A stretch of 64,000 nucleotides of DNA from Ornithinibacillus sp. 4-3 (lineage in GTDB: Bacteria; Bacillota; Bacilli; Bacillales; Amphibacillaceae): contig NZ_CP162599.1 of NCBI RefSeq assembly GCF_040958695.1, positions 3,630,001 through 3,694,000 of the forward strand. The letters are read 5' to 3'. The notes below the pieces were generated by a model. That model was not told the DNA's origin, searched no databases, and was given only the letters and a program-made list of their open reading frames with translations. Positions 1 to 64,000 of the stretch are shown piece after piece (positions within the stretch are counted from its first letter, which is position 1; each line of letters opens with the position of its first letter). The position numbers and the translations under genes were made by a program.

Positions 1-1
1 T

Positions 2-1300
2 GGCATTAGTAAAGAGCGCATGTATGAATTAGCAGAGTTGCTTGCGAAATCTAAATCAGGTGTGTTCGTTTGGTCTATGGGCTTAACTATGCACCGTTTT
101 GCGACAGACAATATCTCTCAAGTAGCTAACCTAGCTTTACTTCGTGGCTTCTTAGGTCGTGAGCATTGTGGACTTATGCCAATTCGAGGACACTCTGGGG
201 TACAGGGATCTGGAGAAATGGGTGCAGATCCGTTTTCCTTACCTGGTGGACCAATGGATGAAGAAAATCGTGCTCGTTTAGAGCAAGTTTGGAACTTTGA
301 TATCCCTACATGGCAAGGGGATATCGTTGGGGTGACATTGGAAAATGCTTTATTACCAGAAGAACATGAACGGAAGCTAAAGCTATACTATATGTCTGGT
401 GGGAACTTCTTAGAAACAATGCCTGACCCAACATTGATCAAGGAATCGCTAGAGAGCTTAGAAATTCGTGTCCATCAAGATATTATCTTCAATACTTCTA
501 CTCTAGTAGATGCGAAGGAAGCAGTTATTGTTTTACCAGTGATGACACGTTATGAGCAGCCTGGTGGAGGAACATCGACATCAACAGAGCGTATGGTGTA
601 CTTCTCTCCAGAAATTAAAGGGCCACGTATAGGAGAGGCTAGATCAGAATGGGAAATTTATTTAGATTTAGCTAAGCGCGTGAAGCCTGAAAGCTATGAG
701 ACCATACACATGGAGGATGCTTATGCTATTCGTGATGAAATTGCAAAAGCAGCTCCAAATTATGATGGTATTCAGCACCTGAAAGAAAAAGGTGATGTCT
801 TTCAATGGGGTGGCGCATGGCTCTGTGAAGATGGTGAATGTCCAACACCAGATGGAAAAGGGAATTTAATCCCTGTTGAATTACCGGAGCTGCGTAAACC
901 AGAAGGACATTTTTATGTGACGACCCGACGAGGTAAACAATTTAACTCGATGGTTTATAGTGATAAGGATCCCTTTAATAATGCAGATCGTTATGATGTC
1001 TTAATTAGTGAAGAAGACTGTAAAGAATTAAATATTGCTGAAGGGGAAGCAATTGTTGTTTACAATAAATATGGTACATTCCATGGACGTGCAAAATTCA
1101 CACCAATAAAATCAGGGAATATTGAATTACATTTCCCTGAAGGTAATGCACTCATCCCAATGAGCGTTTATGAACAATATGCCGGAATCCCAGAATACCA
1201 GGCAGCAGTAATTGTAGAAAAAGCAGAAACATTCTATACGCAAAAAGATAAAAAATACTTGGAAAAACGTGTGGATGAGTTAGAAATGGAACCGAGCTAA
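2..1300 (+). CDS. FdhF/YdeP-family molybdopterin oxidoreductase, C-terminal part (5' end outside window)
   Basis: The reading frame is open to the left edge (codons for G-I-S-K-E-R precede the first ATG at 20), so only the last ~432 residues of a larger protein are visible. They match the back half of a formate dehydrogenase alpha-like enzyme of the FdhF/YdeP group: a segment with GLMPIRGHSGVQGSGEMGA typical of the molybdopterin-binding fold, then from about residue 310 a C-terminal dinucleotide-binding barrel (GHFYVTTRRGKQFNSMVYS). These enzymes bind bis-MGD and transfer electrons to or from a small substrate in the cytoplasm; the substrate cannot be read from this fragment. The next gene, fdhD, starts one base after the stop and encodes the sulfurtransferase that activates such enzymes, which supports the call. 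Iron-sulfur ligands would lie in the missing N-terminus. Confidence 0.85.
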   Translation, partial: GISKERMYELAELLAKSKSGVFVWSMGLTMHRFATDNISQVANLALLRGFLGREHCGLMPIRGHSGVQGSGEMGADPFSLPGGPMDEENRARLEQVWNFDIPTWQGDIVGVTLENALLPEEHERKLKLYYMSGGNFLETMPDPTLIKESLESLEIRVHQDIIFNTSTLVDAKEAVIVLPVMTRYEQPGGGTSTSTERMVYFSPEIKGPRIGEARSEWEIYLDLAKRVKPESYETIHMEDAYAIRDEIAKAAPNYDGIQHLKEKGDVFQWGGAWLCEDGECPTPDGKGNLIPVELPELRKPEGHFYVTTRRGKQFNSMVYSDKDPFNNADRYDVLISEEDCKELNIAEGEAIVVYNKYGTFHGRAKFTPIKSGNIELHFPEGNALIPMSVYEQYAGIPEYQAAVIVEKAETFYTQKDKKYLEKRVDELEMEPS

Positions 1301-1301
1301 A

Positions 1302-2102
1302 ATGGATAACAAAGATCGTGTCATTGAAAATGGCTGGGAAACTGTACGATTCCATGGAGAGGATTTTTCAATAGAGGAAGAAACGATTGCGATTGAGTTT
1401 CCAATAACGGTGATGTTAAATGGGGAAGAATTTGCTACCATGGTTTGCTCACCAATAGATGTAAGAGAACTGATTATCGGGTTTCTTGCTTCTGAAGGTA
1501 TTATTCGCACCTTTAAGGAAATAGATCAACTATCGATTGATCAGGATCGTGGATTTGCTTATATCGAAATTAGCAAGCCCTTAGACCATCTACAACATGA
1601 TCATTCAAAACGCTTTATTGGTTCCTGCTGTGGTAAGAGCCGTCAGTTTTATTTTAAAAGCGATGTGCAAACTGCTAAAACCATTAGGAGTAAATTGTCC
1701 ATGACCGCCCAACAATGCATGGCATTAATGCAGCAATTACAAAGTCAGTCAGAGCATTTCCAGCAAACAGGCGGTGTGCATAATGCAGCACTCTGTACAG
1801 TAGATGAGCTGCTGGCTATCCGCACAGATATTGGACGACATAATGCATTAGATAAAATATATGGATATATTTTAGAACAACGAATTCCCCTTGCAGATAA
1901 AGTGATTGCCTTTAGTGGACGAATTTCATCAGAAGTGCTATTGAAAATTTCCAAAATGGGAATTGGGATTATTATTTCTAAGTCTGCACCTACTGATTTA
2001 GCATTGAAACTAGCGGATGACTTAGGTATCACTGCCATTGGATTCGCTCGCCGTAATAAAATGAATGTATATACACATGCTTATCGAATTAAGAGTAATT
2101 AA
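1302..2102 (+). CDS. fdhD: FdhD, sulfurtransferase for formate dehydrogenase molybdenum cofactor
   Basis: 266 residues, the normal length. FdhD carries sulfur from a cysteine desulfurase to bis-MGD before the cofactor is inserted into FdhF-type enzymes. Family blocks seen: FPITVMLNGEEFATMVCSP near residue 32, the Cys pair in GSCCGKS near residue 106 (the cysteine loop, here adjacent cysteines as I recall for bacilli rather than the CxxC of E. coli), GGVHNAALC near 157 and DIGRHNALDKIYG near 176. The start lies one base after the upstream oxidoreductase stop, so the two are almost certainly translationally coupled and co-transcribed. No second gene follows before the hairpin at 2107-2139. Confidence 0.95.
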   Translation: MDNKDRVIENGWETVRFHGEDFSIEEETIAIEFPITVMLNGEEFATMVCSPIDVRELIIGFLASEGIIRTFKEIDQLSIDQDRGFAYIEISKPLDHLQHDHSKRFIGSCCGKSRQFYFKSDVQTAKTIRSKLSMTAQQCMALMQQLQSQSEHFQQTGGVHNAALCTVDELLAIRTDIGRHNALDKIYGYILEQRIPLADKVIAFSGRISSEVLLKISKMGIGIIISKSAPTDLALKLADDLGITAIGFARRNKMNVYTHAYRIKSN

Positions 2103-2106
2103 CAAA

Positions 2107-2139
2107 AATCCCGCTCCAGAATTACTCTAGAGCGGGATT
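2107..2139. terminator. Rho-independent terminator between convergent fdhD and asnB-like gene
   Basis: Perfect 10-bp arms AATCCCGCTC (2107-2116) and GAGCGGGATT (2130-2139). Read on the minus strand the stem is followed by TTTTTG, so it serves asnB best; on the plus strand the T-tract is poor, but the stem may also stop fdhD transcripts. Confidence 0.85.
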
Positions 2140-2147
2140 AACTTTGA

Positions 2148-4010
2148 TTATATTCTCACCACTTTATCCACCAAGCTAAAATCATACTTTTCTTCTACAA
2201 AGATTTGATACCATAACATAAACATTAGGACAGTCCAAATTTTTCGCGAATAGTCACCTTTACCTGATACATGGCGTTCTAAAAGCTTTTTAACATAGGA
2301 TTTATGCAAAATATGCCCTGTATCACTTTCATCAATAAGTTGCACTGCCCAGTCGTATATCTCATTCTTCAGCCAGTGACGGATAGGAACTGGAAATCCT
2401 AGCTTCGCTCGATGCACTACATCTTTTGGAATATTCGCTGCAAAAGTTTCACGTAACAATGCTTTAGTTAATGCTCCATTTACTTTGTCTTCTACAGGAA
2501 GCATACGCGCAACATTATATACTTCTTTATCTAAGAAGGGCGAACGTAACTCAATCTGATTTGCTTGAGACATTCGTTTCGCTTTTAATAAGATATCTCC
2601 CCGTAACCAAGTATGTAAATCAATGTATTGCATCTGATGTACAGGATGTTCTTTTCGTACTTCATTATAGTACTGCCTTGTAACCATTTGATAGCATAAA
2701 TCTTCATTATAATTTTTCAATATGCTGCGCTTTTCCTCTTCTTCAAACATCTTGGCATTCCCAATATATCGTTCTTCTAACGGTGTTGTTCCACGAAGCA
2801 GGAAGCTCTTGCCTTTTACACCCTCTGGTAAAATCATCGCTAATCGATGCAATAGCTTATTAATGGGTTTAGGAATACTTTCAAAAATCTTCAATGATTG
2901 TGGCTCGCAATAGATATTATACCCACCAAATAGCTCGTCTGCTCCTTCTCCAGACATTACAATATTCACTTCTTTTTTGGCTTCACGTAAAACAAAATAA
3001 AGAGGAACACAGGCTGGATCTGCTAATGGGTCTCCCATTTGCCACATGATTTTAGGGAGATTCTCTAAATACTCCTGGGCTGTGACTGTATAGGAAATAT
3101 TTTCTAAGCCAAGTTCAGCCGCTGTCTGCTCGGCCAAAGAGATTTCTGAAAAATCTTGACGCTCAAATCCAACAGAAAATGTTTTGATATTCGGTTGAAA
3201 TGTTTTAGCCAAGGAAGCAATAATCGTTGAATCTACACCACCTGACAAAAGTGTTCCTAACGGCTGATCACTTTGCATATGAACACGTACAGATTCTGTG
3301 ATCGTCTCGCGCACTTTATTTATTAATCTGCTTCGTTCTGTTAGGATGGGGTCAAATGTCGGTTGAAAGTATCTCGTAAAGTGAATTGGTTTGTCCATCT
3401 CTTTAACAAAATAACTAGCTGCTTCTACCTGTTTAATCTCTGCTGTTAATGTATATGGGCTTGGAACATATTGATAAGTTAAATAATGCTGCAATGCATC
3501 TGTATCCATTGCTGATTCATCAGTGAGTGCTAATAAATTTTGCTTATCTGTTGCAAAGCTTATGTCTTTCTCATGATTGGTATAGTATAGAGATTCCATT
3601 CCGAAGCAATCTCTCGCTCCATATAATGTTTTTGTCTCACGATCCCAAATTAAGATGGCAAAAGCACCTCGAAGACGCGAAAACATTTGCACACCTTCTT
3701 GAATAAATAAGGCGCCAAGCACTTCTAAATCAGATCCTGTTTGACATGTAACTTCGCACTCCTCCAAGGAAGCGCGAAGTTCTGAAATATTATAAATTGT
3801 TCCATTAAATAAGAGAACATAACGATTCTGCTGAAAATGATATAGCTGATCCAACTCTTGAGAGCTGAACGCAATAGGTACATCAATATAATCTAAATTA
3901 CTATCCTGGTTATCAGAATGGACTACTCTTAATTTCTTTTGCATATCTTCAAACATTTTTTCATTAAAGGGATAATCATTTTCATGTAATAAAGCTAGAA
4001 ATCCACTCAT
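2148..4010 (-). CDS. AsnB-type asparagine synthetase-like amidotransferase lacking the N-terminal catalytic Cys
   Basis: 620 residues, full length for class II glutamine-hydrolysing asparagine synthetase. The C-terminal ATP-dependent half looks intact: SGGVDST pyrophosphate loop at 256-262, GEGADELFGGY near 355, RSPFLDKEV and KLGFPVPIRHWL further on. The N-terminal Ntn glutaminase half is present but degenerate: the protein begins M-S-G-F where the family needs M-C-G, the HRGPD and (H)xRLSI segments are unrecognisable, and FNGEIYN reads FNGTIYN (68-74), although GSD (92-94) remains. Glutamine hydrolysis is therefore unlikely; it may use free ammonia, a partner glutaminase or another substrate. 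The ATG lies 23 bp after the anti-sigma stop with AAAGGA 9 nt upstream, so it is probably the third gene of the sigma/anti-sigma operon. AsnB in B. subtilis amidates meso-diaminopimelate of peptidoglycan; an envelope role here is inference. Confidence 0.85.
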   Translation of the reverse strand: MSGFLALLHENDYPFNEKMFEDMQKKLRVVHSDNQDSNLDYIDVPIAFSSQELDQLYHFQQNRYVLLFNGTIYNISELRASLEECEVTCQTGSDLEVLGALFIQEGVQMFSRLRGAFAILIWDRETKTLYGARDCFGMESLYYTNHEKDISFATDKQNLLALTDESAMDTDALQHYLTYQYVPSPYTLTAEIKQVEAASYFVKEMDKPIHFTRYFQPTFDPILTERSRLINKVRETITESVRVHMQSDQPLGTLLSGGVDSTIIASLAKTFQPNIKTFSVGFERQDFSEISLAEQTAAELGLENISYTVTAQEYLENLPKIMWQMGDPLADPACVPLYFVLREAKKEVNIVMSGEGADELFGGYNIYCEPQSLKIFESIPKPINKLLHRLAMILPEGVKGKSFLLRGTTPLEERYIGNAKMFEEEEKRSILKNYNEDLCYQMVTRQYYNEVRKEHPVHQMQYIDLHTWLRGDILLKAKRMSQANQIELRSPFLDKEVYNVARMLPVEDKVNGALTKALLRETFAANIPKDVVHRAKLGFPVPIRHWLKNEIYDWAVQLIDESDTGHILHKSYVKKLLERHVSGKGDYSRKIWTVLMFMLWYQIFVEEKYDFSLVDKVVRI

Positions 4011-4033
4011 TGTCTATTCATCCTTTGTCTGTT

Positions 4034-4891
4034 TTAATTTGGAACAACCTCAAATGTTTCTAACATATAATGAAATCTTGCCCCATGTCCCTCTTCTCCT
4101 ATTTCGAAATACATCTGTTTAATAATGAATACTTGCCCATTTCCAGCTTCTGTCACATAGTAAACATGAACAGGGCTATCTGGTTCAGCTGGATTCCCTT
4201 GTTCTACTGCCCGAATACGTGTAGCTGTAAGAGGCTCTGTTACTTCTTCCGAATAATCGATTTCCATTCCTTCACTTGCAATCTCTTCCTCTACCTCAGC
4301 TAACGCACCTTCTAAGCTTTCTTGTGATGCTGGCTTGATTTCCATTGCCACTTCTGGATACATACCTTCTGGATCTCCAGTGAATTCAATTCTGTCAATA
4401 CCTTCTCCTGGAACAAATTGATAACGCTCCATATCCACATAAATGATATAACGAAGTTCTTCATTTACTGCTAATTCCATCGTGACTTCTTCGGGAATTC
4501 CTTCAATTCCTATCTCTACTTCTATTTCCTGTTCAAACATATCCGCTAAGCTTTGTTCCGGTTCCTCAGTTTCATTAGGATCTTCCCTGTTATCATCTTC
4601 TGGCAAATCTGTATCTTCTCCCGGTATGATAACTTCTGTATCCTCACCTTCTCCTACTTCATTATTTCCATTCATAATATGGAGTAATAATGAAGTAAAT
4701 ATACCTAAAAGCAGGATGGAAGCTAACACTGGTAAGAACTTTAAACTTTTTCTTTTTCTAGGTGCTGATTGCTTTATTTCTGATAAGTTTATGGCTAATT
4801 TTTTTCTATTTTCTACTTGTCGTTCTTCTTTCCAATGCATCTGATGATTCAAATCAGATAATAATTGATCTATGTTATCATGACGTGCCAT
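4034..4891 (-). CDS. Membrane anti-sigma factor-like protein partner of ECF sigma
   Basis: 285 residues. The first ~50 form a charged cytoplasmic segment, residues ~52-72 (FLPVLASILLLGIFTSLLLHI) form one membrane helix, then comes a very acidic linker (about 75-115) and an extracytoplasmic domain of ~170 residues that I do not recognise. No HxxxCxxC zinc anti-sigma motif is visible. The ATG overlaps the end of the sigma gene by 14 bp, the arrangement usual for an ECF sigma factor and its membrane-bound inhibitor. The inferred role is to hold the sigma factor at the inner face of the membrane until an envelope signal arrives. Function is assigned by topology and context only. Confidence 0.75.
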   Translation of the reverse strand: MARHDNIDQLLSDLNHQMHWKEERQVENRKKLAINLSEIKQSAPRKRKSLKFLPVLASILLLGIFTSLLLHIMNGNNEVGEGEDTEVIIPGEDTDLPEDDNREDPNETEEPEQSLADMFEQEIEVEIGIEGIPEEVTMELAVNEELRYIIYVDMERYQFVPGEGIDRIEFTGDPEGMYPEVAMEIKPASQESLEGALAEVEEEIASEGMEIDYSEEVTEPLTATRIRAVEQGNPAEPDSPVHVYYVTEAGNGQVFIIKQMYFEIGEEGHGARFHYMLETFEVVPN

Positions 4892-5399
4892 GCATAAAAC
4901 CCCCTTTTACTAATTGTTTCTCTAAGGCGTGTAAAGCACGAAATAATGTTGATTTCACTTTGCTTTCTGACCAATTCAAAATACTTGCTGTATCAGCAAT
5001 GGAAAACTCTTCTATTTTACGAAGTATGATCACTTGTTTATAGGCTGGCTTTAGCTTGCGTATCGCTAAAAACAACTCCTTTGATTCCTCACGCACTTCC
5101 ATAATATCTTCTACAGAAGCTCCCTCATCCTTCGCAAATAGCTCCTTTACAAAATCAATTGGTTTTTGTTTCCGTAAATAATCAATTGTTACATTATGGG
5201 CAATACGAAATAAAAATGTCTTCGGATATTGAATTTGATTTTTCTCTATATATTGAAATGCTTTTAAAAAGGTTTCTTGCATAATATCTTCTGCTTGATA
5301 GCCGTCTTTTATCATACTCGCGATATACTTCACGATCAGGTCACTGTACTCGTCATACCAACTCAATATAAGTTCTCTATTTTCTGTTTGGATCGACAT
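4878..5399 (-). CDS. ECF-type RNA polymerase sigma factor
   Basis: 173 residues from the ATG at 5399. Region 2 covers about residues 20-75 (DGYQAEDIMQETFLKAF, then TFLFRIAHNVTIDYLRK, the -10 recognition helix); region 4 covers about 110-160 (LKPAYKQVIILRKIEEFSI, then a helix-turn-helix with WSESKVKSTLFRAL). The frame is open back to an ATG at 5432, but the start at 5399 has GGAGGT 6 nt upstream and the ECF promoter at 5439-5463 would put the RNA start close to 5432, so the short form is preferred. It overlaps the anti-sigma gene. The subgroup (SigM/V/W-like) cannot be fixed by eye. Confidence 0.92.
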   Translation of the reverse strand: MSIQTENRELILSWYDEYSDLIVKYIASMIKDGYQAEDIMQETFLKAFQYIEKNQIQYPKTFLFRIAHNVTIDYLRKQKPIDFVKELFAKDEGASVEDIMEVREESKELFLAIRKLKPAYKQVIILRKIEEFSIADTASILNWSESKVKSTLFRALHALEKQLVKGGFMHGTS

Positions 5400-5438
5400 A
5401 CATAGACCTCCTTCCTTTCCTGCTCTGTTCATTGTATA

Positions 5439-5463
5439 GACGGGACATCCATATGAAAGTTGC
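5439..5463 (-). promoter_or_regulatory. ECF-type promoter for the sigma/anti-sigma/asnB-like operon
   Basis: On the minus strand GCAAC (5463-5459) is followed, 16 nt after the AAC, by CGTC (5442-5439). This is the AAC-N16-CGT layout of Bacillus ECF promoters and lies about 40 nt upstream of the sigma start codon, suggesting autoregulation. Inference from spacing and motif; no transcript data. Confidence 0.65.
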
Positions 5464-5489
5464 GTTTTTCGATTTATTTTTCACAAAAA

Positions 5490-5538
5490 AATCAAGCGAG
5501 GTAAAAAAGCTATAGATGCTTTTTACTCTCGCTTGATT
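5490..5538 (-). terminator. Rho-independent terminator of the Usp-domain gene
   Basis: A long hairpin with arms AATCAAGCGAG + GTAAAAAAGC and GCTTTTTAC + TCTCGCTTGATT, overlapping the stop codon of the minus-strand gene. On the minus strand it is followed by TTTTTTTG. Confidence 0.85.
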
Positions 5539-6218
5539 TATTCTTTATCCATATTTGGCGGTTGGGTAATTTCCTCACGCACTTTATTATCATCAATATG
5601 CACTTGTGAGGTTATACCTTTACATACAAATTTAAATACTCCGTTATTAAAATCTGTTCCTATTTCCTTATAGAAAATACCTTCATATTCATTTCGCTTT
5701 GATCTAGTAAAGCTTAACTCATAGCCTTCTTCCGTATATTGCAGGAATCCACGAACTCCTTTTTCATATTGAGTATCCGAGTTACTCTTAATTGAACGAT
5801 CCACTGAAACAATATGTAGATCAATAAATGAAGAAATTTCTCGCTGCAAAGCACTCACAAATGAACCTTTTGTAATTTCTTCCCAACGATTTATTGGTGT
5901 TTGCCCAATCACAATTTGTGTCACATGATGACTATAGGCCACTTCTTTAATGACTTTTACAGCTGGTCGTGACTCATTGTCCATTAAAATAAATTCATCA
6001 ACTTCCAATTCCTCACATAGCTCTTTCCAACGGTCAATGTATTCAGCTTTTTCCGCATCAAACTCATCAAGCGGTAATGGATCAACGGTTAATACATACA
6101 TTGGACAATTTATAAGCTGTGCCAATATGTGACCTCGTTTAATTAGTCGTTCCCCATTTGGACCATAGTACACACACACTAGAATACTCTCGTCCACATG
6201 GTCATTAAATTTGACCAC
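5538..6218 (-). CDS. KdpD-type universal-stress-protein-domain protein (no kinase domain)
   Basis: 226 residues. The first ~145 resemble the cytoplasmic Usp-like domain of the sensor KdpD: ESILVCVYYGPNGERLIKRG at the N-terminus, LINCPMYVLTVDP, FDAEKAEYIDRWKELCEEL, and a nucleotide-loop-like stretch TQIVIGQTPINRWEEITKG. The remaining ~80 residues are unrecognised. There is no histidine kinase domain, so it is a stand-alone domain rather than a sensor kinase. The start is GTG at 6218 with GAGGTG 8 nt upstream. It is transcribed away from the mrp operon across a 516-bp gap; KdpD senses K+/ionic conditions, so a link to cation homeostasis is plausible but unproven. Confidence 0.75.
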   Translation of the reverse strand: MVKFNDHVDESILVCVYYGPNGERLIKRGHILAQLINCPMYVLTVDPLPLDEFDAEKAEYIDRWKELCEELEVDEFILMDNESRPAVKVIKEVAYSHHVTQIVIGQTPINRWEEITKGSFVSALQREISSFIDLHIVSVDRSIKSNSDTQYEKGVRGFLQYTEEGYELSFTRSKRNEYEGIFYKEIGTDFNNGVFKFVCKGITSQVHIDDNKVREEITQPPNMDKE

Positions 6219-6734
6219 TACTTGTTCACCTCTTCTATCCTTTGCATCTGTGAATCTTTCTCCCAGCTATGCATCTTTTTTGAGACTGAGTCAAAAGTTT
6301 TCTATGTTAGTTTTTCCAAACATAATTACTATAAACCCTCATTTTATTTGGGAATCGTTTGATTTTTAAACTAATGGTGTAGCTTTTGCTCTGTTCTCTT
6401 TTTTAACTTTCATTCTAGCATAATCTATTCTTTCTTATTTGACTAGGGGATTTTCAAAGAAAAAATTGGTTTCTTTATCGTATGAAGTGCATACATACCT
6501 TGTTTAGTATATAATTGAAAAAGAAAATTTTTCTATGATACCTTTATAGTTAAATACCTTCGACACCAATTCACAATTCCCTTTATTTTTTTGCATAATA
6601 ATTAAAATTATAAATGCAAAAGAAAGTTTAGCTTACTAAACTTTCTTTAAACATGTAAAAAAACAATCCCCTCCCTGATTTGGGAAAAAATGGTTCTTGC
6701 TTTTTAGCAAAATATATTCATTGGAGGGTTGCCC
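6219..6734. other. Divergent intergenic region, Usp-domain gene / mrp operon
   Basis: 516 bp without a gene, strongly AT-rich. It holds the ribosome-binding sites at both ends and a 12-bp perfect inverted repeat (6619-6648) about 90 bp before mrpA. No consensus sigma-A promoter could be fixed for either direction. Around 6275-6300 there is a short ...TTTTGA...TCAAAA... dyad of unknown meaning. Confidence 0.6.
6619..6648. repeat. Perfect inverted repeat in the mrp 5' region
   Basis: Arms AAAGAAAGTTTA (6619-6630) and TAAACTTTCTTT (6637-6648) with a 6-nt loop. It has no proper T-tract on the plus strand, so it is not a classical terminator for read-through into mrp; it could be a leader hairpin or an operator. 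Confidence 0.6.
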
Positions 6735-9143
6735 TTGTTAACTATACATTTGGCTATTTTAATTCCATTTTTAGCCGCAATCTGTATTCCGATATTCCAT
6801 AAACTAATCTCACGGATACATATCGGCTGGTTTATACTCATTATCCCAGCTAGTTTATTTATTGTTCTTGTTCGCTATATTCCATCCATAGCAAATGGAG
6901 ATACTTTTTCACATACTATTCAGTGGATTCCTTCCTTTAGCATAAACTTTACAACTTACTTAGATGGCTTAAGCATGATTTTTGGATTGCTTATTACAGG
7001 GATTGGTGCGCTTGTTATTCTATATTCCATCTATTATATGTCCAAAGAAGAATCATTGAAGCATTTTTACTTCTATTTATTATTATTTATGGGAAGTATG
7101 CTCGGTGTAGTCTTCTCAGATAATATTTTTGTTTTATATGTGTTTTGGGAATTGACTAGTATTGCTTCTTTCTTATTAATTGCATTTTGGTATCAAAGAA
7201 AAGGCTCCAGATATGGGGCAAAAAAAGCACTACTTATTACGATGAGCGGTGGCTTTGCGATGCTCGTTGGATTTATCATGCTAGTTTATATGACAGGAAC
7301 TACAAGTGTTCGGGAAATCATTGTAAGTGTGAGTACGTTGACAGACCATACTTTATTTGTGCCAGTCATGCTACTGATTCTCTTAGGTGCATTTACTAAA
7401 TCCGCACAATTTCCATTCCATATTTGGCTGCCGGATGCGATGGAAGCACCGACACCTATTAGTGCGTATCTGCACTCGGCAACGATGGTTAAAGCAGGAA
7501 TTTTCATTGTTGCACGATTTACACCTGCTTTCGGAGGGGAAGCTCTCTGGTTCTGGCTTGTCTGTGGAGTTGGTTTAACAACCTTATTTTGGGGATCCTT
7601 CCAAGCTGTCAGGCAAACTGATTTAAAAGCCTTACTTGCCTATTCAACAATAAGTCAGCTCGGGTTAATTATGAGTTTACTGGGTGTTAGTTCGCTTGCC
7701 TTCTATCACGGTCTTAGTGTAGAAAAAACGCTTTTAACACAGGCTGGTTTTGCAGCATTATTCCATTTAGTAAATCACTCTACATTTAAAGGTGCATTAT
7801 TTATGATTGTCGGAATCCTTGATTTCCAAGTAGGGACAAGGGATGTTCGCCGCTTAGGTGGTTTAATGGCTATTATGCCTGTTTCATTTACGGTTGCGTT
7901 AATTGGTAGCTTTTCCATGGCAGGATTACCTCCATTTAATGGTTTTTTAAGTAAGGAAATGTTCTTTACAGCCATGCTACAAGTAAAACAACTGGAGTTC
8001 TTTTCCTTAGACTCATTTGGAGCATTATTACCAGTTGTCGCATGGGTAGCGAGTGTATTTACTTTCGTGTACAGCTTAATTATTGTTTTCCAAACATTCT
8101 TTGGGCCTCACCAGCAAGAAAAACTCGAAACAGAAACGAAAGAGGCTTCTATTGGGATGATCATTGCACCAGTGACTTTAGCTGCTTTAGTGGTTGGAAT
8201 TTTCTTCTTCCCAAATGTACTTGGAGACAATATTATTCGCCCAGCGATGGCCAGTATCTTTGCAACATTACCTGCATCTGATTATTATATGAAACCTATT
8301 TCTGCATGGCATGGATTTAATACCGAGCTAATGATGACTATTGCTATTGTGATCGTTGGAGTTTCCTTGTATATGCTTTATAAATATTGGAGCAGAGTAT
8401 ATAGTTTCTTCCCGAAATCACGATCATTCGATGCTTTATATAATAATTTAGTTCTTTATATTGAAAAAATAACCTCACGAATTACGAATTCTTATATGAC
8501 AGGATTTTTACGAGATTACTTTGTATATATATTCCTTTTCTTTATTTTCGTTTTAGGTGGTGCATTGTTATTTACTGACGCTATTTCCATTGATTTTTCT
8601 GGAGATACGCCTATTAGTACGTTCGTTTGGATTATTTCTGTTGTTATGGCATTAACAACGATAGCTATTTTATTTGTTAAATCACGCCTTTCTGCTATCG
8701 TTCTAACTGGTCTACTCGGGTTCGGGATGGGAATGCTATTCGTTTTGTTCCGAGCACCAGACCTAGCATTAACACAAATTATTGTTGAATCAGTAACAAC
8801 AGCGCTATTTTTGCTATGTTTCACTTTCCTACCTAAATGGGAAACAGAAGTTCGCAAGCTTCGTACGAAAATACTTCATATAGCAATTTCCGTTTCTGTT
8901 GGAGCAATCTTCATCATTATTGCTTTAACAGTTAAGAGTGGGGCACTATTCGATTCCATTTCCGTCTATTTTGAAGATGCTTATGAGCTTGCTGGTGGGA
9001 AAAATATTGTTAACACTATTTTAGGAGATTTCCGTGCCTTTGATACAATGCTTGAGGCTGTTGTATTATTTATTGCTGGAATTGGTGTTTATACATTAAC
9101 AAAATTTAAAAATGGCAAGGAGGCTAAAAATCTTGAAGATTAA
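6735..9143 (+). CDS. mrpA: MrpA, Na+/H+ antiporter subunit A
   Basis: 802 residues from TTG 6735. It is the largest membrane subunit of the seven-subunit Mrp (Mnh/Sha) monovalent cation/proton antiporter, homologous to respiratory complex I NuoL, plus a C-terminal MrpB-like part. More than a dozen hydrophobic helices are visible. FVLYVFWELTSIASFLLIAFW (residues ~135-155) contains the conserved Glu of the proton path, and KSAQFPFHIWLPDAMEAPTP the conserved antiporter block. Two in-frame TTG codons exist: 6729 leaves only one base after GGAGG, while 6735 has 6-7 bases, so 6735 is chosen (M-L-T-I-H-L-A, like the B. subtilis start). First gene of a tight seven-gene operon. Confidence 0.96.
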   Translation: MLTIHLAILIPFLAAICIPIFHKLISRIHIGWFILIIPASLFIVLVRYIPSIANGDTFSHTIQWIPSFSINFTTYLDGLSMIFGLLITGIGALVILYSIYYMSKEESLKHFYFYLLLFMGSMLGVVFSDNIFVLYVFWELTSIASFLLIAFWYQRKGSRYGAKKALLITMSGGFAMLVGFIMLVYMTGTTSVREIIVSVSTLTDHTLFVPVMLLILLGAFTKSAQFPFHIWLPDAMEAPTPISAYLHSATMVKAGIFIVARFTPAFGGEALWFWLVCGVGLTTLFWGSFQAVRQTDLKALLAYSTISQLGLIMSLLGVSSLAFYHGLSVEKTLLTQAGFAALFHLVNHSTFKGALFMIVGILDFQVGTRDVRRLGGLMAIMPVSFTVALIGSFSMAGLPPFNGFLSKEMFFTAMLQVKQLEFFSLDSFGALLPVVAWVASVFTFVYSLIIVFQTFFGPHQQEKLETETKEASIGMIIAPVTLAALVVGIFFFPNVLGDNIIRPAMASIFATLPASDYYMKPISAWHGFNTELMMTIAIVIVGVSLYMLYKYWSRVYSFFPKSRSFDALYNNLVLYIEKITSRITNSYMTGFLRDYFVYIFLFFIFVLGGALLFTDAISIDFSGDTPISTFVWIISVVMALTTIAILFVKSRLSAIVLTGLLGFGMGMLFVLFRAPDLALTQIIVESVTTALFLLCFTFLPKWETEVRKLRTKILHIAISVSVGAIFIIIALTVKSGALFDSISVYFEDAYELAGGKNIVNTILGDFRAFDTMLEAVVLFIAGIGVYTLTKFKNGKEAKNLED

Positions 9144-9555
9144 TGACGTCATTTTACAAACCATTACTCGAGTCGTTGTTTTCATTATTTTAACCTTAGC
9201 TATTTATTTGTTCTTCTCAGGTCATTATGATCCAGGGGGCGGGTTTATTGGCGGACTTGTCCTTGCTTCTGCAATTGTATTATTATTCTTAGCTTTTGAT
9301 ATTGAAACGGTGCGTATTGGTATTCCGATTAATTTTAGAGTTGTGGCTGCAATAGGGGCGTTTATTGTTGTAGCTACAGGAATAGGGGCAACCGTTTTTG
9401 GAACTCCTTTTTTGAACCAAGCATTTAAAACATTTAATATTCCCTTCTTTGGGGAAGTAGAGCTTTCTACTGTTACTCTCTTTGAAGCAGGAGTTGCTTT
9501 AGCAGTAGTTGGTGTCGTTGTAACCATTATTTTAAGTATAAGTAAGGATGGGTGA
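9133..9555 (+). CDS. mrpB: MrpB, Na+/H+ antiporter subunit B
   Basis: 140 residues, four hydrophobic segments, with the family block FSGHYDPGGGFIGGLVLASAIVL near the N-terminus. The frame is open from an ATG at 9112, but AAGGAGG lies at 9117-9123 inside that extension and is ideally spaced (9 nt) from the TTG at 9133, which gives an N-terminus MKINDVILQ matching known MrpB proteins. The gene overlaps the mrpA stop by 11 bp. It forms part of the MrpABCD membrane module. Confidence 0.94.
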   Translation: MKINDVILQTITRVVVFIILTLAIYLFFSGHYDPGGGFIGGLVLASAIVLLFLAFDIETVRIGIPINFRVVAAIGAFIVVATGIGATVFGTPFLNQAFKTFNIPFFGEVELSTVTLFEAGVALAVVGVVVTIILSISKDG

Positions 9556-9558
9556 TGT

Positions 9559-9894
9559 ATGGAAACATTAATTATTATTTTGGCAGGCGTACTAGTATCA
9601 GTAGCAACCTATTTATTGTTGTCCAAAAATGTTATTCGCGTCATATTAGGTACAGCAATCCTCACCCATGCTGCACATTTACTATTAATGGCTATGGGAG
9701 GATTTCATAATAAAAGTGTACCAATTATTGATGGGAATGGAACGGACTATGTGGATGCTTTACCACAAGCATTGATTTTAACCTCTATTGTAATTAGCTT
9801 TGCTGTTACAGCATTTTTCCTTGTTTTAGCATATCGTGCATACCAGGAACTAGGTACAGATAATTTATATAAATTGCGAGGTAGTCGCAGATGA
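9559..9894 (+). CDS. mrpC: MrpC, Na+/H+ antiporter subunit C
   Basis: 111 residues, three membrane helices, homologous to complex I NuoK. Characteristic features are LLSKNVIRVILGTAILTHAAH and the block DALPQALILTSIVISFAVTAF. The gene starts 3 bp after mrpB, with AAGGATG as a weak ribosome-binding site, consistent with coupling. Part of the Mrp antiporter complex in the cytoplasmic membrane. Confidence 0.95.
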   Translation: METLIIILAGVLVSVATYLLLSKNVIRVILGTAILTHAAHLLLMAMGGFHNKSVPIIDGNGTDYVDALPQALILTSIVISFAVTAFFLVLAYRAYQELGTDNLYKLRGSRR

Positions 9895-11369
9895 ATAATA
9901 TCATTGTATTCCCTATGGTCATTCCTGTTTTAACTGGTATCTTCCTATTATTTCTAAGACGACATATTATTTTGCAACGTTGGGTTATTATACTATCCTT
10001 ACTTGCAACAATGATTATTAGCTTTATTATCCTTGGACAAATTCAAACAGAAGGAATTTTACGACTTGATTTCGGGGACTGGAAACCGCCTTTTGGTATT
10101 TTATTTGTGGCAGACTCCTTCTCCATGTTGCTTGTTCTAACAGCAAGCTTTGTAGCTACTGCTTGTTTAATTTATGCTTTCTTTTCCATTGGGGAAGCCT
10201 ATGAAAAAATGTTTTTCTATCCATTCGTTAGTTTACTTATTGGTGGAGTAAATGGATCGTTTCTAACAGGCGACTTATTTAACCTCTTTGTCTGCTTTGA
10301 AGTAATGCTACTAGCTTCCTATGCACTTATTGCTTTAGGTGGGAAGAAGCTGCAGCTAAGAGAATCTATTAAATATATGGCGATTAATGTTGTATCATCA
10401 TGGATTTTTCTAGTTGCCATTGCTTATTTATACGGAACACTTGGAACATTAAATATGGCTCATCTTTCTGTTCGTATTGCAGAAGTAGGGCAAACACCGA
10501 TCTTAACGGTTATTAGTATTTTATTCTTAATTGTATTTTCTTTAAAAGCTGGACTATTGTTATATCAATGGTTACCTGGGTCCTATAGCGCTCCGCCTCC
10601 AGCTGTCGCTGCAATATTTGGTGCTTTGCTGACAAAGGTTGGTATTTATGCGTTATTCCGCATCTTTACACTCATGTTCTATCACGAGCCGTCGATTACA
10701 CATACGATGATTGGAATCATGGCTGCTATTACGATTATTGGGGGTAGCATTGGGGCAATAGCTTATAATGACATTCGTCAAATCATCTCTTATAATGTCG
10801 TCATTGCTGTTGGATTCATTCTTATTGGTCTGGCAGTAGGAACAAACATTGCATTTGAAGGATCTATTTATTATTTAATCCATGATATGGTCGTAAAAGC
10901 ATTGCTCTTCTTACTTGCTGGTACGATGATTATCTTAACAGGTACAGAGCAAATTAATCGAGTTAGTGGTTTAATCCGAAATTACCCTGTACTTGGTTGG
11001 CTATTCTTTGTCGTTATGCTTTCCTTAGCGGGAATTCCGCCGCTTAGCGGATTCCTTGGAAAAGTATTAGTCGGTCAAGGTGCTATAGAATCTGGATCTT
11101 ATGTTCTACTTGCATTAGGATTTTTATCTACTTTGTTCGTGCTATATTCCTTATTACGTGTCTTCCTTAATAGTTTTTGGGGAGAAACAATGATTATGGT
11201 AGATGATGAAAAGCCATTACGAAAAGGCTTGGTCATCCCTTGCTTAATTCTTACTTTAGCAACTGTTGGATTAGGCGTTGGTGCAGAAGGAATATCTGTT
11301 TACGTAATCGACGCAGCAAAGACACTTTCTAATCCAGAAATTTATATTAATGCTGTACTTAATAATTAA
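9891..11369 (+). CDS. mrpD: MrpD, Na+/H+ antiporter subunit D
   Basis: 492 residues, NuoM/NuoN-type polytopic antiporter subunit. GDLFNLFVCFEVMLLASYAL (~125-145) contains the conserved Glu; KAGLLLYQWLPGSYSAPPPA and the Lys in HDMVVKALLFLLAG are also family features. The ATG overlaps the mrpC stop by 4 bp. MrpA and MrpD together provide the ion-translocating channels; the complex exports Na+ (or K+) in exchange for H+ and is important at high pH or salt. A 64-bp gap to mrpE follows, the largest inside the operon, with no terminator. Confidence 0.96.
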   Translation: MNNIIVFPMVIPVLTGIFLLFLRRHIILQRWVIILSLLATMIISFIILGQIQTEGILRLDFGDWKPPFGILFVADSFSMLLVLTASFVATACLIYAFFSIGEAYEKMFFYPFVSLLIGGVNGSFLTGDLFNLFVCFEVMLLASYALIALGGKKLQLRESIKYMAINVVSSWIFLVAIAYLYGTLGTLNMAHLSVRIAEVGQTPILTVISILFLIVFSLKAGLLLYQWLPGSYSAPPPAVAAIFGALLTKVGIYALFRIFTLMFYHEPSITHTMIGIMAAITIIGGSIGAIAYNDIRQIISYNVVIAVGFILIGLAVGTNIAFEGSIYYLIHDMVVKALLFLLAGTMIILTGTEQINRVSGLIRNYPVLGWLFFVVMLSLAGIPPLSGFLGKVLVGQGAIESGSYVLLALGFLSTLFVLYSLLRVFLNSFWGETMIMVDDEKPLRKGLVIPCLILTLATVGLGVGAEGISVYVIDAAKTLSNPEIYINAVLNN

Positions 11370-11433
11370 TAGACATTTACATAACGGTATTGTTGAATAC
11401 ACCTTGACCGTTGATATTTCGGAGGTGAAATAA

Positions 11434-11916
11434 ATGTCTTTCCAATTTTTGTTGAATCTTTTTATCGCCTTTCTATGGGTTTTCTTCAATGATGAAAGCT
11501 ATTTTCGATTTCAAACCTTTGTTGCTGGATTTCTAGTTGGAATTGTAATTGTATTTCTGATGCGACGATTTTTCGGTGGACGTTTTTATTTACACCGCCT
11601 GTTTTCAGTTATTAAATTAATTTATGTGTTTATTGTCGAAATGATATTATCTACCGTGGTAGTAATTAAAGAAATTATAAGTCCAAAAATAAATATAAAA
11701 CCTGGGATTTTCCGCTATGAAACATGTTTACACAGTGATTGGGAAATAACAGCATTAGCTTTACTGCTGACGTTGACTCCTGGATCTGTTGTAATGGAAG
11801 TAACTCCTGAAGGAAATGTTTTTTACATTCATGCAATGGATATAGAAAGATTTCGCGGCGATTTAGAGCGCTCCTTAGCTCGATTTGAGAAAGCCATTAT
11901 GGAGGTGACTAGATAA
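11434..11916 (+). CDS. mrpE: MrpE, Na+/H+ antiporter subunit E
   Basis: 160 residues with two or three N-terminal membrane helices and a cytoplasmic C-terminus. The block TLTPGSVVMEVTPEGNVFYI is typical of MrpE. GGAGGTGAAATAA precedes the ATG, a strong ribosome-binding site after the 64-bp spacer from mrpD. Its stop overlaps the mrpF start by one base. MrpE has no complex I homologue and contributes to assembly and activity. Confidence 0.94.
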   Translation: MSFQFLLNLFIAFLWVFFNDESYFRFQTFVAGFLVGIVIVFLMRRFFGGRFYLHRLFSVIKLIYVFIVEMILSTVVVIKEIISPKINIKPGIFRYETCLHSDWEITALALLLTLTPGSVVMEVTPEGNVFYIHAMDIERFRGDLERSLARFEKAIMEVTR

Positions 11917-12200
11917 TGATACAAATCATGCTTGTGACTTCACTGATCTTATTTGGAGTGGCTATAGCTATTACATTTATCCGTGTTGTTATTGGTCCAA
12001 CATTTCCTGATCGAGTGGTTGCCATGGATACGATTGGTGTAAATTTAATTTCGGCAATTGCTATTGTTTCTATTTTATTTCAAACGAAAGCATTTCTTGA
12101 AGTAATTCTCATTTTAGGAATTCTAGCATTTATTAGTACGATTTCATTCTCGAAGTTTTTAGAAAGGGGCGTTATTATTGAGCGTAAGCGAGATTCTTGA
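11916..12200 (+). CDS. mrpF: MrpF, Na+/H+ antiporter subunit F
   Basis: 94 residues, three membrane helices; IRVVIGPTFPDRVVAMDTIG (~23-42) is the family signature. It starts at an ATG sharing a base with the mrpE stop and runs 23 bp into mrpG. MrpF has been linked to bile salt/cholate efflux in B. subtilis and is required for a functional Mrp complex. Confidence 0.94.
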   Translation: MIQIMLVTSLILFGVAIAITFIRVVIGPTFPDRVVAMDTIGVNLISAIAIVSILFQTKAFLEVILILGILAFISTISFSKFLERGVIIERKRDS

Positions 12201-12576
12201 ATTTATTATCGCCCTGATCATTTTATTCGGTGGTGTTCTTAGTGTTCTTAGTGCCATTGGCATGATTCGTTTCCCTGATATATATACACGTGCCCATGCA
12301 GCAACAAAAACAACAACAGTAGCTGTTCTAATCACTTTAATTGGTGTATTTTTATATTTCTGGCTTACAGAAGGCTTTGTTAGTATTCGATTAATTCTCG
12401 GAATTGTTTTCGTATTCATTACTGCTCCAGTTGCCGGACATCTTATCTTACGTGCTGCCTATCGTGCGAAAGTTAAAATGACTGATGCAACGATAGAGGA
12501 TGAATTAAAGGATTACTTAGCCCAAGAAGAAAAGTCTGAAGGATCATTAAAAAAAGAAAATGAAGTAATTGAATAA
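12178..12576 (+). CDS. mrpG: MrpG, Na+/H+ antiporter subunit G
   Basis: 132 residues, three membrane helices; the block GMIRFPDIYTRAHAATKTTT (~27-46) identifies MrpG. It begins with TTG 12178, with AAAGGGG 8 nt upstream inside mrpF, and overlaps mrpF by 23 bp. The C-terminal ~35 residues are charged and cytoplasmic. Last gene of the operon, followed by a strong terminator. Confidence 0.94.
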   Translation: MSVSEILEFIIALIILFGGVLSVLSAIGMIRFPDIYTRAHAATKTTTVAVLITLIGVFLYFWLTEGFVSIRLILGIVFVFITAPVAGHLILRAAYRAKVKMTDATIEDELKDYLAQEEKSEGSLKKENEVIE

Positions 12577-12581
12577 TAAGG

Positions 12582-12627
12582 AAAACTCCAATTAACAGGA
12601 TTTTAAGCCTTGTTAATTGGAGTTTTT
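12582..12627. terminator. Bidirectional terminator between mrpG and rlmN
   Basis: Perfect 15-bp arms AAAACTCCAATTAAC (12582-12596) and GTTAATTGGAGTTTT (12612-12626) with T-tracts on the plus side; it also sits at the end of the convergent rlmN gene. Confidence 0.9.
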
Positions 12628-12633
12628 AATTTA

Positions 12634-13707
12634 CTATTTTTTAGCTGCTTGTTGCTTCTTTAATTGTTTGCTTCTTAATTGACCACAAGCCGCATCAATG
12701 TCTGCACCTTGCTCCCAACGAACACCGCAGTTAATTCCTCTTCCTTTTAATGTCTCATAAAACTTCTGGATGGACTCTTTCGTACTGCGTTGATATTGAA
12801 TATGTTCATCGACTGTGTTATAAGGAATTAAATTCACATATGCTAAATGGCGATGATTATAAAGCAGGTTAGCTAATTGCTCTGCCTCCTGTTTATGATC
12901 ATTCACATCCTGCAATAAAATATATTCATATGTGATACGACGATTTGTTTTATCTAAATAATACTTAACAGATTCCATTAATTTTTCAATAGAAAATGCA
13001 CGATTGATTTTCATAATACTTGTGCGTAGCTCATTATTTGGCGCATGTAAGGAAATAGCCAGATTCACTTGAATATCCTTATCCGCAAACTCATAAATTT
13101 TATGTGCTAGCCCACTTGTTGAGACAGTAATATGTCTCGCACCAATATTTAGTCCTTGAGAGTCATTCATAATATAAAGGAAGTTCATTAAATGATCGAA
13201 ATTATCAAATGGTTCGCCTATTCCCATAACCACGATATGGCTAACGCGCTCACCTTTTCCTTTTTCATCTAAAAACTTCTGTACATGCATGATTTGTTCC
13301 ACAATTTCTCCTGCAGTTAAATCACGACTCTTAGTTAATAAACCACTTGCACAGAAGGAACATCCAATATTACAACCAACCTGTGTAGTTACACAAACAG
13401 AAAGACCATAATGAAAACGCATTAAGACCGTTTCAATAATATTTCCATCCGCTAATTTAAATAAAAATTTATTTGTTCCATCAGAAGATTCTTGACGGAT
13501 TTCCTGCTCAAGTGTTGTCATATGAAAATGTGTCTCTAATAATTCGACACAGTCTTTATTTAAATTCTTCATCCCTGTAAAGCTATCTACACGCTTCTTA
13601 TATAACCAATCCCACACTTGCTGTGCGCGAAATCGTAATTGACCATGTTCTACTAACCAAGCTTGTAATTCTGAAAACGTTAATCCATAAATGGATGTTT
13701 TACTCAT
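12634..13707 (-). CDS. rlmN: RlmN, 23S rRNA A2503 / tRNA A37 C2-methyltransferase
   Basis: 357 residues, usual length. Radical-SAM enzyme that methylates C2 of A2503 in 23S rRNA and A37 in some tRNAs. The radical-SAM cysteine motif CNIGCSFC lies near residues 113-120, followed by [14 protein letters not shown]; the C-terminal catalytic Cys is in DAACGQLR. The N-terminal helical domain carries [13 protein letters not shown]. Single gene, facing the mrp operon and sharing its terminator. Confidence 0.96.
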
Positions 13708-13942
13708 TTTCTAATCCTCTTCTCTTCACTAATTCTGTTCCTACTATATAGAAGAATTCCTTATGTATCAACTAGTTTGTGAGAGATTTTTTGATATTTT
13801 TACTGGAAAGAGTGAAATCATCATCAGCTATTAGGTCAAAAGCAGATGATTGGACGTAATTGCTTGAAGCACGTATATTGACAGTTAAAAGAACCATCTG
13901 AATCTGATACATTTTTTAGATGGCGATAGATGAGGTGATAGG

Positions 13943-14947
13943 ATGACTAGAACATTTCAAGGAACTCCACTATCTGTACTAGATTTAGCCCCTATTAATG
14001 AAGGGCATTCAGCTAGTGAGTCATTTCAAAATAGTGTACAGCTTGCTCAACATGTAGAAAAGTGGGGATTTAACCGCTATTGGTTAGCAGAACATCATAA
14101 TATGCCAGGGATAGCAAGCTCAGCAACTTCTGTTGTCATTGGACATATTGCTGGAGCAACGAAGCATATTCGTGTTGGTGCAGGGGGAATTATGCTACCA
14201 AATCACGCAACACTTGTCATTGCAGAACAGTTCGGAACATTAGAGGCCATGTATCCCGGACGCATTGACCTTGGTTTAGGACGTGCTCCTGGTACAGATC
14301 AATATACGGCTTACGCTTTACGCCGAACATTAAACCAGCATGTGGAAGAATTTCCAACCCAAGTAGAAGAATTACAAAAGTATTTTGCAGGTGATCCCAA
14401 TGCATATGTACGTGCAATTCCAGGTGAAGGTGCTGATGTTCCAATTTGGTTGCTAGGCTCTAGTGATTTTGGTGCTCGACTAGCGGCTAAGATGGGATTA
14501 CCTTATGCTTTTGCTAGCCATTTTTCACCTGAATATACGATTCCAGCTTTACGCTTGTATAAAGAAAGATTCGAGCCTTCTGAAGTATTATCTGAGCCTT
14601 ATGCGATGGTTGGCGTAAATGTTATTGCAGCAGATACTGTTGATCAAGCCAATTATGTTGCCACCTCCATGCAGCAGCAATTTTTAAATTTACGAAAAGG
14701 TAAACCTGCTAAACTACAGGCACCAATAGATAATATTGACATAGCCTGGTCCTTAGCTGATAAAGAAGCTACACAGAATCGAAGCAAATCCAATTCTACA
14801 ATGATTGGTGATGCTGCAATGGTAAAAGAAAAGCTTGCAAAATTTATCGAGGAAACAGGTGCCAACGAAGTAATCATTAATTCACAAATATATCACCTAG
14901 AGGATCGTTTACGCTCTTATGAAATCATTTCAGAAATGATGGAGTAA
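13943..14947 (+). CDS. Luciferase-like (LLM class) flavin-dependent monooxygenase
   Basis: 334 residues, single-domain TIM barrel of the bacterial-luciferase superfamily. Features: [20 protein letters not shown] at the N-terminus, [20 protein letters not shown] (~47-66), [20 protein letters not shown] and [21 protein letters not shown]. This pattern matches the group of B. subtilis YceB/YhbW-type proteins, which use reduced FMN; substrates are mostly unknown. GAGGTGATAGG precedes the ATG. Monocistronic, with its own terminator. Confidence 0.88.
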
Positions 14948-14957
14948 ACCAAGGAAT

Positions 14958-15011
14958 AATCCATCTGTGGATAAGTTTTTTATCATTATATCCACAAGTG
15001 GATTATTTTTT
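14958..15011 (+). terminator. Terminator of the LLM monooxygenase gene
   Basis: Arms AATCCA-TC-TGTGGATA (14958-14973) and TATCCACA-AG-TGGATT (14989-15004) with one 2x2 internal loop, followed by a T-tract. The arms contain a perfect DnaA-box 9-mer (TGTGGATAA, 14966-14974), probably coincidental. Confidence 0.8.
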
Positions 15012-15017
15012 ATCTGT

Positions 15018-15497
15018 CTATGCTTTAAAATTATCTGGCATAACTACTGCTTCTACTACCCCTTTTGCACATTGTATATCCTCTGCGAAGACTTCAATAT
15101 GTACACGCCAACGCTTTGGATGTACTTCCTCCAATGTCCCAACTGCTTTTAAGGTCGTATTGAGAGGAGTTGGTCTTAGGAAGTCTACATGTAAGGAAGC
15201 TGTTACAAATCTTGGTGGTTCTATTCCGTCACCAGGCTCATGCCCGTTTTTCCGATGTAGTGCAAGAGATGCTGATCCTGTTCCATGACAATCAATCAAT
15301 GAAGCAAGTAAACCACCATAAACAAAACCAGGAATAGCTGTATGCTCTGCTCGAGGTTCGTAATAAGTTACAGTCTGTTCATCTTGCCACAATGTTTTAA
15401 AATGTAAGCCAGATTCATTTAATCTCCCACATCCATAACACCACGCATAATCATCTGCATAATCATTTTGAATCGCTACATGTTTTTTATTTTCCAT
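15018..15497 (-). CDS. Hotdog-fold PaaI-type thioesterase family protein
   Basis: 159 residues from ATG 15497, which has GGAGGG 9 nt upstream; the frame is open further up to 15560 but without a ribosome-binding site. GFVYGGLLASLIDCHGTGSA (~60-79) is the hotdog active-site helix, and SLHVDFLRPTPLNTTL the following strand. The N-terminal WCYGCGRLNESGL segment (two Cys spaced CxxC) is common in this subgroup. Such enzymes hydrolyse acyl-CoA thioesters; the specific substrate cannot be inferred. It is transcribed divergently from the MFS exporter. Confidence 0.82.
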   Translation of the reverse strand: MENKKHVAIQNDYADDYAWCYGCGRLNESGLHFKTLWQDEQTVTYYEPRAEHTAIPGFVYGGLLASLIDCHGTGSASLALHRKNGHEPGDGIEPPRFVTASLHVDFLRPTPLNTTLKAVGTLEEVHPKRWRVHIEVFAEDIQCAKGVVEAVVMPDNFKA

Positions 15498-15675
15498 CTT
15501 ACGTCCCTCCACTTTCTTCGTAAGTATATCATAAGAAAAACTGTAAATCTGCCTCATCAATCTGATGATTTACAAAGTTCTTTCTTTTTTTGAGTGAAAT
15601 GCAAGATTTTTTTAGTTATTTCTGATAATCTTTAAGTAAAATGTTACACTTTTGTAAAAATTTAGAGGCTTGCAT

Positions 15676-15691
15676 AATCGGTTTACCGATT
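15676..15691. promoter_or_regulatory. Possible operator: inverted repeat upstream of the MFS exporter
   Basis: AATCGGT-TT-ACCGATT, perfect 7-bp arms, 60 bp before the exporter start and inside the divergent intergenic region. The size suits a TetR/MarR-type repressor dimer, but no regulator gene is adjacent. Confidence 0.4.
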
Positions 15692-15751
15692 ACATCGAGG
15701 AGTACTAAATCAAATATATGATTTAGGCTGAGACAGAAAGAAGGATAATAA

Positions 15752-16981
15752 ATGGTAACAAAAGCAGCAAAACTCTCTAAACCGGGAGCACAAGGTCACA
15801 CCGCATATGCCATTCTTTTCATTATCGGGTTATGTCATTTACTAGCAGACTCGATTACAGCTGTAATTCCGGCCATGTTTCCTATTTTGGAAGAATCACT
15901 TGGCTTAACATTTACACAGCTTGGTTTTATTGCATTCACTTTAAACATGATTTCATCTGTTGTTCAGCCAGTTATCGGGATGTATACAGATAAACGACCA
16001 TCTCCATATGCCTTACCAATTAGTTTGACGATCTGTATGATTGGCCTCTTTGGCTTAGCCTTTGCCCCTGGATTTTGGTCTATTCTTATTTGTGTATTTT
16101 TTATTGGGCTAGGTTCAGCTATCTTCCACCCAGAGGGATCACGTGTAGCTTATTTAGCAGCTGGCCCTCGTCGTGGATTAGCACAATCCATTTATCAGGT
16201 AGGCGGAAATGGAGGACAAGCACTTGCTCCAGTGATCACTGCATTAATCCTTGTTCCTTTAGGACAATTCGGATCGATTTGGTTTACAATCATTGCTGCA
16301 ATCGCTGTTATCTTTTTGATGTATATTGCTCGCTGGTATAAAGACCAAGTGAAAAGAATCATTTGGGATAGCAGTGCTACAAAAGATAAAGCTCCGAATC
16401 CAGGTGTTTCGACAGCAGTGAAATGGGCACTTGCCGTCCTTATTTTTCTCGTATTTGCCCGCTCTTGGTACGTCAGTGCGATTGGCAGCTTCTATTCTTT
16501 CTATGTTATTGATACATACAATTACTCAATTGCACAAGCTCAAATCTATATCTTTACCTTTTTACTTAGTGGAGCCATTGGAACTTTCTTTGGTGGACCA
16601 TTAGCAGATCGTTTTGGAAGAAAAAATGTTATTTTCTTCTCCCTATTAGCACCAGCGCCACTTGCCTTAGCTCTACCTCATGTTGGTCCTGTAGTGGCTC
16701 TTATTATGCTAGCATGTATTGGATTTATGTTCCTGTCTAGTTTCTCAGTAACTGTAGTATATGCTCAGGAGCTTGTTCCAGGAAAAATTGGTACAATGTC
16801 TGGGTTAATCGTTGGTCTTGCGTTTGGTATGGGAGCAATTGGTGCTGTAGCACTAGGGACATTAATTGATTTAATTGGCTTGAAGCCAACTATGCTTGCT
16901 ATTGCATTTCTACCATTTTTTGGTTTATTAACCTTCTTATTACCTTCGGATCGTAAGGTAAGAGAGTGGTATGTAGATTAA
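15752..16981 (+). CDS. MFS exporter of the fosmidomycin-resistance (Fsr) family
   Basis: 409 residues, 12 predicted membrane helices with a central cytoplasmic loop near residue 200. Fsr-type signatures: VVQPVIGMYTDKRPSPYALP, GLGSAIFHPEGSRVAYLA and GLAQSIYQVGGNGGQALAP; in the second half GTFFGGPLADRFGRKNV is the MFS loop motif. Members expel fosmidomycin and other small compounds using the proton gradient. The native substrate here is unknown. Downstream terminator at 16991-17029; divergent from a thioesterase. Confidence 0.88.
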   Translation: MVTKAAKLSKPGAQGHTAYAILFIIGLCHLLADSITAVIPAMFPILEESLGLTFTQLGFIAFTLNMISSVVQPVIGMYTDKRPSPYALPISLTICMIGLFGLAFAPGFWSILICVFFIGLGSAIFHPEGSRVAYLAAGPRRGLAQSIYQVGGNGGQALAPVITALILVPLGQFGSIWFTIIAAIAVIFLMYIARWYKDQVKRIIWDSSATKDKAPNPGVSTAVKWALAVLIFLVFARSWYVSAIGSFYSFYVIDTYNYSIAQAQIYIFTFLLSGAIGTFFGGPLADRFGRKNVIFFSLLAPAPLALALPHVGPVVALIMLACIGFMFLSSFSVTVVYAQELVPGKIGTMSGLIVGLAFGMGAIGAVALGTLIDLIGLKPTMLAIAFLPFFGLLTFLLPSDRKVREWYVD

Positions 16982-16990
16982 TAAGTCAGG

Positions 16991-17029
16991 AGCAGAAGGA
17001 TATAAGTAAACTTATCTTTCTGCTTTTTT
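16991..17029 (+). terminator. Terminator of the MFS exporter gene
   Basis: Imperfect hairpin AGCAGAA...ACTT-like arms (16991-17007 and 17010-17023) followed by TTTTTT. Confidence 0.75.
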
Positions 17030-17191
17030 CGAGAGAAATAAAGAGCTGATCTAATATTTTTCACATAATTCCTTTTGTAAAATCAACAGTCTTTCCTAGT
17101 TTTAAATGTTCTTTTTTGATAGTCTTAAACTAGAGACTGATATGTCAAAATTGGATATTTCTTATTTATTTAAATAAAGGTGGATATAACC

Positions 17192-18253
17192 ATGAGAAAA
17201 CTTGTTATTTTAGGTGGCGGCTATGGTGGAATGAAAATTTTACTTTCCTTATTAGACCAACATTTACCCGATGATTTAGAAATCATACTCATTGATAGAA
17301 ATCCTTATCACTCTTTAAAAACAGAATTTTATACAATTGCAGCAGGAACAGTAGCAGATCGTGATGTTCGAACAGACTTTCCGAAAGATGACCGTGTTCG
17401 CTATGTATTCGGGGAAATTTCGGAAATTGATACAATTAATAAACAAGTCATTGTTAAAAACATTAGTCGCACTATTTTTTATGATTACTTAGTAATTGGG
17501 TTAGGCTGTGAGGATAATTATCATGGCATTCCAGGCGCTGAGGAATTTGCAGAAAGTGTTCAATCTTTTGCCCAAGCAAGAAAAGCAGGTCTAGCTGTTG
17601 GAAATGCAAAAGCATACGGGAAGATTTCTGTTGTTGGTGCAGGTCTAAGCGGAATTGAAGTTGCTTCTGAAATCCGAGAAAGTAGACCAGACCTTAATAT
17701 TCGTCTGCTCGATCGTGGAAACGCTGTCTTAAAAGACTTTGATGATAAAATTCAGTCCTATGTAAAAGACTGGTTTATCCGTAATGATGTCGAAGTGGTT
17801 CATGGGGCAAATGTTGAATACGTGGAAAAAGACGGTGTTTGTAATAATGGGATTTGTTACATCAATGATGTAACCATTTGGACTGCTGGTATACAACCAA
17901 ACCATCTGATCCATCAATTACCATTTGAAAAAGACCAATGGGATAAAGTAATTGTTAATGAATTCTATCAGGTGCCGACACATCCCAATGTGTATGTGGT
18001 CGGTGATTGTGCTTCTTCCTCTTATTCACCTAGCGCTCAGCTAGCTGGCCAACAAGGAGAGCAAATTGCTAAAATATTATTAGCAGTTTTACACGGAAAA
18101 CAACCGAAAAAACCAGGGGAACTGAAATTAAAAGGGACTCTTGGCTCGCTTGGTAAATCAGATGGATTCGGAAATATGTTCCAACGACCAATGATTGGTT
18201 TAATGCCACGCCTGGCAAAATCAGGTGTATTATGGCTAAGTAAACGTCAATGA
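17192..18253 (+). CDS. NDH-2-like FAD/NAD(P)H-dependent oxidoreductase (YutJ-like)
   Basis: 353 residues from ATG 17192; AAAGGTGG lies 8 nt upstream, while an in-frame GTG at 17180 has none. Two Rossmann folds: FAD-binding KLVILGGGYGGMKIL at the N-terminus and VVGAGLSGIEVASEIRES near residue 147. The C-terminal block NVYVVGDCASSSY binds FAD. This is the pattern of type II NADH dehydrogenases that pass electrons from NADH to quinone at the membrane; length and sequence resemble B. subtilis YutJ. The membrane-anchoring C-terminus is short (ending LWLSKRQ), so quinone reductase activity is probable rather than certain. Confidence 0.82.
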   Translation: MRKLVILGGGYGGMKILLSLLDQHLPDDLEIILIDRNPYHSLKTEFYTIAAGTVADRDVRTDFPKDDRVRYVFGEISEIDTINKQVIVKNISRTIFYDYLVIGLGCEDNYHGIPGAEEFAESVQSFAQARKAGLAVGNAKAYGKISVVGAGLSGIEVASEIRESRPDLNIRLLDRGNAVLKDFDDKIQSYVKDWFIRNDVEVVHGANVEYVEKDGVCNNGICYINDVTIWTAGIQPNHLIHQLPFEKDQWDKVIVNEFYQVPTHPNVYVVGDCASSSYSPSAQLAGQQGEQIAKILLAVLHGKQPKKPGELKLKGTLGSLGKSDGFGNMFQRPMIGLMPRLAKSGVLWLSKRQ

Positions 18254-18264
18254 GCAAATTGCAG

Positions 18265-18299
18265 TGCCCTTGTAGATGATAACATATCCTACAAGGGCA
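18265..18299. terminator. Hairpin between convergent yutJ-like and GT2 genes
   Basis: Arms TGCCCTTGTAG (18265-18275) and CTACAAGGGCA (18289-18299), 11 bp perfect; a short T-rich tail on the plus strand. Likely a shared terminator. Confidence 0.75.
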
Positions 18300-18315
18300 T
18301 TTATCATGCTCATAC

Positions 18316-19668
18316 TTATTTTACAACGCGCCTTTCTACATATTTTCTAATTGGGACAACTTGTTTATCTTGATAGTTCTGTACTTGTTTACGAGTAGCT
18401 CCCTCCTGGAAGCGCTGTGTTTTATACCATTTAACCTCTTGTCTGAATACTACTCGCTTCATCTCTAAACATGCCGCATAGACAATTAATGTCAACCAAA
18501 TTTGTGAATACATAAAATACATTAATAAAACAACAACTGCGTTTCTCGGAGTTAATTGCTTTTCTTCTATACTTAATGCTAATAACACCTCTGTAACAAA
18601 AAGAAGAAATCCTGTAATCAATAAAACAACGGATACATGCCCTATCGAAATTTCTAAGTCTACAAATAGATTCGTAATAAAAATAGTATGTGAAATTAGT
18701 ATTCCTGCAAAAAATAAGAAATACGTAAAGAGGAAGTACATTAAATCAATAAAGATTTTCTTATTGTTTAGCTTGTGAAACTTGAATAGATATTTTCCAA
18801 TCACATACATATTTCCTCGTGCCCATCTCGTCCGTTGTTTCCACCACACTCTCCAAAGTTCTGGTTCTTGTTCCCAAGTAATTGCTGATGGGTTCATACG
18901 AATATAATAATTTAGATGATATACACGAATACTTAATTCTGTATCCTCAGACAAGGCCTTTTCATCCCATCCACCTAGCTTATCTAAAATCGATCTGCGG
19001 ATAGCAAAATTTGTACCAGGTATTGTTGTTAATTTAAACCAAAACCATCTTCCTGCCTGAGCCAACCATTGAAAAGTAATTGTTTCAATATTAATAAAAC
19101 GTGTTAATAAATTTTTTTCGGCATTTATAACTCGAAACTTTCCTACAACAGCTCCTGCCTTTGGATCGTTTTGTAAGGTTAAAGCCAAATTTCGTACTGC
19201 ATTTGGTTCTGGAGTATTATCTGCATCATAAACGATAATATATTCTCCTGTAGCAATCTTTAATCCAGCATTTAATGCACCTGATTTCCCCTTTCCTCCA
19301 ACAGGGGGTTGATTATGAAGGACATGAACAAATGAATACTTACGTGCATAGCTATCTGCAATAATTCCCGTAGCATCAGAGGAATTATCATTAATGATAA
19401 TCACCTCTAACTTTTGCTTTGGATAATTTAATTCAAGCATAGATTGAATTGTCTTTTCGATAACGACCTCTTCATTATGTGCTGGAATAAGAATACTTAC
19501 AGTTGGTAAATCTCTTATCCTTTCTAACCACTGATTCCTTTCTAGCCAACGATTCATCTGCTTCTGATAGCGTAAGGAAAAATAATATCCTCCTTGAATT
19601 AACATCATGTGGTAGAACAACATCGCCCAAATTAGAAATATAGATACATATAGTAAATTATCAATCAA
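18316..19668 (-). CDS. Processive family 2 glycosyltransferase (YdaM/IcaA-like exopolysaccharide synthase)
   Basis: 450 residues. One N-terminal membrane helix (~4-24), a GT-A domain, then about four C-terminal helices. GT2 motifs: VSILIPAHNEE (~57), VYDADNTPEPNA (~143), ALSEDTELSIRV and the processive signature QRTRW (~280). This is the layout of PNAG synthase IcaA/PgaC and B. subtilis YdaM, which polymerise UDP-sugars and export the chain. The start is TTG 19668 with GGAGGT 6 nt upstream, overlapping the preceding DUF2334 gene by 4 bp (TTGA). Third gene of the exopolysaccharide operon. The sugar is unknown. Confidence 0.88.
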   Translation of the reverse strand: MIDNLLYVSIFLIWAMLFYHMMLIQGGYYFSLRYQKQMNRWLERNQWLERIRDLPTVSILIPAHNEEVVIEKTIQSMLELNYPKQKLEVIIINDNSSDATGIIADSYARKYSFVHVLHNQPPVGGKGKSGALNAGLKIATGEYIIVYDADNTPEPNAVRNLALTLQNDPKAGAVVGKFRVINAEKNLLTRFINIETITFQWLAQAGRWFWFKLTTIPGTNFAIRRSILDKLGGWDEKALSEDTELSIRVYHLNYYIRMNPSAITWEQEPELWRVWWKQRTRWARGNMYVIGKYLFKFHKLNNKKIFIDLMYFLFTYFLFFAGILISHTIFITNLFVDLEISIGHVSVVLLITGFLLFVTEVLLALSIEEKQLTPRNAVVVLLMYFMYSQIWLTLIVYAACLEMKRVVFRQEVKWYKTQRFQEGATRKQVQNYQDKQVVPIRKYVERRVVK

Positions 19669-21434
19669 TGGTATACCTCCTCTTTCTTAGAGTGAGAAAG
19701 CGTAGGCTTACGTAACATACTGTAAATCGTATGCCCAATAAAACTGATTACAGCAAATATGCCGATTCCAGCCATACACCAGAGGATAAAGGTGAGCACT
19801 TTATTGACATGATAGGTTATATATTCAAAAGAAGATCGAACCATGCCAATATAGTTTACCTCTGCAACTATTTCCCCTTCAATTGTGTAAATTTCAGCAT
19901 ATGTCGTCTGTACATGTGGATCTCGTTCTTTTAAATCAATCCAGTTTATATGTGGGTATGCCTCCAAGTTTTCAAGTAGTTTATTAAAACGCTTTACACC
20001 TAAATATGGATGGTAGAATCCTGCTACGAGGCCATCTCTTACAAATTGATTCTGCTCAGCTTTTTCCATCATTTGACTAATTGCTTGTAAATTATTAGGA
20101 TCCACATACCCTATCGTTTCAGGTAATAACTCCATACCATGTAATATAGTCGGTTTTGAAATATACGGCACAGACGTCATCGTTTCCCAATCCTCATCAC
20201 TTATTTGTAATTGACCTACATAGGTTGAGAAATAATCAGACAAAACCTGATAACCATTTTGTGACATTGTGTAATGGGGTGCTTCAAAAGCCAAAGGATA
20301 TAGTCCGTAATTCGTCAACTCATGAATGCCTTTAACTACTCTTTCTTCTATATACTCTCGCTCAAAGGCCTTTTGCTTAGCAACATATTTTTCATATGCT
20401 CGTTTGCTTGCAAAATCTTCTTCTGTTTTTATAATGACTTCACTATCCGGCTCATGGTAAATAGGCATATCATGTTCCACATCCCAAAACTCAAAGCCCT
20501 CTCCTGTCTCACTTAGACGGAATTGGTGTGTATAGCCATGTAAGATAATACTCCCTCCATTATCCTGCATATACTTAAGTACTTTTAAAAGCTTTGGTGA
20601 ATCCGACATTCGATATTGTTTTCCGGTTTCTGGATTGGTATAGATTGGAATCACAGCAATCATATAAGGAATTTGTTTCTCTTTAAGAATGTTTGCAATT
20701 TCCATTAATGGCTCTGGGTCAACTAAGGGGTGAATATCTTCTAAGCGAATATATCCCTGTATATTTTCTTCAAACGTGAGACCTCCTCGTTCAAACACAA
20801 AATGAAGACCTTCTGCAAAAAGAATAGAAAACGGATCTGTTAATAAATGATTAGCAAAATAAAAATCCTCTTGATGCCTTACAATTAGTGGAAATTTATT
20901 ATCTTCCTTTGTTGCTGTTATTACTTCCTCTGTCTTTTCTGTTTCTACAATTTCTATATCATGGATATATTGCGGAATAAATTCCAGAGACTTTGTTGAA
21001 TCATTTGTGATATATGCTTGATCTACGACAACTTTATCAGAGTTTGTTTCAAAGAAAGAAAAGCGCTCCAACTGTTCTACATTGAATCCAAATGCGACAA
21101 CAGGGCCCGTAAAATTATTTATTAATTCCTTTGATAAATCAGGCAGCACCTCTTTTTTCTCTCCGTAATAGAAAAGATAATCCTTAGATTCTAAATCGCT
21201 TTTTGTAATCTCATTACTAGAAGTAAATTGAATGTTTTCGGAGAAATGGCCAAGCAGCATGTCTAATAAACGTTGATGTTCATTTATTTCTCCATCCTTA
21301 GCTGAATAAATAACTAGTAGATTAGGGGATTCCTGCTTCTGTTCAACCGCGTCTAGATGAGGGGATTCTATTGACAACATAAAACATATAAGTGCAATCA
21401 TGACAAAAAATTTAATAGCTAAGCTTCTGCTCAT
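19665..21434 (-). CDS. DUF2334 polysaccharide-deacetylase-like membrane protein (YdaL-like)
   Basis: 589 residues from ATG 21434 (AGGAGG 6 nt upstream; an earlier ATG at 21449 lacks one). A signal-type helix at the N-terminus (residues ~5-25), a long extracellular part, and a C-terminal membrane helix (FILWCMAGIGIFAVISFIGHT). The central domain has the NodB-related DUF2334 pattern: YIRLEDIHPLVD (metal Asp), HGYTHQF (metal His) and YPLAFEAPHYTMS. Such proteins are thought to remove or modify acyl groups on exported polysaccharide. B. subtilis has the same deacetylase-like/GT2 pairing in ydaL-ydaM. Catalysis is inferred from the fold. Confidence 0.8.
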   Translation of the reverse strand: MSRSLAIKFFVMIALICFMLSIESPHLDAVEQKQESPNLLVIYSAKDGEINEHQRLLDMLLGHFSENIQFTSSNEITKSDLESKDYLFYYGEKKEVLPDLSKELINNFTGPVVAFGFNVEQLERFSFFETNSDKVVVDQAYITNDSTKSLEFIPQYIHDIEIVETEKTEEVITATKEDNKFPLIVRHQEDFYFANHLLTDPFSILFAEGLHFVFERGGLTFEENIQGYIRLEDIHPLVDPEPLMEIANILKEKQIPYMIAVIPIYTNPETGKQYRMSDSPKLLKVLKYMQDNGGSIILHGYTHQFRLSETGEGFEFWDVEHDMPIYHEPDSEVIIKTEEDFASKRAYEKYVAKQKAFEREYIEERVVKGIHELTNYGLYPLAFEAPHYTMSQNGYQVLSDYFSTYVGQLQISDEDWETMTSVPYISKPTILHGMELLPETIGYVDPNNLQAISQMMEKAEQNQFVRDGLVAGFYHPYLGVKRFNKLLENLEAYPHINWIDLKERDPHVQTTYAEIYTIEGEIVAEVNYIGMVRSSFEYITYHVNKVLTFILWCMAGIGIFAVISFIGHTIYSMLRKPTLSHSKKEEVYH

Positions 21435-21551
21435 TTTCTTCCTCCTCATATGTCATTTCTTTAAAAGCACAATTTTGTTCTATTTAGAGAACAAAGAAGG
21501 AATAAGAATAGAAGACTATGAAAAAGTCATAATCTATATAAAAAACCCTCT

Positions 21552-22694
21552 TTAATTAGGTTGTACGCTATTCAAGAAATGTGCTTTAATAACTTCTTCT
21601 GTTGGCATATCTAATGGAGAATAATCTAAATCAACTTTATTTACATCTAGCGTAATACACCACCAATAAAGTCCACTCACTTTCTTATCCCAGGCTCTAA
21701 ATGTTGCTTCATAATAATTAACTTGTGTCTGTGGATCAGCTACTCCGTTAGCATATTCCCAACGATAAGGAGTGCGATGTGATCCCCTTATTGGTAAGGT
21801 TCCCACTTCTGTCAATACAATGGATTGGTCTTTAAAAATATTTTGATATCTATCAATCCAAGCTTGCCATGCTACGATTAAATCGTCTACACTGGCATCA
21901 TCCGCTACATTTAGTGGAAAATATGCATCAACACCTATAAAGTCCAATGATTTTGCAAAATTACTTGTAGGAATATATTGAATTACATTCCAATTAAAAG
22001 AGTAGGTTAATTCTCCAGAATAAACATTCCGAATTTCTCTTATTAATTTCTTCCACCTTTTATCATAATTTCTTTCCAATGAATTAAGCTCTGTTCCAAT
22101 ATTAAGTACATCCAATTTTGTTCTTTCTCCAAGTTCAGCGTATGTAAACATTAGTTCACGATAGCTTTCAAACCAAGCATCTGGATTTGATGGTTGAATA
22201 CTTCCACGCCAATGACCGGTTTTAACTATACTTTCTTCATCTAAAATAGGTCTTAACATCACACGCATTCCAAATTGATGAGCCGATTCAATCAATAAGA
22301 GAAGTTCATCCACAGTTGGTGTTAGCTCGGCGTCTGGTAATATCTCATTTGCCTGCCAATCTTCCTGAAATACTGGAAATACTATAGCAATACTATCTAC
22401 ACCTAGGTCTTGTAAATAACGAAATTTATCTATTGCTTCTCGTATATTGGGATGACCATAGATTAGTATGTTCATACCAGCATGATAATCATCACCTTTC
22501 TTTGTATGATCATTTTTTTTAAATAACACAGGGTAATCTTTTGGTACTTCTCTCATTACGTCACCTTCCCGTGCAATAAATCGTTCTATTTGACTTAAAT
22601 TTTTCGCTCCTAATTTTCCATCAGCTCCATCAGCAAATAGAATCGGTATAAAAAATAATAAAATTATCTTTCCAAATAGAAATAAAAATTTCAT
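21552..22694 (-). CDS. Secreted glycoside hydrolase, GH113-like TIM barrel
   Basis: 380 residues with an N-terminal signal-type hydrophobic stretch (KFLFLFGKIILLFFIPILF). The barrel matches GH113/beta-mannanase-like enzymes: FRYLQDLGVDSIAIVFPVFQ, GMRVMLRPILDEES, a candidate acid/base in LNIGTELNSLE (~residue 200), FIGVDAYFPL, and a candidate nucleophile in VLTEVGTLPIRG (~300). It probably trims or releases the polysaccharide made by the downstream GT2 synthase, a role filled by a GH8-type protein (YdaJ) in B. subtilis. First gene of the operon, 117 bp before the DUF2334 gene, with GGGGCGGCGG near the ATG as a ribosome-binding region. Confidence 0.78.
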   Translation of the reverse strand: MKFLFLFGKIILLFFIPILFADGADGKLGAKNLSQIERFIAREGDVMREVPKDYPVLFKKNDHTKKGDDYHAGMNILIYGHPNIREAIDKFRYLQDLGVDSIAIVFPVFQEDWQANEILPDAELTPTVDELLLLIESAHQFGMRVMLRPILDEESIVKTGHWRGSIQPSNPDAWFESYRELMFTYAELGERTKLDVLNIGTELNSLERNYDKRWKKLIREIRNVYSGELTYSFNWNVIQYIPTSNFAKSLDFIGVDAYFPLNVADDASVDDLIVAWQAWIDRYQNIFKDQSIVLTEVGTLPIRGSHRTPYRWEYANGVADPQTQVNYYEATFRAWDKKVSGLYWWCITLDVNKVDLDYSPLDMPTEEVIKAHFLNSVQPN

Positions 22695-22724
22695 TACACC
22701 GCCGCCCCTTTATTTAGAGGGTTA

Positions 22725-22882
22725 AATGATCATCTAATTTATCTTTGATTGTCTGATGTTTTTGTTTCATTCTTCCTTTTGTTCATTTTAAAGAACATTA
22801 AATTCCAAAAAATATAAATACCTCTTTTATTTATTTTATAATCTCTATTCAAATAACCCTCCAATCAATAATGATCATCTAA
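22725..22882. repeat. Direct 13-bp repeats flanking the leader ORF
   Basis: AATGATCATCTAA occurs at 22725-22737 and 22870-22882, each with the palindromic core TGATCA. Candidate binding sites for a regulator of the downstream operon. Confidence 0.4.
22739..22852 (-). CDS. Possible 37-residue leader ORF upstream of the exopolysaccharide operon
   Basis: TTG at 22852 preceded by GGAGGG at about 5 nt, followed by 36 sense codons and TAA. The peptide is basic (many Lys/Arg/Asn) with a short aromatic-hydrophobic centre. It lies entirely within the predicted 250-nt leader of the GH113-like gene. It may be a regulatory leader peptide or chance; base composition gives no help. Confidence 0.3.
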   Translation of the reverse strand: MNRDYKINKRGIYIFWNLMFFKMNKRKNETKTSDNQR

Positions 22883-22952
22883 ACACCCTATTTAAGGCCA
22901 GAATTTTCTGCATAAGTAAAATGAAATAATTGTCAAAATATTTCTACCAATT

Positions 22953-22981
22953 ATTATATTTCTTTATAACGAACATGTCAA
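22953..22981 (-). promoter_or_regulatory. Consensus sigma-A promoter for the exopolysaccharide operon
   Basis: Minus strand: TTGACA (22981-22976), 17-nt spacer, TATAAT (22958-22953). Both hexamers are perfect. The predicted start near 22945 gives a leader of about 250 nt before the GH113-like start codon. Confidence 0.75.
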
Positions 22982-22999
22982 GTGAGTTTTAGATAAAAA

Positions 23000-23024
23000 A
23001 GATCCTAGATGTCATCTAGGATCT
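23000..23024 (-). terminator. Terminator of the GNAT acetyltransferase pair
   Basis: Arms AGATCCTAGAT and ATCTAGGATCT (11 bp perfect, 3-nt loop), followed on the minus strand by TTTTTT; 11 bp after the stop of the upstream acetyltransferase gene. Confidence 0.9.
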
Positions 23025-23035
23025 GCAAAATATAC

Positions 23036-23623
23036 TTATGATCTGTTTTGTTTTGCTTCTAAGCGAGATTTTACTTCTTCCCATTCTGATTCAATAATAC
23101 TGAAATAAACAGAATCTCGATAAGTTCCATCCTGTCGAATTTTTTGGTTTCGTAAAATACCTTCTTTTTTTGCACCTAATCTAGCAATTGCCGTTTGAGA
23201 GCGAACATTTAATATATCTGTTTTAAATTGTACACGAATATATTTTAATTCCTCAAAGCAATACTGCAATAATAAATACTTACATTCTGTATTCACACTT
23301 GTTCGCCATACAGATGGATTTAACCAAGTAAAACCTATTTCAATACCCTTATTTTCCCTATCAATTTCTAAAAAACGTGTAGAACCAATAGCCTTACCAG
23401 TTTCTCGATGGAAAATAATAAAGGGGAATTGGGAGCCTGTTGCTTTAATTTCTAACGCTTCGTCAATAAAAGCTTTTGCATCTTCCAATGTTTCTACCTT
23501 TTTCGGCATATGTGCCCAAATCTCTGGAGCTTTTGACGCTTCATATAACGCTTCCAAATGATTTGCTTCTAAAGGAATTAATTCTACATTTTTCCCAACT
23601 AGCTTCTCTTTCCGAAAAACCAT
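23036..23623 (-). CDS. GNAT N-acetyltransferase, RimJ/RimL-like
   Basis: 195 residues. Gcn5-related fold of the RimJ/RimL branch: KLVGKNVELIPLEANHLEAL at the start, FIIFHRETGKAIGSTRFLEI, then IEIGFTWLNPSVWRTSVNTE in the acetyl-CoA-binding region, and VQFKTDILNVRSQTAIARLG with the typical NxxSxxxxxxLG pattern. These enzymes acetylate the N-terminal amine of proteins, antibiotics or small amines; the substrate is unknown. Second gene of a pair, 17 bp after another GNAT gene. Confidence 0.85.
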   Translation of the reverse strand: MVFRKEKLVGKNVELIPLEANHLEALYEASKAPEIWAHMPKKVETLEDAKAFIDEALEIKATGSQFPFIIFHRETGKAIGSTRFLEIDRENKGIEIGFTWLNPSVWRTSVNTECKYLLLQYCFEELKYIRVQFKTDILNVRSQTAIARLGAKKEGILRNQKIRQDGTYRDSVYFSIIESEWEEVKSRLEAKQNRS

Positions 23624-23640
23624 ACATAACTTCTCCCATC

Positions 23641-24099
23641 TTATTTACTTAAGTCATAATCATATACTTTCCAGCCTGGGGCATTGCCACCTGTCTTATC
23701 ATATAATTTCTGGGCAATCACATTATCTGCAGCTGTTAGTAAGCGCATGAGTGGATATCCTTTGTCTTTTGCAAGCTGAATTGTAGCTTCCATTAATTGC
23801 TTTCCGGCTCCATTCACGCGTTGTTCTGGATCGACAAATAGATCATTTAACAGGCCTATTTTCTGCATACGTGTTGTACTCCATAATGGATTTAATGTTG
23901 TAAAACCAATTAACTTCCCGTCTACCTCTGCCACCAGTTGTGTACCGTCCTCTGGATGATGAATAAGATGTATGATAGCATCCTTTATTTGTTGTTCTGG
24001 CATTTCTGGACGATTATAAAAGTCTAAATAACCTTTTACAAGCACATATAATTCAGGTAAATCCGTTTCCTCTGCTGGGCGAATATGTATATTTACCAT
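23641..24099 (-). CDS. GNAT N-acetyltransferase
   Basis: 152 residues from ATG 24099, which has GGAGGT 5-6 nt upstream; a start at 24117 lacks one. Acetyl-CoA-binding block LLNDLFVDPEQRVNGAGKQL (~80-99) followed by AADNVIAQKLYDKTGG, the usual GNAT end. Substrate unknown. First gene of a two-gene acetyltransferase operon. Confidence 0.87.
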   Translation of the reverse strand: MVNIHIRPAEETDLPELYVLVKGYLDFYNRPEMPEQQIKDAIIHLIHHPEDGTQLVAEVDGKLIGFTTLNPLWSTTRMQKIGLLNDLFVDPEQRVNGAGKQLMEATIQLAKDKGYPLMRLLTAADNVIAQKLYDKTGGNAPGWKVYDYDLSK

Positions 24100-24400
24100 G
24101 ATAAACCTCCATTCCAATATTTAGAATTGTATAACTTATTTATACCATAATCCTTGCATAGATAGTATTGATTTCAGAAATTGTCGAATGTTAATTATTT
24201 AAGTTTCTTTTAATTTAAAGATTCTATTTTTTATAAAATAAAGCAGATATCAAAACTAAACATCGAAATGAAGATAGAAATTAATCTAAAATAGGCAAAC
24301 TACTTCTTTCTTTTCCTGTTACATAAGGGATACTACTTGTATAAATCCCTCTTTTCATTCACAATAATAACAAATCAATTGGTTATAAAGGGGTGTTAAA

Positions 24401-26179
24401 ATGAATACACCAAATAATGATGGGCTTTGTCCATGTGGAAGTGGAAAAACACATCATAATTGTTGCGGAGCACCAAATGTCATTGCTTTAAATCCTCAAA
24501 AATATAATGATGAACTTGAATCTATTCATGATGAGCTGATTGATTTCGCCTTGAGTAATTATGAAGAAACATTCATTCGTCAAGTAGAAGAAGGCTTACA
24601 AGATTCCATGATGGACGAAACAACAGCAGATACTTATTTCTCTGGAATTACAGCTTGGGGTATTTTTCAGATATCTGTTGCTAAAAATAAATTAACTATT
24701 TTTGATATCTTTCTAAAAAATATTAAACAAAAAAGTATTCGTAAACGTACAAGAAAAATACTCGAGGAATGGAGACAAGCACTCCCCTCTGTATATATCA
24801 TTACATCCTTAGAGGAAAATGGAATGGAGCTTCAAGATATTCAATCCAAAGAAAACTACTGGGTGCCAATTTTCGAGGATGAAAATATTCCAACTGGTGG
24901 AGTTTTAATTGGTACATTGCTCCCGTTCATTGGTTATCATCGCTTCTTCTTTTCAAGCATTGAAGCTGATGAGGATATCATGCCAAATATTGAGAAATTA
25001 TTAGCACAGTACCAGGAAGGATTTCAAACAAGCTTTCCTGATTTCCTCAATGATCTGTTAATGTTAGATACAAAATCTGGTATAGAATGGGAACATCCAG
25101 CACAAGAAGAAGTTGCCGAGCTATTAATCCAAAAGAATTTGGAAAAGGAAACAGACCCTGAATTAACGGGACTAGGAATCATGGTATGGCATCAATTCTG
25201 TTTAACCTATCATCCAAAGATTCAAAAAATTAATACCTATGCAGCTGCATTAGACTATTTTATGCAAATGTATATCGCTGATAATGATGAAGCAACTCAA
25301 AAGAAAATTGCTGAAGAGTATAGTACAACAACCGCTTCTATTTCAGCACATTATCCAAAGTTTATTGACTTATTTGAGGAAATTATAATGGCAGCTGATC
25401 TTCATAGATCTAATCAAAATGCATCTACTTCTAATCCATTTGGTAATCGAAAAGATTCACTAGAAACATCACCAAAGGAACAGGCTTTTTTACTTTTATC
25501 TCAAGCCGATCATGCTACCGGTTCAAAACGTAATAAATTAATTAAGCAAGCCCTAGCGGTTTATCCTAATTGTTTGGAAGCCTATTTAATGTTAGCTGAG
25601 TCAGCACAGTCTCTTGAGGAAAAATCTGATCTTATCCTCCAAGCAATACAGGCTGGTGAGAATGAATTAGGAACAGAATTTTTCCAAGAAAATGAGGGAG
25701 AGTTCGGGTTTCATCCTGAAGCAAAAAATTATTTGTATGCAAATGAAATCTATATGATACATCTTGCTGCTATGGGAGAGCTAGAAGATGCAATCATCCA
25801 AGGTGAAATGCTGTTGCATTTAAATAACATGGATAATCAAGGAATTCGCTATCAGCTACTAACTCTTTATTTAGAAGCAGAACAGTTTGAATATGCACAG
25901 CTATTATTAGAGAAATATGCAGAAGATGAAACTGCTAGCTTCCTTTATAATAAAGCATTGTTATCCTATCACATGAATGGTTTAACCAAAGAAACAAAGG
26001 AATTGCTCAATATCGCCAAACAACAGAATCCATATGTTGCAGACTTTTTAACAGATAGAAAAGAAGTTCCTATGGATGAGCCAGAATTTATTATGATTGG
26101 TGAAGAATCGGAAGCCATTGCATATGCACAAGATAACTATCATTTATGGATTGATGAAAAAATACTTCAAGAACTGTAA
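24401..26179 (+). CDS. SEC-C zinc-motif protein with C-terminal TPR-like helical repeats
   Basis: 592 residues. An N-terminal SEC-C motif CPCGSGKTHHNCC (residues 10-22), the zinc-binding element found at the end of SecA and in many accessory proteins, here at the extreme N-terminus. The rest is acidic and helical: residues ~30-330 are unrecognised, and ~360-560 look like tetratricopeptide-type helix pairs (LIKQALAVYPNCLEAYLMLA; LHLNNMDNQGIRYQLLTLYL). Probably a cytosolic scaffold or chaperone-like factor; no catalytic motif seen. AAAGGGGTG precedes the ATG. Monocistronic with a terminator at 26183-26219. Confidence 0.8.
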   Translation: MNTPNNDGLCPCGSGKTHHNCCGAPNVIALNPQKYNDELESIHDELIDFALSNYEETFIRQVEEGLQDSMMDETTADTYFSGITAWGIFQISVAKNKLTIFDIFLKNIKQKSIRKRTRKILEEWRQALPSVYIITSLEENGMELQDIQSKENYWVPIFEDENIPTGGVLIGTLLPFIGYHRFFFSSIEADEDIMPNIEKLLAQYQEGFQTSFPDFLNDLLMLDTKSGIEWEHPAQEEVAELLIQKNLEKETDPELTGLGIMVWHQFCLTYHPKIQKINTYAAALDYFMQMYIADNDEATQKKIAEEYSTTTASISAHYPKFIDLFEEIIMAADLHRSNQNASTSNPFGNRKDSLETSPKEQAFLLLSQADHATGSKRNKLIKQALAVYPNCLEAYLMLAESAQSLEEKSDLILQAIQAGENELGTEFFQENEGEFGFHPEAKNYLYANEIYMIHLAAMGELEDAIIQGEMLLHLNNMDNQGIRYQLLTLYLEAEQFEYAQLLLEKYAEDETASFLYNKALLSYHMNGLTKETKELLNIAKQQNPYVADFLTDRKEVPMDEPEFIMIGEESEAIAYAQDNYHLWIDEKILQEL

Positions 26180-26182
26180 TAA

Positions 26183-26219
26183 AAGAAGCTCACACTTATA
26201 CTTCTGGTGTGAGCTTCTT
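26183..26219. terminator. Bidirectional terminator, SEC-C gene / amidohydrolase gene
   Basis: Perfect 13-bp arms AAGAAGCTCACAC (26183-26195) and GTGTGAGCTTCTT (26207-26219) between two convergent genes. Confidence 0.88.
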
Positions 26220-26226
26220 CATTTCC

Positions 26227-27822
26227 CTATTTGCGATATTTCACATTACCATCAATAATGGTCATTTCAATTTCCATATCTAGTAATTCATCAGGATTAT
26301 TCATTTCAAATGGATTTGCCGAATAAACGGTCATATCTGCTAGTTTTCCTCGAGTGATTGTTCCTTTAATTGTCTGTTCATTTGTCGGGTAGGCACCCAT
26401 TTTCGTGAATAGTTTAAATGCTTCATGCATAGAAAGCTTTTCCTTTTGATTATATCCATCATGTGTTTCTCCAGGCTTCCTGCGTGTTACTGCTGCGTGA
26501 ATACCTAATAATGGGTCCACTGGTTCTACAGGCGCATCAGATCCCCCAGCACACACCACACCCATATCAATTAGCTTCTTCCAAGCATAAGAAATTTTAG
26601 TTCTCTCTTCACCAATTCGGTCCATTACCCAAGGAAAATCACCAGCAACAAAACGTGGCTGAATATCAGCAATACGATTTGGATGAACAAGACGAGGATA
26701 CAAGGACTCCTTCATAACTTGAACATGAATAAGGCGATCTGGATAAGCGACTGCTGGGAATTGATCTAATATATCTAATACATTTTCAAGTGCTTTATCT
26801 CCAATGGTATGTACTGCAATTGGCATCGATATATCACGAGAACGGCGAATAATATCATGAAGTGTTTCTAACTCATACATCGCATCTCCATAGACTCCTG
26901 GTGCATCAGAATATGGTTCTGATAATAACGCAGTACGGCGCCCCATTGCACCATCTACAAAAATTTTCACCGCACCAATTTGTAATGTTTTATTTCCATA
27001 GCCTGCATACATGCCACTTTCCTTTAAATCATTTAAAAATTCATGATTAATCAATAAATTACAACGCAAACCTAGCTGCTCACCAATTAATAATTCATCA
27101 TACACTCGGTACGTTTTTTCCAAACTACCAATCATAGCTGGATCATTCGTATGTGCACCTGTTAATCCTTTTTCCATAGCAAATTGAATTGCCTGACGCA
27201 TCGACTTTTTCAAATCCTCATATGAACGTTCAGGAATATGTTTTGTAACAATTCGAGATGCTACCTCAAGCAATAAACCAGTAGGCTGTTTTGTATTTTT
27301 ATCTAAAACAACTGTACCTCCCTCTGGAATTGCCATATTTGGATGATAATTACTAACCTCTAAAGCTTTAGAATTCACAAGTGAGGCATGTCCGCAAATT
27401 CTCGGTATGAATAACGGACAATGGGGAGCAACATGATCTAGCTCTTGAATCGTTGGGATCGTTCCATCCGTAAATAGATTCTCATCCCATCCACGACCGA
27501 CGAGCCATTCTCCTTCATTTAGTGTATTTGCTCTTGTACGAATCATTTCTAGCATCTCATGCTTTGAAGTGACACCGGTTACATCTAAATCTAAGAAATT
27601 TCCTGCAATTCCCGAGAGATGTAAATGACTATCGATTAAGCCAGGTGTTACTGTTTTACCTTCTAAATCAATTATGTCTACATCCGCACGTCCCCATTGG
27701 GTTAACATGTCTTCAGAAGATCCAAGATCAATAAAACGACCATTCTCAATAACTACTGCTTCTACTACAGGCTTTGCTTCGTCAAAAGTATAAAATTTTC
27801 CATTCGTATAAATCCTCTTCAT
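26227..27822 (-). CDS. YtcJ-like metal-dependent amidohydrolase (amidohydrolase 3 family)
   Basis: 531 residues from ATG 27822 (GAGAGGAAA upstream); an ATG at 27843 is possible but 531 agrees better with YtcJ-type proteins. Composite domain: N- and C-terminal beta-sandwich parts (KRIYTNGKFYTFDEAKPVVE; GTITRGKLADMTVYSANPFE) around a TIM barrel. Metal ligands: VTPGLIDSHLHLSG (HxH, ~60), PIAVHTIGDKALENV (His) and CAGGSDAPVEPVDPLLG (Asp). The group hydrolyses amide or related bonds of unknown natural substrates. Single gene. Confidence 0.85.
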   Translation of the reverse strand: MKRIYTNGKFYTFDEAKPVVEAVVIENGRFIDLGSSEDMLTQWGRADVDIIDLEGKTVTPGLIDSHLHLSGIAGNFLDLDVTGVTSKHEMLEMIRTRANTLNEGEWLVGRGWDENLFTDGTIPTIQELDHVAPHCPLFIPRICGHASLVNSKALEVSNYHPNMAIPEGGTVVLDKNTKQPTGLLLEVASRIVTKHIPERSYEDLKKSMRQAIQFAMEKGLTGAHTNDPAMIGSLEKTYRVYDELLIGEQLGLRCNLLINHEFLNDLKESGMYAGYGNKTLQIGAVKIFVDGAMGRRTALLSEPYSDAPGVYGDAMYELETLHDIIRRSRDISMPIAVHTIGDKALENVLDILDQFPAVAYPDRLIHVQVMKESLYPRLVHPNRIADIQPRFVAGDFPWVMDRIGEERTKISYAWKKLIDMGVVCAGGSDAPVEPVDPLLGIHAAVTRRKPGETHDGYNQKEKLSMHEAFKLFTKMGAYPTNEQTIKGTITRGKLADMTVYSANPFEMNNPDELLDMEIEMTIIDGNVKYRK

Positions 27823-28257
27823 CTTCTTCGTTTCCTCTCCCATCCCTTAGTCATTGCTTTCATTATATATTGAATTACTTGCTCTTAGTATATCATGGCC
27901 AGCTTTCACTTGTAAGCGTTTACTATAATCAAATGAAATTTACTACCCATTTTGATGATATAAGAAAAAACAAGAAAAATACTTGGTCTTTAAAATAGAA
28001 ATGTTCTTGCCATGAAGATGTCCGTTGCAGGAAATCGCTTTCTACGGGCAATGCTTCAGCTTCTTCGAAAGAATGCTCCTAACAGCGGAAGTGTATTTCT
28101 GTAGTGACCACTTCTAGCCACTTTTCGTTATACTTTCTTCTCTCTTCAAGTAAAAGAGGTGTCTTTCATTAAGGTATTTGTTACACTGTTAAGCGTAGAT
28201 ACTGTCTTTATAATCTGATATATCTATATGCCTATCTGGAAAAAAGGAGGTTATCTT
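27823..28257. other. Divergent region, amidohydrolase / mgtE, with a decayed intergenic repeat
   Basis: 435 bp. Holds a degenerate repeat copy (about 28018-28115) also seen near 61795-61880, a TATAAT at 28209-28214 without a clear -35, and the mgtE ribosome-binding site. No M-box (Mg2+ riboswitch) consensus could be recognised, although mgtE genes often carry one. Confidence 0.5.
28018..28115. repeat. Degenerate Bacillaceae-type intergenic repeat, copy 1
   Basis: Contains GCTTTCTACGGGC followed by CTTCAGCTTCTTCG; the other copy at 61795-61880 has GCTTCCATGGGC followed by CTCAGCCTCCTCG in the same orientation and spacing. I recall similar GGGC...CTCAGCCTCCTCG elements in many bacilli. Boundaries are approximate. 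Confidence 0.5.
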
Positions 28258-29625
28258 ATGTCACAAGCACCTGTTCCAATGACAGAAAACGAATTAACAA
28301 CAGCCATCATTCAAATGTTAAAGGAAGGAAAAGTGTATGAATTCCAACAGATGATTGATGAATTCCAACCTTTTGATTTAGCTCGATTGTATACGTTATT
28401 ACCAGAAAAGCATCATTATAAATATTTATTACATCTATCCATTGATCAAATAACAGATATGATTCAAGAATTAGACCAGGAACAACAGCTCGATATTATT
28501 CATAAGCTTGGTACAGAAAAGTCGACACTCATTCTTGATTTGATGGAAAATGATGATCTTGCAACCTTATTAAAGGACTTGGACCAAGAAAAAATTGATG
28601 AATTACTTTCAGAAATGAAGCAAGAGGAATCTAGTATCATTCAAAGTATGATGAACTATCCAGTAGAAACAGCTGGTCGAATCATGAACGATCGCTATGT
28701 GTGGATACCTCAACATTATACAGTCCAAGAGGCAATCGATAAATTAAAGCATTTTGCAGATCTCGCAGAATACCTAAACTATTTATATGTTATTGACGAA
28801 GAAAGACATTTACTTGGTGTTATTTCTTATAAAGATTTATTATTAAATGATCCAAATGAAACTGTTGATGAAATCATGTATACACGAATTGTAAAAGCAG
28901 ATGTATATACAGATCAAGAGGAAGTAGCAAAGATTATTACACGTTATAATTTCGTTTCCTTACCAATTACAGATGAAAATAATCAGCTGCGTGGGGTTAT
29001 TACAGTTGATGATATTTTAGATGTTATTATTAGTGAGGCAAATGAAGATATTGAAAAACTATCTGCTTCGGGTAAAGATATTACCTTCCAAACCAAGCCA
29101 TTTATTGCAGCTTATCGCCGTTTACCATGGCTGATTCTATTATTATTTATTGGACTGGTTTCTGGAAGTATTATTAGTGGATTTGAAGCAACATTAGAGC
29201 AAGTTGTCGCATTAGCTTTCTTTATGCCAATGATTGCAGGAATGACAGGAAATACCGGAACTCAGTCCCTCGCTGTAGTCGTGCGTGGATTAATAGCTGA
29301 AGATCTAGATTTCAAACAAGGATTGAAACTTATTTCCCGGGAATTAAAAGTAGGAATAATTATTGGAATTACCTGTGGAATCCTTATATCAATTATTGCT
29401 TATTTTTGGAAGGGGAGTGTTGCGCTTGGATTAATTGTCGGCTCTTCACTTCTTTTGACATTAATTATCGGTACATTAGCAGGTACAATTATTCCACTTA
29501 TTCTTTATAAATTAAAGATTGACCCTGCAATTGCATCTGGTCCATTAATTACTACAATTAATGACATCTTATCCCTACTTATTTATTTTGGTATCGCAAC
29601 TGCGTTTATTACCAAACTACTGTAA
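28258..29625 (+). CDS. mgtE: MgtE, magnesium transporter/channel
   Basis: 455 residues from ATG 28258 (AAAAGGAGG 7 nt upstream; an earlier in-frame ATG at 28228 lacks a site). Cytoplasmic helical N domain (~1-130), two CBS domains (~135-255; MNDRYVWIPQHYTVQEAID and RITRYNF-type second copy with VTVDDILDVI), a plug helix, then five membrane helices beginning near residue 285. PMIAGMTGNTGTQSLAVVVRG is the conserved pore-lining block. MgtE is a Mg2+-gated channel homodimer in the plasma membrane. The coding sequence contains a near-perfect Noc-binding 14-mer at 29332-29345. Confidence 0.95.
   Translation: MSQAPVPMTENELTTAIIQMLKEGKVYEFQQMIDEFQPFDLARLYTLLPEKHHYKYLLHLSIDQITDMIQELDQEQQLDIIHKLGTEKSTLILDLMENDDLATLLKDLDQEKIDELLSEMKQEESSIIQSMMNYPVETAGRIMNDRYVWIPQHYTVQEAIDKLKHFADLAEYLNYLYVIDEERHLLGVISYKDLLLNDPNETVDEIMYTRIVKADVYTDQEEVAKIITRYNFVSLPITDENNQLRGVITVDDILDVIISEANEDIEKLSASGKDITFQTKPFIAAYRRLPWLILLLFIGLVSGSIISGFEATLEQVVALAFFMPMIAGMTGNTGTQSLAVVVRGLIAEDLDFKQGLKLISRELKVGIIIGITCGILISIIAYFWKGSVALGLIVGSSLLLTLIIGTLAGTIIPLILYKLKIDPAIASGPLITTINDILSLLIYFGIATAFITKLL
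29332..29345. promoter_or_regulatory. Candidate Noc-binding site (NBS) inside mgtE
   Basis: ATTTCCCGGGAATT, 13 of 14 matches to the B. subtilis Noc consensus ATTTCCCGGGAAAT. A noc gene is present in this window. Confidence 0.5.
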
Positions 29626-29626
29626 A

Positions 29627-29678
29627 TTAAAACATAGGTTATAGGATTTATTTCTCCTATAACCTATGTTTTAATTTT
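29627..29678. terminator. Bidirectional terminator, mgtE / dppA
   Basis: 19-bp perfect arms (29627-29645 and 29656-29674) built around ACATAGGTTATAGG, followed by TTTTAG; it also ends the convergent dppA gene. Confidence 0.92.
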
Positions 29679-30501
29679 AGCTATACGAAACACCTGATGC
29701 TAAGCTAAGCATTACCATTAGTGCACGATAAGCTTCTGCCATATTCTTTGCTTCATAACGTACGATGGTTGAATTTTTCTCTACTTCACATCCTGGCATA
29801 ATAGCAGCACTTTCTGCTTGGCCATAGTTATTAAACTCTACTCTTAATATAGGTTTTTCTGGTGGAGTAAGTGGTTTTACGTTTTCCATATTTTGAATTG
29901 CCTCAGCAACTTTATCTTTTAAAAGTAGTTTTGCTTTTTCAGGATGCATTGTCTTTGCTGCTGAACGGGAGATTGCTTCTTTTACAGTAGCTGTTGTAAC
30001 ACCTGGAATTAATTCCTCTATTTCTCGACAAGCACAGTCATCTCCTGCAAGCATGATAACTGGTACATTATAGTATCCGGCCATATATGCATTCATACCA
30101 ATCTCACCAATTTGTACATCATTCAAAAAGATATTACGAATATATAATGTCATGGTATGACTCATTACACCTGGCTGACCAGCACGTGAATGATAGCCAG
30201 CAAAAATAGCTGCATCATAAGTAGAATCTAGAGATTGTACCATGGAAAAGGGCTTCCTACCACCTGTAATTAAAGATGCTTCTGGATGTAATTCCTCTAC
30301 TAATAAATTATTCATACTAGAGTGGCTATCATTTACGAGAATATCTTTAGCGCCATGCTGAAAAGCAGATTCAATAATTGCATTTGCCTCTTGAGTCATA
30401 ATACGACGAGAACGCTCATAATTATTCTTTGATTCTGATACAAATGATGGGTCAGGCAATCCTGTAATTCCTTCCATATCTACAGATAAAAACAATTTCA
30501 T
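29677..30501 (-). CDS. dppA: DppA-like zinc D-aminopeptidase (M55 family)
   Basis: 274 residues, equal to the family length. Metal ligands are present: Asp8 and Glu10 in SVDMEG, His near 60 in VNDSHSSMNN, His near 104 in AGYHSRAGQPGVMSH, and Glu near 133 in IGEIGMNAYMAGYY. The M55 enzyme forms a large ring and removes N-terminal D-amino acids, especially D-Ala-D-Ala peptides, helping recycle cell-wall peptides. In B. subtilis dppA heads a dipeptide transporter operon; here it stands alone, so the symbol reflects sequence, not context. Confidence 0.93.
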   Translation of the reverse strand: MKLFLSVDMEGITGLPDPSFVSESKNNYERSRRIMTQEANAIIESAFQHGAKDILVNDSHSSMNNLLVEELHPEASLITGGRKPFSMVQSLDSTYDAAIFAGYHSRAGQPGVMSHTMTLYIRNIFLNDVQIGEIGMNAYMAGYYNVPVIMLAGDDCACREIEELIPGVTTATVKEAISRSAAKTMHPEKAKLLLKDKVAEAIQNMENVKPLTPPEKPILRVEFNNYGQAESAAIMPGCEVEKNSTIVRYEAKNMAEAYRALMVMLSLASGVSYS

Positions 30502-30619
30502 TTTCTTACTCCTCTCGTTCCATCTCTAATGTAATTGAACATATAATCTCATCATAGTCTATATTTTGGAATTTATCAAATAATCTTTAAATTCATGTTT
30601 TCTTTTTAATAAATTTATT

Positions 30620-30633
30620 ATTTCCTGGGAAAT
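30620..30633. promoter_or_regulatory. Candidate Noc-binding site (NBS), intergenic
   Basis: ATTTCCTGGGAAAT, one mismatch to ATTTCCCGGGAAAT, about 120 bp upstream of dppA and 1.3 kb from the site in mgtE. Confidence 0.45.
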
Positions 30634-30680
30634 ATCGATATTAGAGCATTATATTGTCGCATTCTACTCCTTACACACAA

Positions 30681-30714
30681 AAAATCGTCGAGTAAAAAAT
30701 TTCCCGACGATTTT
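30681..30714 (-). terminator. Terminator of the ABC exporter gene
   Basis: Arms AAAATCGTCG (30681-30690) and CGACGATTTT (30705-30714), then TTTTTTG on the minus strand, about 125 bp after the exporter stop. Confidence 0.75.
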
Positions 30715-30726
30715 AGTGTTATTAGA

Positions 30727-30830
30727 ACAAAAAGCGCAGAGCGCCTGCTTAAAAACGTAAGATTGGAGTGGCGCAACCGAGATAAAGGAAACATGCTCCT
30801 TTAGGAAGAAAAACTGTTTTTTCGTCTTAC
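30727..30830. repeat. Probable intergenic repeat remnant
   Basis: GC-richer than its surroundings, with AGCGCAGAGCGCCTGCTTAA at one side and GAAACATGCTCCTTTA near the middle. I recall similar GCGCC...GAAACATGCTCC elements in intergenic DNA of bacilli, so this is called a repeat from memory; only one copy is in the window. Confidence 0.35.
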
Positions 30831-30838
30831 TAATCGAA

Positions 30839-32551
30839 TTAGCTTTGCATATTGTGTAGATTAGCAAACAGACCATTTTTTGCAACAAGTTCTTCATGTG
30901 TTCCTTCTTCTTCAATTCCATTCTTCGTAACTACCATAATACGATCTGCATTACGAATAGTTGCTAAACGGTGAGCAATAATAAGTGTTGTACGATCTTG
31001 GGCAAGTTCTGTTAGTGCTTTTTGAATAATTGATTCTGTTTCTGTATCAAGTGCCGAAGTAGCCTCATCTAAAATTAAAATTGGAGGATTCTTAAGGAAC
31101 ATACGAGCAATTGCGATACGCTGCTTCTGTCCTCCTGAAAGCTTCAGCCCTCTTTCTCCTACTTGAGTTTGATAGCCATCAGGTAAGCTTGAAATGAATT
31201 CTTCTAAATGTGCTCTACGAGCGGCCTCTTTAATTTCTGCATCAGACGCATGTAAATCTCCATATGCAATATTTTCATAAAGTGTTCCTGTAAACAAGAA
31301 AACATCTTGTTGTACAATCCCTATTTGCTTTCTTAATGAACGCTTTGTCATATCACGTAAATCTAAACCATCAATTGTAATACTACCTTTATCTACATCG
31401 TAGAATCTAGGAATTAAAGAACAGATGGTTGTCTTCCCTGCTCCGGATGGCCCAACAAAAGCGATTGTTTCGCCTGATTTTATATTAAAGCTTAAATCCT
31501 TAATTACAGGTTGTTGTGTTTTTTCATAGCTAAATGTAACATCTTGAAAAGCAATATTTCCTTCCAATGACTCTACTTCTTTAGCACCTTTTTTATCTAC
31601 AATTTCTGGTTTCTGGCTTAGCAGATTAGAAAAACGACGAAATCCTGCCATTCCCTTTGGATACAATTCTAATAAAGCACTAATTTTTTCAATTGGTTTG
31701 AAAAGTACATTTACAAATAACACAAATGCTACTAGTTCACCATACGACAATTCATCATTGAAGCTTAACCATGCTCCAACTACTAATACTAATAATGTCA
31801 TTAAACGCATCAGTAAATACATATTTGATAGTACAAGCGCCATAACACGGTATGCACCTAGTTTTGTTTTTCTTAATAGATTGTTATTTACTTGGAAACG
31901 TTCCTTTTCATAATTTTCATTTGTAAAAGATTGAACAACGCGTGACCCAGATACAGAATCTTCAATTCGAGCATTTATGTCAGCGATATTCCTATACATA
32001 TGCCTCCATGCTTTACTCATCTTAATATTACCGTATGTAATGAAGAAAATTAAAAATGGTACAGTGAATAAAATAATAAGCGCTAATTGAACATTAATAG
32101 TGAACATAATCCATAATGCACCCGTAAATGTCATAGCAGCTATAAATAAATCTTCTGGCCCATGGTGTGCCAACTCTCCTATATCAAATAAATCATTTGT
32201 TATCCGACTCATGATATGCCCTGTCTTGGTATTATCAAAGAAACGGAATGATTGCCCTTGAACATGGAAGAATAAGTCCTCACGCATATCTGTCTCGATG
32301 TTGATTCCCAATTTATGTCCCCAGTATGCAACGACATATTGTAAAAATGTACTAAATAAATAAATCAATAATAGCCCGATACTCACTTTTACAATAAGGT
32401 CCCAATCATTACCAGGAAGTAGATCATCAATAAACCACTGGACAGCAACTGGAAATGCTAGTTCTAATATCGCTACAATAACTGCACTAGTGAAATCGAT
32501 GATAAATAGTCTTCTATGTGGCCTATAATATGAGAAAAAACGACGTAACAT
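30839..32551 (-). CDS. ABC exporter, fused permease and ATPase (MsbA-like)
   Basis: 570 residues. N-terminal exporter transmembrane domain with six helices (~15-300) and a C-terminal nucleotide-binding domain: Walker A GPSGAGKTT (~363), signature LSGGQKQRIAIARMFLK, Walker B PILILDEATSALD, H-loop IIAHRLAT. Half-transporters of this type work as homo- or heterodimers exporting lipids, drugs or peptides. No partner half-transporter is adjacent, so a homodimer is more likely. Resembles B. subtilis YgaD/YfiB-class proteins; the substrate is not predictable. Confidence 0.9.
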   Translation of the reverse strand: MLRRFFSYYRPHRRLFIIDFTSAVIVAILELAFPVAVQWFIDDLLPGNDWDLIVKVSIGLLLIYLFSTFLQYVVAYWGHKLGINIETDMREDLFFHVQGQSFRFFDNTKTGHIMSRITNDLFDIGELAHHGPEDLFIAAMTFTGALWIMFTINVQLALIILFTVPFLIFFITYGNIKMSKAWRHMYRNIADINARIEDSVSGSRVVQSFTNENYEKERFQVNNNLLRKTKLGAYRVMALVLSNMYLLMRLMTLLVLVVGAWLSFNDELSYGELVAFVLFVNVLFKPIEKISALLELYPKGMAGFRRFSNLLSQKPEIVDKKGAKEVESLEGNIAFQDVTFSYEKTQQPVIKDLSFNIKSGETIAFVGPSGAGKTTICSLIPRFYDVDKGSITIDGLDLRDMTKRSLRKQIGIVQQDVFLFTGTLYENIAYGDLHASDAEIKEAARRAHLEEFISSLPDGYQTQVGERGLKLSGGQKQRIAIARMFLKNPPILILDEATSALDTETESIIQKALTELAQDRTTLIIAHRLATIRNADRIMVVTKNGIEEEGTHEELVAKNGLFANLHNMQS

Positions 32552-32719
32552 CTATTCTACCCCCTTTAATAGTGTCATTTGCGATTATAAGCATTATTGT
32601 AAATAAACGCAATATAGATGACTTAAGAATCATTATCATCTATCTATTAGGAATATTCAAATAAGAAAGTATTTTGGTAATCCCCGTTTATTATATTTAC
32701 GATATCATTTGTTGAAATT

Positions 32720-33049
32720 TTAGAGATAACCAAGTGGTTTACTAATTTCAACATACCCATAAACCTTAATCACATCATTAAATACCTCTCCTGGAACATG
32801 AATGGTACTAAGTATTTTTATAATATCATCCCTTATTTCTTCAGTTTCTGACCTTATCTCTAGCCATTCAATATTTTTGTAACCGCCACTTTTAAAATGA
32901 TAATACCATTCACCTTCCCAAGGACAAGCGTAGCCTGTTTCCATATCTTTTGTTCTCCATTGGTGATTATTGGGGTAATCATACATTGCTAACCTAATCT
33001 CTTCCCACTTTGTATCATTCATTACCTGCTGGTATTGATTATAATCCAT
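32720..33049 (-). CDS. Small orphan protein, unknown function
   Basis: 109 residues, Trp/Tyr-rich (YACPWEGEWYYHFKSGGYKN at ~40-59; NIEWLEIRSETEEIRDDI after it). GGTGA precedes the ATG. The aromatic-rich, acidic, single-domain character resembles small orphan proteins such as immunity proteins, and it might belong to a DUF6678-type family, but I do not recognise it with certainty. No toxin gene is adjacent. The codons look normal for the window, so it is probably a real gene. Confidence 0.6.
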   Translation of the reverse strand: MDYNQYQQVMNDTKWEEIRLAMYDYPNNHQWRTKDMETGYACPWEGEWYYHFKSGGYKNIEWLEIRSETEEIRDDIIKILSTIHVPGEVFNDVIKVYGYVEISKPLGYL

Positions 33050-33196
33050 TTTTTCACCACAAATTTATAATAATGTCCTTCTTCAACTAAACTGTCAGTA
33101 GTTGAAGAAAAAAATTTTAACCTTCTCATCTTCTAAAAAGGTTAAAAAATATGATTTATTAACAAAATATACCCAAAAAACATTCAAATTTCATAG

Positions 33197-33341
33197 TTAT
33201 CCCCAGGTTTATACACATATGCACAAATGTTCGCAGCTATTTTGTGTTTTATAGCATCTTTTTTTCTATATATTGAATCTGTTCAGTTTATCTATTTATA
33301 CTGTGCATAAGCTTACCTTTTTGTGGACGAATTGTGGATAC
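33197..33341. promoter_or_regulatory. DnaA-box-like cluster
   Basis: Relative to TTATCCACA: TTATCCCCA 33197-33205 (1 mismatch), TTATACACA 33209-33217 (1), ATATGCACA 33217-33225 (2), and on the other strand TGTGCATAA 33302-33310 (1), TGTGGACGA 33322-33330 (2), TGTGGATAC 33333-33341 (1). The first three and last three are in opposite orientations. Confidence 0.5.
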
Positions 33342-33442
33342 TAAGTTTATATCACTATTTAACCTTTACATCCCATCCCAATTTTTGTAGGCGAACAATA
33401 TAAAAAATGAAGCCAAGACAACCAGCAAAAATAAAATACAAC

Positions 33443-33466
33443 TAGGAGAAGAAAAACTCCTATTTT
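33443..33466. terminator. Possible weak terminator after htrA
   Basis: Arms TAGGAG and CTCCTA with an 8-nt loop, T-tract stronger on the plus strand than on the htrA strand. Weak. Confidence 0.35.
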
Positions 33467-33513
33467 TGTCTTTTACATTTTTCTCTGGCTGTCTAAGCTT
33501 CTTAAATGGAGAC

Positions 33514-35013
33514 TTATGGTTGTGTACCAAGTGTTATCGTTGTTTGCTGTAGCTGTCCATCACGATAGAAGATTACATGAAGTTCATCTCCAACGTTTTT
33601 CTCTTGATAAAGTATTTTTCGCAAATCGATCGTATCGTGAATTTCATGACCATCTAATTCCGTAATAACATCTAATCGTTTTAAACCGCCTTGCTCAGCT
33701 GGGGATAGTTGATCTACCCGCCAAACATATACTCCTCCAACAACATCTTGAGGTAGCTGTAACGTTCGATTCCATTCTACTTGTGGGACTTCTTCTAACG
33801 AATATACCTCTACTCCTAAATATGCTCGAGTAACTGTACCTGTTTGCTCTAATTCTTCAATAATTGGACGAGCTGTATCGATTGGAATAGCAAAACCAAT
33901 TCCTTCTACAGCCGCTTCATTAATTTTCATTGAATTAATTCCTATTAATTGACCATGAATATTAATAAGTGCGCCTCCACTATTACCTGGATTAATTGCT
34001 GCATCTGTCTGAATAACATCTGCTTGCCAATCTGGATAACCATCTTGGTTTAAATCTACAGGAATTGTACGTTCCTTACTACTAATGACTCCAAATGTTA
34101 CTGTTCCGGAAAACATATGACCTAACGGATTTCCAATAGCAATAGCAGGCTCTCCTACTTTAATACTTGAAGAGGTTCCCATTTCTATTGGCCCTTCTAC
34201 ATGCTGTACGTCCATACGTAAAACTGCTAAATCTGTAAAAATATCACTACCAAGAATATTAGCTTCAACAGTTGTCTCATCTGATAACACTACTTCTATA
34301 GCATCTGCTCCTTCAATCACATGGTGATTTGTTACAACATATGCGTAATTATCATCTGTTTTGTATACTACCCCAGACCCTGTTCCTGTTTCATTTCCAT
34401 CATTTTGTTCCCAGAAGTTTGTTTGAATTTGAATATTCGTGACTCCAACAACTGCGTGAGACACATTTTCCACTACCTCTGTTACTTGGGTCGTAACATC
34501 TACTTGAAGAACTTGTGATGGATTATCTGGTGCTGGCTCATTTGTTCCCTGGTTATTTTCTATTTGTTCATTCTCGGTTGGTTCAGAGGAATCAAAGAGC
34601 GGGGTATCGAAGCTAACCATAATAGCTACTCCAATAATAATTCCTATTAACATAGGTAAAATCCAAAAAAGCATTCCCTTTGATTGTTTTTGCTCCTGAG
34701 GTTCTTCTAACTCTGCTGATGGTGTCACATGATAATTATTTTCTTTTTCCTCGATGGAACTTGAATCATCTGTATGTTCTATCAAGTCTCCAGCAGGCAG
34801 TTCTTGTTCTAAATGGTTCTGTTCTGCCAATTTATACATCGATTCTTCATCTTGTAATGGATCTGGGCTGTTGTCTTCTATTGTATTTTCTGTCTGTTTT
34901 TCCTCATCATCTAACGGCTCTGGCGATTGTTCTATTTCTTCTTCCTCACCAGTATGATCCTCTTCCGGAACATATCCGTCCTTCTTTGGGAACTGCTCAT
35001 TATCATCTTTCAT
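33514..35013 (-). CDS. htrC: HtrA/DegP-family membrane-anchored serine protease (YyxA/HtrC-like)
   Basis: 499 residues from ATG 35013 (AAGGGG 9 nt upstream; an ATG at 35022 abuts that site). A long acidic cytoplasmic N-terminus (~1-110), one membrane helix (MLFWILPMLIGIIIGVAIMV), then the extracellular trypsin-like domain with the catalytic triad: His in VVTNHHVIEGADAI, Asp in DIFTDLAVLRMD, Ser in INPGNSGGALINIHGQL. A C-terminal PDZ domain (YLGVEVYSLEEV to the end) follows. Last gene of the walRK operon, as in B. subtilis where it is yyxA/htrC. It probably removes misfolded envelope proteins. Confidence 0.92.
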   Translation of the reverse strand: MKDDNEQFPKKDGYVPEEDHTGEEEEIEQSPEPLDDEEKQTENTIEDNSPDPLQDEESMYKLAEQNHLEQELPAGDLIEHTDDSSSIEEKENNYHVTPSAELEEPQEQKQSKGMLFWILPMLIGIIIGVAIMVSFDTPLFDSSEPTENEQIENNQGTNEPAPDNPSQVLQVDVTTQVTEVVENVSHAVVGVTNIQIQTNFWEQNDGNETGTGSGVVYKTDDNYAYVVTNHHVIEGADAIEVVLSDETTVEANILGSDIFTDLAVLRMDVQHVEGPIEMGTSSSIKVGEPAIAIGNPLGHMFSGTVTFGVISSKERTIPVDLNQDGYPDWQADVIQTDAAINPGNSGGALINIHGQLIGINSMKINEAAVEGIGFAIPIDTARPIIEELEQTGTVTRAYLGVEVYSLEEVPQVEWNRTLQLPQDVVGGVYVWRVDQLSPAEQGGLKRLDVITELDGHEIHDTIDLRKILYQEKNVGDELHVIFYRDGQLQQTTITLGTQP

Positions 35014-35040
35014 TACCACCATCCCCTTCGTTATTTTTCA

Positions 35041-35826
35041 CTAACCCACTTCATATAAAGCTGTTGAAGTGACAGGATCTGTATCATAAAGGTCAATTTC
35101 AATTCCTCGTTCTCGAAGAATATCTCCAACGGACATGCGCGCAAGATCCTTCATATTATTATCTTGACTTAAATGTGCTAAATAAATACGCTTTGTACGA
35201 TTACTAATAATGTCAGATAAGGCTAATCCACAATCCTCATTGGATACATGTCCAGAATCACCTAGAATTCGACGTTTAACACTCCATGGATAACGTCCCA
35301 TACGCAACATATTCACATCATGATTCGCCTCAAATATGTACGCATCTGCATTTTCTACAATTTTTTTAATACGATCAGAAACATAGCCTAGATCAGTAAC
35401 TAACGCTACTTTTTTATCCCCTTGATGAAAAGTATAAAACATTGGTTCTGCGGCATCATGTGAGACACCAAAGGACTGTACATCCATATCACCAAATGTT
35501 TTTTCCTCTTCTACATCAAACAAAAACTTTTGTTCCACAGATAGCTTGCCGAGTCCCGATTCCATCGCCTTCCATGTTTTCTCATTTGCATAAATAGGCA
35601 ATTGGTATTTTCTTGCGATTATACCTAAGCCTTTTACATGATCACTATGTTCATGTGTCACCAAAATTCGTGTTAATGTGCTTGGATCTACTTGAATCTC
35701 GCCAAAAAGACGATCCATTTCTTTTCCACTCAAACCTACATCCACTAAAATCCTTTCTTTCTCTGATTCAATAAAGAAAGCATTTCCCGTACTTCCAGAT
35801 GCTAAAACGCTAAAACGTAGTGTCAT
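35041..35826 (-). CDS. yycJ: YycJ/WalJ, metallo-beta-lactamase-fold exonuclease
   Basis: 261 residues from ATG 35826, which has GGGGAGAA upstream and lies 2 bp after the yycI stop. MBL-fold motifs: [15 protein letters not shown] at the N-terminus, [17 protein letters not shown] (HxHxDH, ~57), [18 protein letters not shown] and HLSQDN near the end. The B. subtilis homologue is a 5'-3' double-strand DNA exonuclease linked to mismatch repair. Fifth gene of the operon (walR-walK-yycH-yycI-yycJ-htrC), 27 bp before htrC. Confidence 0.94.
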
Positions 35827-35828
35827 TC

Positions 35829-36752
35829 TTATTCTCCCCAATTCAGTAACTCCAACTTTTTCTCAAACATTGCTAAAATTTCTTCTTTTAACTTTGATTC
35901 TGACATCGTTGATCGGACACGATCTGCGTCCTGAGTAATAACTTGCTCTAAAAATTCGAGTTCATTACTTGGAAAAATATGCCCTTCTATCGCATTAACA
36001 AAGAAGCTCTTATCATCATTTACAGACACTTTCCAAGCAGGAACAAATACTTGCACTCCATCAGATAATGGAACTCTAGAATGAAGCCCAATTTCTACTT
36101 GTGTAATCTCATCACCAGATGTTAGCTCATTTGCATTATATAGCTCCTCAATTGCTTTCAATGGTTCAATTAAGGGGTTCTTATCCTGTCTATATTCCGC
36201 TTCACCTAGCATTGTTTGTGTTAAAAACTCTACTTCATTTTTATCATTTAGGAACAATAAAATCATTCCACTTTGATTATAAAAAATAGTACGTTCATTT
36301 ATTTGTTGGAAAAACATTAATATATTTAGCTCTTCATTCCAGTCCCAAAAACGATATTCCTCTGCGTAAAGAAGCTTATCAGCCAATACCTCTTCTATCT
36401 CACTGGTAGAAGCATCCTCTGGAATTTTAATTTTGTCATCCATAAAGGAAACAAGAAACGTATTTGTCACTAATGACGGGCGTTGCTTTCCTAATCCTGC
36501 TAGTTCCCTTTCATCGTCTTCTGTAAAGCTTTTCTGTCTTACAGAGACAAATGGTTCTTTATCTAGCTCCTCTGTTGGTAAGTTCTCAAGGGTAATATTT
36601 TCATCTTCTAAAATTTGTTCAATCGTTGATTCTTCTCTTTCTAACATAGAAAGATTAGACTGCTGTTTTTTCTCATAGAACTGAATAAATAAGAAAATAT
36701 TTAGAATAAAGAAGGTGAGGATAAATAAGGTTTTTATCTGACTCCATTGCAT
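35829..36752 (-). CDS. yycI: YycI/WalI, regulator of WalK
   Basis: 307 residues. A single N-terminal membrane helix ([20 protein letters not shown], ~3-22) and an extracellular domain of ~280 residues made of repeated alpha/beta units ([30 protein letters not shown]). With YycH it contacts WalK through the membrane helices and controls its activity in B. subtilis. It starts 3 bp after yycH, indicating coupling. Confidence 0.93.
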
Positions 36753-36755
36753 CCT

Positions 36756-38054
36756 CTATTCCCCTCCTCTTTCCATTTCTTCCACATCTGTAAAACGCAT
36801 TGCTTGCCATTCATCCCTGTACTTAATAAACCAGGCAGGATAAAGAATTACACTATATGACGCTCTATCTAAATAATTTAATCGATAACCAAGCGCAAGA
36901 TCTGTTACATAAGATAAATCATAGTTACCTTCATTTAATAATGCGTTTATTACATCTTCTCCTGACTTCAGCTTAATATTGTCACTACCTAATAAATTAT
37001 TTAATTTAAATAGAGGACGAATGTATTGAAATCGTTCATTATCGCGCCACTGCTGCTCTATCCTTGTTAGCCCTAAGCGATGGTATACTGGATAGCCATC
37101 ATAATGCATGCGATATTGAATCAAATTTTCAGTTAAATCAATATTCTCTAGACGAAAATCATCTGTCCATCCTTTATGATCATTCACATCTAAAATACTA
37201 AGATCAATTAATTCCAATGGATTCCTATTTCGTTTATTTGAATGAACGGGATTAATATATTCTATACCTAGTCCATTCTGCAGAACCTGCATTCCTCGTT
37301 GACCATCTGTAAAATATGCCTCACCAACATTTGAACTGATTAATGATTGATTTGGAAATAGAGCCTCTAATAACTTTGGAGGCGGAATTGTTTCTATTGC
37401 TAAAGAACGGATTGTCATCTCAATAGAATCTTCTGGAATATATATAGGTTGATTATTTGGACCATACTTAATAAATGACACAAGCTCTTGTTTCGTCTGA
37501 ACAAAATTCCATAGCTGTGTATACATCGAAGCATTATTAATCGTAAATTTCACTTGTTCCGTTCCATCTACAGACGGAAAATATATATTCAAGGACGAAT
37601 AAGATTGATTAAATGTAATATATGCACGACGGAAGGACCAATCAGGTAATTGCTCATTTTCCTTCAAGACAAAAAGGCTTTGTATCACACTTACTGGTAT
37701 CTCATTGGGAAAGATAACCTCCACTTGATTGTCGTTTTCAAAAGCACCTTTTTGATCTTCTCTAATAAAATCTGATAAAACCCATTCTTGCATATCTTGG
37801 AATAATAAGTCTTGCTCTAGTGGATTACTAAATCCATAATATTGACCTTCCGAATGAAAAATAATAGAACTTGGCTTAATAATACTTCGTTTCGTTTCCT
37901 CCTTACCTCCTAAATCAACCTCATTTAAATAATTTGTATTCGTGGTGACTTGAAGGTCTTCATTCGGCTGATAATTCCATAATCCAAAGGTAAGTAATAA
38001 ACTTGTGATGACTAAAATAATCAATACCGTTGTTTTTAACGTTTCAAATTTCAC
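36756..38054 (-). CDS. yycH: YycH/WalH, regulator of WalK
   Basis: 432 residues. One N-terminal membrane helix (ETLKTTVLIILVITSLLLTF, ~4-23) and a large extracellular domain. Family identity rests on N-terminal form, size and operon position. The ATG overlaps the walK stop by 4 bp. In B. subtilis YycH and YycI form a complex that restrains WalK autophosphorylation; similar behaviour is inferred here. Confidence 0.92.
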   Translation of the reverse strand: MKFETLKTTVLIILVITSLLLTFGLWNYQPNEDLQVTTNTNYLNEVDLGGKEETKRSIIKPSSIIFHSEGQYYGFSNPLEQDLLFQDMQEWVLSDFIREDQKGAFENDNQVEVIFPNEIPVSVIQSLFVLKENEQLPDWSFRRAYITFNQSYSSLNIYFPSVDGTEQVKFTINNASMYTQLWNFVQTKQELVSFIKYGPNNQPIYIPEDSIEMTIRSLAIETIPPPKLLEALFPNQSLISSNVGEAYFTDGQRGMQVLQNGLGIEYINPVHSNKRNRNPLELIDLSILDVNDHKGWTDDFRLENIDLTENLIQYRMHYDGYPVYHRLGLTRIEQQWRDNERFQYIRPLFKLNNLLGSDNIKLKSGEDVINALLNEGNYDLSYVTDLALGYRLNYLDRASYSVILYPAWFIKYRDEWQAMRFTDVEEMERGGE

Positions 38055-39883
38055 TTTTCACCCCTCCGCTTCTGATTCATGAGCGGAAGTGTAAAGAGAA
38101 TTGTAGTCCCTTTACCTTCGATACTTTCTACCCAAATCTTTCCATAATGTGCTTCTACTAACTCTTTCGTGATTGCCAACCCTAAACCGGATCCGCCTAA
38201 CTTACGCGTTCTAGCACGATCTACTCGGTAGAAGCGATCAAATATTTTATCGCGCATTTCAAATGGAATACCTAAACCACGGTCTTCTATACTAACTAAT
38301 AGCTGACGGTTATCCAGCTTCTCGACACGACAGCTTATCATGCCGCCTTCTGGTGAATATTTAATTGCATTAGAGATAATATTATCAAGAATTTGTGTCA
38401 TCTTATCCTCATCCATCCATACAAACAATTTTCCTTTTGGCAATTGTCTCTCTATCGTTATATTATCCGTAATATTCATTTCAAAACGGTCGATAATATG
38501 GTGAAAATAGGAAATAAATTCTGTTCGCTTTCTATTCAGTGCATATTCCTTACTATCCATTCGTGACAGCTGCAGGAGATCATTTACAAGACGAATCATA
38601 CGCTCTGTCTCATCCTGAGCTACTTTTAAAAATTTTGGTGCTAGCTCTTTATTATCAATGGCACCATCTGATAATGCTTCTACATAACTACGCATTGTTG
38701 TAAGTGGTGTTCGAAGCTCATGAGAAACATTAGAAACAAATTCTCGACGCTCCATTTCCATTTTTTCCTGCTCTGTAACATCACTTAATACGGTAATAAA
38801 TCCTGTTATCTCATCATTATCATCAAAAATAGTTGAGAAATTTGCGCGAATAAGAAATGTCTCATCCTCACTCAAATCAATGATCATGGATCCTGTTTTC
38901 GGTAATTCAGAAATATCAACAACACGATCCTCTAGCTGTAAGAAATCTAATAGAAATTCTCCTTTTATAATGCCCGGATTACGCCCGATTAATTTCCCAG
39001 CCGCTTCATTCATCAATGTAATTTCCCCAGCTTTATCTGTCGCAATAACACCTTCACTCATATTGGCTAATACAGAGCTTAGCTTTTGTTGTTCTTTTTC
39101 TGTTGAAGCAATGGAATGCTTTAATTTATCATTTAAATCATTAAACGCTTCAGCTAAATGGCTAATTTCATCTGATCCATACACATTAACCTTTTGTGAG
39201 AAATCTCCCCGTGCCATTTTCTGGGCTTGTCGGCGCATCTCAATAATAGGTTTTGTAATGGTTCGTGCAACTAAAATACCGATAAATGCGGATACAGCAA
39301 TTGCTAAAATAGATCCTTGTAAGAAGATACTATTGATTTTCTGCACTTGCCCATAAACACCTTCTAAAGATGTTTCTAAATAAATAACACCTACAACATT
39401 ACCCTCTATATTAAAAATGGGCTGTGCTTTTACATACACCCTATTCTGTGTTTGTGTGTCTAGCATCGTATTCTCTCGCGGCAACTCATACAACAGAGCA
39501 TCTCTCACCGTACTATCTGTCGTTCTTTTTCCAATAATATCACGCCTTGAGAAATCATTTGTCGCAAGAACTCGACTTTGACTATTAATAACCTGCAAAT
39601 TTGTAATGGAAGTGGTATCAATATCTGTCACAATTTTTTGTACTTCTTCTTCCAATGATTGCTCCTCTTCCGAGCCTGTTCGCGGTTTATTAAATGCCTG
39701 TTCTAGGTTATAGTTCAATAAGTCAACGCGATTATTAATAGATTCCTCAAAGGTATCCATTAACTCAATTTCTATTTGCCTTGCAAAATAAGACCCAATC
39801 ACTTGAATAGCAACAAGGAGTAATAAAATATAAATGATAATAAATTTTAAGTGAATGGATCGAAAGAAACCTACTTTATTCAT
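38051..39883 (-). CDS. walK: WalK (YycG), essential cell-wall sensor histidine kinase
   Basis: 610 residues. Membrane helices near 9-30 and 185-205 enclose an extracellular sensor domain; then HAMP (~206-258), PAS (~265-370, MSEGVIATDKAGEITLMNEA), and a HisKA dimerisation domain with the phospho-acceptor His in VSNVSHELRTPLTTM (~390). The HATPase_c domain carries DNIISNAIKYSPEGG (N-box), DRGLGIP (G1), GGSGLGLAI (G2). It controls peptidoglycan hydrolase genes with WalR. AGGAG precedes the ATG, 5 bp after walR. Confidence 0.97.
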   Translation of the reverse strand: MNKVGFFRSIHLKFIIIYILLLLVAIQVIGSYFARQIEIELMDTFEESINNRVDLLNYNLEQAFNKPRTGSEEEQSLEEEVQKIVTDIDTTSITNLQVINSQSRVLATNDFSRRDIIGKRTTDSTVRDALLYELPRENTMLDTQTQNRVYVKAQPIFNIEGNVVGVIYLETSLEGVYGQVQKINSIFLQGSILAIAVSAFIGILVARTITKPIIEMRRQAQKMARGDFSQKVNVYGSDEISHLAEAFNDLNDKLKHSIASTEKEQQKLSSVLANMSEGVIATDKAGEITLMNEAAGKLIGRNPGIIKGEFLLDFLQLEDRVVDISELPKTGSMIIDLSEDETFLIRANFSTIFDDNDEITGFITVLSDVTEQEKMEMERREFVSNVSHELRTPLTTMRSYVEALSDGAIDNKELAPKFLKVAQDETERMIRLVNDLLQLSRMDSKEYALNRKRTEFISYFHHIIDRFEMNITDNITIERQLPKGKLFVWMDEDKMTQILDNIISNAIKYSPEGGMISCRVEKLDNRQLLVSIEDRGLGIPFEMRDKIFDRFYRVDRARTRKLGGSGLGLAITKELVEAHYGKIWVESIEGKGTTILFTLPLMNQKRRGEK

Positions 39884-39888
39884 AAAAA

Positions 39889-40590
39889 TTACTCCTGTTC
39901 AGGATTACGTAAATAATAACCTACACCTCGGCGTGTAATAATCCATGTTGGATTACTTGGATTTTCTTCAATTTTTTCACGCAATCTTCTTACTGTTACA
40001 TCGACTGTTCGAACGTCACCAAAATAATCATAACCCCAAACAGTTTCTAATAAGTGTTCACGTGTCATCACTTGACCAATATGTCTTGCTAAGTAATGTA
40101 GTAGCTCGTATTCGCGATGTGTTAGGTCAATCTCCACACCATCACGAGAAACTGCATATGCATCTGGATGAATAACAAGGTTTTCAATGATAATATCTTT
40201 TGATTCCTTTGTTGATTCAACAGGAACTTGCTGTCTACGTAGATTTGCCTTTACACGTGCGATTAATTCTCGATTACTGAATGGCTTCGTCACATAATCA
40301 TCTGCACCTAATTCTAAACCGAGTACTTTATCAATCTCTGAATCCTTTGCTGTTAACATAATAATTGGCATGGATTGTGTTTTACGTACTTCACGACAAA
40401 CTTCATATCCATCTTTTTTCGGTAACATAATATCTAATAAGATTAAATCTGGCTGTTCATTTTCTGCTAAACGAATTGCTTCCTCCCCATCGTAAGCTAC
40501 AACAACTTCATAACCTTCTTTTTCTAAATTAAATTGTAATATATCTGCAATTGGTTGTTCGTCATCTACTACTAAAATTTTTGAACTCAT
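39889..40590 (-). CDS. walR: WalR (YycF), essential response regulator
   Basis: 233 residues from ATG 40590; an in-frame TTG at 40593 directly precedes it, and GAGGTG lies 9 nt upstream of the ATG. OmpR/PhoB type: receiver domain with VVDDE, phospho-acceptor Asp in LILLDIMLP (~54) and Lys in [14 protein letters not shown]-terminal winged helix with [15 protein letters not shown] and [15 protein letters not shown]. It regulates cell-wall metabolism genes. First gene of the wal operon; the upstream 340 bp before the MITE-like element should hold its promoter. Confidence 0.98.
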
Positions 40591-40940
40591 CAACTTTCAC
40601 ACCTCTCTATTTTATCGGTAAATCAATTATGTCTCAGCGTAATGATGTTTAAAATTCCTCGAATCTATTAGACAGTCATAAAAAGCTACGAAATACGCTG
40701 GAGGCTTTATCTGCAAAATTTCATGTCTCTCATCTTCTAATTAGAGACAGTATCTAGCTGTTAAAATCAAAATAAATTTTTCCATATATCAAAAATATAT
40801 TCTAAATGGTACCTCTATAATTAAGCATAGCCTTCTTGTACATTTTATCGCATTTTCATAGAAATGTCTTTACTTGGAACTTTTTAACAGTGGGGATTCT
40901 ATTCCCTGAAAAAACAGCGATTTCCAGTCCTTCTAATGCG
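40591..40940. other. walR upstream region
   Basis: 350 bp, AT-rich, presumed walR promoter. A 7-bp dyad TGTCTCT...AGAGACA occurs near 40724-40750. I could not fix a convincing sigma-A promoter. No tRNA or purA gene is present, unlike the corresponding region of B. subtilis. Confidence 0.5.
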
Positions 40941-41174
40941 TGTTCAAAAAGTTTGAGAAAAAGGATCGTCATCGGTTAAGTTCGCAACGTTACGAAAGCA
41001 ACATCTGCACTAGTATATCCTGTAGTCGTGTGCGTCGGAAGTTCGAGGGTAGCGCAGCTTTGAGTAGCGGACTTGCATGTGTTTGTGATGACTTCGATAT
41101 TCGACACAGGGCGTGTCGGAACTTAGTCGAAGTTCCTTTGTTTGATGTGTCATTTTTATTAGACTTTTTGAACA
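40941..41174. mobile_element. MITE-like element with 12-bp terminal inverted repeats
   Basis: 234 bp bounded by TGTTCAAAAAGT (40941-40952) and ACTTTTTGAACA (41163-41174), perfect inverted repeats. The inside is GC-richer than the flanks and contains a hairpin at 41091-41133 (ACTTCGA...TCGAAGT with CGACAC...GTGTCG). No coding capacity is supported. No clear target-site duplication is visible. From memory, elements with TTCAAAAAG ends of this length recur in halotolerant bacilli, which suggests a non-autonomous transposable element. Confidence 0.7.
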
Positions 41175-41186
41175 ACCTCTTCTATA

Positions 41187-41230
41187 GAAAAATAAACCTT
41201 AAAAGGGAATTATCTCCTTTTCAAGGTTTA
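41187..41230 (-). terminator. Terminator of dnaC
   Basis: Arms TAAACCTT+AAAAGG (41193-41206) and CCTTTT+AAGGTTTA (41216-41230, one bulged C), followed on the minus strand by TTTTTC. Confidence 0.88.
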
Positions 41231-42610
41231 TCAAACTTGGATTGGTTCAGGTGGAATATCGTTTGTATCATAACGATCATTGATATCAACAAATTTATTA
41301 AATTCTTTAAGAAAGGCTAATTCTACTGTCCCTGTTGGACCATTACGTTGCTTAGAAAGGATAATTTCAATAATGTTTTGTTTTTCCGTCTCTGCATTAT
41401 AATAATCATCACGATATAAAAACCCTACAATATCAGCATCTTGCTCGATACTTCCTGATTCACGAAGGTCTGACATCATTGGACGCTTATCTTGTCGTTG
41501 TTCCACACCACGAGAAAGCTGTGATAATGCAATAAGTGGAACATTTAATTCACGAGCGAGACCCTTTAAGGAACGAGATATTTCAGATACTTCCTGCTGT
41601 CTATTTTCTCTAGAAGATCCACTACCTTGTATAAGTTGTAAATAATCAATAATAATCATTCCAAGGCCGTGCTCCTGCTTTAATCTACGGCATTTTGAAC
41701 GAATATCACTTACACGAATACCAGGAGCATCATCAATAAAGATACCAGCATCTGATAAAGACCCCATTGCCATGGTCAACTTACCCCAATCATCAGCTTC
41801 CAGTTTACCAGTACGTAAGCGTTGTGCATCAATATTTCCCTCTGCACAAAGCATACGTGAAACAAGTTGATCTGCCCCCATCTCCAAGCTGAAAATAGCA
41901 ACGTTTTCATCCGTCTTCGTCGCAACATTCTGCGCAATATTTAGCGCAAATGCTGTCTTACCTACAGATGGTCGAGCTGCAATAATAATCAAATCGTTAC
42001 GCTGGAACCCGGAGGTTATCCGGTCCAAGTCTCTGAACCCTGTAGGCACACCTGTTACATCACCATTATTTTGATGTAATTTCTCTATATTATCATAAAC
42101 ATCAATTAACACATCTTTAATCGCTTTAAATGCTCCTGCATTACTTCGATTAGAAACTTCAAGAATTTGCTTCTCAGCATCGTTTAAAGCGTCTTCTACA
42201 GCATCTTCCATTCCATACGTCATATTGACGATGCCAGTTGCGGTAGAAATTAAACGTCGTAACAATGCTTTTTCTTCAACAATTTTACTATAATAAGCAA
42301 TATTTGCTGCTGTTGGGACACTTTCTGCTAAAGCAGTTAAGTAGGATACACCACCAGCTTCTTCTAATATCTTTTTATTTGTTAGCTCTGTTGTCACTGT
42401 TATAATATCTATTGGCTCACCTAGATCGGAAAGCCTTGTCATTACTTCAAAGATACGTTGGTGAGCCGCTTTGTAAAAATCCTCTGGAAATAATATTTCT
42501 GAAGCAGTAGAAAATGCTTCTGGTTCCAAAAATATGGCTCCAAGCACAGCCTGTTCTGCATCAATATTATGTGGTGGCCTCCGGTCATGCTCATTCCATG
42601 TTTGGCTCAT
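41231..42610 (-). CDS. dnaC: DnaC (DnaB-type) replicative DNA helicase
   Basis: 459 residues. N-terminal DnaB domain (PHNIDAEQAVLGAIFLEPEA, ~15-34) and RecA-like helicase domain: GFQRNDLIIIAARPSVGKTA (Walker A, ~213), IIIDYLQLIQG (Walker B), LSQLSRGVEQRQDKRPMMSD and the arginine-finger-type end. It is the hexameric 5'-3' helicase that unwinds DNA at the replication fork; called dnaC in Bacillus. It lies 36 bp after rplI. purA, which follows dnaC in B. subtilis, is missing here. Confidence 0.97.
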   Translation of the reverse strand: MSQTWNEHDRRPPHNIDAEQAVLGAIFLEPEAFSTASEILFPEDFYKAAHQRIFEVMTRLSDLGEPIDIITVTTELTNKKILEEAGGVSYLTALAESVPTAANIAYYSKIVEEKALLRRLISTATGIVNMTYGMEDAVEDALNDAEKQILEVSNRSNAGAFKAIKDVLIDVYDNIEKLHQNNGDVTGVPTGFRDLDRITSGFQRNDLIIIAARPSVGKTAFALNIAQNVATKTDENVAIFSLEMGADQLVSRMLCAEGNIDAQRLRTGKLEADDWGKLTMAMGSLSDAGIFIDDAPGIRVSDIRSKCRRLKQEHGLGMIIIDYLQLIQGSGSSRENRQQEVSEISRSLKGLARELNVPLIALSQLSRGVEQRQDKRPMMSDLRESGSIEQDADIVGFLYRDDYYNAETEKQNIIEIILSKQRNGPTGTVELAFLKEFNKFVDINDRYDTNDIPPEPIQV

Positions 42611-42646
42611 TTCCTACCCTCCTACAAAGAAAATAATTCCAGCTCT

Positions 42647-43093
42647 TTAAGCTTCTTTTACGTGAACTTTAATTGTTCCAGATACATCTGGATGTAATTT
42701 AACTGGAATATTTGTATGCCCTAAAGCACGAATTGGTTGATCCAGGTCAATTTTTCTACGATCTACATCAATGCCCTCTGCTTTTTTAAGTTCTTCAGCA
42801 ATTTGTTTACTTGTAATAGAACCAAATAAACGTCCGCCTTCACCGGCTTTAGCAGTAATGGTAACTACAATATCTTCCAGCTTCACTTTTAATTGTTCTG
42901 CCTTTTCTTTTTCTGCTTCTTCAGCTTGAGCCGCCTTACGTTTTTGTGCTTTTACAGCCTTTAAGTTTCCTGGAGTTGCCTCGTGCGCAAGTTTATTTTT
43001 AAATAAAAAGTTATTCGCATATCCAACAGGCACATCCACAATGTCACCTTTTTTTCCTTTACCTTTTACGTCCTGTAATAAAATGACCTTCAT
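42647..43093 (-). CDS. rplI: Ribosomal protein bL9
   Basis: 148 residues, normal length. The N-terminal RNA-binding domain [20 protein letters not shown] with [13 protein letters not shown] is the L9 signature; a long charged connecting helix (~40-75) and the C-terminal domain with [15 protein letters not shown] follow. It begins 3 bp after gdpP, the conserved Bacillales order gdpP-rplI-dnaC. Confidence 0.98.
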
Positions 43094-43096
43094 TGA

Positions 43097-45070
43097 TTAA
43101 TCTCTCCCCTCAAAATATTCATCTAATAAATCCTTTAACAACGCCTCTGTTTCTTCCGTTGTTGTATCACTTATTTGTGTTGCTGCATTTGTTAAATGCC
43201 CTCCACCATTCATTTTCTCCATAATGATTTGTACATTGACATCACCTAATGAACGAGCACTCACTCCTATTTTTCCTGAAGCAAGTGGAGAAATTACGAA
43301 AGAAGCAATAACACCACTCATGGTCAATAAGGTATCTGCTGCTTGAGCAATAATAACCTGATCAAAAATTTCTTCACTATCTGATTTTGTAATAGCGATA
43401 GAATCACGATAAAAATATGTTTTCTCAATTAGTTTACTACGTTTCACATATACATCTAAATCTTCCTTCATAAAGCGCTGAACTAATACAGTATCTGCAC
43501 CTTTTGAACGCAAGTAAGAAGCGGCATCGAAAGTTCTTGAGCCTGTTCGCAATGTGAAGCTCTTTGTATCTACAATAATTCCAGCTAATAATGCTGTCGC
43601 TTCTAGCATTTTTAGTTTTATCTTACTCGGCTGATACTCTAATAACTCTGTAACGAGCTCTGCTGTCGAAGATGCATATGGTTCCATATATACTAATGTT
43701 GGATTTTCGATAAAATCTTCACCTCGACGATGATGATCAATAATCACTTTATACTCTGATTTATATAACAGGCTTTCACTAGCCACCATAGATGGTTTAT
43801 GTGTATCTACAACAACAATTAAGCTTCGTGGTGTAATAAGGTCTTCTGCTTCTTCAGAGCTAATAAATTGTCGCCATAAGCTTTCTTCCTTTGTCAAAGC
43901 CTCAATAATACGTTGTACCCCAGTAATATTATCATCCTCATCAAATACAATATAACCTTGAACATCATTAGCTCTAGCAATATTTAAAATACCGATAGAA
44001 GAACCCAGTGAATCCATATCTGGAGAACGATGCCCCATAATAATTACCTTGTCACTAGCTCTTACTAATTCCGTTAACGCATGGGAAATCACTCGCGCTC
44101 GTACTCGTGTTCGTTTTTCCATTGGACTTGTTTTTCCACCATAGAAACGAACCTTTCCTTGATCATCTTTAATAACTACTTGGTCACCCCCGCGCCCAAG
44201 CGCTAAATCGAGACCTGATTGAGCTAATTCACCAATAGGTTGTAAACCTAAATCACCATAGCCTACTCCAATACTTAAAGTAATTGGGTTTTTTAACTTA
44301 TGTTCAATTTCTAATTCACGCACTTTATCTAAAATCTCAAACTTTGTTCCTTCTAATTGTTGCAAAATCTTTTTCGTTGCAACTGCTAAAAAGCGATCCT
44401 GAGAAGTTCGCTTTAAATAAATTCCATAGTCATTAGACCAATTATTTAATAAAGAAGTAACTTTGGAGTTTAACATACTTTTTACTGTATCGTCCATATT
44501 TTGAGTAATTTCCTCATAATTATCTAAGAAGATAATTGCCATTACTGTCTGATCTTCCTCATATGATTTTTGTAAGGCATATTGTTCTGTACGATCGAAT
44601 AAATAAAGCAAGTGCTCTTCTAAATTAATTGTAACCTCAAATTCATAATCTCCTAGGCGCACCCAGCCCTCTGTCTTATTTTCATGCATCATTTGATCTA
44701 ACTTTTCCGATAAACGATGTAATGGTGTGCCAACTAAAGAGTCCTCTTCCGCAAATTTATTCATATACGGATTGGTCCATTCAATTTTCAACTTTTCATC
44801 ATATAAAATAATCCCAATAGGCATTTTTAAAAGTGCAACCTCTGCTACTTTCTCTATGCGATGAGACAGAGACAAAATATAATCCTGTTGTTTTTTAAAT
44901 AGTTTCTGCTCGATTTGTAAGCTATAGAAAAAGGAAATAATCAGCAGGATTGCCATAATGATTCCTAGCCACAATTGGTAATATGTAACAGCAGCAACTG
45001 AAACGGCTGATATTACATAGACAAGCCATACATGGCGATTCATAAATCCTCTTTTGTTTGAATTGGGCAT
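43097..45070 (-). CDS. gdpP: GdpP, membrane cyclic-di-AMP phosphodiesterase
   Basis: 657 residues. Two N-terminal membrane helices (~12-52), a PAS domain (~75-150), a degenerate GGDEF domain (~170-300), then DHH (MGHRSPDMDSLGSSIG near 345, VVDTHKPS, VIIDHHRRGEDF) and DHHA1 (GKIGVSARSLGDVNVQ, GGGHLTNAATQIS) domains. It hydrolyses c-di-AMP to pApA and so influences K+/osmotic balance, beta-lactam tolerance and sporulation. In an operon with yybS (25 bp upstream) and rplI. All catalytic DHH motifs look intact. Confidence 0.97.
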   Translation of the reverse strand: MPNSNKRGFMNRHVWLVYVISAVSVAAVTYYQLWLGIIMAILLIISFFYSLQIEQKLFKKQQDYILSLSHRIEKVAEVALLKMPIGIILYDEKLKIEWTNPYMNKFAEEDSLVGTPLHRLSEKLDQMMHENKTEGWVRLGDYEFEVTINLEEHLLYLFDRTEQYALQKSYEEDQTVMAIIFLDNYEEITQNMDDTVKSMLNSKVTSLLNNWSNDYGIYLKRTSQDRFLAVATKKILQQLEGTKFEILDKVRELEIEHKLKNPITLSIGVGYGDLGLQPIGELAQSGLDLALGRGGDQVVIKDDQGKVRFYGGKTSPMEKRTRVRARVISHALTELVRASDKVIIMGHRSPDMDSLGSSIGILNIARANDVQGYIVFDEDDNITGVQRIIEALTKEESLWRQFISSEEAEDLITPRSLIVVVDTHKPSMVASESLLYKSEYKVIIDHHRRGEDFIENPTLVYMEPYASSTAELVTELLEYQPSKIKLKMLEATALLAGIIVDTKSFTLRTGSRTFDAASYLRSKGADTVLVQRFMKEDLDVYVKRSKLIEKTYFYRDSIAITKSDSEEIFDQVIIAQAADTLLTMSGVIASFVISPLASGKIGVSARSLGDVNVQIIMEKMNGGGHLTNAATQISDTTTEETEALLKDLLDEYFEGRD

Positions 45071-45095
45071 ATAACTTCAGCTCCCACTGTTTCTA

Positions 45096-46043
45096 TTATT
45101 TATCCTCATTAGATAGTCGTTTTCGTAGATTAAATCCTAAGTCAATTATACCTAAGATTCGAACGAAATAAAGCAGAAGAACTGGAAAAATCACAGTTAA
45201 AACAACGACTACAATTGGTAATACATTTGATTTTTGCTTATAATGCGCATAATAAAACAGAAAAGATAAACCTTGTAGCACTAATAATAAACCTGTAAAT
45301 GTCATGACATTATTGATAACCATGTTGAAGTTTGTATTTGGATCCTCCATGAACAGAGTAATAATAATTCCGAGGAAATAAATCCAAATTAATGCTAAAG
45401 GAAATTGTAGCTTACGAAATGGCGGAAAACGTAAATGTTTCCTTTCTATACGACTGATGATTCGATAGCTAATCCATTGAGACAAAAATGCAGAAAACAT
45501 TGCTGAAATAGCAATCCCTACTGGAACAAGTGTCATCATTTGTGTAATCGAGCGATCAATTAATTCCAAATTCTCCTCTGTACCTGTGTTAATACCAACC
45601 TGTTCCATTATTTCTGAGCTAAACTGTACAGATTCCCGCATCATCGTTTCAAACTCTGCAATAATATTTACTTGAAAAACAAATTGGCTATATAAAAGCA
45701 TAAGGACAAATCCTATGACAAAGCCTATTGTTCCTCTTGCCCAAGTTTCATACGGGCTTAAACGCCCCCGAATTGCTTCCCCTACCATAATTCCACTAAT
45801 ACCAGCTATTGCAGTAAGTGGAATAGCTATTGCTGGCTGGATGAAAAACGATATAAGCATTGTCACTACAAGCATAATGAGCCCTGATTGCCAATTATGT
45901 TTAGCTACATACATAATAAAAGGTACAGGTAATACAAAAATCGCTACCATTAATAGCATTGGAATAAATAAAGATAAAATCATTAATATAATATATATTC
46001 CTGCTAGCATGGCACCTTCAGAAATTTTTTTAGATTGATCCAT
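45096..46043 (-). CDS. yybS: YybS-like DUF2232 membrane protein
   Basis: 315 residues, about eight membrane helices (ISEGAMLAGIYIILMILSLF at the start). It belongs to the DUF2232 group, found upstream of gdpP-rplI across Bacillales. Function is not known; an energy-coupling/transport S-component-like fold has been suggested for the group. First gene of yybS-gdpP-rplI-dnaC, judged by spacing. AGGTGGA precedes the ATG. Confidence 0.88.
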   Translation of the reverse strand: MDQSKKISEGAMLAGIYIILMILSLFIPMLLMVAIFVLPVPFIMYVAKHNWQSGLIMLVVTMLISFFIQPAIAIPLTAIAGISGIMVGEAIRGRLSPYETWARGTIGFVIGFVLMLLYSQFVFQVNIIAEFETMMRESVQFSSEIMEQVGINTGTEENLELIDRSITQMMTLVPVGIAISAMFSAFLSQWISYRIISRIERKHLRFPPFRKLQFPLALIWIYFLGIIITLFMEDPNTNFNMVINNVMTFTGLLLVLQGLSFLFYYAHYKQKSNVLPIVVVVLTVIFPVLLLYFVRILGIIDLGFNLRKRLSNEDK

Positions 46044-46349
46044 TAGTCCACCTCTAGTAAATTAACTTAAGTCTCATATATTTATTACATTTTAAATCTT
46101 CATTGATATACAGATTTATAAATATCAAATTTTACTACATGAGAGACTTTTTCTAAAATGTTTATTTTTTAGCTATAAAAGAAAAGCCTTTAATCTCGTA
46201 ATATTTTTACTTTCAACTAAATAGTTTAAAAGCTAAGTTACGAAAAAAGTCTTATTTCTTATTTTTACCTAAAAATACACATATGATTATTATACACTTA
46301 TTCCTTTTTAAACTATAATGATAGGATAAATGATAGAAGGATGAATGAA
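46044..46349. other. Divergent region between yybS and DUF1189-like gene
   Basis: 306 bp, AT-rich. Contains the plus-strand promoter at 46291-46319. No gene or RNA recognised; the yybS promoter could not be fixed. Confidence 0.5.
46291..46319 (+). promoter_or_regulatory. Sigma-A-like promoter of the DUF1189-like gene
   Basis: TATACA (46291-46296), 17-nt spacer, TATAAT (46314-46319), followed by AGAAGG and the start codon at 46350. The -10 is perfect; the -35 matches four of six. Confidence 0.55.
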
Positions 46350-46835
46350 ATGATTTTTATAAAAACGTTCTTAGAAAGTTTGAAATTACCTAATAAACAG
46401 GCTTTATTCCGCTTAAATCGAGTAGGTATGGATATCGTTGTAATTTATATGTTTATTCTAATTCTACTTGCATCCGTTCCTTCACTAGTAAGTCAAATAG
46501 AGGCAAACAGCGTATCAGATATGAATATGAATGTTTTCTTTCTATTAATTTACTTCTTTATTTTTTACTATTTACCTGTGACAGTTTTTATTTTCGGGCT
46601 ACTCTCATTAGTTGCATACGCTGGAGTTGGAATTGCTAATTTATTAAAAAGAAAATTAAGATTCGCGATTTTGTGGAAAATGACAGCTTTCACTTCTACT
46701 ATTCCACTTATTCTTTTCACTATTTTAACATTTTTCCTAGATATTCCGACATACTTCTTTTGGATAGCAATCATTTATATACTCATTATGCTTGTTAGAA
46801 TGATTACCATTTATCCAAAACGAGTACAAAAGTAA
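46350..46835 (+). CDS. DUF1189-like small membrane protein
   Basis: 161 residues from ATG 46350 (AGAAGG 9 nt upstream; an ATG at 46341 directly abuts that site). FIKTFLESLKLPNKQALFRL at the N-terminus, then four hydrophobic helices. The start resembles DUF1189 (YvdJ-type) membrane proteins, in which a short N-terminal sequence with a Phe/Leu-rich entry precedes several helices, but this one is shorter than most members. Function unknown. Monocistronic with a terminator. Confidence 0.6.
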   Translation: MIFIKTFLESLKLPNKQALFRLNRVGMDIVVIYMFILILLASVPSLVSQIEANSVSDMNMNVFFLLIYFFIFYYLPVTVFIFGLLSLVAYAGVGIANLLKRKLRFAILWKMTAFTSTIPLILFTILTFFLDIPTYFFWIAIIYILIMLVRMITIYPKRVQK

Positions 46836-46916
46836 TTTATTCTTAATGAAAAATTTATATAGACTCCTATTGATGGATTATCCAAATTATAATCGTTATT
46901 TAGCAAATTTATTCTT

Positions 46917-46963
46917 AAAAAACAAGCTCCTAAGCAAAATTAGCTTAGAAGCTTGTTTTTTAC
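46917..46963 (+). terminator. Terminator of the DUF1189-like gene
   Basis: Arms AAAACAAGCT+CTAAGC and GCTTAG+AGCTTGTTTT with a single mismatch, followed by TTTT. Confidence 0.85.
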
Positions 46964-47009
46964 ACCCTTACATATTCTCTAGTTATTCCTCTGTTGTTAC
47001 CATTCCAAA

Positions 47010-47400
47010 CTAAACTGCATTAGAAGGATATAGACTTCCTTCTTTATAGGCTTGTACCTGTGCCTTATAGGTTGTTCCCGGCATTAATCCATCAATAACG
47101 ATGTGATTATCAGAACTACTGTATGATTGATTATCTATAGAAATCTCATATTTCACATATTTATTATCACTAAAACCTAATACAACTTTTTGAGGAGTGG
47201 CTTCCACGATTATATTAGCTAAAACAGGAATCATCAGATCCAGCAATTGCCTATTTCTACAACCATATCATTTACATTAAAGTATGACCATTTCTCTGTG
47301 AGTGAACTCTTAATGGATTATCATAAACAGTGACAGGCTTTGTGGGTGATTGACTAATAGAATGAGATTCTATAAAATGACAACCATAGATATCTTAATA
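47010..47400 (-). pseudogene. Remnant of a surface protein with a fibronectin-type-III-like domain
   Basis: An open stretch at 47010-47246 (78 codons) encodes an FnIII-like piece: VVLGFSDNKYVKYEISIDNQ and IDGLMPGTTYKAQVQAYKEG, the pattern of the later beta-strands. There is no ribosome-binding site and the frame opens just after a stop. In the adjacent 47280-47400 interval another minus-strand frame reads SQSPTKPVTVYDNPLRV before a stop, suggesting a further fragment. The rest of any protein is missing, so this looks like a decayed secreted or cell-surface gene. Confidence 0.45.
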
Positions 47401-47458
47401 TTTCAACTTATTAGACAGGAAGATTGTAGATATTTAAGAATTGAAAGGGATGGTATAG

Positions 47459-48217
47459 ATGAAAGCTTATATTTTACCGAAAATGACATGGCCTGAAGTT
47501 GAGAAATCATTGAAGGATGTAAAAGTGGCGATCGTACCTATTGGGGCACAGGAGCAACATGGTCCTCATATAGCGGAAGGGTGCGACTCATATCGATCTG
47601 AGAAATTTAGTGAATTATTGGCTGAGAAATGCTTTCCGCATGTCATCGTAACGCCAACTGTAACATACGGTGTTTCCCCACACCACATGGATTTTCCAGG
47701 CACTATTTCACTGCGACCAGAAACATTAATGGCGATTTTAGAAGATATTGTATCAAGCTTGAAGCAACATGGCATCGAGAAATTTCTATTTATTAATGGA
47801 CATGGCGGAAATAGTGCAACGATCTCTGTTTCAGCCAATATTTTGACACGCAAATATGATGTAGAGATTGCATCAAGTGATTTTATAAATGCAGCTGTAA
47901 ATACAACGAAAGAAGAGGTGCATTCGGAGCATTTTGGGCATGCCTGTGAGCGTGAAACTTCGGAAAGTATGTATTTAGCGCCAGAAATTGTTCGTACAGA
48001 TAAGATTCAAGCAGGAGATATGAACATGGACTCTTTCGCTATGAAGTACCGTAAAAAGCCATATATCAGTATTGTTAACCAGTTTAAAGAAATTACAAAT
48101 AGCGGTAATATTGGCGATGGGAAGAAAGGAAGCTATGAATTAGGAGAGAAGATGATCAACGAGGCACTGGATAACATAAGTGAATTTATACTAGATTTTA
48201 TGAAAACTAAACGGTAG
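47459..48217 (+). CDS. Creatininase-family amidohydrolase
   Basis: 252 residues, family length. Metal ligands: AIVPIGAQEQHGPHIAEGCD (Glu and His, ~32-45, then Asp), LFINGHGGNSATI (His ~115) and HACERETSESMYL (Glu ~165). Members include creatinine amidohydrolase and mycofactocin/riboflavin-type ring-opening enzymes; the substrate cannot be assigned here. GAAAGGGATGG precedes the ATG. No related pathway gene is adjacent. It sits as an insertion relative to B. subtilis between yybS and rpsR. Confidence 0.85.
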   Translation: MKAYILPKMTWPEVEKSLKDVKVAIVPIGAQEQHGPHIAEGCDSYRSEKFSELLAEKCFPHVIVTPTVTYGVSPHHMDFPGTISLRPETLMAILEDIVSSLKQHGIEKFLFINGHGGNSATISVSANILTRKYDVEIASSDFINAAVNTTKEEVHSEHFGHACERETSESMYLAPEIVRTDKIQAGDMNMDSFAMKYRKKPYISIVNQFKEITNSGNIGDGKKGSYELGEKMINEALDNISEFILDFMKTKR

Positions 48218-48313
48218 AGACAGAGAAGATTCTTTAAATGAGATAACTGTGATTGTTATGATTGCTTCACCAAGCTGCTCTACACTTATGCTAAATATAG
48301 CTATTACTAAAAA

Positions 48314-48350
48314 AATAAGCTCCCAAGCCAAATTGGCTTAGGAGCTTAAT
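48314..48350. terminator. Bidirectional terminator, creatininase gene / rpsR
   Basis: Arms TAAGCTCC+AAGCC and GGCTT+GGAGCTTA with one mismatch, followed on the minus strand by ATTTTTTTA just after the rpsR stop. Confidence 0.85.
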
Positions 48351-48354
48351 ATTT

Positions 48355-48585
48355 TTACTCACTTACATATGGTAATAATGCCATTGTACGAGCACGTTTA
48401 ATTGCTGTAGTTAATTTACGTTGATATTTAGCAGAAGTTCCAGTTACACGGCGTGGTAAAATTGTTCCACGCTCAGAAATGAAACGTTTTAATAAATCAA
48501 CATCTTTATAATCGATATGTGTAATGCCATTTGCAGTGAAATAACATACTTTACGACGTCTTGGACGACCGCGACGAGCTGCCAT
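48355..48585 (-). CDS. rpsR: Ribosomal protein bS18
   Basis: 76 residues. [20 protein letters not shown] and [20 protein letters not shown] are signatures of bS18; a single Cys in the N-terminal part and no zinc motif of the CxxC kind. It is placed on the 30S platform, paired with bS6. Last gene of rpsF-ssb-rpsR, 65 bp after ssb; AAGGAGGATTTCAC precedes the ATG. Confidence 0.98.
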
Positions 48586-48650
48586 GTGAAATCCTCCTTC
48601 TAATTCATTTTCTATTTATCCATTAGCCTGATAAACAGGCTTCCATTCAA

Positions 48651-49133
48651 TTAAAACGGTAAATCATCGTCAGAAATATCGACTGGGCCACCATCATTTT
48701 GGAAAGGACCATCATCGTATTTAACTGGTGAGGGTTGAGTTGGATATGGATTCTGGTTATAGTCTTGATTTGGCTGATATCCTGATTGACCTTGTCCTGA
48801 AACAGCACCTGCTCCTCTAGATTCAAGGAATTGTACGCTATCTGCGACAACCTCTGTTATATAAACCATTTTACCATCTTGTCCTTCATAACTACGAGAT
48901 TGTAGACGTCCATCTACACCAACAAGATTTCCCTTTTTCATATAATTAGCAAGGTTTTCTGCTGGCCTACGCCAAACGACACAGTTAATAAAATCTGCAT
49001 CTCGATTACCTTGTTGATTTGTAAAAGGTCGGTTTACTGCCAACGTGAAGTTTGCTACAGCTACACCACTAGGCGTATAGCGTAAATCAGGATCTCTTGT
49101 CAATCTACCGACAAGCACAACTCGATTTAACAT
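48651..49133 (-). CDS. ssb: Single-stranded DNA-binding protein SSB
   Basis: 160 residues. OB-fold: [20 protein letters not shown] at the N-terminus, [14 protein letters not shown] and GDRLQSRS-like strands near 70; a flexible Gly/Gln/Pro/Asn-rich linker (~110-145); and the acidic C-terminal tip DISDDDLPF that recruits partner proteins. Corresponds to the essential B. subtilis SsbA by its operon position. Gap of 18 bp to rpsF. Confidence 0.97.
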
Positions 49134-49151
49134 CAGAACCTCTCCTTATAA

Positions 49152-49439
49152 TTAGTCTTCTACGCGAACTGCGATATGACGAATAATATCTTCTGAATAC
49201 TTAGCTTGACGTTCGAATTCATTGATTGCTTCTTCTCCACTTGCAAAGTTAACTAATACATAGTAACCATCGCGATGGTCTTCGATTTCGTAAGCAAGCC
49301 TCTTTTTACCTTTTTCTTCTACTTTTTCAATCTCCGCGCCATTATCTGTTAAAACGCTATTAAAACGTTCAATTAGAGCTTTTTGAGCCTCTTCTTCGAT
49401 ATTTGGGCGGATGATGTACATAATTTCGTATTTTCTCAT
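49152..49439 (-). CDS. rpsF: Ribosomal protein bS6
   Basis: 95 residues. [20 protein letters not shown] at the start and [20 protein letters not shown] in the middle are typical. bS6 binds bS18 on the 30S subunit; the pair represses its own operon by binding a leader RNA, a candidate for which is at 49467-49519. First gene of rpsF-ssb-rpsR; AAAAGGAGGTG precedes the ATG. Confidence 0.98.
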
Positions 49440-49466
49440 CCGTTACACCTCCTTTTGGTCTTAGCG

Positions 49467-49519
49467 GCCCCTAATTTATTTAGGAGCAAGGAGTAATTGT
49501 TAATAGTTAATAATTACTC
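49467..49519 (-). promoter_or_regulatory. Candidate S6:S18 autoregulatory leader hairpins upstream of rpsF
   Basis: On the minus strand: an outer hairpin GAGTAATT...AATTACTC (49519-49491) and a GCTCCTAA...TTAGGGGC hairpin (49487-49467) followed by CCGC. The known S6:S18-binding leader has a hairpin with a conserved CCG; the CCG here is next to the stem rather than clearly bulged in it, so this is tentative. Confidence 0.45.
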
Positions 49520-49592
49520 ACAATGCCAAATTATATCATGAAAACTACCATAACACAACTCAAACTATGAAATTCCTCACTTAGTTAATTTA

Positions 49593-49612
49593 TATAGAAC
49601 ATATGTTCTATA
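49593..49612. promoter_or_regulatory. LexA-box-like perfect palindrome upstream of rpsF-ssb-rpsR
   Basis: TATAGAACATATGTTCTATA, a 20-bp perfect palindrome overlapping the ychF stop codon. Its core AGAACATATGTTCT matches 12 of 14 positions of the Bacillus SOS box CGAACRNRYGTTYC. It lies 154-173 bp before the rpsF start codon. Confidence 0.45.
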
Positions 49613-50708
49613 CGTTGAATCGGAAAAGAATGATATCTCCATCTTTTACAATATATTCTTTCCCTTCTGACCGAACTTTTCCATTCTCTTTAGCTTGTCC
49701 CATTGAACCAGCTGCCATCAGATCATCATATGAAACTGTTTCAGCTCGAATAAATCCTCTTTCAAAGTCAGTATGAATAATTCCTGCTGCTTGAGGAGCT
49801 TTCATTCCATTGCGGAACGTCCATGCACGTACTTCTTTTTCTCCAGCAGTAAAATACGTTCCTAAACCTAACAAGCTATAAGCTGCTTTAATAAGCTTAT
49901 CAAGACCCGATTCATTGATTCCTAACTCTTCTAGAAACATGGCTTTTTCTTCTTGATCTAATTCAGAAATTTCAGCTTCTATATTTGCACAAATTACTAC
50001 AACCTCTGCATTTTCTTTCACTGCAAATTCTTTTAGCTTTTGTACATTTTCATTGTCCTCTGGATTAGCAATATCATCTTCTCCAACATTTGCTACATAT
50101 AATACAGGCTTACTTGTTAATAAATGAAGTTGTTTAACAATTTTCTTCTCTTCATCTTTATATTCTAAAGCACGAGCAGGTGTATCATTTTCTAAGCCTT
50201 CTTTAATTCTTATTAATACATCATGTTCAGCAATTGCTGCTTCATCACGTTGTCTCACTAATTTTTGAACTCGATCAATACGCTTATTAACAGCCTCTAG
50301 GTCTGCTAAATTTAATTCTAAATTTATTACTTCAGCATCATCAATAGGATCTACTTGCCCTGAAACATGTGTAATATTTTCATCATCGAAGCAACGTACC
50401 ACATGACAAATAGCATCTACTTGACGAATATGAGATAGAAACTGATTTCCTAAACCTTCGCCCTTACTAGCACCTTTTACAATTCCTGCTATATCTGTAA
50501 ATTCAAATGCAGTTGGGATTGTTTTTTTTGGCTTTACTACTTCTGTTAATTTATTTAATCGCTCATCAGGTACTTCTACAATACCTACGTTAGGATCAAT
50601 TGTGCAGAATGGATAATTTGCTGATTCTGCTCCAGCTTGCGTAATCGCATTAAATAATGTTGATTTACCTACGTTTGGCAAACCAACAATTCCTGCTGTT
50701 AATGACAT
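49608..50708 (-). CDS. ychF: YchF (OLA1-type) redox-regulated ATPase
   Basis: 366 residues. TRAFAC/OBG-type P-loop protein: G1 GLPNVGKSTLFNAITQAG at the N-terminus, FTDIAGIVKGASKGEGLGNQF (G3), YVANVGEDD, and a C-terminal TGS domain (TFRNGMKAPQAAGIIHTDFE...DGDIILFRFNV). The G4 motif deviates from NKxD, as in YchF/OLA1, which prefers ATP. It associates with the ribosome and influences stress responses. Lies upstream of rpsF-ssb-rpsR. Confidence 0.97.
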   Translation of the reverse strand: MSLTAGIVGLPNVGKSTLFNAITQAGAESANYPFCTIDPNVGIVEVPDERLNKLTEVVKPKKTIPTAFEFTDIAGIVKGASKGEGLGNQFLSHIRQVDAICHVVRCFDDENITHVSGQVDPIDDAEVINLELNLADLEAVNKRIDRVQKLVRQRDEAAIAEHDVLIRIKEGLENDTPARALEYKDEEKKIVKQLHLLTSKPVLYVANVGEDDIANPEDNENVQKLKEFAVKENAEVVVICANIEAEISELDQEEKAMFLEELGINESGLDKLIKAAYSLLGLGTYFTAGEKEVRAWTFRNGMKAPQAAGIIHTDFERGFIRAETVSYDDLMAAGSMGQAKENGKVRSEGKEYIVKDGDIILFRFNV

Positions 50709-50790
50709 GTATTTCCACTCCTTAAGGATTTAATTCATATGAACCTGGCTGTCACATCAATTATAGATAGTCATAAGTAAATTGACAAGC

Positions 50791-50843
50791 ATAGAAAAAG
50801 GAAAAACAAACATGTTTTTAATGCTTATTTTCCCTTTTCTCTA
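50791..50843. terminator. AT-rich hairpin between ychF and the DUF951 gene
   Basis: Imperfect arms TAGAAAAAGGAAAA and TTTTCCCTTTTCTCTA around AAACATGTTT; may end transcription from the DUF951 gene. Weak evidence. Confidence 0.35.
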
Positions 50844-50893
50844 TACCATTTTCATTTTTTATAAATAGCAGCTCTTCAAATACTTATATTTGG

Positions 50894-51094
50894 TTATTCT
50901 TCATGCTTTTCAATAATTCTTTTTACTTTCTTTACAAACTCTCGACGTGGAATAAGTACACTATGTTCGCAACCTTGACATTTGATTCGTATATCCATTC
51001 CCATACGAATAATCTTCCAACGATTTTCTCCACATGGATGTTGTTTTTTCATTTCAACAATATCATTCAAACCAAAATCTTTATTATTCGCCAT
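50894..51094 (-). CDS. yyzM: DUF951 small protein (YyzM-like)
   Basis: 66 residues. GLNDIVEMKKQHPCGENRWK and RIKCQGCEHSVLIPRREFVK give a HPCGxNxW...CxxC pattern with two or three conserved cysteines, probable zinc binding. The family is conserved next to ychF in Bacillales and its function is unknown. It lies 32 bp after the MscS-type gene, probably in the same transcription unit. Confidence 0.9.
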   Translation of the reverse strand: MANNKDFGLNDIVEMKKQHPCGENRWKIIRMGMDIRIKCQGCEHSVLIPRREFVKKVKRIIEKHEE

Positions 51095-51126
51095 TTTAAT
51101 CCTCCCTCAACACATATTGTACTTCA

Positions 51127-51942
51127 TTACGTATGATGGACAGTAATTCCATTAGAATTAAGCTTTTCTTTAATTTCTTTACGAATAACTCTTGATATCA
51201 TTACCTGGTGATTAGGCAACGTTTCTGCAATAATTCTAATAACAACATGTGATAACTCTAATGCTTCAATTCCTTCTATAGTTGGTTTAGCAAGAACCTC
51301 CTTATATCTACCCGGTAAATCCTCCAAAATCATTTCAATTAACTTTTCAGCTTGCTCCACATCTGCTTCGTAGGAAAGATTAATATCTACTATAGCTAAT
51401 CCATTATGTATCGAATAATTCGTTACTTGTGTAATGTTTCCATTAGGTATAATTTGTTGTTCTCCTGTATAACTCTTCAATTTTGTAGTTCGTAAACCTA
51501 TTTCCTCTACTGTTCCTTCGATACCCAATATATCAACATAGTCTCCAACAGAAAATTGATCTTCAAATATTATAAAGAAACCAGAGATAATATCTTTTAC
51601 TAAGCTTTGAGCTCCAAAACCAATTGCAAGACCTACAACTCCTGCCCCAGCTATTAATGGCATAATTTCAAAACCAAAAGCAGACAATATCATGATAAAA
51701 GCAACGAAATAAACAATGTATGTGACTACACTTTTCAGTAATTTTGTTAATGTATTCTCTCTTCTCTCAGATATACTAATTTTCCGATGATGCCTCTGCT
51801 TAACAAATAATCGATCAATAATTTTACGACTAAGCTTTATAACAATCCCAGCTAAAAGAAGAATTAAGAAAATATGTAATGCTTTTTCTCCGATAGAAAG
51901 CCAGAATTCGGAATTCATTATATGTTCCTTTATATTTTCCAA
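51127..51942 (-). CDS. MscS-family small-conductance mechanosensitive channel
   Basis: 271 residues. Three N-terminal membrane helices (~15-35, 62-82, 90-110); the pore-lining TM3 region FEIMPLIAGAGVVGLAIGFG with QSLVKDIISGFFIIFEDQF is the MscS signature, followed by the cytoplasmic beta/vestibule domain (VGDYVDILGIEGTVEEIGLR). The start is TTG 51942 with GGAGGT 7 nt upstream. It releases solutes during osmotic downshock. Upstream of the DUF951 and ychF genes. Confidence 0.92.
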   Translation of the reverse strand: MENIKEHIMNSEFWLSIGEKALHIFLILLLAGIVIKLSRKIIDRLFVKQRHHRKISISERRENTLTKLLKSVVTYIVYFVAFIMILSAFGFEIMPLIAGAGVVGLAIGFGAQSLVKDIISGFFIIFEDQFSVGDYVDILGIEGTVEEIGLRTTKLKSYTGEQQIIPNGNITQVTNYSIHNGLAIVDINLSYEADVEQAEKLIEMILEDLPGRYKEVLAKPTIEGIEALELSHVVIRIIAETLPNHQVMISRVIRKEIKEKLNSNGITVHHT

Positions 51943-52096
51943 ATGTAGAACCTCCTCTTTCTCTTATGTTCTTTTGGAATATCTATAGTAAATATTACAC
52001 CATTCTGCTTTTTAGTAAAAGAAATTATAATTTTAATCCATTTAAAAATGCAGAAGGTTCTATGGATGAATTCACCCACTCCCCTTCTACACTTAT

Positions 52097-52804
52097 TTAA
52101 AAAAACATATAATATATGTAGTAAATCACACAAACAGTTAGAATTGATGGTAATAAATTCCCTATACGTATTTGGGTGATTTTTAAAATATTCAAACCGA
52201 TTGCAACAATCATTAGTCCCCCTACTGCTGTTAATTCGGTAATTAAACCATTCATAAAGGCCTCTGGTATCCATCTTTCAATTTGTGTTGCTAGTAATGC
52301 TATTGATCCTTGATAAAGGATAACGGGAATAACAGAAAGAATCACGCCAATTCCTAATGTTGTTGTTAATACAAGAGACATAAAACCATCAAGAATTCCT
52401 TTTGTAATTAAAACTTCATGATCACCACGTACCCCACTATCAAGAGCACCTAGAATAGCCATTGCCCCAACTACAAAAATAAGTGTTGCCGTTACAAATC
52501 CTTGAGAAATACTCCCTTTACCATTAGCGGATTGAAACTTACTTCCAATCCAGTTTCCAAAACGATTTAAAATATCCTCAATACGGAAAAGCTCACCTAA
52601 TATTGCTCCAGATAATAAACTAAGTAAAACAACAATAATTAACTCTGTAGAAAATGCCATTTGTAGTCCAATCAATATAACAGATAGTCCAATTCCATGT
52701 AGTGCTGTTTCCTTAAAGCGTTCGGGAATTTTAGTAAAAAACAACCCTAGTATGCTTCCAATAATGATACATAATCCATTAACTAATGTTCCTGTAAGTG
52801 CCAT
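52097..52804 (-). CDS. DUF554 membrane protein (YdfK/YqgA-like)
   Basis: 235 residues, about seven membrane helices; GTLVNGLCIIIGSILGLFF at the N-terminus and AMAILGALDSGVRGDHEVLI near residue 110 are DUF554 features. A transport role is suspected for the family but no substrate is known. It lies between the aminotransferase-V gene and mscS. Confidence 0.85.
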   Translation of the reverse strand: MALTGTLVNGLCIIIGSILGLFFTKIPERFKETALHGIGLSVILIGLQMAFSTELIIVVLLSLLSGAILGELFRIEDILNRFGNWIGSKFQSANGKGSISQGFVTATLIFVVGAMAILGALDSGVRGDHEVLITKGILDGFMSLVLTTTLGIGVILSVIPVILYQGSIALLATQIERWIPEAFMNGLITELTAVGGLMIVAIGLNILKITQIRIGNLLPSILTVCVIYYIYYMFF

Positions 52805-52855
52805 TTATCCATCTCCAATTTATGTATAACCCGAATCTTCTTTTGTTATAACTAT

Positions 52856-54010
52856 TTATATATTTTCATACGCATCAATAATCTGCTGTATTGCTTGAAG
52901 GAAAATCTCAATTTCCCCTTCTGTATTATACATGTTTATACTTGCTCTTACTACACCTTGTTCTAATGTATTCAAAGTTTGATGAGCCAAAGGACTACAA
53001 TGCAATCCCCCACGAACTGCGATTTGGTAATGTGAATCCAATATCATTGATAATTCTTGTGAGGAAATATCCTTTACATTAAATGCTACAATCGGTATTT
53101 GCTTCGGTTGTTTATCTGTCCAGTAAACTTGCACATCATGTATCTGCTTCAAACCATTATACAATTTCTGAATTAAAATTGTTTCACGTGGAACAATTTC
53201 TGTTTTATTTTTCTCATAATGTTTTAATGCTGCAAGTAAACCTGCTATACCTGGCGTATTTAATGTACCACTTTCATATTTTTCTGGCCATGCTTCTGGT
53301 TGCTCTATGGATTCAGAGTAATTTCCTGTACCTCCATGATGAATGGGAGATAATAAGACTTCCCCTTCTACTAATAACATTCCTGTACCTTGTGGACCTA
53401 GTAAAGCTTTATGTCCAGGAAAAACAAGCATATCAATTCCTTGTTTTTTCATATTAATTGGCAAATGTCCAGCAGTTTGCGAAGCATCCACTAATGTTAA
53501 AATTCCCTTCAGATGTGCTATCTCTAAAATAGCATCTATAGGTATTAATGAACCTGTTACATTAGAGGCATGTGTTATTGCAATCAGCTTTGTATTCTCT
53601 TTAATTTCTTGTTGAAAAGATTGTATAAATTGCTCATCATTTTCCTGCCAATCAATATAGCTTACATCTACTCCAAAATTGTTTCTAATATATTCCAGTG
53701 GTCTTCTCAATGAATTATGTTCCATTGAAGTAGCAATCACATGGTCTCCCTTTTGCCAATTCAATCCTTTTATTGCTTGATTTAAAGCAATTGTTGCATT
53801 TGGATAAAATAAACATTGTTTTGGGTTTGTACATCCAAATAAAGCTGCTGCTTTATTTCTAGTCTCATTAATAATCATATCTGCTTTTCTTGCAAGTTGG
53901 TGCCCTCCCCTACCAGGGTTTGCACCCAAATGAGTTACTACATCAATCATTTGATCAACAACTTCTTTTGGTTTTGGGAAAGAAGATGCTGCTTGGTCAA
54001 AATAAATCAT
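52856..54010 (-). CDS. Aminotransferase class V / cysteine-desulfurase-like protein
   Basis: 384 residues. PLP-dependent fold: YFDQAASSFPKPKEVVDQMI at the N-terminus, THASNVTGSLIPIDAILEIA and LTLVDASQTAGHLPI (PLP Asp), Schiff-base Lys in FPGHKALLGPQGTGMLLVE (~200), and a C-terminal VRGGLHCSPLAHQTL with the cysteine position (~345) that carries persulfide in cysteine desulfurases. Sulfur transfer from cysteine is plausible; partner proteins are not adjacent. It lies 119 bp after spo0J. An exact parS sequence is embedded in its coding region (53180-53195). Confidence 0.85.
   Translation of the reverse strand: MIYFDQAASSFPKPKEVVDQMIDVVTHLGANPGRGGHQLARKADMIINETRNKAAALFGCTNPKQCLFYPNATIALNQAIKGLNWQKGDHVIATSMEHNSLRRPLEYIRNNFGVDVSYIDWQENDEQFIQSFQQEIKENTKLIAITHASNVTGSLIPIDAILEIAHLKGILTLVDASQTAGHLPINMKKQGIDMLVFPGHKALLGPQGTGMLLVEGEVLLSPIHHGGTGNYSESIEQPEAWPEKYESGTLNTPGIAGLLAALKHYEKNKTEIVPRETILIQKLYNGLKQIHDVQVYWTDKQPKQIPIVAFNVKDISSQELSMILDSHYQIAVRGGLHCSPLAHQTLNTLEQGVVRASINMYNTEGEIEIFLQAIQQIIDAYENI
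53180..53195. promoter_or_regulatory. parS centromere site inside the aminotransferase-V gene
   Basis: TGTTTCACGTGGAACA; the reverse complement TGTTCCACGTGAAACA is an exact match to the B. subtilis parS consensus TGTTNCACGTGAAACA. It lies about 900 bp from the spo0J stop. Spo0J/ParB loads here as a CTP clamp. Confidence 0.85.
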
Positions 54011-54095
54011 ATGCTCTCACCTCATTTTCTGCTTAAACACTTACTATTATTCCATATAGAGTAATAGAAATTTAGCTCAGAATAAAGTAAGAAGA

Positions 54096-54114
54096 CTGAC
54101 AAGTAAATTGTCAG
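54096..54114 (-). terminator. Terminator of spo0J
   Basis: Arms CTGACAA and TTGTCAG with a 5-nt loop, then TCTTCTT on the minus strand, 16 bp after the spo0J stop. Confidence 0.65.
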
Positions 54115-54129
54115 CCTGTGCCATTACTT

Positions 54130-54960
54130 TTATTCAGATAAAATTTCAATGAGTCTTTCTAAATCTTCATCAGAGTAAAATTCAATCTCAATCTTCCCTT
54201 TTTTCTTTCCTCGTTGAATATTTACTGCTGTACCAAACTGTTCTCTTAATCTTGTTTCTGTGTTTTGAATGAAAATATCTTTTTTCGGTTTTTCTTTCTT
54301 CTTATTTGACTCTTTATTTATTTGTTGGATTAATTGCTCTACTTGACGTACATTTAACTTTTCCTTGCGAATCTTAGTTACAAGTTCTAGCAATTGATCT
54401 TCATTTTTAACAGAAAGTAAAGCTCTGCCATGGCCCATGGATAATTCACCATTATTAATATAGGCAATGACTTGTTCTGGTAAAGATAGTAAACGCATCA
54501 TATTCGCAATATGAGAACGGCTTTTTCCTAATCGTTTGGATAATTCTTCTTGAGTAATTTTTAACTCGGTTAATAAATTATCATATGCTGTCGCTTCCTC
54601 TATTGGTGTTAAATCTTCACGTTGTAAATTTTCTAATAGAGCAATTTCCATCATTTTATGATCTGTCAAATCTTTGACAATAACAGGTATTACTTCTAAA
54701 CCTGCTTCTTTTGCAGCCCGGAATCTTCTCTCCCCTACTACAATTTCATAGCCTTTTATACTTTGACGAACAATCAATGGCTGGATAATACCATATTCTA
54801 AGATAGATTCTTTTAATTCCTCAATGGCATCTGCTTGGAAGGTTTTTCTTGGTTGATATGGATTTGGTCGACATTGATTAATTTGTATTTCCTGGATTGA
54901 GTCTTCTGATTCGTTCATATCAGGGAGCAATGCGTCTAAGCCTTTACCTAACCTTTTCAC
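54130..54960 (-). CDS. spo0J: Spo0J/ParB, chromosome-partition CTPase
   Basis: 276 residues. N-terminal CTPase domain with VVGERRFRAAKEAG (the GERRxRA CTP motif, ~80), central helix-turn-helix EELSKRLGKSRSHIANMMRL (~135) for parS binding, and a C-terminal dimer domain. Clamps onto parS, spreads, and loads SMC. Overlaps the soj gene by 17 bp. Two parS matches occur within 3 kb (53180 and 57174). Confidence 0.97.
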   Translation of the reverse strand: MKRLGKGLDALLPDMNESEDSIQEIQINQCRPNPYQPRKTFQADAIEELKESILEYGIIQPLIVRQSIKGYEIVVGERRFRAAKEAGLEVIPVIVKDLTDHKMMEIALLENLQREDLTPIEEATAYDNLLTELKITQEELSKRLGKSRSHIANMMRLLSLPEQVIAYINNGELSMGHGRALLSVKNEDQLLELVTKIRKEKLNVRQVEQLIQQINKESNKKKEKPKKDIFIQNTETRLREQFGTAVNIQRGKKKGKIEIEFYSDEDLERLIEILSE

Positions 54961-55714
54961 TTTCGATCACTTCCTTTGCTAATTCAAGATACACTTCTGC
55001 ACCTTTCGATCTAGGATCATAAATAATAATTGGTTTCCCATGGCTAGGTGCTTCACCAAGTCGAATATTTCTTGGAATAATAGAGCGATATACTTTATCC
55101 TGAAAATATTTTTTAACTTCTTCAATTACTTGAATTCCTAAATTTGTTCTTGCATCAAGCATTGTTAAAAGAACGCCTTCGATCATTAAACTTTTATTTA
55201 AATGCTTTTGTACAAGACGAATAGTATTCAATAATTGACTTAATCCTTCTAATGCATAAAACTCACATTGTACAGGAATAATTACTGAATCAGATGCAGT
55301 TAAAGCATTAATTGTTAATAGACCTAATGAAGGTGGGCAATCGACAATAATATAATCATAATTATTTTTTATATGATCTAATGCTCGTTTTAAACGAATT
55401 TCTCTTGAAATAGTTGGAACGAGTTCAATCTCTGCTCCAGCTAATTGAATAGTAGCTGGAATGATATCTAATCCTTCTACAGCAGTAGAGACACATACTT
55501 CTTCTGCTGGTAAATCTTCCACAAGGATATTGTAAATACAATTATCCATATCTCCTTTATTAATACCTACCCCACTTGTTGCGTTGCCTTGTGGGTCTAT
55601 ATCAACAATTAGTACTTTTTTTCCTAATAATGCTAAGCAAGCACTCAAATTCACGGATGAAGTTGTCTTTCCAACACCACCTTTTTGATTTGCTACAGCT
55701 ATAATTTTCCCCAT
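54944..55714 (-). CDS. soj: Soj/ParA, chromosome-partition ATPase
   Basis: 256 residues. Deviant Walker A KGGVGKTTSSVNLSACLA (~10), DIDPQGNATSG (~40) and VDCPPSLGLLTINAL (~118). Forms ATP-dependent dimers on DNA, regulates DnaA and works with Spo0J. The short N-terminus MGKIIAVANQ lacks a regulatory extension, as in B. subtilis Soj. AGGTGAAATA precedes the ATG. Confidence 0.97.
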   Translation of the reverse strand: MGKIIAVANQKGGVGKTTSSVNLSACLALLGKKVLIVDIDPQGNATSGVGINKGDMDNCIYNILVEDLPAEEVCVSTAVEGLDIIPATIQLAGAEIELVPTISREIRLKRALDHIKNNYDYIIVDCPPSLGLLTINALTASDSVIIPVQCEFYALEGLSQLLNTIRLVQKHLNKSLMIEGVLLTMLDARTNLGIQVIEEVKKYFQDKVYRSIIPRNIRLGEAPSHGKPIIIYDPRSKGAEVYLELAKEVIESEKVR

Positions 55715-56077
55715 TATTTCACCTACTTATCTCGTAAACACTTCGAATGTGACTAAGTTGCAATTTCAATCGTACTTTAGTGATAAAATTTTCTTCTTTT
55801 TCAATAGAAGTTTGAGCTTATTCATGTTTATTCCTTAAAAATCAACTATAAACAATTCTATTAAATTAAAAACCTGTCTTTTATATAATATCATTTTATA
55901 CATAGGAAATAACTATAAAAATACTTTTTGTTAAAAGAATGTAATTAACCTTCTTAAACTTAAGTTGGGTTACTTCATATAAACTATTAAATGGAATAGT
56001 AGAAAAGGATAAAATTACCTTCTTATTTAGTGAGATAAATGCTTGTTTTTAAATTGGACGAGGATAAAGTTAATCGC

Positions 56078-56122
56078 AATATTTTAATAATCTAGCTATT
56101 TTCCATAGATTATTAAAATATT
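56078..56122. repeat. Perfect 16-bp inverted repeat between noc and soj
   Basis: AATATTTTAATAATCT (56078-56093) and AGATTATTAAAATATT (56107-56122), 13-nt loop. All-AT stem without a T-tract; flanked by two TTGGACGA copies. Confidence 0.6.
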
Positions 56123-56145
56123 GGACGAAAGTTTATGAACGAAAG

Positions 56146-56167
56146 TGCCCATCAAAATTGATGGGCA
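56146..56167 (-). terminator. Terminator of noc
   Basis: Arms TGCCCATCAA and TTGATGGGCA, T-containing tail on the minus strand; 26 bp after the noc stop. Confidence 0.75.
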
Positions 56168-56192
56168 TCACATTAGGTATGATAAGATAATA

Positions 56193-57035
56193 TTATTTCT
56201 TTTTTGGAATTTTTATAGTGAACTGATAATAATCTTCTAACTCTTCTTCATCTGACTCTATTTCTATACCAGTTTTTGTAACCATACTCAAAGATTGACG
56301 TATAGTATTCATTGCGATACGAATATCTTTATTAACTCCCTTTATTCGGTTCTGCTTTTTTTCTTTTGGTTGTTCTGGTTCTAAAAGTTTTTGAATAAGT
56401 GCCTCTGTCTGCTTCACATTTAAATCATTTTCAATTATTTCTTCAAGTGCACGAAGCTGTATTACTTCATCTTTTAATCCAATAAGCGCCCTAGCATGTC
56501 GCTCAGTTATTGTTTTTAGAAATAATGCATTTTGTACATCTTCTGGTAACTTTAAAAGGCGAAGCTTATTCGCAATAGTAGATTGGCTCTTTCCTAGTCT
56601 TTGTGCTAGTGCTTCTTGCGTCAAAGAATGTAATTCTAATAATTTTGCATACGCTTGCGCTTCCTCGATTACAGTTAATTCTTCACGCTGTAAGTTCTCT
56701 ATTAATGCTACAGATGCTGTCTCCGCATCATTCATATCACGTATAATTGCCGGGATTGTCTCCCACTCTAATGTTTGTACAGCACGCCATCTACGCTCAC
56801 CTGCAATTAATTCATACATCTCATCATCCATTTTACGAACAACAATAGGTTGAATCATTCCGTGAGTATGTATTGTTTGTGCTAATTCTTTTATTTTATC
56901 TTCATTAAAAACCGCTCTTGGTTGGTAACGGTTAGGAGTAATTTGGCTAATTGGTAATTTAATTACCTCATCCGTATGTTCTCCATCTTTTTGTTTTTCA
57001 CCAAGTCCAAAAATCCGATTAAAAGGTTGCAGCAT
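56193..57035 (-). CDS. noc: Noc, nucleoid occlusion protein
   Basis: 280 residues. ParB paralogue: an N-terminal amphipathic stretch [16 protein letters not shown] (membrane targeting in Noc), the [16 protein letters not shown] motif (~75), and the helix-turn-helix [20 protein letters not shown] (~140). Compared with Spo0J, the C-terminus [13 protein letters not shown] identifies Noc. It binds NBS sites as a clamp, bridges DNA to the membrane and stops FtsZ assembly over the nucleoid. Candidate NBS sequences lie at 29332 and 30620. Confidence 0.95.
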
Positions 57036-57173
57036 GATTAGACACCACCTTTCTCCTATTCCTTTTCTACATCATTGGAATATATTTAATGGAAAAACGA
57101 TTTAGAAAACTTACATCATCTATTCTTTTTCAAAAATATGTAGTTTCTCTTATTTTCCCCTAATTTGTAAAAA

Positions 57174-57189
57174 TGTTCCACGTGAAACA
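57174..57189. promoter_or_regulatory. parS centromere site upstream of noc
   Basis: TGTTCCACGTGAAACA, exact match to TGTTNCACGTGAAACA, 139 bp upstream of the noc start. In B. subtilis parS sites cluster around spo0J/noc. Confidence 0.92.
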
Positions 57190-57210
57190 TTTTTACTCCA
57201 TCTATATAAA

Positions 57211-57239
57211 ATCACATATACCTTATACATATATGTGAT
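57211..57239 (-). terminator. Hairpin, possible rsmG terminator
   Basis: Arms ATCACATATA (57211-57220) and TATATGTGAT (57230-57239), followed on the minus strand by TTTTATAT. About 160 nt after rsmG; moderate. Confidence 0.4.
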
Positions 57240-57395
57240 AAAAATCTACATATGTAATTCTATTTTACCATATTCATACAAATAAGAATATGACATAACA
57301 AAGATATTTTTATTTACAGTTAAATAGTTTGAATCTTCTGAAATATATTGGTTCCTCTCTCACTTCCATGAATTAGTAAGAGAGGCATGCCTCCT

Positions 57396-58112
57396 CTACT
57401 GAATCGGATTTCGATTTGGCATACCTGGCTTTCTTGGATATTTTTTAGGTGTCTGTCTAACTTTATCAATAATGACAATAGAACGTTCACTATCTTCCAT
57501 TGGTAATGTAAAGCTTTCATTACCAACAACCTCTCCCCCTAGTATATGGATAGCTGCTTTTGAATCAGCCAATTCTTCTATAGATTGTGCCCCTTTTAAT
57601 GCTATAAAAGATCCAGTTACTTTACATAGAGGTAGACAAAGTTCACTTAAAACAGACATACGTGCTACAGCTCGAGCTATAACAATATCAAATTTCTCAC
57701 GAAACTCTTTATTTCTTCCAAAATCTTCTGCACGACTATGATGAAAATGAACATCTTTCAATTTCAATGCAGTAGCAAGCTCATTTAAAAACTTAATTCG
57801 CTTCTGTAAGGAATCAACAATAGTTATTTCTAAATGAGGGAAACAAATCTTCAAAGGAATACTTGGAAAACCTGCTCCTGCCCCTACATCACAAATATGT
57901 TTTGGCAATGTTAAATCATAATAAAATGCGGCTGAAATAGAATCATAAAAATGTTTTAAATATACTTCTTTTTCTTCTGTAATAGCTGTTAAATTAATCT
58001 TCTCATTCCATTCTACCAACATCTGATAGTAAATAGAAAATTGTTCCATTTGCTCTTCTGATAATTCAATATGGTATTTTTGTAATGCTTGTTTAAATTG
58101 TTCTGGATTCAA
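57396..58112 (-). CDS. rsmG: RsmG (GidB), 16S rRNA G527 N7-methyltransferase
   Basis: 238 residues. SAM-binding core: [20 protein letters not shown] (~70-89) and [20 protein letters not shown]. Methylates N7 of G527 in 16S rRNA; loss gives low-level streptomycin resistance in many bacteria. Follows mnmG by 40 bp, the standard mnmE-mnmG-rsmG order. Start ATG preceded by AAGGAGACATT. Confidence 0.96.
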
Positions 58113-58152
58113 TAGAATGTCTCCTTATTGAATAATGTTTAAAACTGCTCTT

Positions 58153-60039
58153 TTAATTAGCAACACGAGCAATTTTCCCTTGTTCGATATAAATAATTAA
58201 AATGGATACATCTGATGGAGTTACTCCAGCAGTACGCGAAGCCTGACCAACAGATAATGGTCGTACTTTCTTTAATCGTTCACGTGATTCAATAGATAAG
58301 CCTTTGATTGCATCATAATCAATATCTGCTGGTATTTTCTTATCTTCTAATTTTAACATTCTTGCTACCTGATCTTTTGCCTTTTTAATATAACCTGCAT
58401 ATTTAACTTGAATTTCAACTTGTTCTTTTACTTCTTCTGATAGCTTTTTACTTGCAGCCATCATTTTTTCAATCGTCGCATACTTAATTTCTGGACGTTT
58501 TAATAATTCAATTGCATGTGTAGCATCCTTTAATGGTGTTGAATTGGCTTCCGTTAATACTTGCTGGATATGTGGCTCCATCTTAATTACTAACTTTGTC
58601 AAACGTTGTATTTCGTCTTCAACTAATGCTTTTTTCTCAACAAATTTTTGATATCTCTCTTCCGTAATTAAACCTAATTGATATCCTAGCTCTGTTAAGC
58701 GTAAATCTGCATTATCATGACGAAGTAATAAACGATATTCTGCACGCGAAGTAAGTAAACGATATGGTTCACGTGTACCCTTTGTGACAAGATCATCAAT
58801 CATAACACCAATATACGCCTGAGATCTGTCTAAAATAAACGGATCTTTTCCTAATACTTTTGCTGCTGCATTAATTCCTGCCATCATCCCTTGACCAGCC
58901 GCTTCTTCATAACCTGATGTTCCATTAATTTGGCCAGCTGTATATAGACCTGGAACTTTTTTCGTTTCTAAAGTTGGCCATAATTGCGTCGGGATTACCG
59001 CATCATATTCAATAGCATAGCCTGGACGCATAATTTGCGCATTTTCCAATCCTGGAACAGTTTTTAATAAATCCTCTTGAATATATTCTGGTAAAGATGT
59101 GGATAATCCTTGTACATATACTTCTTCTGTATCTCTACCTTCTGGTTCTAAAAATACTTGGTGACGTGGTTTATCATGAAAACGTACTATTTTATCTTCA
59201 ATGGAAGGACAATATCTTGGCCCTGTTCCTACTTCTTTACCCGAATACATTGCTGATTGAGTTAAATTATTATTAATAATTTGATGTGTTTTTTCATTTG
59301 TATATGTTAACCAACAAGGTAGTTGATCAGTAATAAAACTTGTTGTTTCATAAGAAAAGGCTCGCTTATCTTCGTCCCCTGGCTGTATCTCTGTTTTTGA
59401 ATAATCAATCGTACTATTTAATACGCGTGGTGGTGTGCCTGTTTTCAAACGTATTAAATCAAAACCAAGCTCCTCTAGGTGCTCAGATAACTTAATAGAT
59501 ACGCGTTGATTATTTGGACCACTTTCATATTCAATATCTCCCATGAGAACTTTTCCACGCATAAAGGTTCCTGTCGTAATAATTACTGCATCTGCACGGT
59601 ATGCTGCTTTTGTTTCTGTAATTACCCCTTTGCATACACCATCTTCAATAATAAGACGATCAACCATGCCTTGACGTAAAGTAATATTTGGCTCGTTCTC
59701 CAGTACTTTCTTCATTTCTTGAATGTAAATAGGTTTATCTGCTTGTGCTCTTAATGCCTGCACTGCCGGACCTTTACGTGTGTTTAACATGCGCATTTGG
59801 ATATAAGATTTGTCAATTACCTTCCCCATTACACCACCTAACGCATCAATTTCACGAATAACAATACCTTTAGCTGGTCCTCCAAGTGAAGGATTACAAG
59901 GCATAAAGGCAACTAAATCTAAATTTAAAGTTAACATTAAAGTTTTTGCACCCATTCGAGCTGAAGCAACACTAGCTTCACAACCTGCATGACCTGCTCC
60001 TATAACAATAACGTCATAATGGCCTGCTTCATATATCAT
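58153..60039 (-). CDS. mnmG: MnmG (GidA), tRNA uridine-34 modification FAD enzyme
   Basis: 628 residues, typical length. FAD-binding [20 protein letters not shown] (~10-29), IGHAGCE-type Cys, [20 protein letters not shown] (~48-67), and C-terminal helical domain with [19 protein letters not shown]. Works with MnmE to add the 5-carboxymethylaminomethyl (or aminomethyl) group to U34 of tRNAs. 98 bp after mnmE. Confidence 0.97.
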
Positions 60040-60137
60040 GTGTTTATTCCTTTCTTTATTTTAATTTTCATAATGAAGGTACAGCTGGAAATGCTATCTA
60101 AACTATAAAATTTGAGAAAAATATACAGTGCCTATTT

Positions 60138-61514
60138 TTATTTCCCTAAACAAAACTGTGAAAATAATTGATCAATCAAACTATCGCTAGCTGTATCTCC
60201 AATAATTTCTCCTAAAAATTCCCATGTTCTAGTAACATCAATCTGTACAATATCTAATGGCATACCAAATTCTAAACTATTCATCGCGTCCTCTAAAGCT
60301 TCTTTTGCTTGACGAAGTAAATGAATATGCCTCACATTCGATACAAATGCAGATTCATTACTATCGATGTGACCAGCATAGAAAATAGTTGCTATTGCTT
60401 TTTCTAACTCTTCTACTCCACGTTCTTCTATTATTGATAAAGAAATAATTGGTTGTCCTTCTGCCAATGCTTCTACTTTTTCCATATCTAGCTTTGTAGG
60501 CAAATCTGTTTTATTAATAATGACAATATATTCTAATCCCTTTACTGCTGCAAATAACTGCAAATCATCTGTTGTTAATGCTTCATTATTATTTAATACA
60601 AACAATAATAAATCAGATTCAGATAGAACTTGACGCGAACGTTCCACACCCATTCGCTCTACAATATCCTCTGTCTCACGAATTCCTGCTGTATCTACTA
60701 AGCGCAGAGGGACTCCACGAACATTCACATACTCTTCTATAATATCACGAGTTGTACCAGGAATATCTGTAACAATTGCTTTATTTTCTTGAACTAATAC
60801 ATTCATCAGGGAGGATTTCCCTACATTTGGGCGACCAATAATCCCTGTATTTATACCTTCTCTTAAGATTTTCCCTTGTTTTGCAACCTGTAGTAAAGAT
60901 TCTATTTCTGCATGAACTTTTTTCGTTCTTTTTTGCATCATTCCTTGTGTCATTTCTTCTACATCATCATATTCTGGATAATCAATATTTACTTCGACAT
61001 GTGCTACTGTTTCAATTAATTCTTGTCTCAGTTTACGAATTAAATTTGATAATCTTCCATCTAGTTGATGTAGCGCAACAGACATCGCTTTATCTGTTTT
61101 TGCACGAATTAAATCCATTACTGCTTCTGCTTGTGATAAATCAATTCTCCCATTTAAAAAGGCACGTTTCGTAAATTCTCCAGGTTCTGCTAGTCTAACT
61201 CCTTGATTTAATACAATTTCTAAGATTCTATTTACTGCTACAATTCCCCCATGACAATTAATTTCAATAATATCCTCACAGGTATATGTTTTAGGAGCTT
61301 TGAGTACAGTAACCATGACTTCATCTGCTACTTCTTCATCTTGTGGATCAATAATATTACCATAATGAATAGTATGACTTGCAACCTTTTTTAAATCTTT
61401 TCCTTTAAATATATTTGATGCAATATTTATAGCTTCTGGACCACTCATACGAACAATAGAAATAGCCCCTTCTCCAACTGGAGTTGAGATCGCCACAATT
61501 GTTTCTGCCTCCAT
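60138..61514 (-). CDS. mnmE: MnmE (TrmE), tRNA modification GTPase
   Basis: 458 residues. N-terminal tetrahydrofolate-binding domain ([20 protein letters not shown]), helical domain, and an inserted G domain: G1 [17 protein letters not shown] (~225), G3 [17 protein letters not shown]4 INKTDL. C-terminus FCLGK fits the conserved C-x-GK end needed for catalysis. Partner of MnmG. Downstream genes mnmG and rsmG are in the same orientation. Confidence 0.97.
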
Positions 61515-61535
61515 GACTCTACCCCCAAAAATCTA

Positions 61536-61649
61536 TATTAAAGTTATCAACTATTTTATCCAATTATATAGCTATTATTTTTCATTGTTACTAACATCTT
61601 AGAATAGCACAGTTTGTACTTAAAATAAAGTTATCAACATGTGGATATT
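61536..61649. promoter_or_regulatory. DnaA-box-like cluster upstream of mnmE
   Basis: Near 61544 TTATCAACT, near 61557 TTATCCAAT, near 61632 TTATCAACA and immediately after it TGTGGATAT on the opposite strand (reverse complement ATATCCACA). The TTATCAACA copy has one mismatch to TTATCCACA; the others have one or two. From the literature I recall a DnaA-binding cluster in the trmE (mnmE) region of B. subtilis. Confidence 0.5.
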
Positions 61650-61794
61650 CTTGTTTTATTTTCCATTCTTCTTACCCTCTAATTTCATAAAAAACAGCCC
61701 TTGCAGCTAGACATCCATATCTTCTGTCAAAGGATCCACCTAGAGGCTAAGTAAAAGTTTTTTTATCTAACAAATTCCTAACATAATTTGTGCG

Positions 61795-61880
61795 AACACC
61801 CGCTTCGGAAATATACTCTGCTTCCATGGGCTTGTCCTCAGCCTCCTCGGAAAAGAAATACACTTTCTTTTATCTCAGTT
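61795..61880. repeat. Degenerate Bacillaceae-type intergenic repeat, copy 2
   Basis: Contains GCTTCCATGGGC then CTCAGCCTCCTCGGAAA; aligns with the copy near 28018-28115. Boundaries approximate. Confidence 0.5.
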
Positions 61881-61888
61881 TCACATTA

Positions 61889-61926
61889 AAAAACCGACTA
61901 GGAATTTTCTCCTAATCGGTTTTTTA
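61889..61926 (-). terminator. Terminator of the rpmH-rnpA-spoIIIJ-jag unit
   Basis: Arms AAAACCGA+TAGGA and TCCTA+TCGGTTTT with one mismatch, then TTTTTT on the minus strand, right after jag. Confidence 0.9.
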
Positions 61927-61934
61927 ATGAAATA

Positions 61935-62549
61935 TTAAGGCTTAATTACAACATATCGGTGTGGCTCTACACCATCCGAATAAGTGGAAACATCTTTTCT
62001 GTTTTGTAAGACAGTATGAATGATTTTCCTCTCATATGCAGGCATTGGTTCTAAGGAAACTTTTTTCTTGATTCGTAAAGCTTTTGCTGCCAATTTTTCA
62101 GCTAACACTTCTAATGTTTCTTCACGACGCTTACGATAGCCTTCTGCATCTAATGTTACACGATAAAATTGTTGACTATCTTTATTAATTACCAATTGCA
62201 CGAGGTACTGCAATGCATTTAATGTTTGACCACGTTTTCCAATTAATAAAGCAATCTTTTCGCCATTCATTTCAAAGCTTACATGTTTGTCTTTTACAGT
62301 GGTTGTAAGTTCAATATCTACACCCATGTTTTTTGTTACTTCTTTAATAAATTCTTCTGTTTCTTCTATCTGATTTTTAAGCAATGCTACACTAACAATT
62401 GCTAATTTTGAACCAAAAATTCCAAGGAAACCTTTGCTTCCTTCATCAATTACTTTAACTTCGACCCTATCTAAAGTTGTATTTAACTGCTCTAATGCAG
62501 ATTGGATCGCTTCATCAACGGTCTGACCACTAGCAGTTATCTCTCTCAC
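61935..62549 (-). CDS. jag: Jag (KhpB), RNA-binding protein
   Basis: 204 residues. N-terminal Jag domain ([20 protein letters not shown], ~1-50) with a following linker, KH domain carrying [18 protein letters not shown] (GxxG, ~95-110), and R3H domain ([24 protein letters not shown] end, R...H). GTG start 62549 overlaps the spoIIIJ stop by 4 bp. Works with KhpA as a global RNA chaperone in other Firmicutes and affects cell division or sporulation. Confidence 0.94.
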
Positions 62550-63319
62550 TTATTTTCTCCTCCATTGTTCCCTTTAAACATTGGCTTGCGAATAAAAAGA
62601 GTTTGCACAACCATGAAAATGTTTCCTACTACCCAGTACAATGCTAATGCAGATGGGAAGAACATTGCGAAAACAGCAATCATAATTGGCATTAAATATA
62701 ACATAACAACCATTTGTGGATTCTGTGCTGCTGGACTTCCTGCCATCATTAGTTTTTGCTGTAAGAAAGTTGCTCCACCAGCAATTAATGGTAATATATA
62801 ATACGGATCTGATGCACCTAATTGGAACCATAAAAAGCTATGCTCTTTAATTTCTGCAGTACGCATAATTGCATGGTACATAGCAATCAATATTGGCATT
62901 TGTATGAATAATGGTAAACATCCAGCTAATGGGTTAACTCCATGCTTTTGGAATAATGCCATTGTTTCTTCTTGTAGTTTCTTTTGTGTGTTTGCATCTT
63001 TTGAACTGTATTTTTGTTGAATTTCTTTTAACTCAGGTTGAATATCCTGCATTGCTTTAGAGCTCTTTAATTGTTTTACGTTTAATGGTAATAATATAAT
63101 TCGAATAATAATTGTTACGATAACAATAGCTAATCCATAGTCATTAGTAAATAATTCAGCAAAATATGTAATTAACCAAGACATTGGATATACAAATACT
63201 GAATTCCAAATTCCTGTACTTTCAGAAGAGATTGGTTCGTTAATTTCTGTACAACCAGAAAGTAACATTGCTGCAGCAATCAATGAAAGTAGTAAAAATA
63301 ACTTTTTACGACTACCCAA
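62546..63319 (-). CDS. spoIIIJ: SpoIIIJ/YidC-type membrane protein insertase (lipoprotein)
   Basis: 257 residues from TTG 63319, with AGGAGG 7 nt upstream; a longer frame from 63340 lacks a site. Lipobox LLSGC at the end of the signal helix predicts a lipid-anchored Cys. Then five membrane segments: [40 protein letters not shown] (hydrophilic groove Arg included), [20 protein letters not shown], and two C-terminal helices. It inserts membrane proteins independently or with SecYEG; in B. subtilis it is needed for forespore SigG activity. Confidence 0.95.
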
Positions 63320-63410
63320 AACAGTTCCTCCTAAAATCAACCTACACCTAATTGATCGATATCGCTCACTGCAAATATATCATTTAAGCGAGAGTCTTTC
63401 ATAATAAAAA

Positions 63411-63749
63411 TCATTTCCATAAATGCTGTTTAGAGAGTAAATGAATTAAACTCTTCTTTACTTCATGATAATTCATTTCATTTGTTGGTTTTCTTGCTAT
63501 TACAATAATATTTAAAGTCGGTAAAATTGAATCTTCTAATTCCAAAAAGCATTGTCTAATGTAACGCTTGATACGGTTTCTAATTACTGCATTTCCTATT
63601 TTTTTACCAACAGATATACCGACTCGAAAATGCTTTTGCATTGGATCTTCCATGTAATAAATAACTAACTGTCGATTAGCAAAGGATTTTCCTTTACGAA
63701 ATACGTATTGAAACTCTTCATTCTCTTTAATTCGATATGCTTTTTTCAT
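63411..63749 (-). CDS. rnpA: RnpA, ribonuclease P protein component
   Basis: 112 residues. [20 protein letters not shown] at the N-terminus, the RNR motif in [19 protein letters not shown] (~55-73). Binds RNase P RNA to mature tRNA 5' ends. Follows rpmH and is separated from it by a terminator-like hairpin (63814-63836). Confidence 0.97.
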
Positions 63750-63807
63750 TTTATCACCTTACTAATCCTATCCAACACAACATTTTCAAAATTCTTACAT
63801 AAAGTGG

Positions 63808-63836
63808 AAAAAACCACTGATAAAAATCTTCAGTGG
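63808..63836 (-). terminator. Terminator or attenuator between rpmH and rnpA
   Basis: Arms CCACTGA and TCAGTGG with a 9-nt loop, then TTTTTT on the minus strand. It lies 2 bp after the rpmH stop; partial read-through would set the rpmH:rnpA ratio. Confidence 0.75.
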
Positions 63837-63837
63837 C

Positions 63838-63972
<135 letters not shown>

Positions 63973-64000
63973 CTATAAAGCACCTCCTAGGAGCTAGATA

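Follow-up and report, generated by a model that had tools for sequence, protein, structure and literature searches.

A three-gene locus of Ornithinibacillus sp. 4-3 joins an ECF sigma factor and a membrane anti-sigma factor to an AsnB-type protein with a degraded glutaminase domain

Two kinds of described systems come close to the locus reported here. According to the accessible part of PMC8554201, meso-DAP amidation by AsnB is proven in Listeria, the Bacillus subtilis AsnB is cited as meso-DAP-amidating, and enzymes of this kind have an extra loop at the substrate region and are devoid of the Asp-binding D and R of asparagine synthetases. The other is sigV-rsiV-oatA-yrhK of B. subtilis where, as the accessible part of PMC8287880 has it, an autoregulated ECF sigma factor and its membrane anti-sigma factor are followed by a peptidoglycan-modifying enzyme.

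The window, i.e., the whole 64,000-nucleotide stretch of DNA that was analysed, contains a trio built along comparable lines (Table 1). The initial annotation had described it as an operon closed by a single terminator, and this layout was recovered: all three ORFs are open, the sigma and anti-sigma genes overlap by 14 bp, a gap of 23 bp separates the anti-sigma stop from the AsnB-like start (4010), and a consensus scan for terminator-like sites found none at this junction. With this layout and the flanking terminators, the operon reading holds at the sequence level; co-transcription and stress control of the trio are what we infer.

Table 1. Features of the locus (positions counted from the first letter of the window)
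Feature	Position	Strand	Basis
ECF sigma factor, 173 aa, regions 2 and 4	4878-5399	-	Pfam
Membrane anti-sigma factor, 285 aa	4034-4891	-	AlphaFold2 model, conservation in relatives
AsnB-type protein, 620 aa: degenerate class II glutaminase domain and intact Asn_synthase domain	2148-4010	-	Pfam
Intrinsic terminator of the operon	2107-2139	-	Hairpin and T-run, fold
Intrinsic terminator of the upstream KdpD-like gene; insulates the operon	~5489-5539	-	Fold, T-run
Putative ECF-type promoter CAACTTT-N12-CCGTCTA	5437-5462	-	Consensus-like match; would allow autoregulation

The terminator consensus scan returned 4 sites against a shuffle mean of 3.4, i.e., no excess, and the hairpin folds are therefore the better evidence for terminators. 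The hairpin and T-run closing the set (2139-2107) fold at -24.3 kcal/mol (z -7.5), as does the hairpin at the end of the KdpD-like gene at -25.2 kcal/mol (z -7.66), with 0 of 200 shuffles equalling either; the latter is absent from the scan results. The sigma ATG at 5399 is preceded by GGAAGGAGG, and a second in-frame ATG lies upstream at 5432. The promoter candidate was judged against what we take to be the ECF consensus; its pattern has there its sole zero-mismatch occurrence in the genome, and the AAC-N16-CGT core that it contains precedes only 4 of the 44 sigma genes scanned. A search of the own genome for a sigma regulon, allowing up to 2 mismatches, gave 18 sites versus 17 in the control, and thus no wider regulon is shown. 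The single 1-mismatch site, some 2.1 kb upstream of a DUF421-type gene, falls within the coding sequence of an ABC transporter and was rejected as a regulon member.

The sigma factor matches Sigma70_r2 (4.5e-15) and Sigma70_r4_2 (1.4e-13) in Pfam, and its nearest NCBIfam family is the SigM subfamily (104 bits, under the cut-off of 147.95); with regions 2 and 4 only and an adjoining membrane anti-sigma gene, the pair fits the ECF type. No Pfam family was found for the anti-sigma factor, a search up to E = 1 giving only DUF5105 (13.9 bits, cut-off 30). Its AlphaFold2 model (mean pLDDT 82.6, mostly >90 in the sensor domain) predicts an N-terminal helix (4-42), a single membrane-length helix (53-74), a low-confidence linker and an extracytoplasmic domain at about 113-283. 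This C-terminal domain is kept in 23 relatives; the sensor is common to them while the partner sigma varies. An RsiV-type lysozyme-binding domain was considered and set aside, as judged by sequence: the anti-sigma profile found no solved structure in the PDB sequence search, RsiV included, the best matches (E about 1) being unrelated.

The initial annotation had held that absence from relatives would speak against the operon; checked in this way, its reading was upheld. Sensor-domain matches occur in 30 genomes. The analysis covered the window's genome plus 23 more, leaving aside 6 with weak matches (E >1e-6) and a second weak match in G001. An AsnB gene lies directly downstream at 12 of these 24 same-family loci (the window included) and a remnant at 1, and the downstream AsnBs belong to several separate lineages. 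If each genome has around one AsnB gene, a random neighbour would by our rough reckoning be an AsnB in about 1 of 3000 cases, against the 12 of 24 observed. The order is metK-sigma-anti-sigma-asnB in Virgibacillus subterraneus and litoralis, where the pair sits between metK and asnB, and sigma-anti-sigma-asnB in two Halobacillus; at one locus (L206), a SigX-like sigma and an anti-sigma of no known family precede AsnB, and a DUF421 gene is often the fourth member of the arrangement elsewhere. The remaining 11 of the 24 loci have no AsnB after the anti-sigma, nor was one seen downstream in 68 of the 80 members of the named set, a few of these 68 being truncated shortly after the anti-sigma; the sensor therefore has other partners. 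As judged from titles and the openings of abstracts, we did not find the arrangement described in the open-access papers searched, a set that does not include the main ECF re-classification paper.

The AsnB-like protein matches Asn_synthase (PF00733, 5.1e-98) and GATase_7 in Pfam, approaches CarA_N below threshold (19.5 of 21 bits) and passes NCBIfam TIGR01536, asparagine synthase (glutamine-hydrolyzing), with 376.2 bits (cut-off 267.1). The N-terminal Cys and glutamine site that are features of TIGR01536 are lacking: at the positions of E. coli C1, R49, N74, G75, E76 and D98, the protein carries S, E, N, G, T and D. It had rightly been called Cys-less, Ser replacing Cys-2, and the degradation extends past that residue, since Arg-49 and Glu-76, two residues known to bind glutamine, are lost as well. 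The Cys nucleophile for glutamine-dependent amidotransfer that characterizes meso-DAP-amidating AsnB is, thus, absent, while SGGVDS and DPLADP are present. From these replacements, we infer that the glutaminase domain is inactive; because the glutamine-using part is lost, the enzyme probably takes its nitrogen from free ammonia.

Such proteins are natural experiments on what Ntn glutaminase domains and ammonia tunnels do when glutamine is no longer used, and comparable glutaminase decay is found at about 5 positions in our tree. Residues were counted over 102 of 116 rows, 14 truncated or duplicate loci being excluded (L028, L033, L034, L036, L042-L045, L047, L048, L052, L053, L204, L213); the intact reference set holds 68 sequences, 10 intact but more distant ones being left out, and the degraded set holds 22, 21 of them distinct (L217 and P0023 are the identical protein). 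These 22 are not a rate, because divergent AsnB copies were picked on purpose among the genome matches. Mapped onto the tunnel residues of human asparagine synthetase listed in the accessible part of PMC11615228, the glutaminase-side positions are changed and most synthetase-side ones are not: the equivalents of M344, S362, E364 and V401 are unchanged in 22/22 degraded sequences and that of A404 in 19/22. Collectively, C-domain tunnel positions show no extra deviation relative to other conserved positions (p = 0.20); the N-domain test gives p = 0.01, a value that is partly circular because Glu-76 and Asn-74 also defined the degraded set.

M482, V249 and V490, chosen post hoc as the most changed, are lost in 22, 20 and 18 of the 22 degraded sequences and kept in 68, 66 and 67 of the 68 intact ones. 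Losses of this kind could open a new entry route, through which an amine other than ammonia would attack the activated carboxylate. Beta-lactam and carbapenam synthetases use an amine in this manner; beta-lactam synthetase and CarA are natural glutaminase-dead relatives of AsnB, and the CarA_N match, below cut-off as it is, points in the same direction. We nevertheless find such an amine ligase quite improbable, as the replacements differ by lineage and look like relaxation instead of a new shared pocket, and the acceptor region and synthetase-side tunnel positions are largely unchanged.

One has to consider, too, that the N-terminal domain is retained, with some constraint in the tested group (dN/dS 0.13-0.28 for 4 glutaminase-degraded pairs), as it might be if a trans-acting glutaminase partner or a cryptic N-terminal nucleophile still yielded ammonia from glutamine; with the Arg-49 and Glu-76 positions replaced in the window and an operon that holds no glutaminase gene, we rate this the least probable of the alternatives. 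The C domain gives dN/dS of 0.09-0.10 (3 pairs), and glutaminase-degraded AsnB is, by these ratios, under purifying selection in the single group tested, whose pairs (3 of 4 sharing sequences) all lie outside the window's own lineage. This selection argues against a decaying gene or catalytically dead regulatory relic, as do the full-length frame of the window with its intact PP-loop, SGEG and acceptor motifs, and P0001, a full-length copy 97% identical on a separate contig. Either is, thus, very unlikely in our view, even though some relatives carry a disrupted or remnant AsnB copy at the equivalent position (L066/L093, L072/L096) and the enzyme is frequently absent: no AsnB match at E <= 1e-60 turned up in 50 of the 159 genomes of the family, such an enzyme being therefore dispensable. 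In the 13 genomes with a degraded enzyme, no second close-type match was found at E <= 1e-60, and 7 of the 13 have a second match that is 36-37% identical.

In the synthetase-domain tree (FastTree, 101 sequences, i.e., 102 kept rows minus one identical), the window AsnB falls inside the group containing metK-linked AsnBs, which in a tree without B. subtilis or Listeria sequences stand proxy for B. subtilis AsnB, AsnO and AsnH being proxied by more distant AsnB types. metK adjoins 38 of the 68 intact group members, and metK-asnB is presumably the gene order of B. subtilis as well. We equate this group, which stands apart from E. coli AsnB and the more distant types, by proxy with the known meso-DAP-amidating enzymes, and the link between this AsnB and meso-DAP proposed in the initial annotation stands to that extent. 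Within the acceptor-side insertion (residues 365-476), the window AsnB keeps 32/32 conserved positions, five distant intact sequences 9-21 of 32 and E. coli AsnB 3; 82 window residues (372-473) are opposite gaps in E. coli AsnB, the distant types tested being equally long there. The R of the Asp-binding stretch is gone, because E. coli DVTTIRAS reads DPLADPAC.

This bears on the idea of an ammonia-dependent asparagine synthetase making free asparagine under stress, e.g., as osmolyte or nitrogen store. The TIGR01536 equivalog is passed (376 bits vs 267), and a search of the genome turned up the window AsnB as the sole full-length Asn_synthase protein; on the other hand, it groups with metK-linked AsnB and not with the AsnO/AsnH-like types, it has LADP in place of TTIR, and AsnRS, which would use free Asn in translation, was not found over cut-off, so that we regard this reading as unlikely. 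The own genome has GatB, and searching it gave neither a further full-length AsnB nor AsnA, nor any AsnRS over cut-off, which makes a role in translation, including the supply of free Asn for it, unlikely. The same missing AsnRS, AsnA and second full-length AsnB render the amino-acid amidation first offered as an alternative less likely.

We propose, with a probability of roughly 55%, that the operon is a stress-induced, ammonia-dependent peptidoglycan amidase module under ECF sensor control. The anti-sigma would hold the ECF sigma at the membrane until a signal at the extracytoplasmic domain releases it, and the freed sigma would transcribe its own operon from the putative promoter, yielding more AsnB-like enzyme. 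The latter would use ATP to activate a carboxylate and would then amidate it, the likeliest target being the meso-DAP epsilon-carboxyl of peptidoglycan precursors; as the glutaminase half no longer appears to work, free ammonia would reach the synthetase site directly as nitrogen donor. A broader conjecture, which we hold only tentatively, is that cell-wall AsnBs have repeatedly shed their glutamine half to become stress-induced ligases joining ammonia or another small amine to stem peptides, the sensor being re-wired to different sigmas with the enzyme kept as output. A protein that bears the name "asparagine synthase (glutamine-hydrolyzing)" may turn out to be neither of the two, and the automatic name would mislead here. 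The locus suggests a concrete connection, open to experimental test, between ECF envelope sensing and stem-peptide amidation, a parallel to sigV-oatA with other chemistry.

Set beside the meso-DAP-amidating AsnBs of B. subtilis, Listeria monocytogenes and Lactobacillus plantarum (AsnB1), as presented in the accessible part of PMC8554201, the window enzyme is alike in its metK-linkage group and may be so in its acceptor-side insertion and altered Asp-binding stretch; it differs in having lost glutaminase residues and in being encoded behind an ECF sigma/anti-sigma pair instead of metK. Like sigV-rsiV-oatA-yrhK, the window has a sigma factor and a membrane anti-sigma followed by an enzyme, and would be autoregulated, but the closest family of its sigma is not SigV, its anti-sigma lacks an RsiV structure match by sequence, and its output is of AsnB type. 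Beta-lactam synthetase, CarA and the E. coli AsnB C1A variant likewise have a synthetase half but no functional N-terminal Cys. A structure of the C1A variant is mentioned in the accessible part of PMC11615228. Compared with these three, the loss seen in the window is natural, recurrent and situated within the cell-wall AsnB group.

The initial annotation had described three ORFs, a 14-bp overlap between the sigma and anti-sigma genes, a 23-bp gap before the gene of the AsnB-like protein and a closing terminator, and each of these was found in the sequence. A second hairpin lies between the operon and the KdpD-like gene upstream; compared with the folds of shuffled sequences, the upstream hairpin has a z of -7.7 and the closing one of -7.5, with 0 of 200 shuffles as good for either. 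The promoter-like sequence CAACTTT-N12-CCGTCTA, which we take, from the Bacillus consensus, to be a candidate ECF promoter, has its sole perfect match across the 3.69-Mb host genome at the operon; its AAC-CGT core stands ahead of 4 of the 44 sigma genes scanned, no more. The KdpD-like protein carries a C-terminal extension and scores 102 bits, far below the model cut-off of 550, and the genes divergent from it resemble an Mrp-type antiporter set. In several genomes (the window, L074, L072 and L211), fdhD adjoins or is near the operon or its AsnB gene, which suggests a shared ancestral location. Elsewhere in the window, a Bacillaceae-1 RNA scores 36.7, barely over the gathering score of 35.

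Coordinates of the operon, its surroundings and two loci from relatives
Feature	Source	Coordinates	Strand	Remark
ECF sigma gene	window	4878-5399	-	
Membrane anti-sigma gene	window	4034-4891	-	
AsnB-like gene	window	2148-4010	-	
CAACTTT-N12-CCGTCTA	window	5462-5437	-	~37 bases ahead of sigma start
Upstream hairpin	window	~5539-5489		
KdpD-like gene	window	5538-6218	-	
fdhD	window	1302-2102		
Bacillaceae-1 RNA	window	41083-41142	-	
Sigma, anti-sigma, AsnB trio	L206	4977-8341		
DUF421/YetF gene	L062	7529-8185		

Matches to the anti-sigma factor were found in 30 of 159 family genomes, the host counted. The best match and about 5 kb on either side were examined in 23 of the other 29 genomes (E <= 1e-16), making 24 loci with the window: an AsnB gene lies 3' of the anti-sigma gene, on the same strand and within 200 bases, in 12 (including the interrupted L072), a remnant of one in L066 and none in 11, and a DUF421 (YetF-type) gene comes next in several. 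A scan of genomes with species names found 127 relatives; we retained the best 80, a set that overlaps with these loci, and in 12 of them AsnB stands behind the anti-sigma: two copies are broken (L093 from Oceanobacillus profundus, L096 from a Virgibacillus sp.) and ten belong to Oceanobacillus, Virgibacillus and Halobacillus. In L117, an AsnB of a different type is upstream; the loci of Sporosarcina, Psychrobacillus, Paenibacillus and the others listed have no AsnB, L137, L143, L166 and L169 ending shortly after the anti-sigma gene. As AsnB follows in some lineages only and the anti-sigma occurs in many, we regard the sensor as broad and AsnB as a lineage-bound output. The DUF421/YetF membrane protein is encoded downstream in 10 of the best 80 named loci, also without AsnB (L091, L097, L102); there is none at the window locus, the host having two distant relatives elsewhere (27-30% identical).

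The window sigma factor has regions 2 and 4 and is nearest to the SigM subfamily, below its cut-off; the anti-sigma matches no Pfam family above cut-off. In the AlphaFold2 model of the latter, a helix at the N terminus precedes a single helix of membrane length; an acidic linker, modelled with low confidence, then leads to an alpha/beta domain (~115-283) that is predicted well. Identity with relatives is 22-30%, no higher, for the sigma factor (14 compared), about 32-49% for the extracytoplasmic sensor domain and 44-53% for AsnB (11 aligned ECF-linked relatives). The simplest reading of these values is that sensor and enzyme were retained while the sigma end was swapped, the alternative being fast divergence.

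On the synthetase-domain tree, several branches of which have weak support, ECF-linked AsnBs are scattered over the window clade, L081 (from the host's own genus), an Oceanobacillus/Ornithinibacillus group, Virgibacillus metK copies and Halobacillus. The order metK-sigma-anti-sigma-asnB occurs in V. subterraneus and V. litoralis, and the similar trio of L206, from another genome, combines an intact AsnB with a SigX-like sigma (140 bits, under the cut-off of 260) and an anti-sigma without a family match. Tree and gene order suggest more than one origin of the coupling.

The window protein matches Asn_synthase at 5.1e-98. According to PMC8554201, AsnB homologues fall into clades, and all proven meso-DAP amidation lies outside the one with AsnH, AsnO and the E. 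coli enzyme. The window AsnB is inside the tree group of metK-linked AsnBs, five more distant intact proteins standing outside; metK adjoins 38 of the 68 intact reference members, a count limited by short flanks. We assume that a metK neighbour marks the orthologue of B. subtilis AsnB (the tree holds no B. subtilis sequence) and likewise take the distant types to be AsnO/AsnH-like. Residues 365-476 are mostly missing in E. coli AsnB. Of the 32 positions there that are conserved in >=97% of the 68, the window has all 32, five intact proteins neighbouring L081 have 26-29, the five distant intact proteins 9-21 and E. coli 3.

At E. coli positions C1, R49, N74, G75, E76 and D98, the window has S, E, N, G, T and D. 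The glutaminase site is degraded in 22 sequences (21 distinct), at about five tree positions: the window clade, L081, L205 (which still adjoins metK), L210 and an Ornithinibacillus-type group with one intact member, L197; L200, L217 and the further AsnB proteins P0014 and P0023 keep the Cys and have lost Arg-49. Of the positions conserved among the 68 intact sequences, the window retains 34 of 59 in the N domain, as against 131 of 146 for the synthetase domain.

Tunnel residues of human ASNS (PMC11615228) were placed on the AsnBs by alignment. Among the 22 degraded sequences, changes number 12, 19, 10 and 9 on the glutaminase side (N74, E76, V119, V141), 9 and 5 in between (L255, L415), and 0 at M344, S362, E364 and V401 and 3 at A404 on the synthetase side. 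The R142 gate, also on the glutaminase side, is changed in 6, its partners there, D405 and E414, in 16 and 9, and the window has its gate charges swapped (K to E at 139, D to K at 478). The N-domain tunnel set varies more than the remaining conserved positions do (p = 0.01, in a partly circular test, as E76 and N74 were among the criteria by which sequences were called degraded); for the C-domain set as a whole the difference is not significant (p = 0.20). Chosen post hoc because they changed most, positions 482, 249 and 490 differ in 22, 20 and 18 of the 22 degraded sequences, whereas 68, 66 and 67 of the 68 intact ones conserve them.

The window AsnB has intact PP-loop, SGEG and acceptor motifs; L081 has an altered PP-loop, SGEVDS. 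The degraded enzymes are probably still functional. Four degraded pairs give an N-domain dN/dS of 0.13-0.28, and three, one of them saturated, a synthetase-domain dN/dS of 0.09-0.10; all degraded pairs come from the Ornithinibacillus-type group, and three have sequences in common. In 11 intact pairs the corresponding ranges are 0.03-0.26 and 0.02-0.11, with two pairs saturated in the C domain. Across the comparison, many synonymous distances come close to saturation.

In the host genome the AsnB-like protein is the sole full-length Asn_synthase protein, one further match of 34 positions being barely above the family cut-off; there is no AsnA and no AsnRS above cut-off (best 125 versus 342.6 bits), but one GatB. 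Asn-tRNA is therefore presumably made by transamidation, so that free asparagine would not be needed. The 13 genomes in which a degraded AsnB was found have no second close-type match at E <= 1e-60, and seven of them have a second match that is 36-37% identical; the degraded enzyme thus seems to stand in for the canonical one, not to supplement it. In Ornithinibacillus-type genomes (L195, L196, L198, L200, L201, and L197 with intact glutaminase), AsnB adjoins Mur-ligase-like and ATP-grasp-like proteins, sometimes with DUF421, and in several with GGDEF and an Asp/Glu-racemase-like protein (Pfam on L200 alone, racemase likeness judged by eye), possibly a cell-wall amino-acid cluster.

In the mechanism we propose, the membrane sensor would release sigma and induce the operon, and the AsnB-like enzyme would amidate meso-DAP with free ammonia, whose direct access to the synthetase site is proposed for human ASNS in PMC11615228. 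The wall would become less negatively charged and, by analogy with asnB mutants (PMC8554201), may be protected against lysozyme-type attack. We found no description of the arrangement in the open-access literature searched, a scope outside which the main ECF classification falls. The operon is real and conserved, a new variation on a known layout with a recurrent, unexpected enzyme change; its closest analogue in layout is sigV-rsiV-oatA-yrhK (PMC8287880), although RsiV and the window sensor are not alike by sequence.
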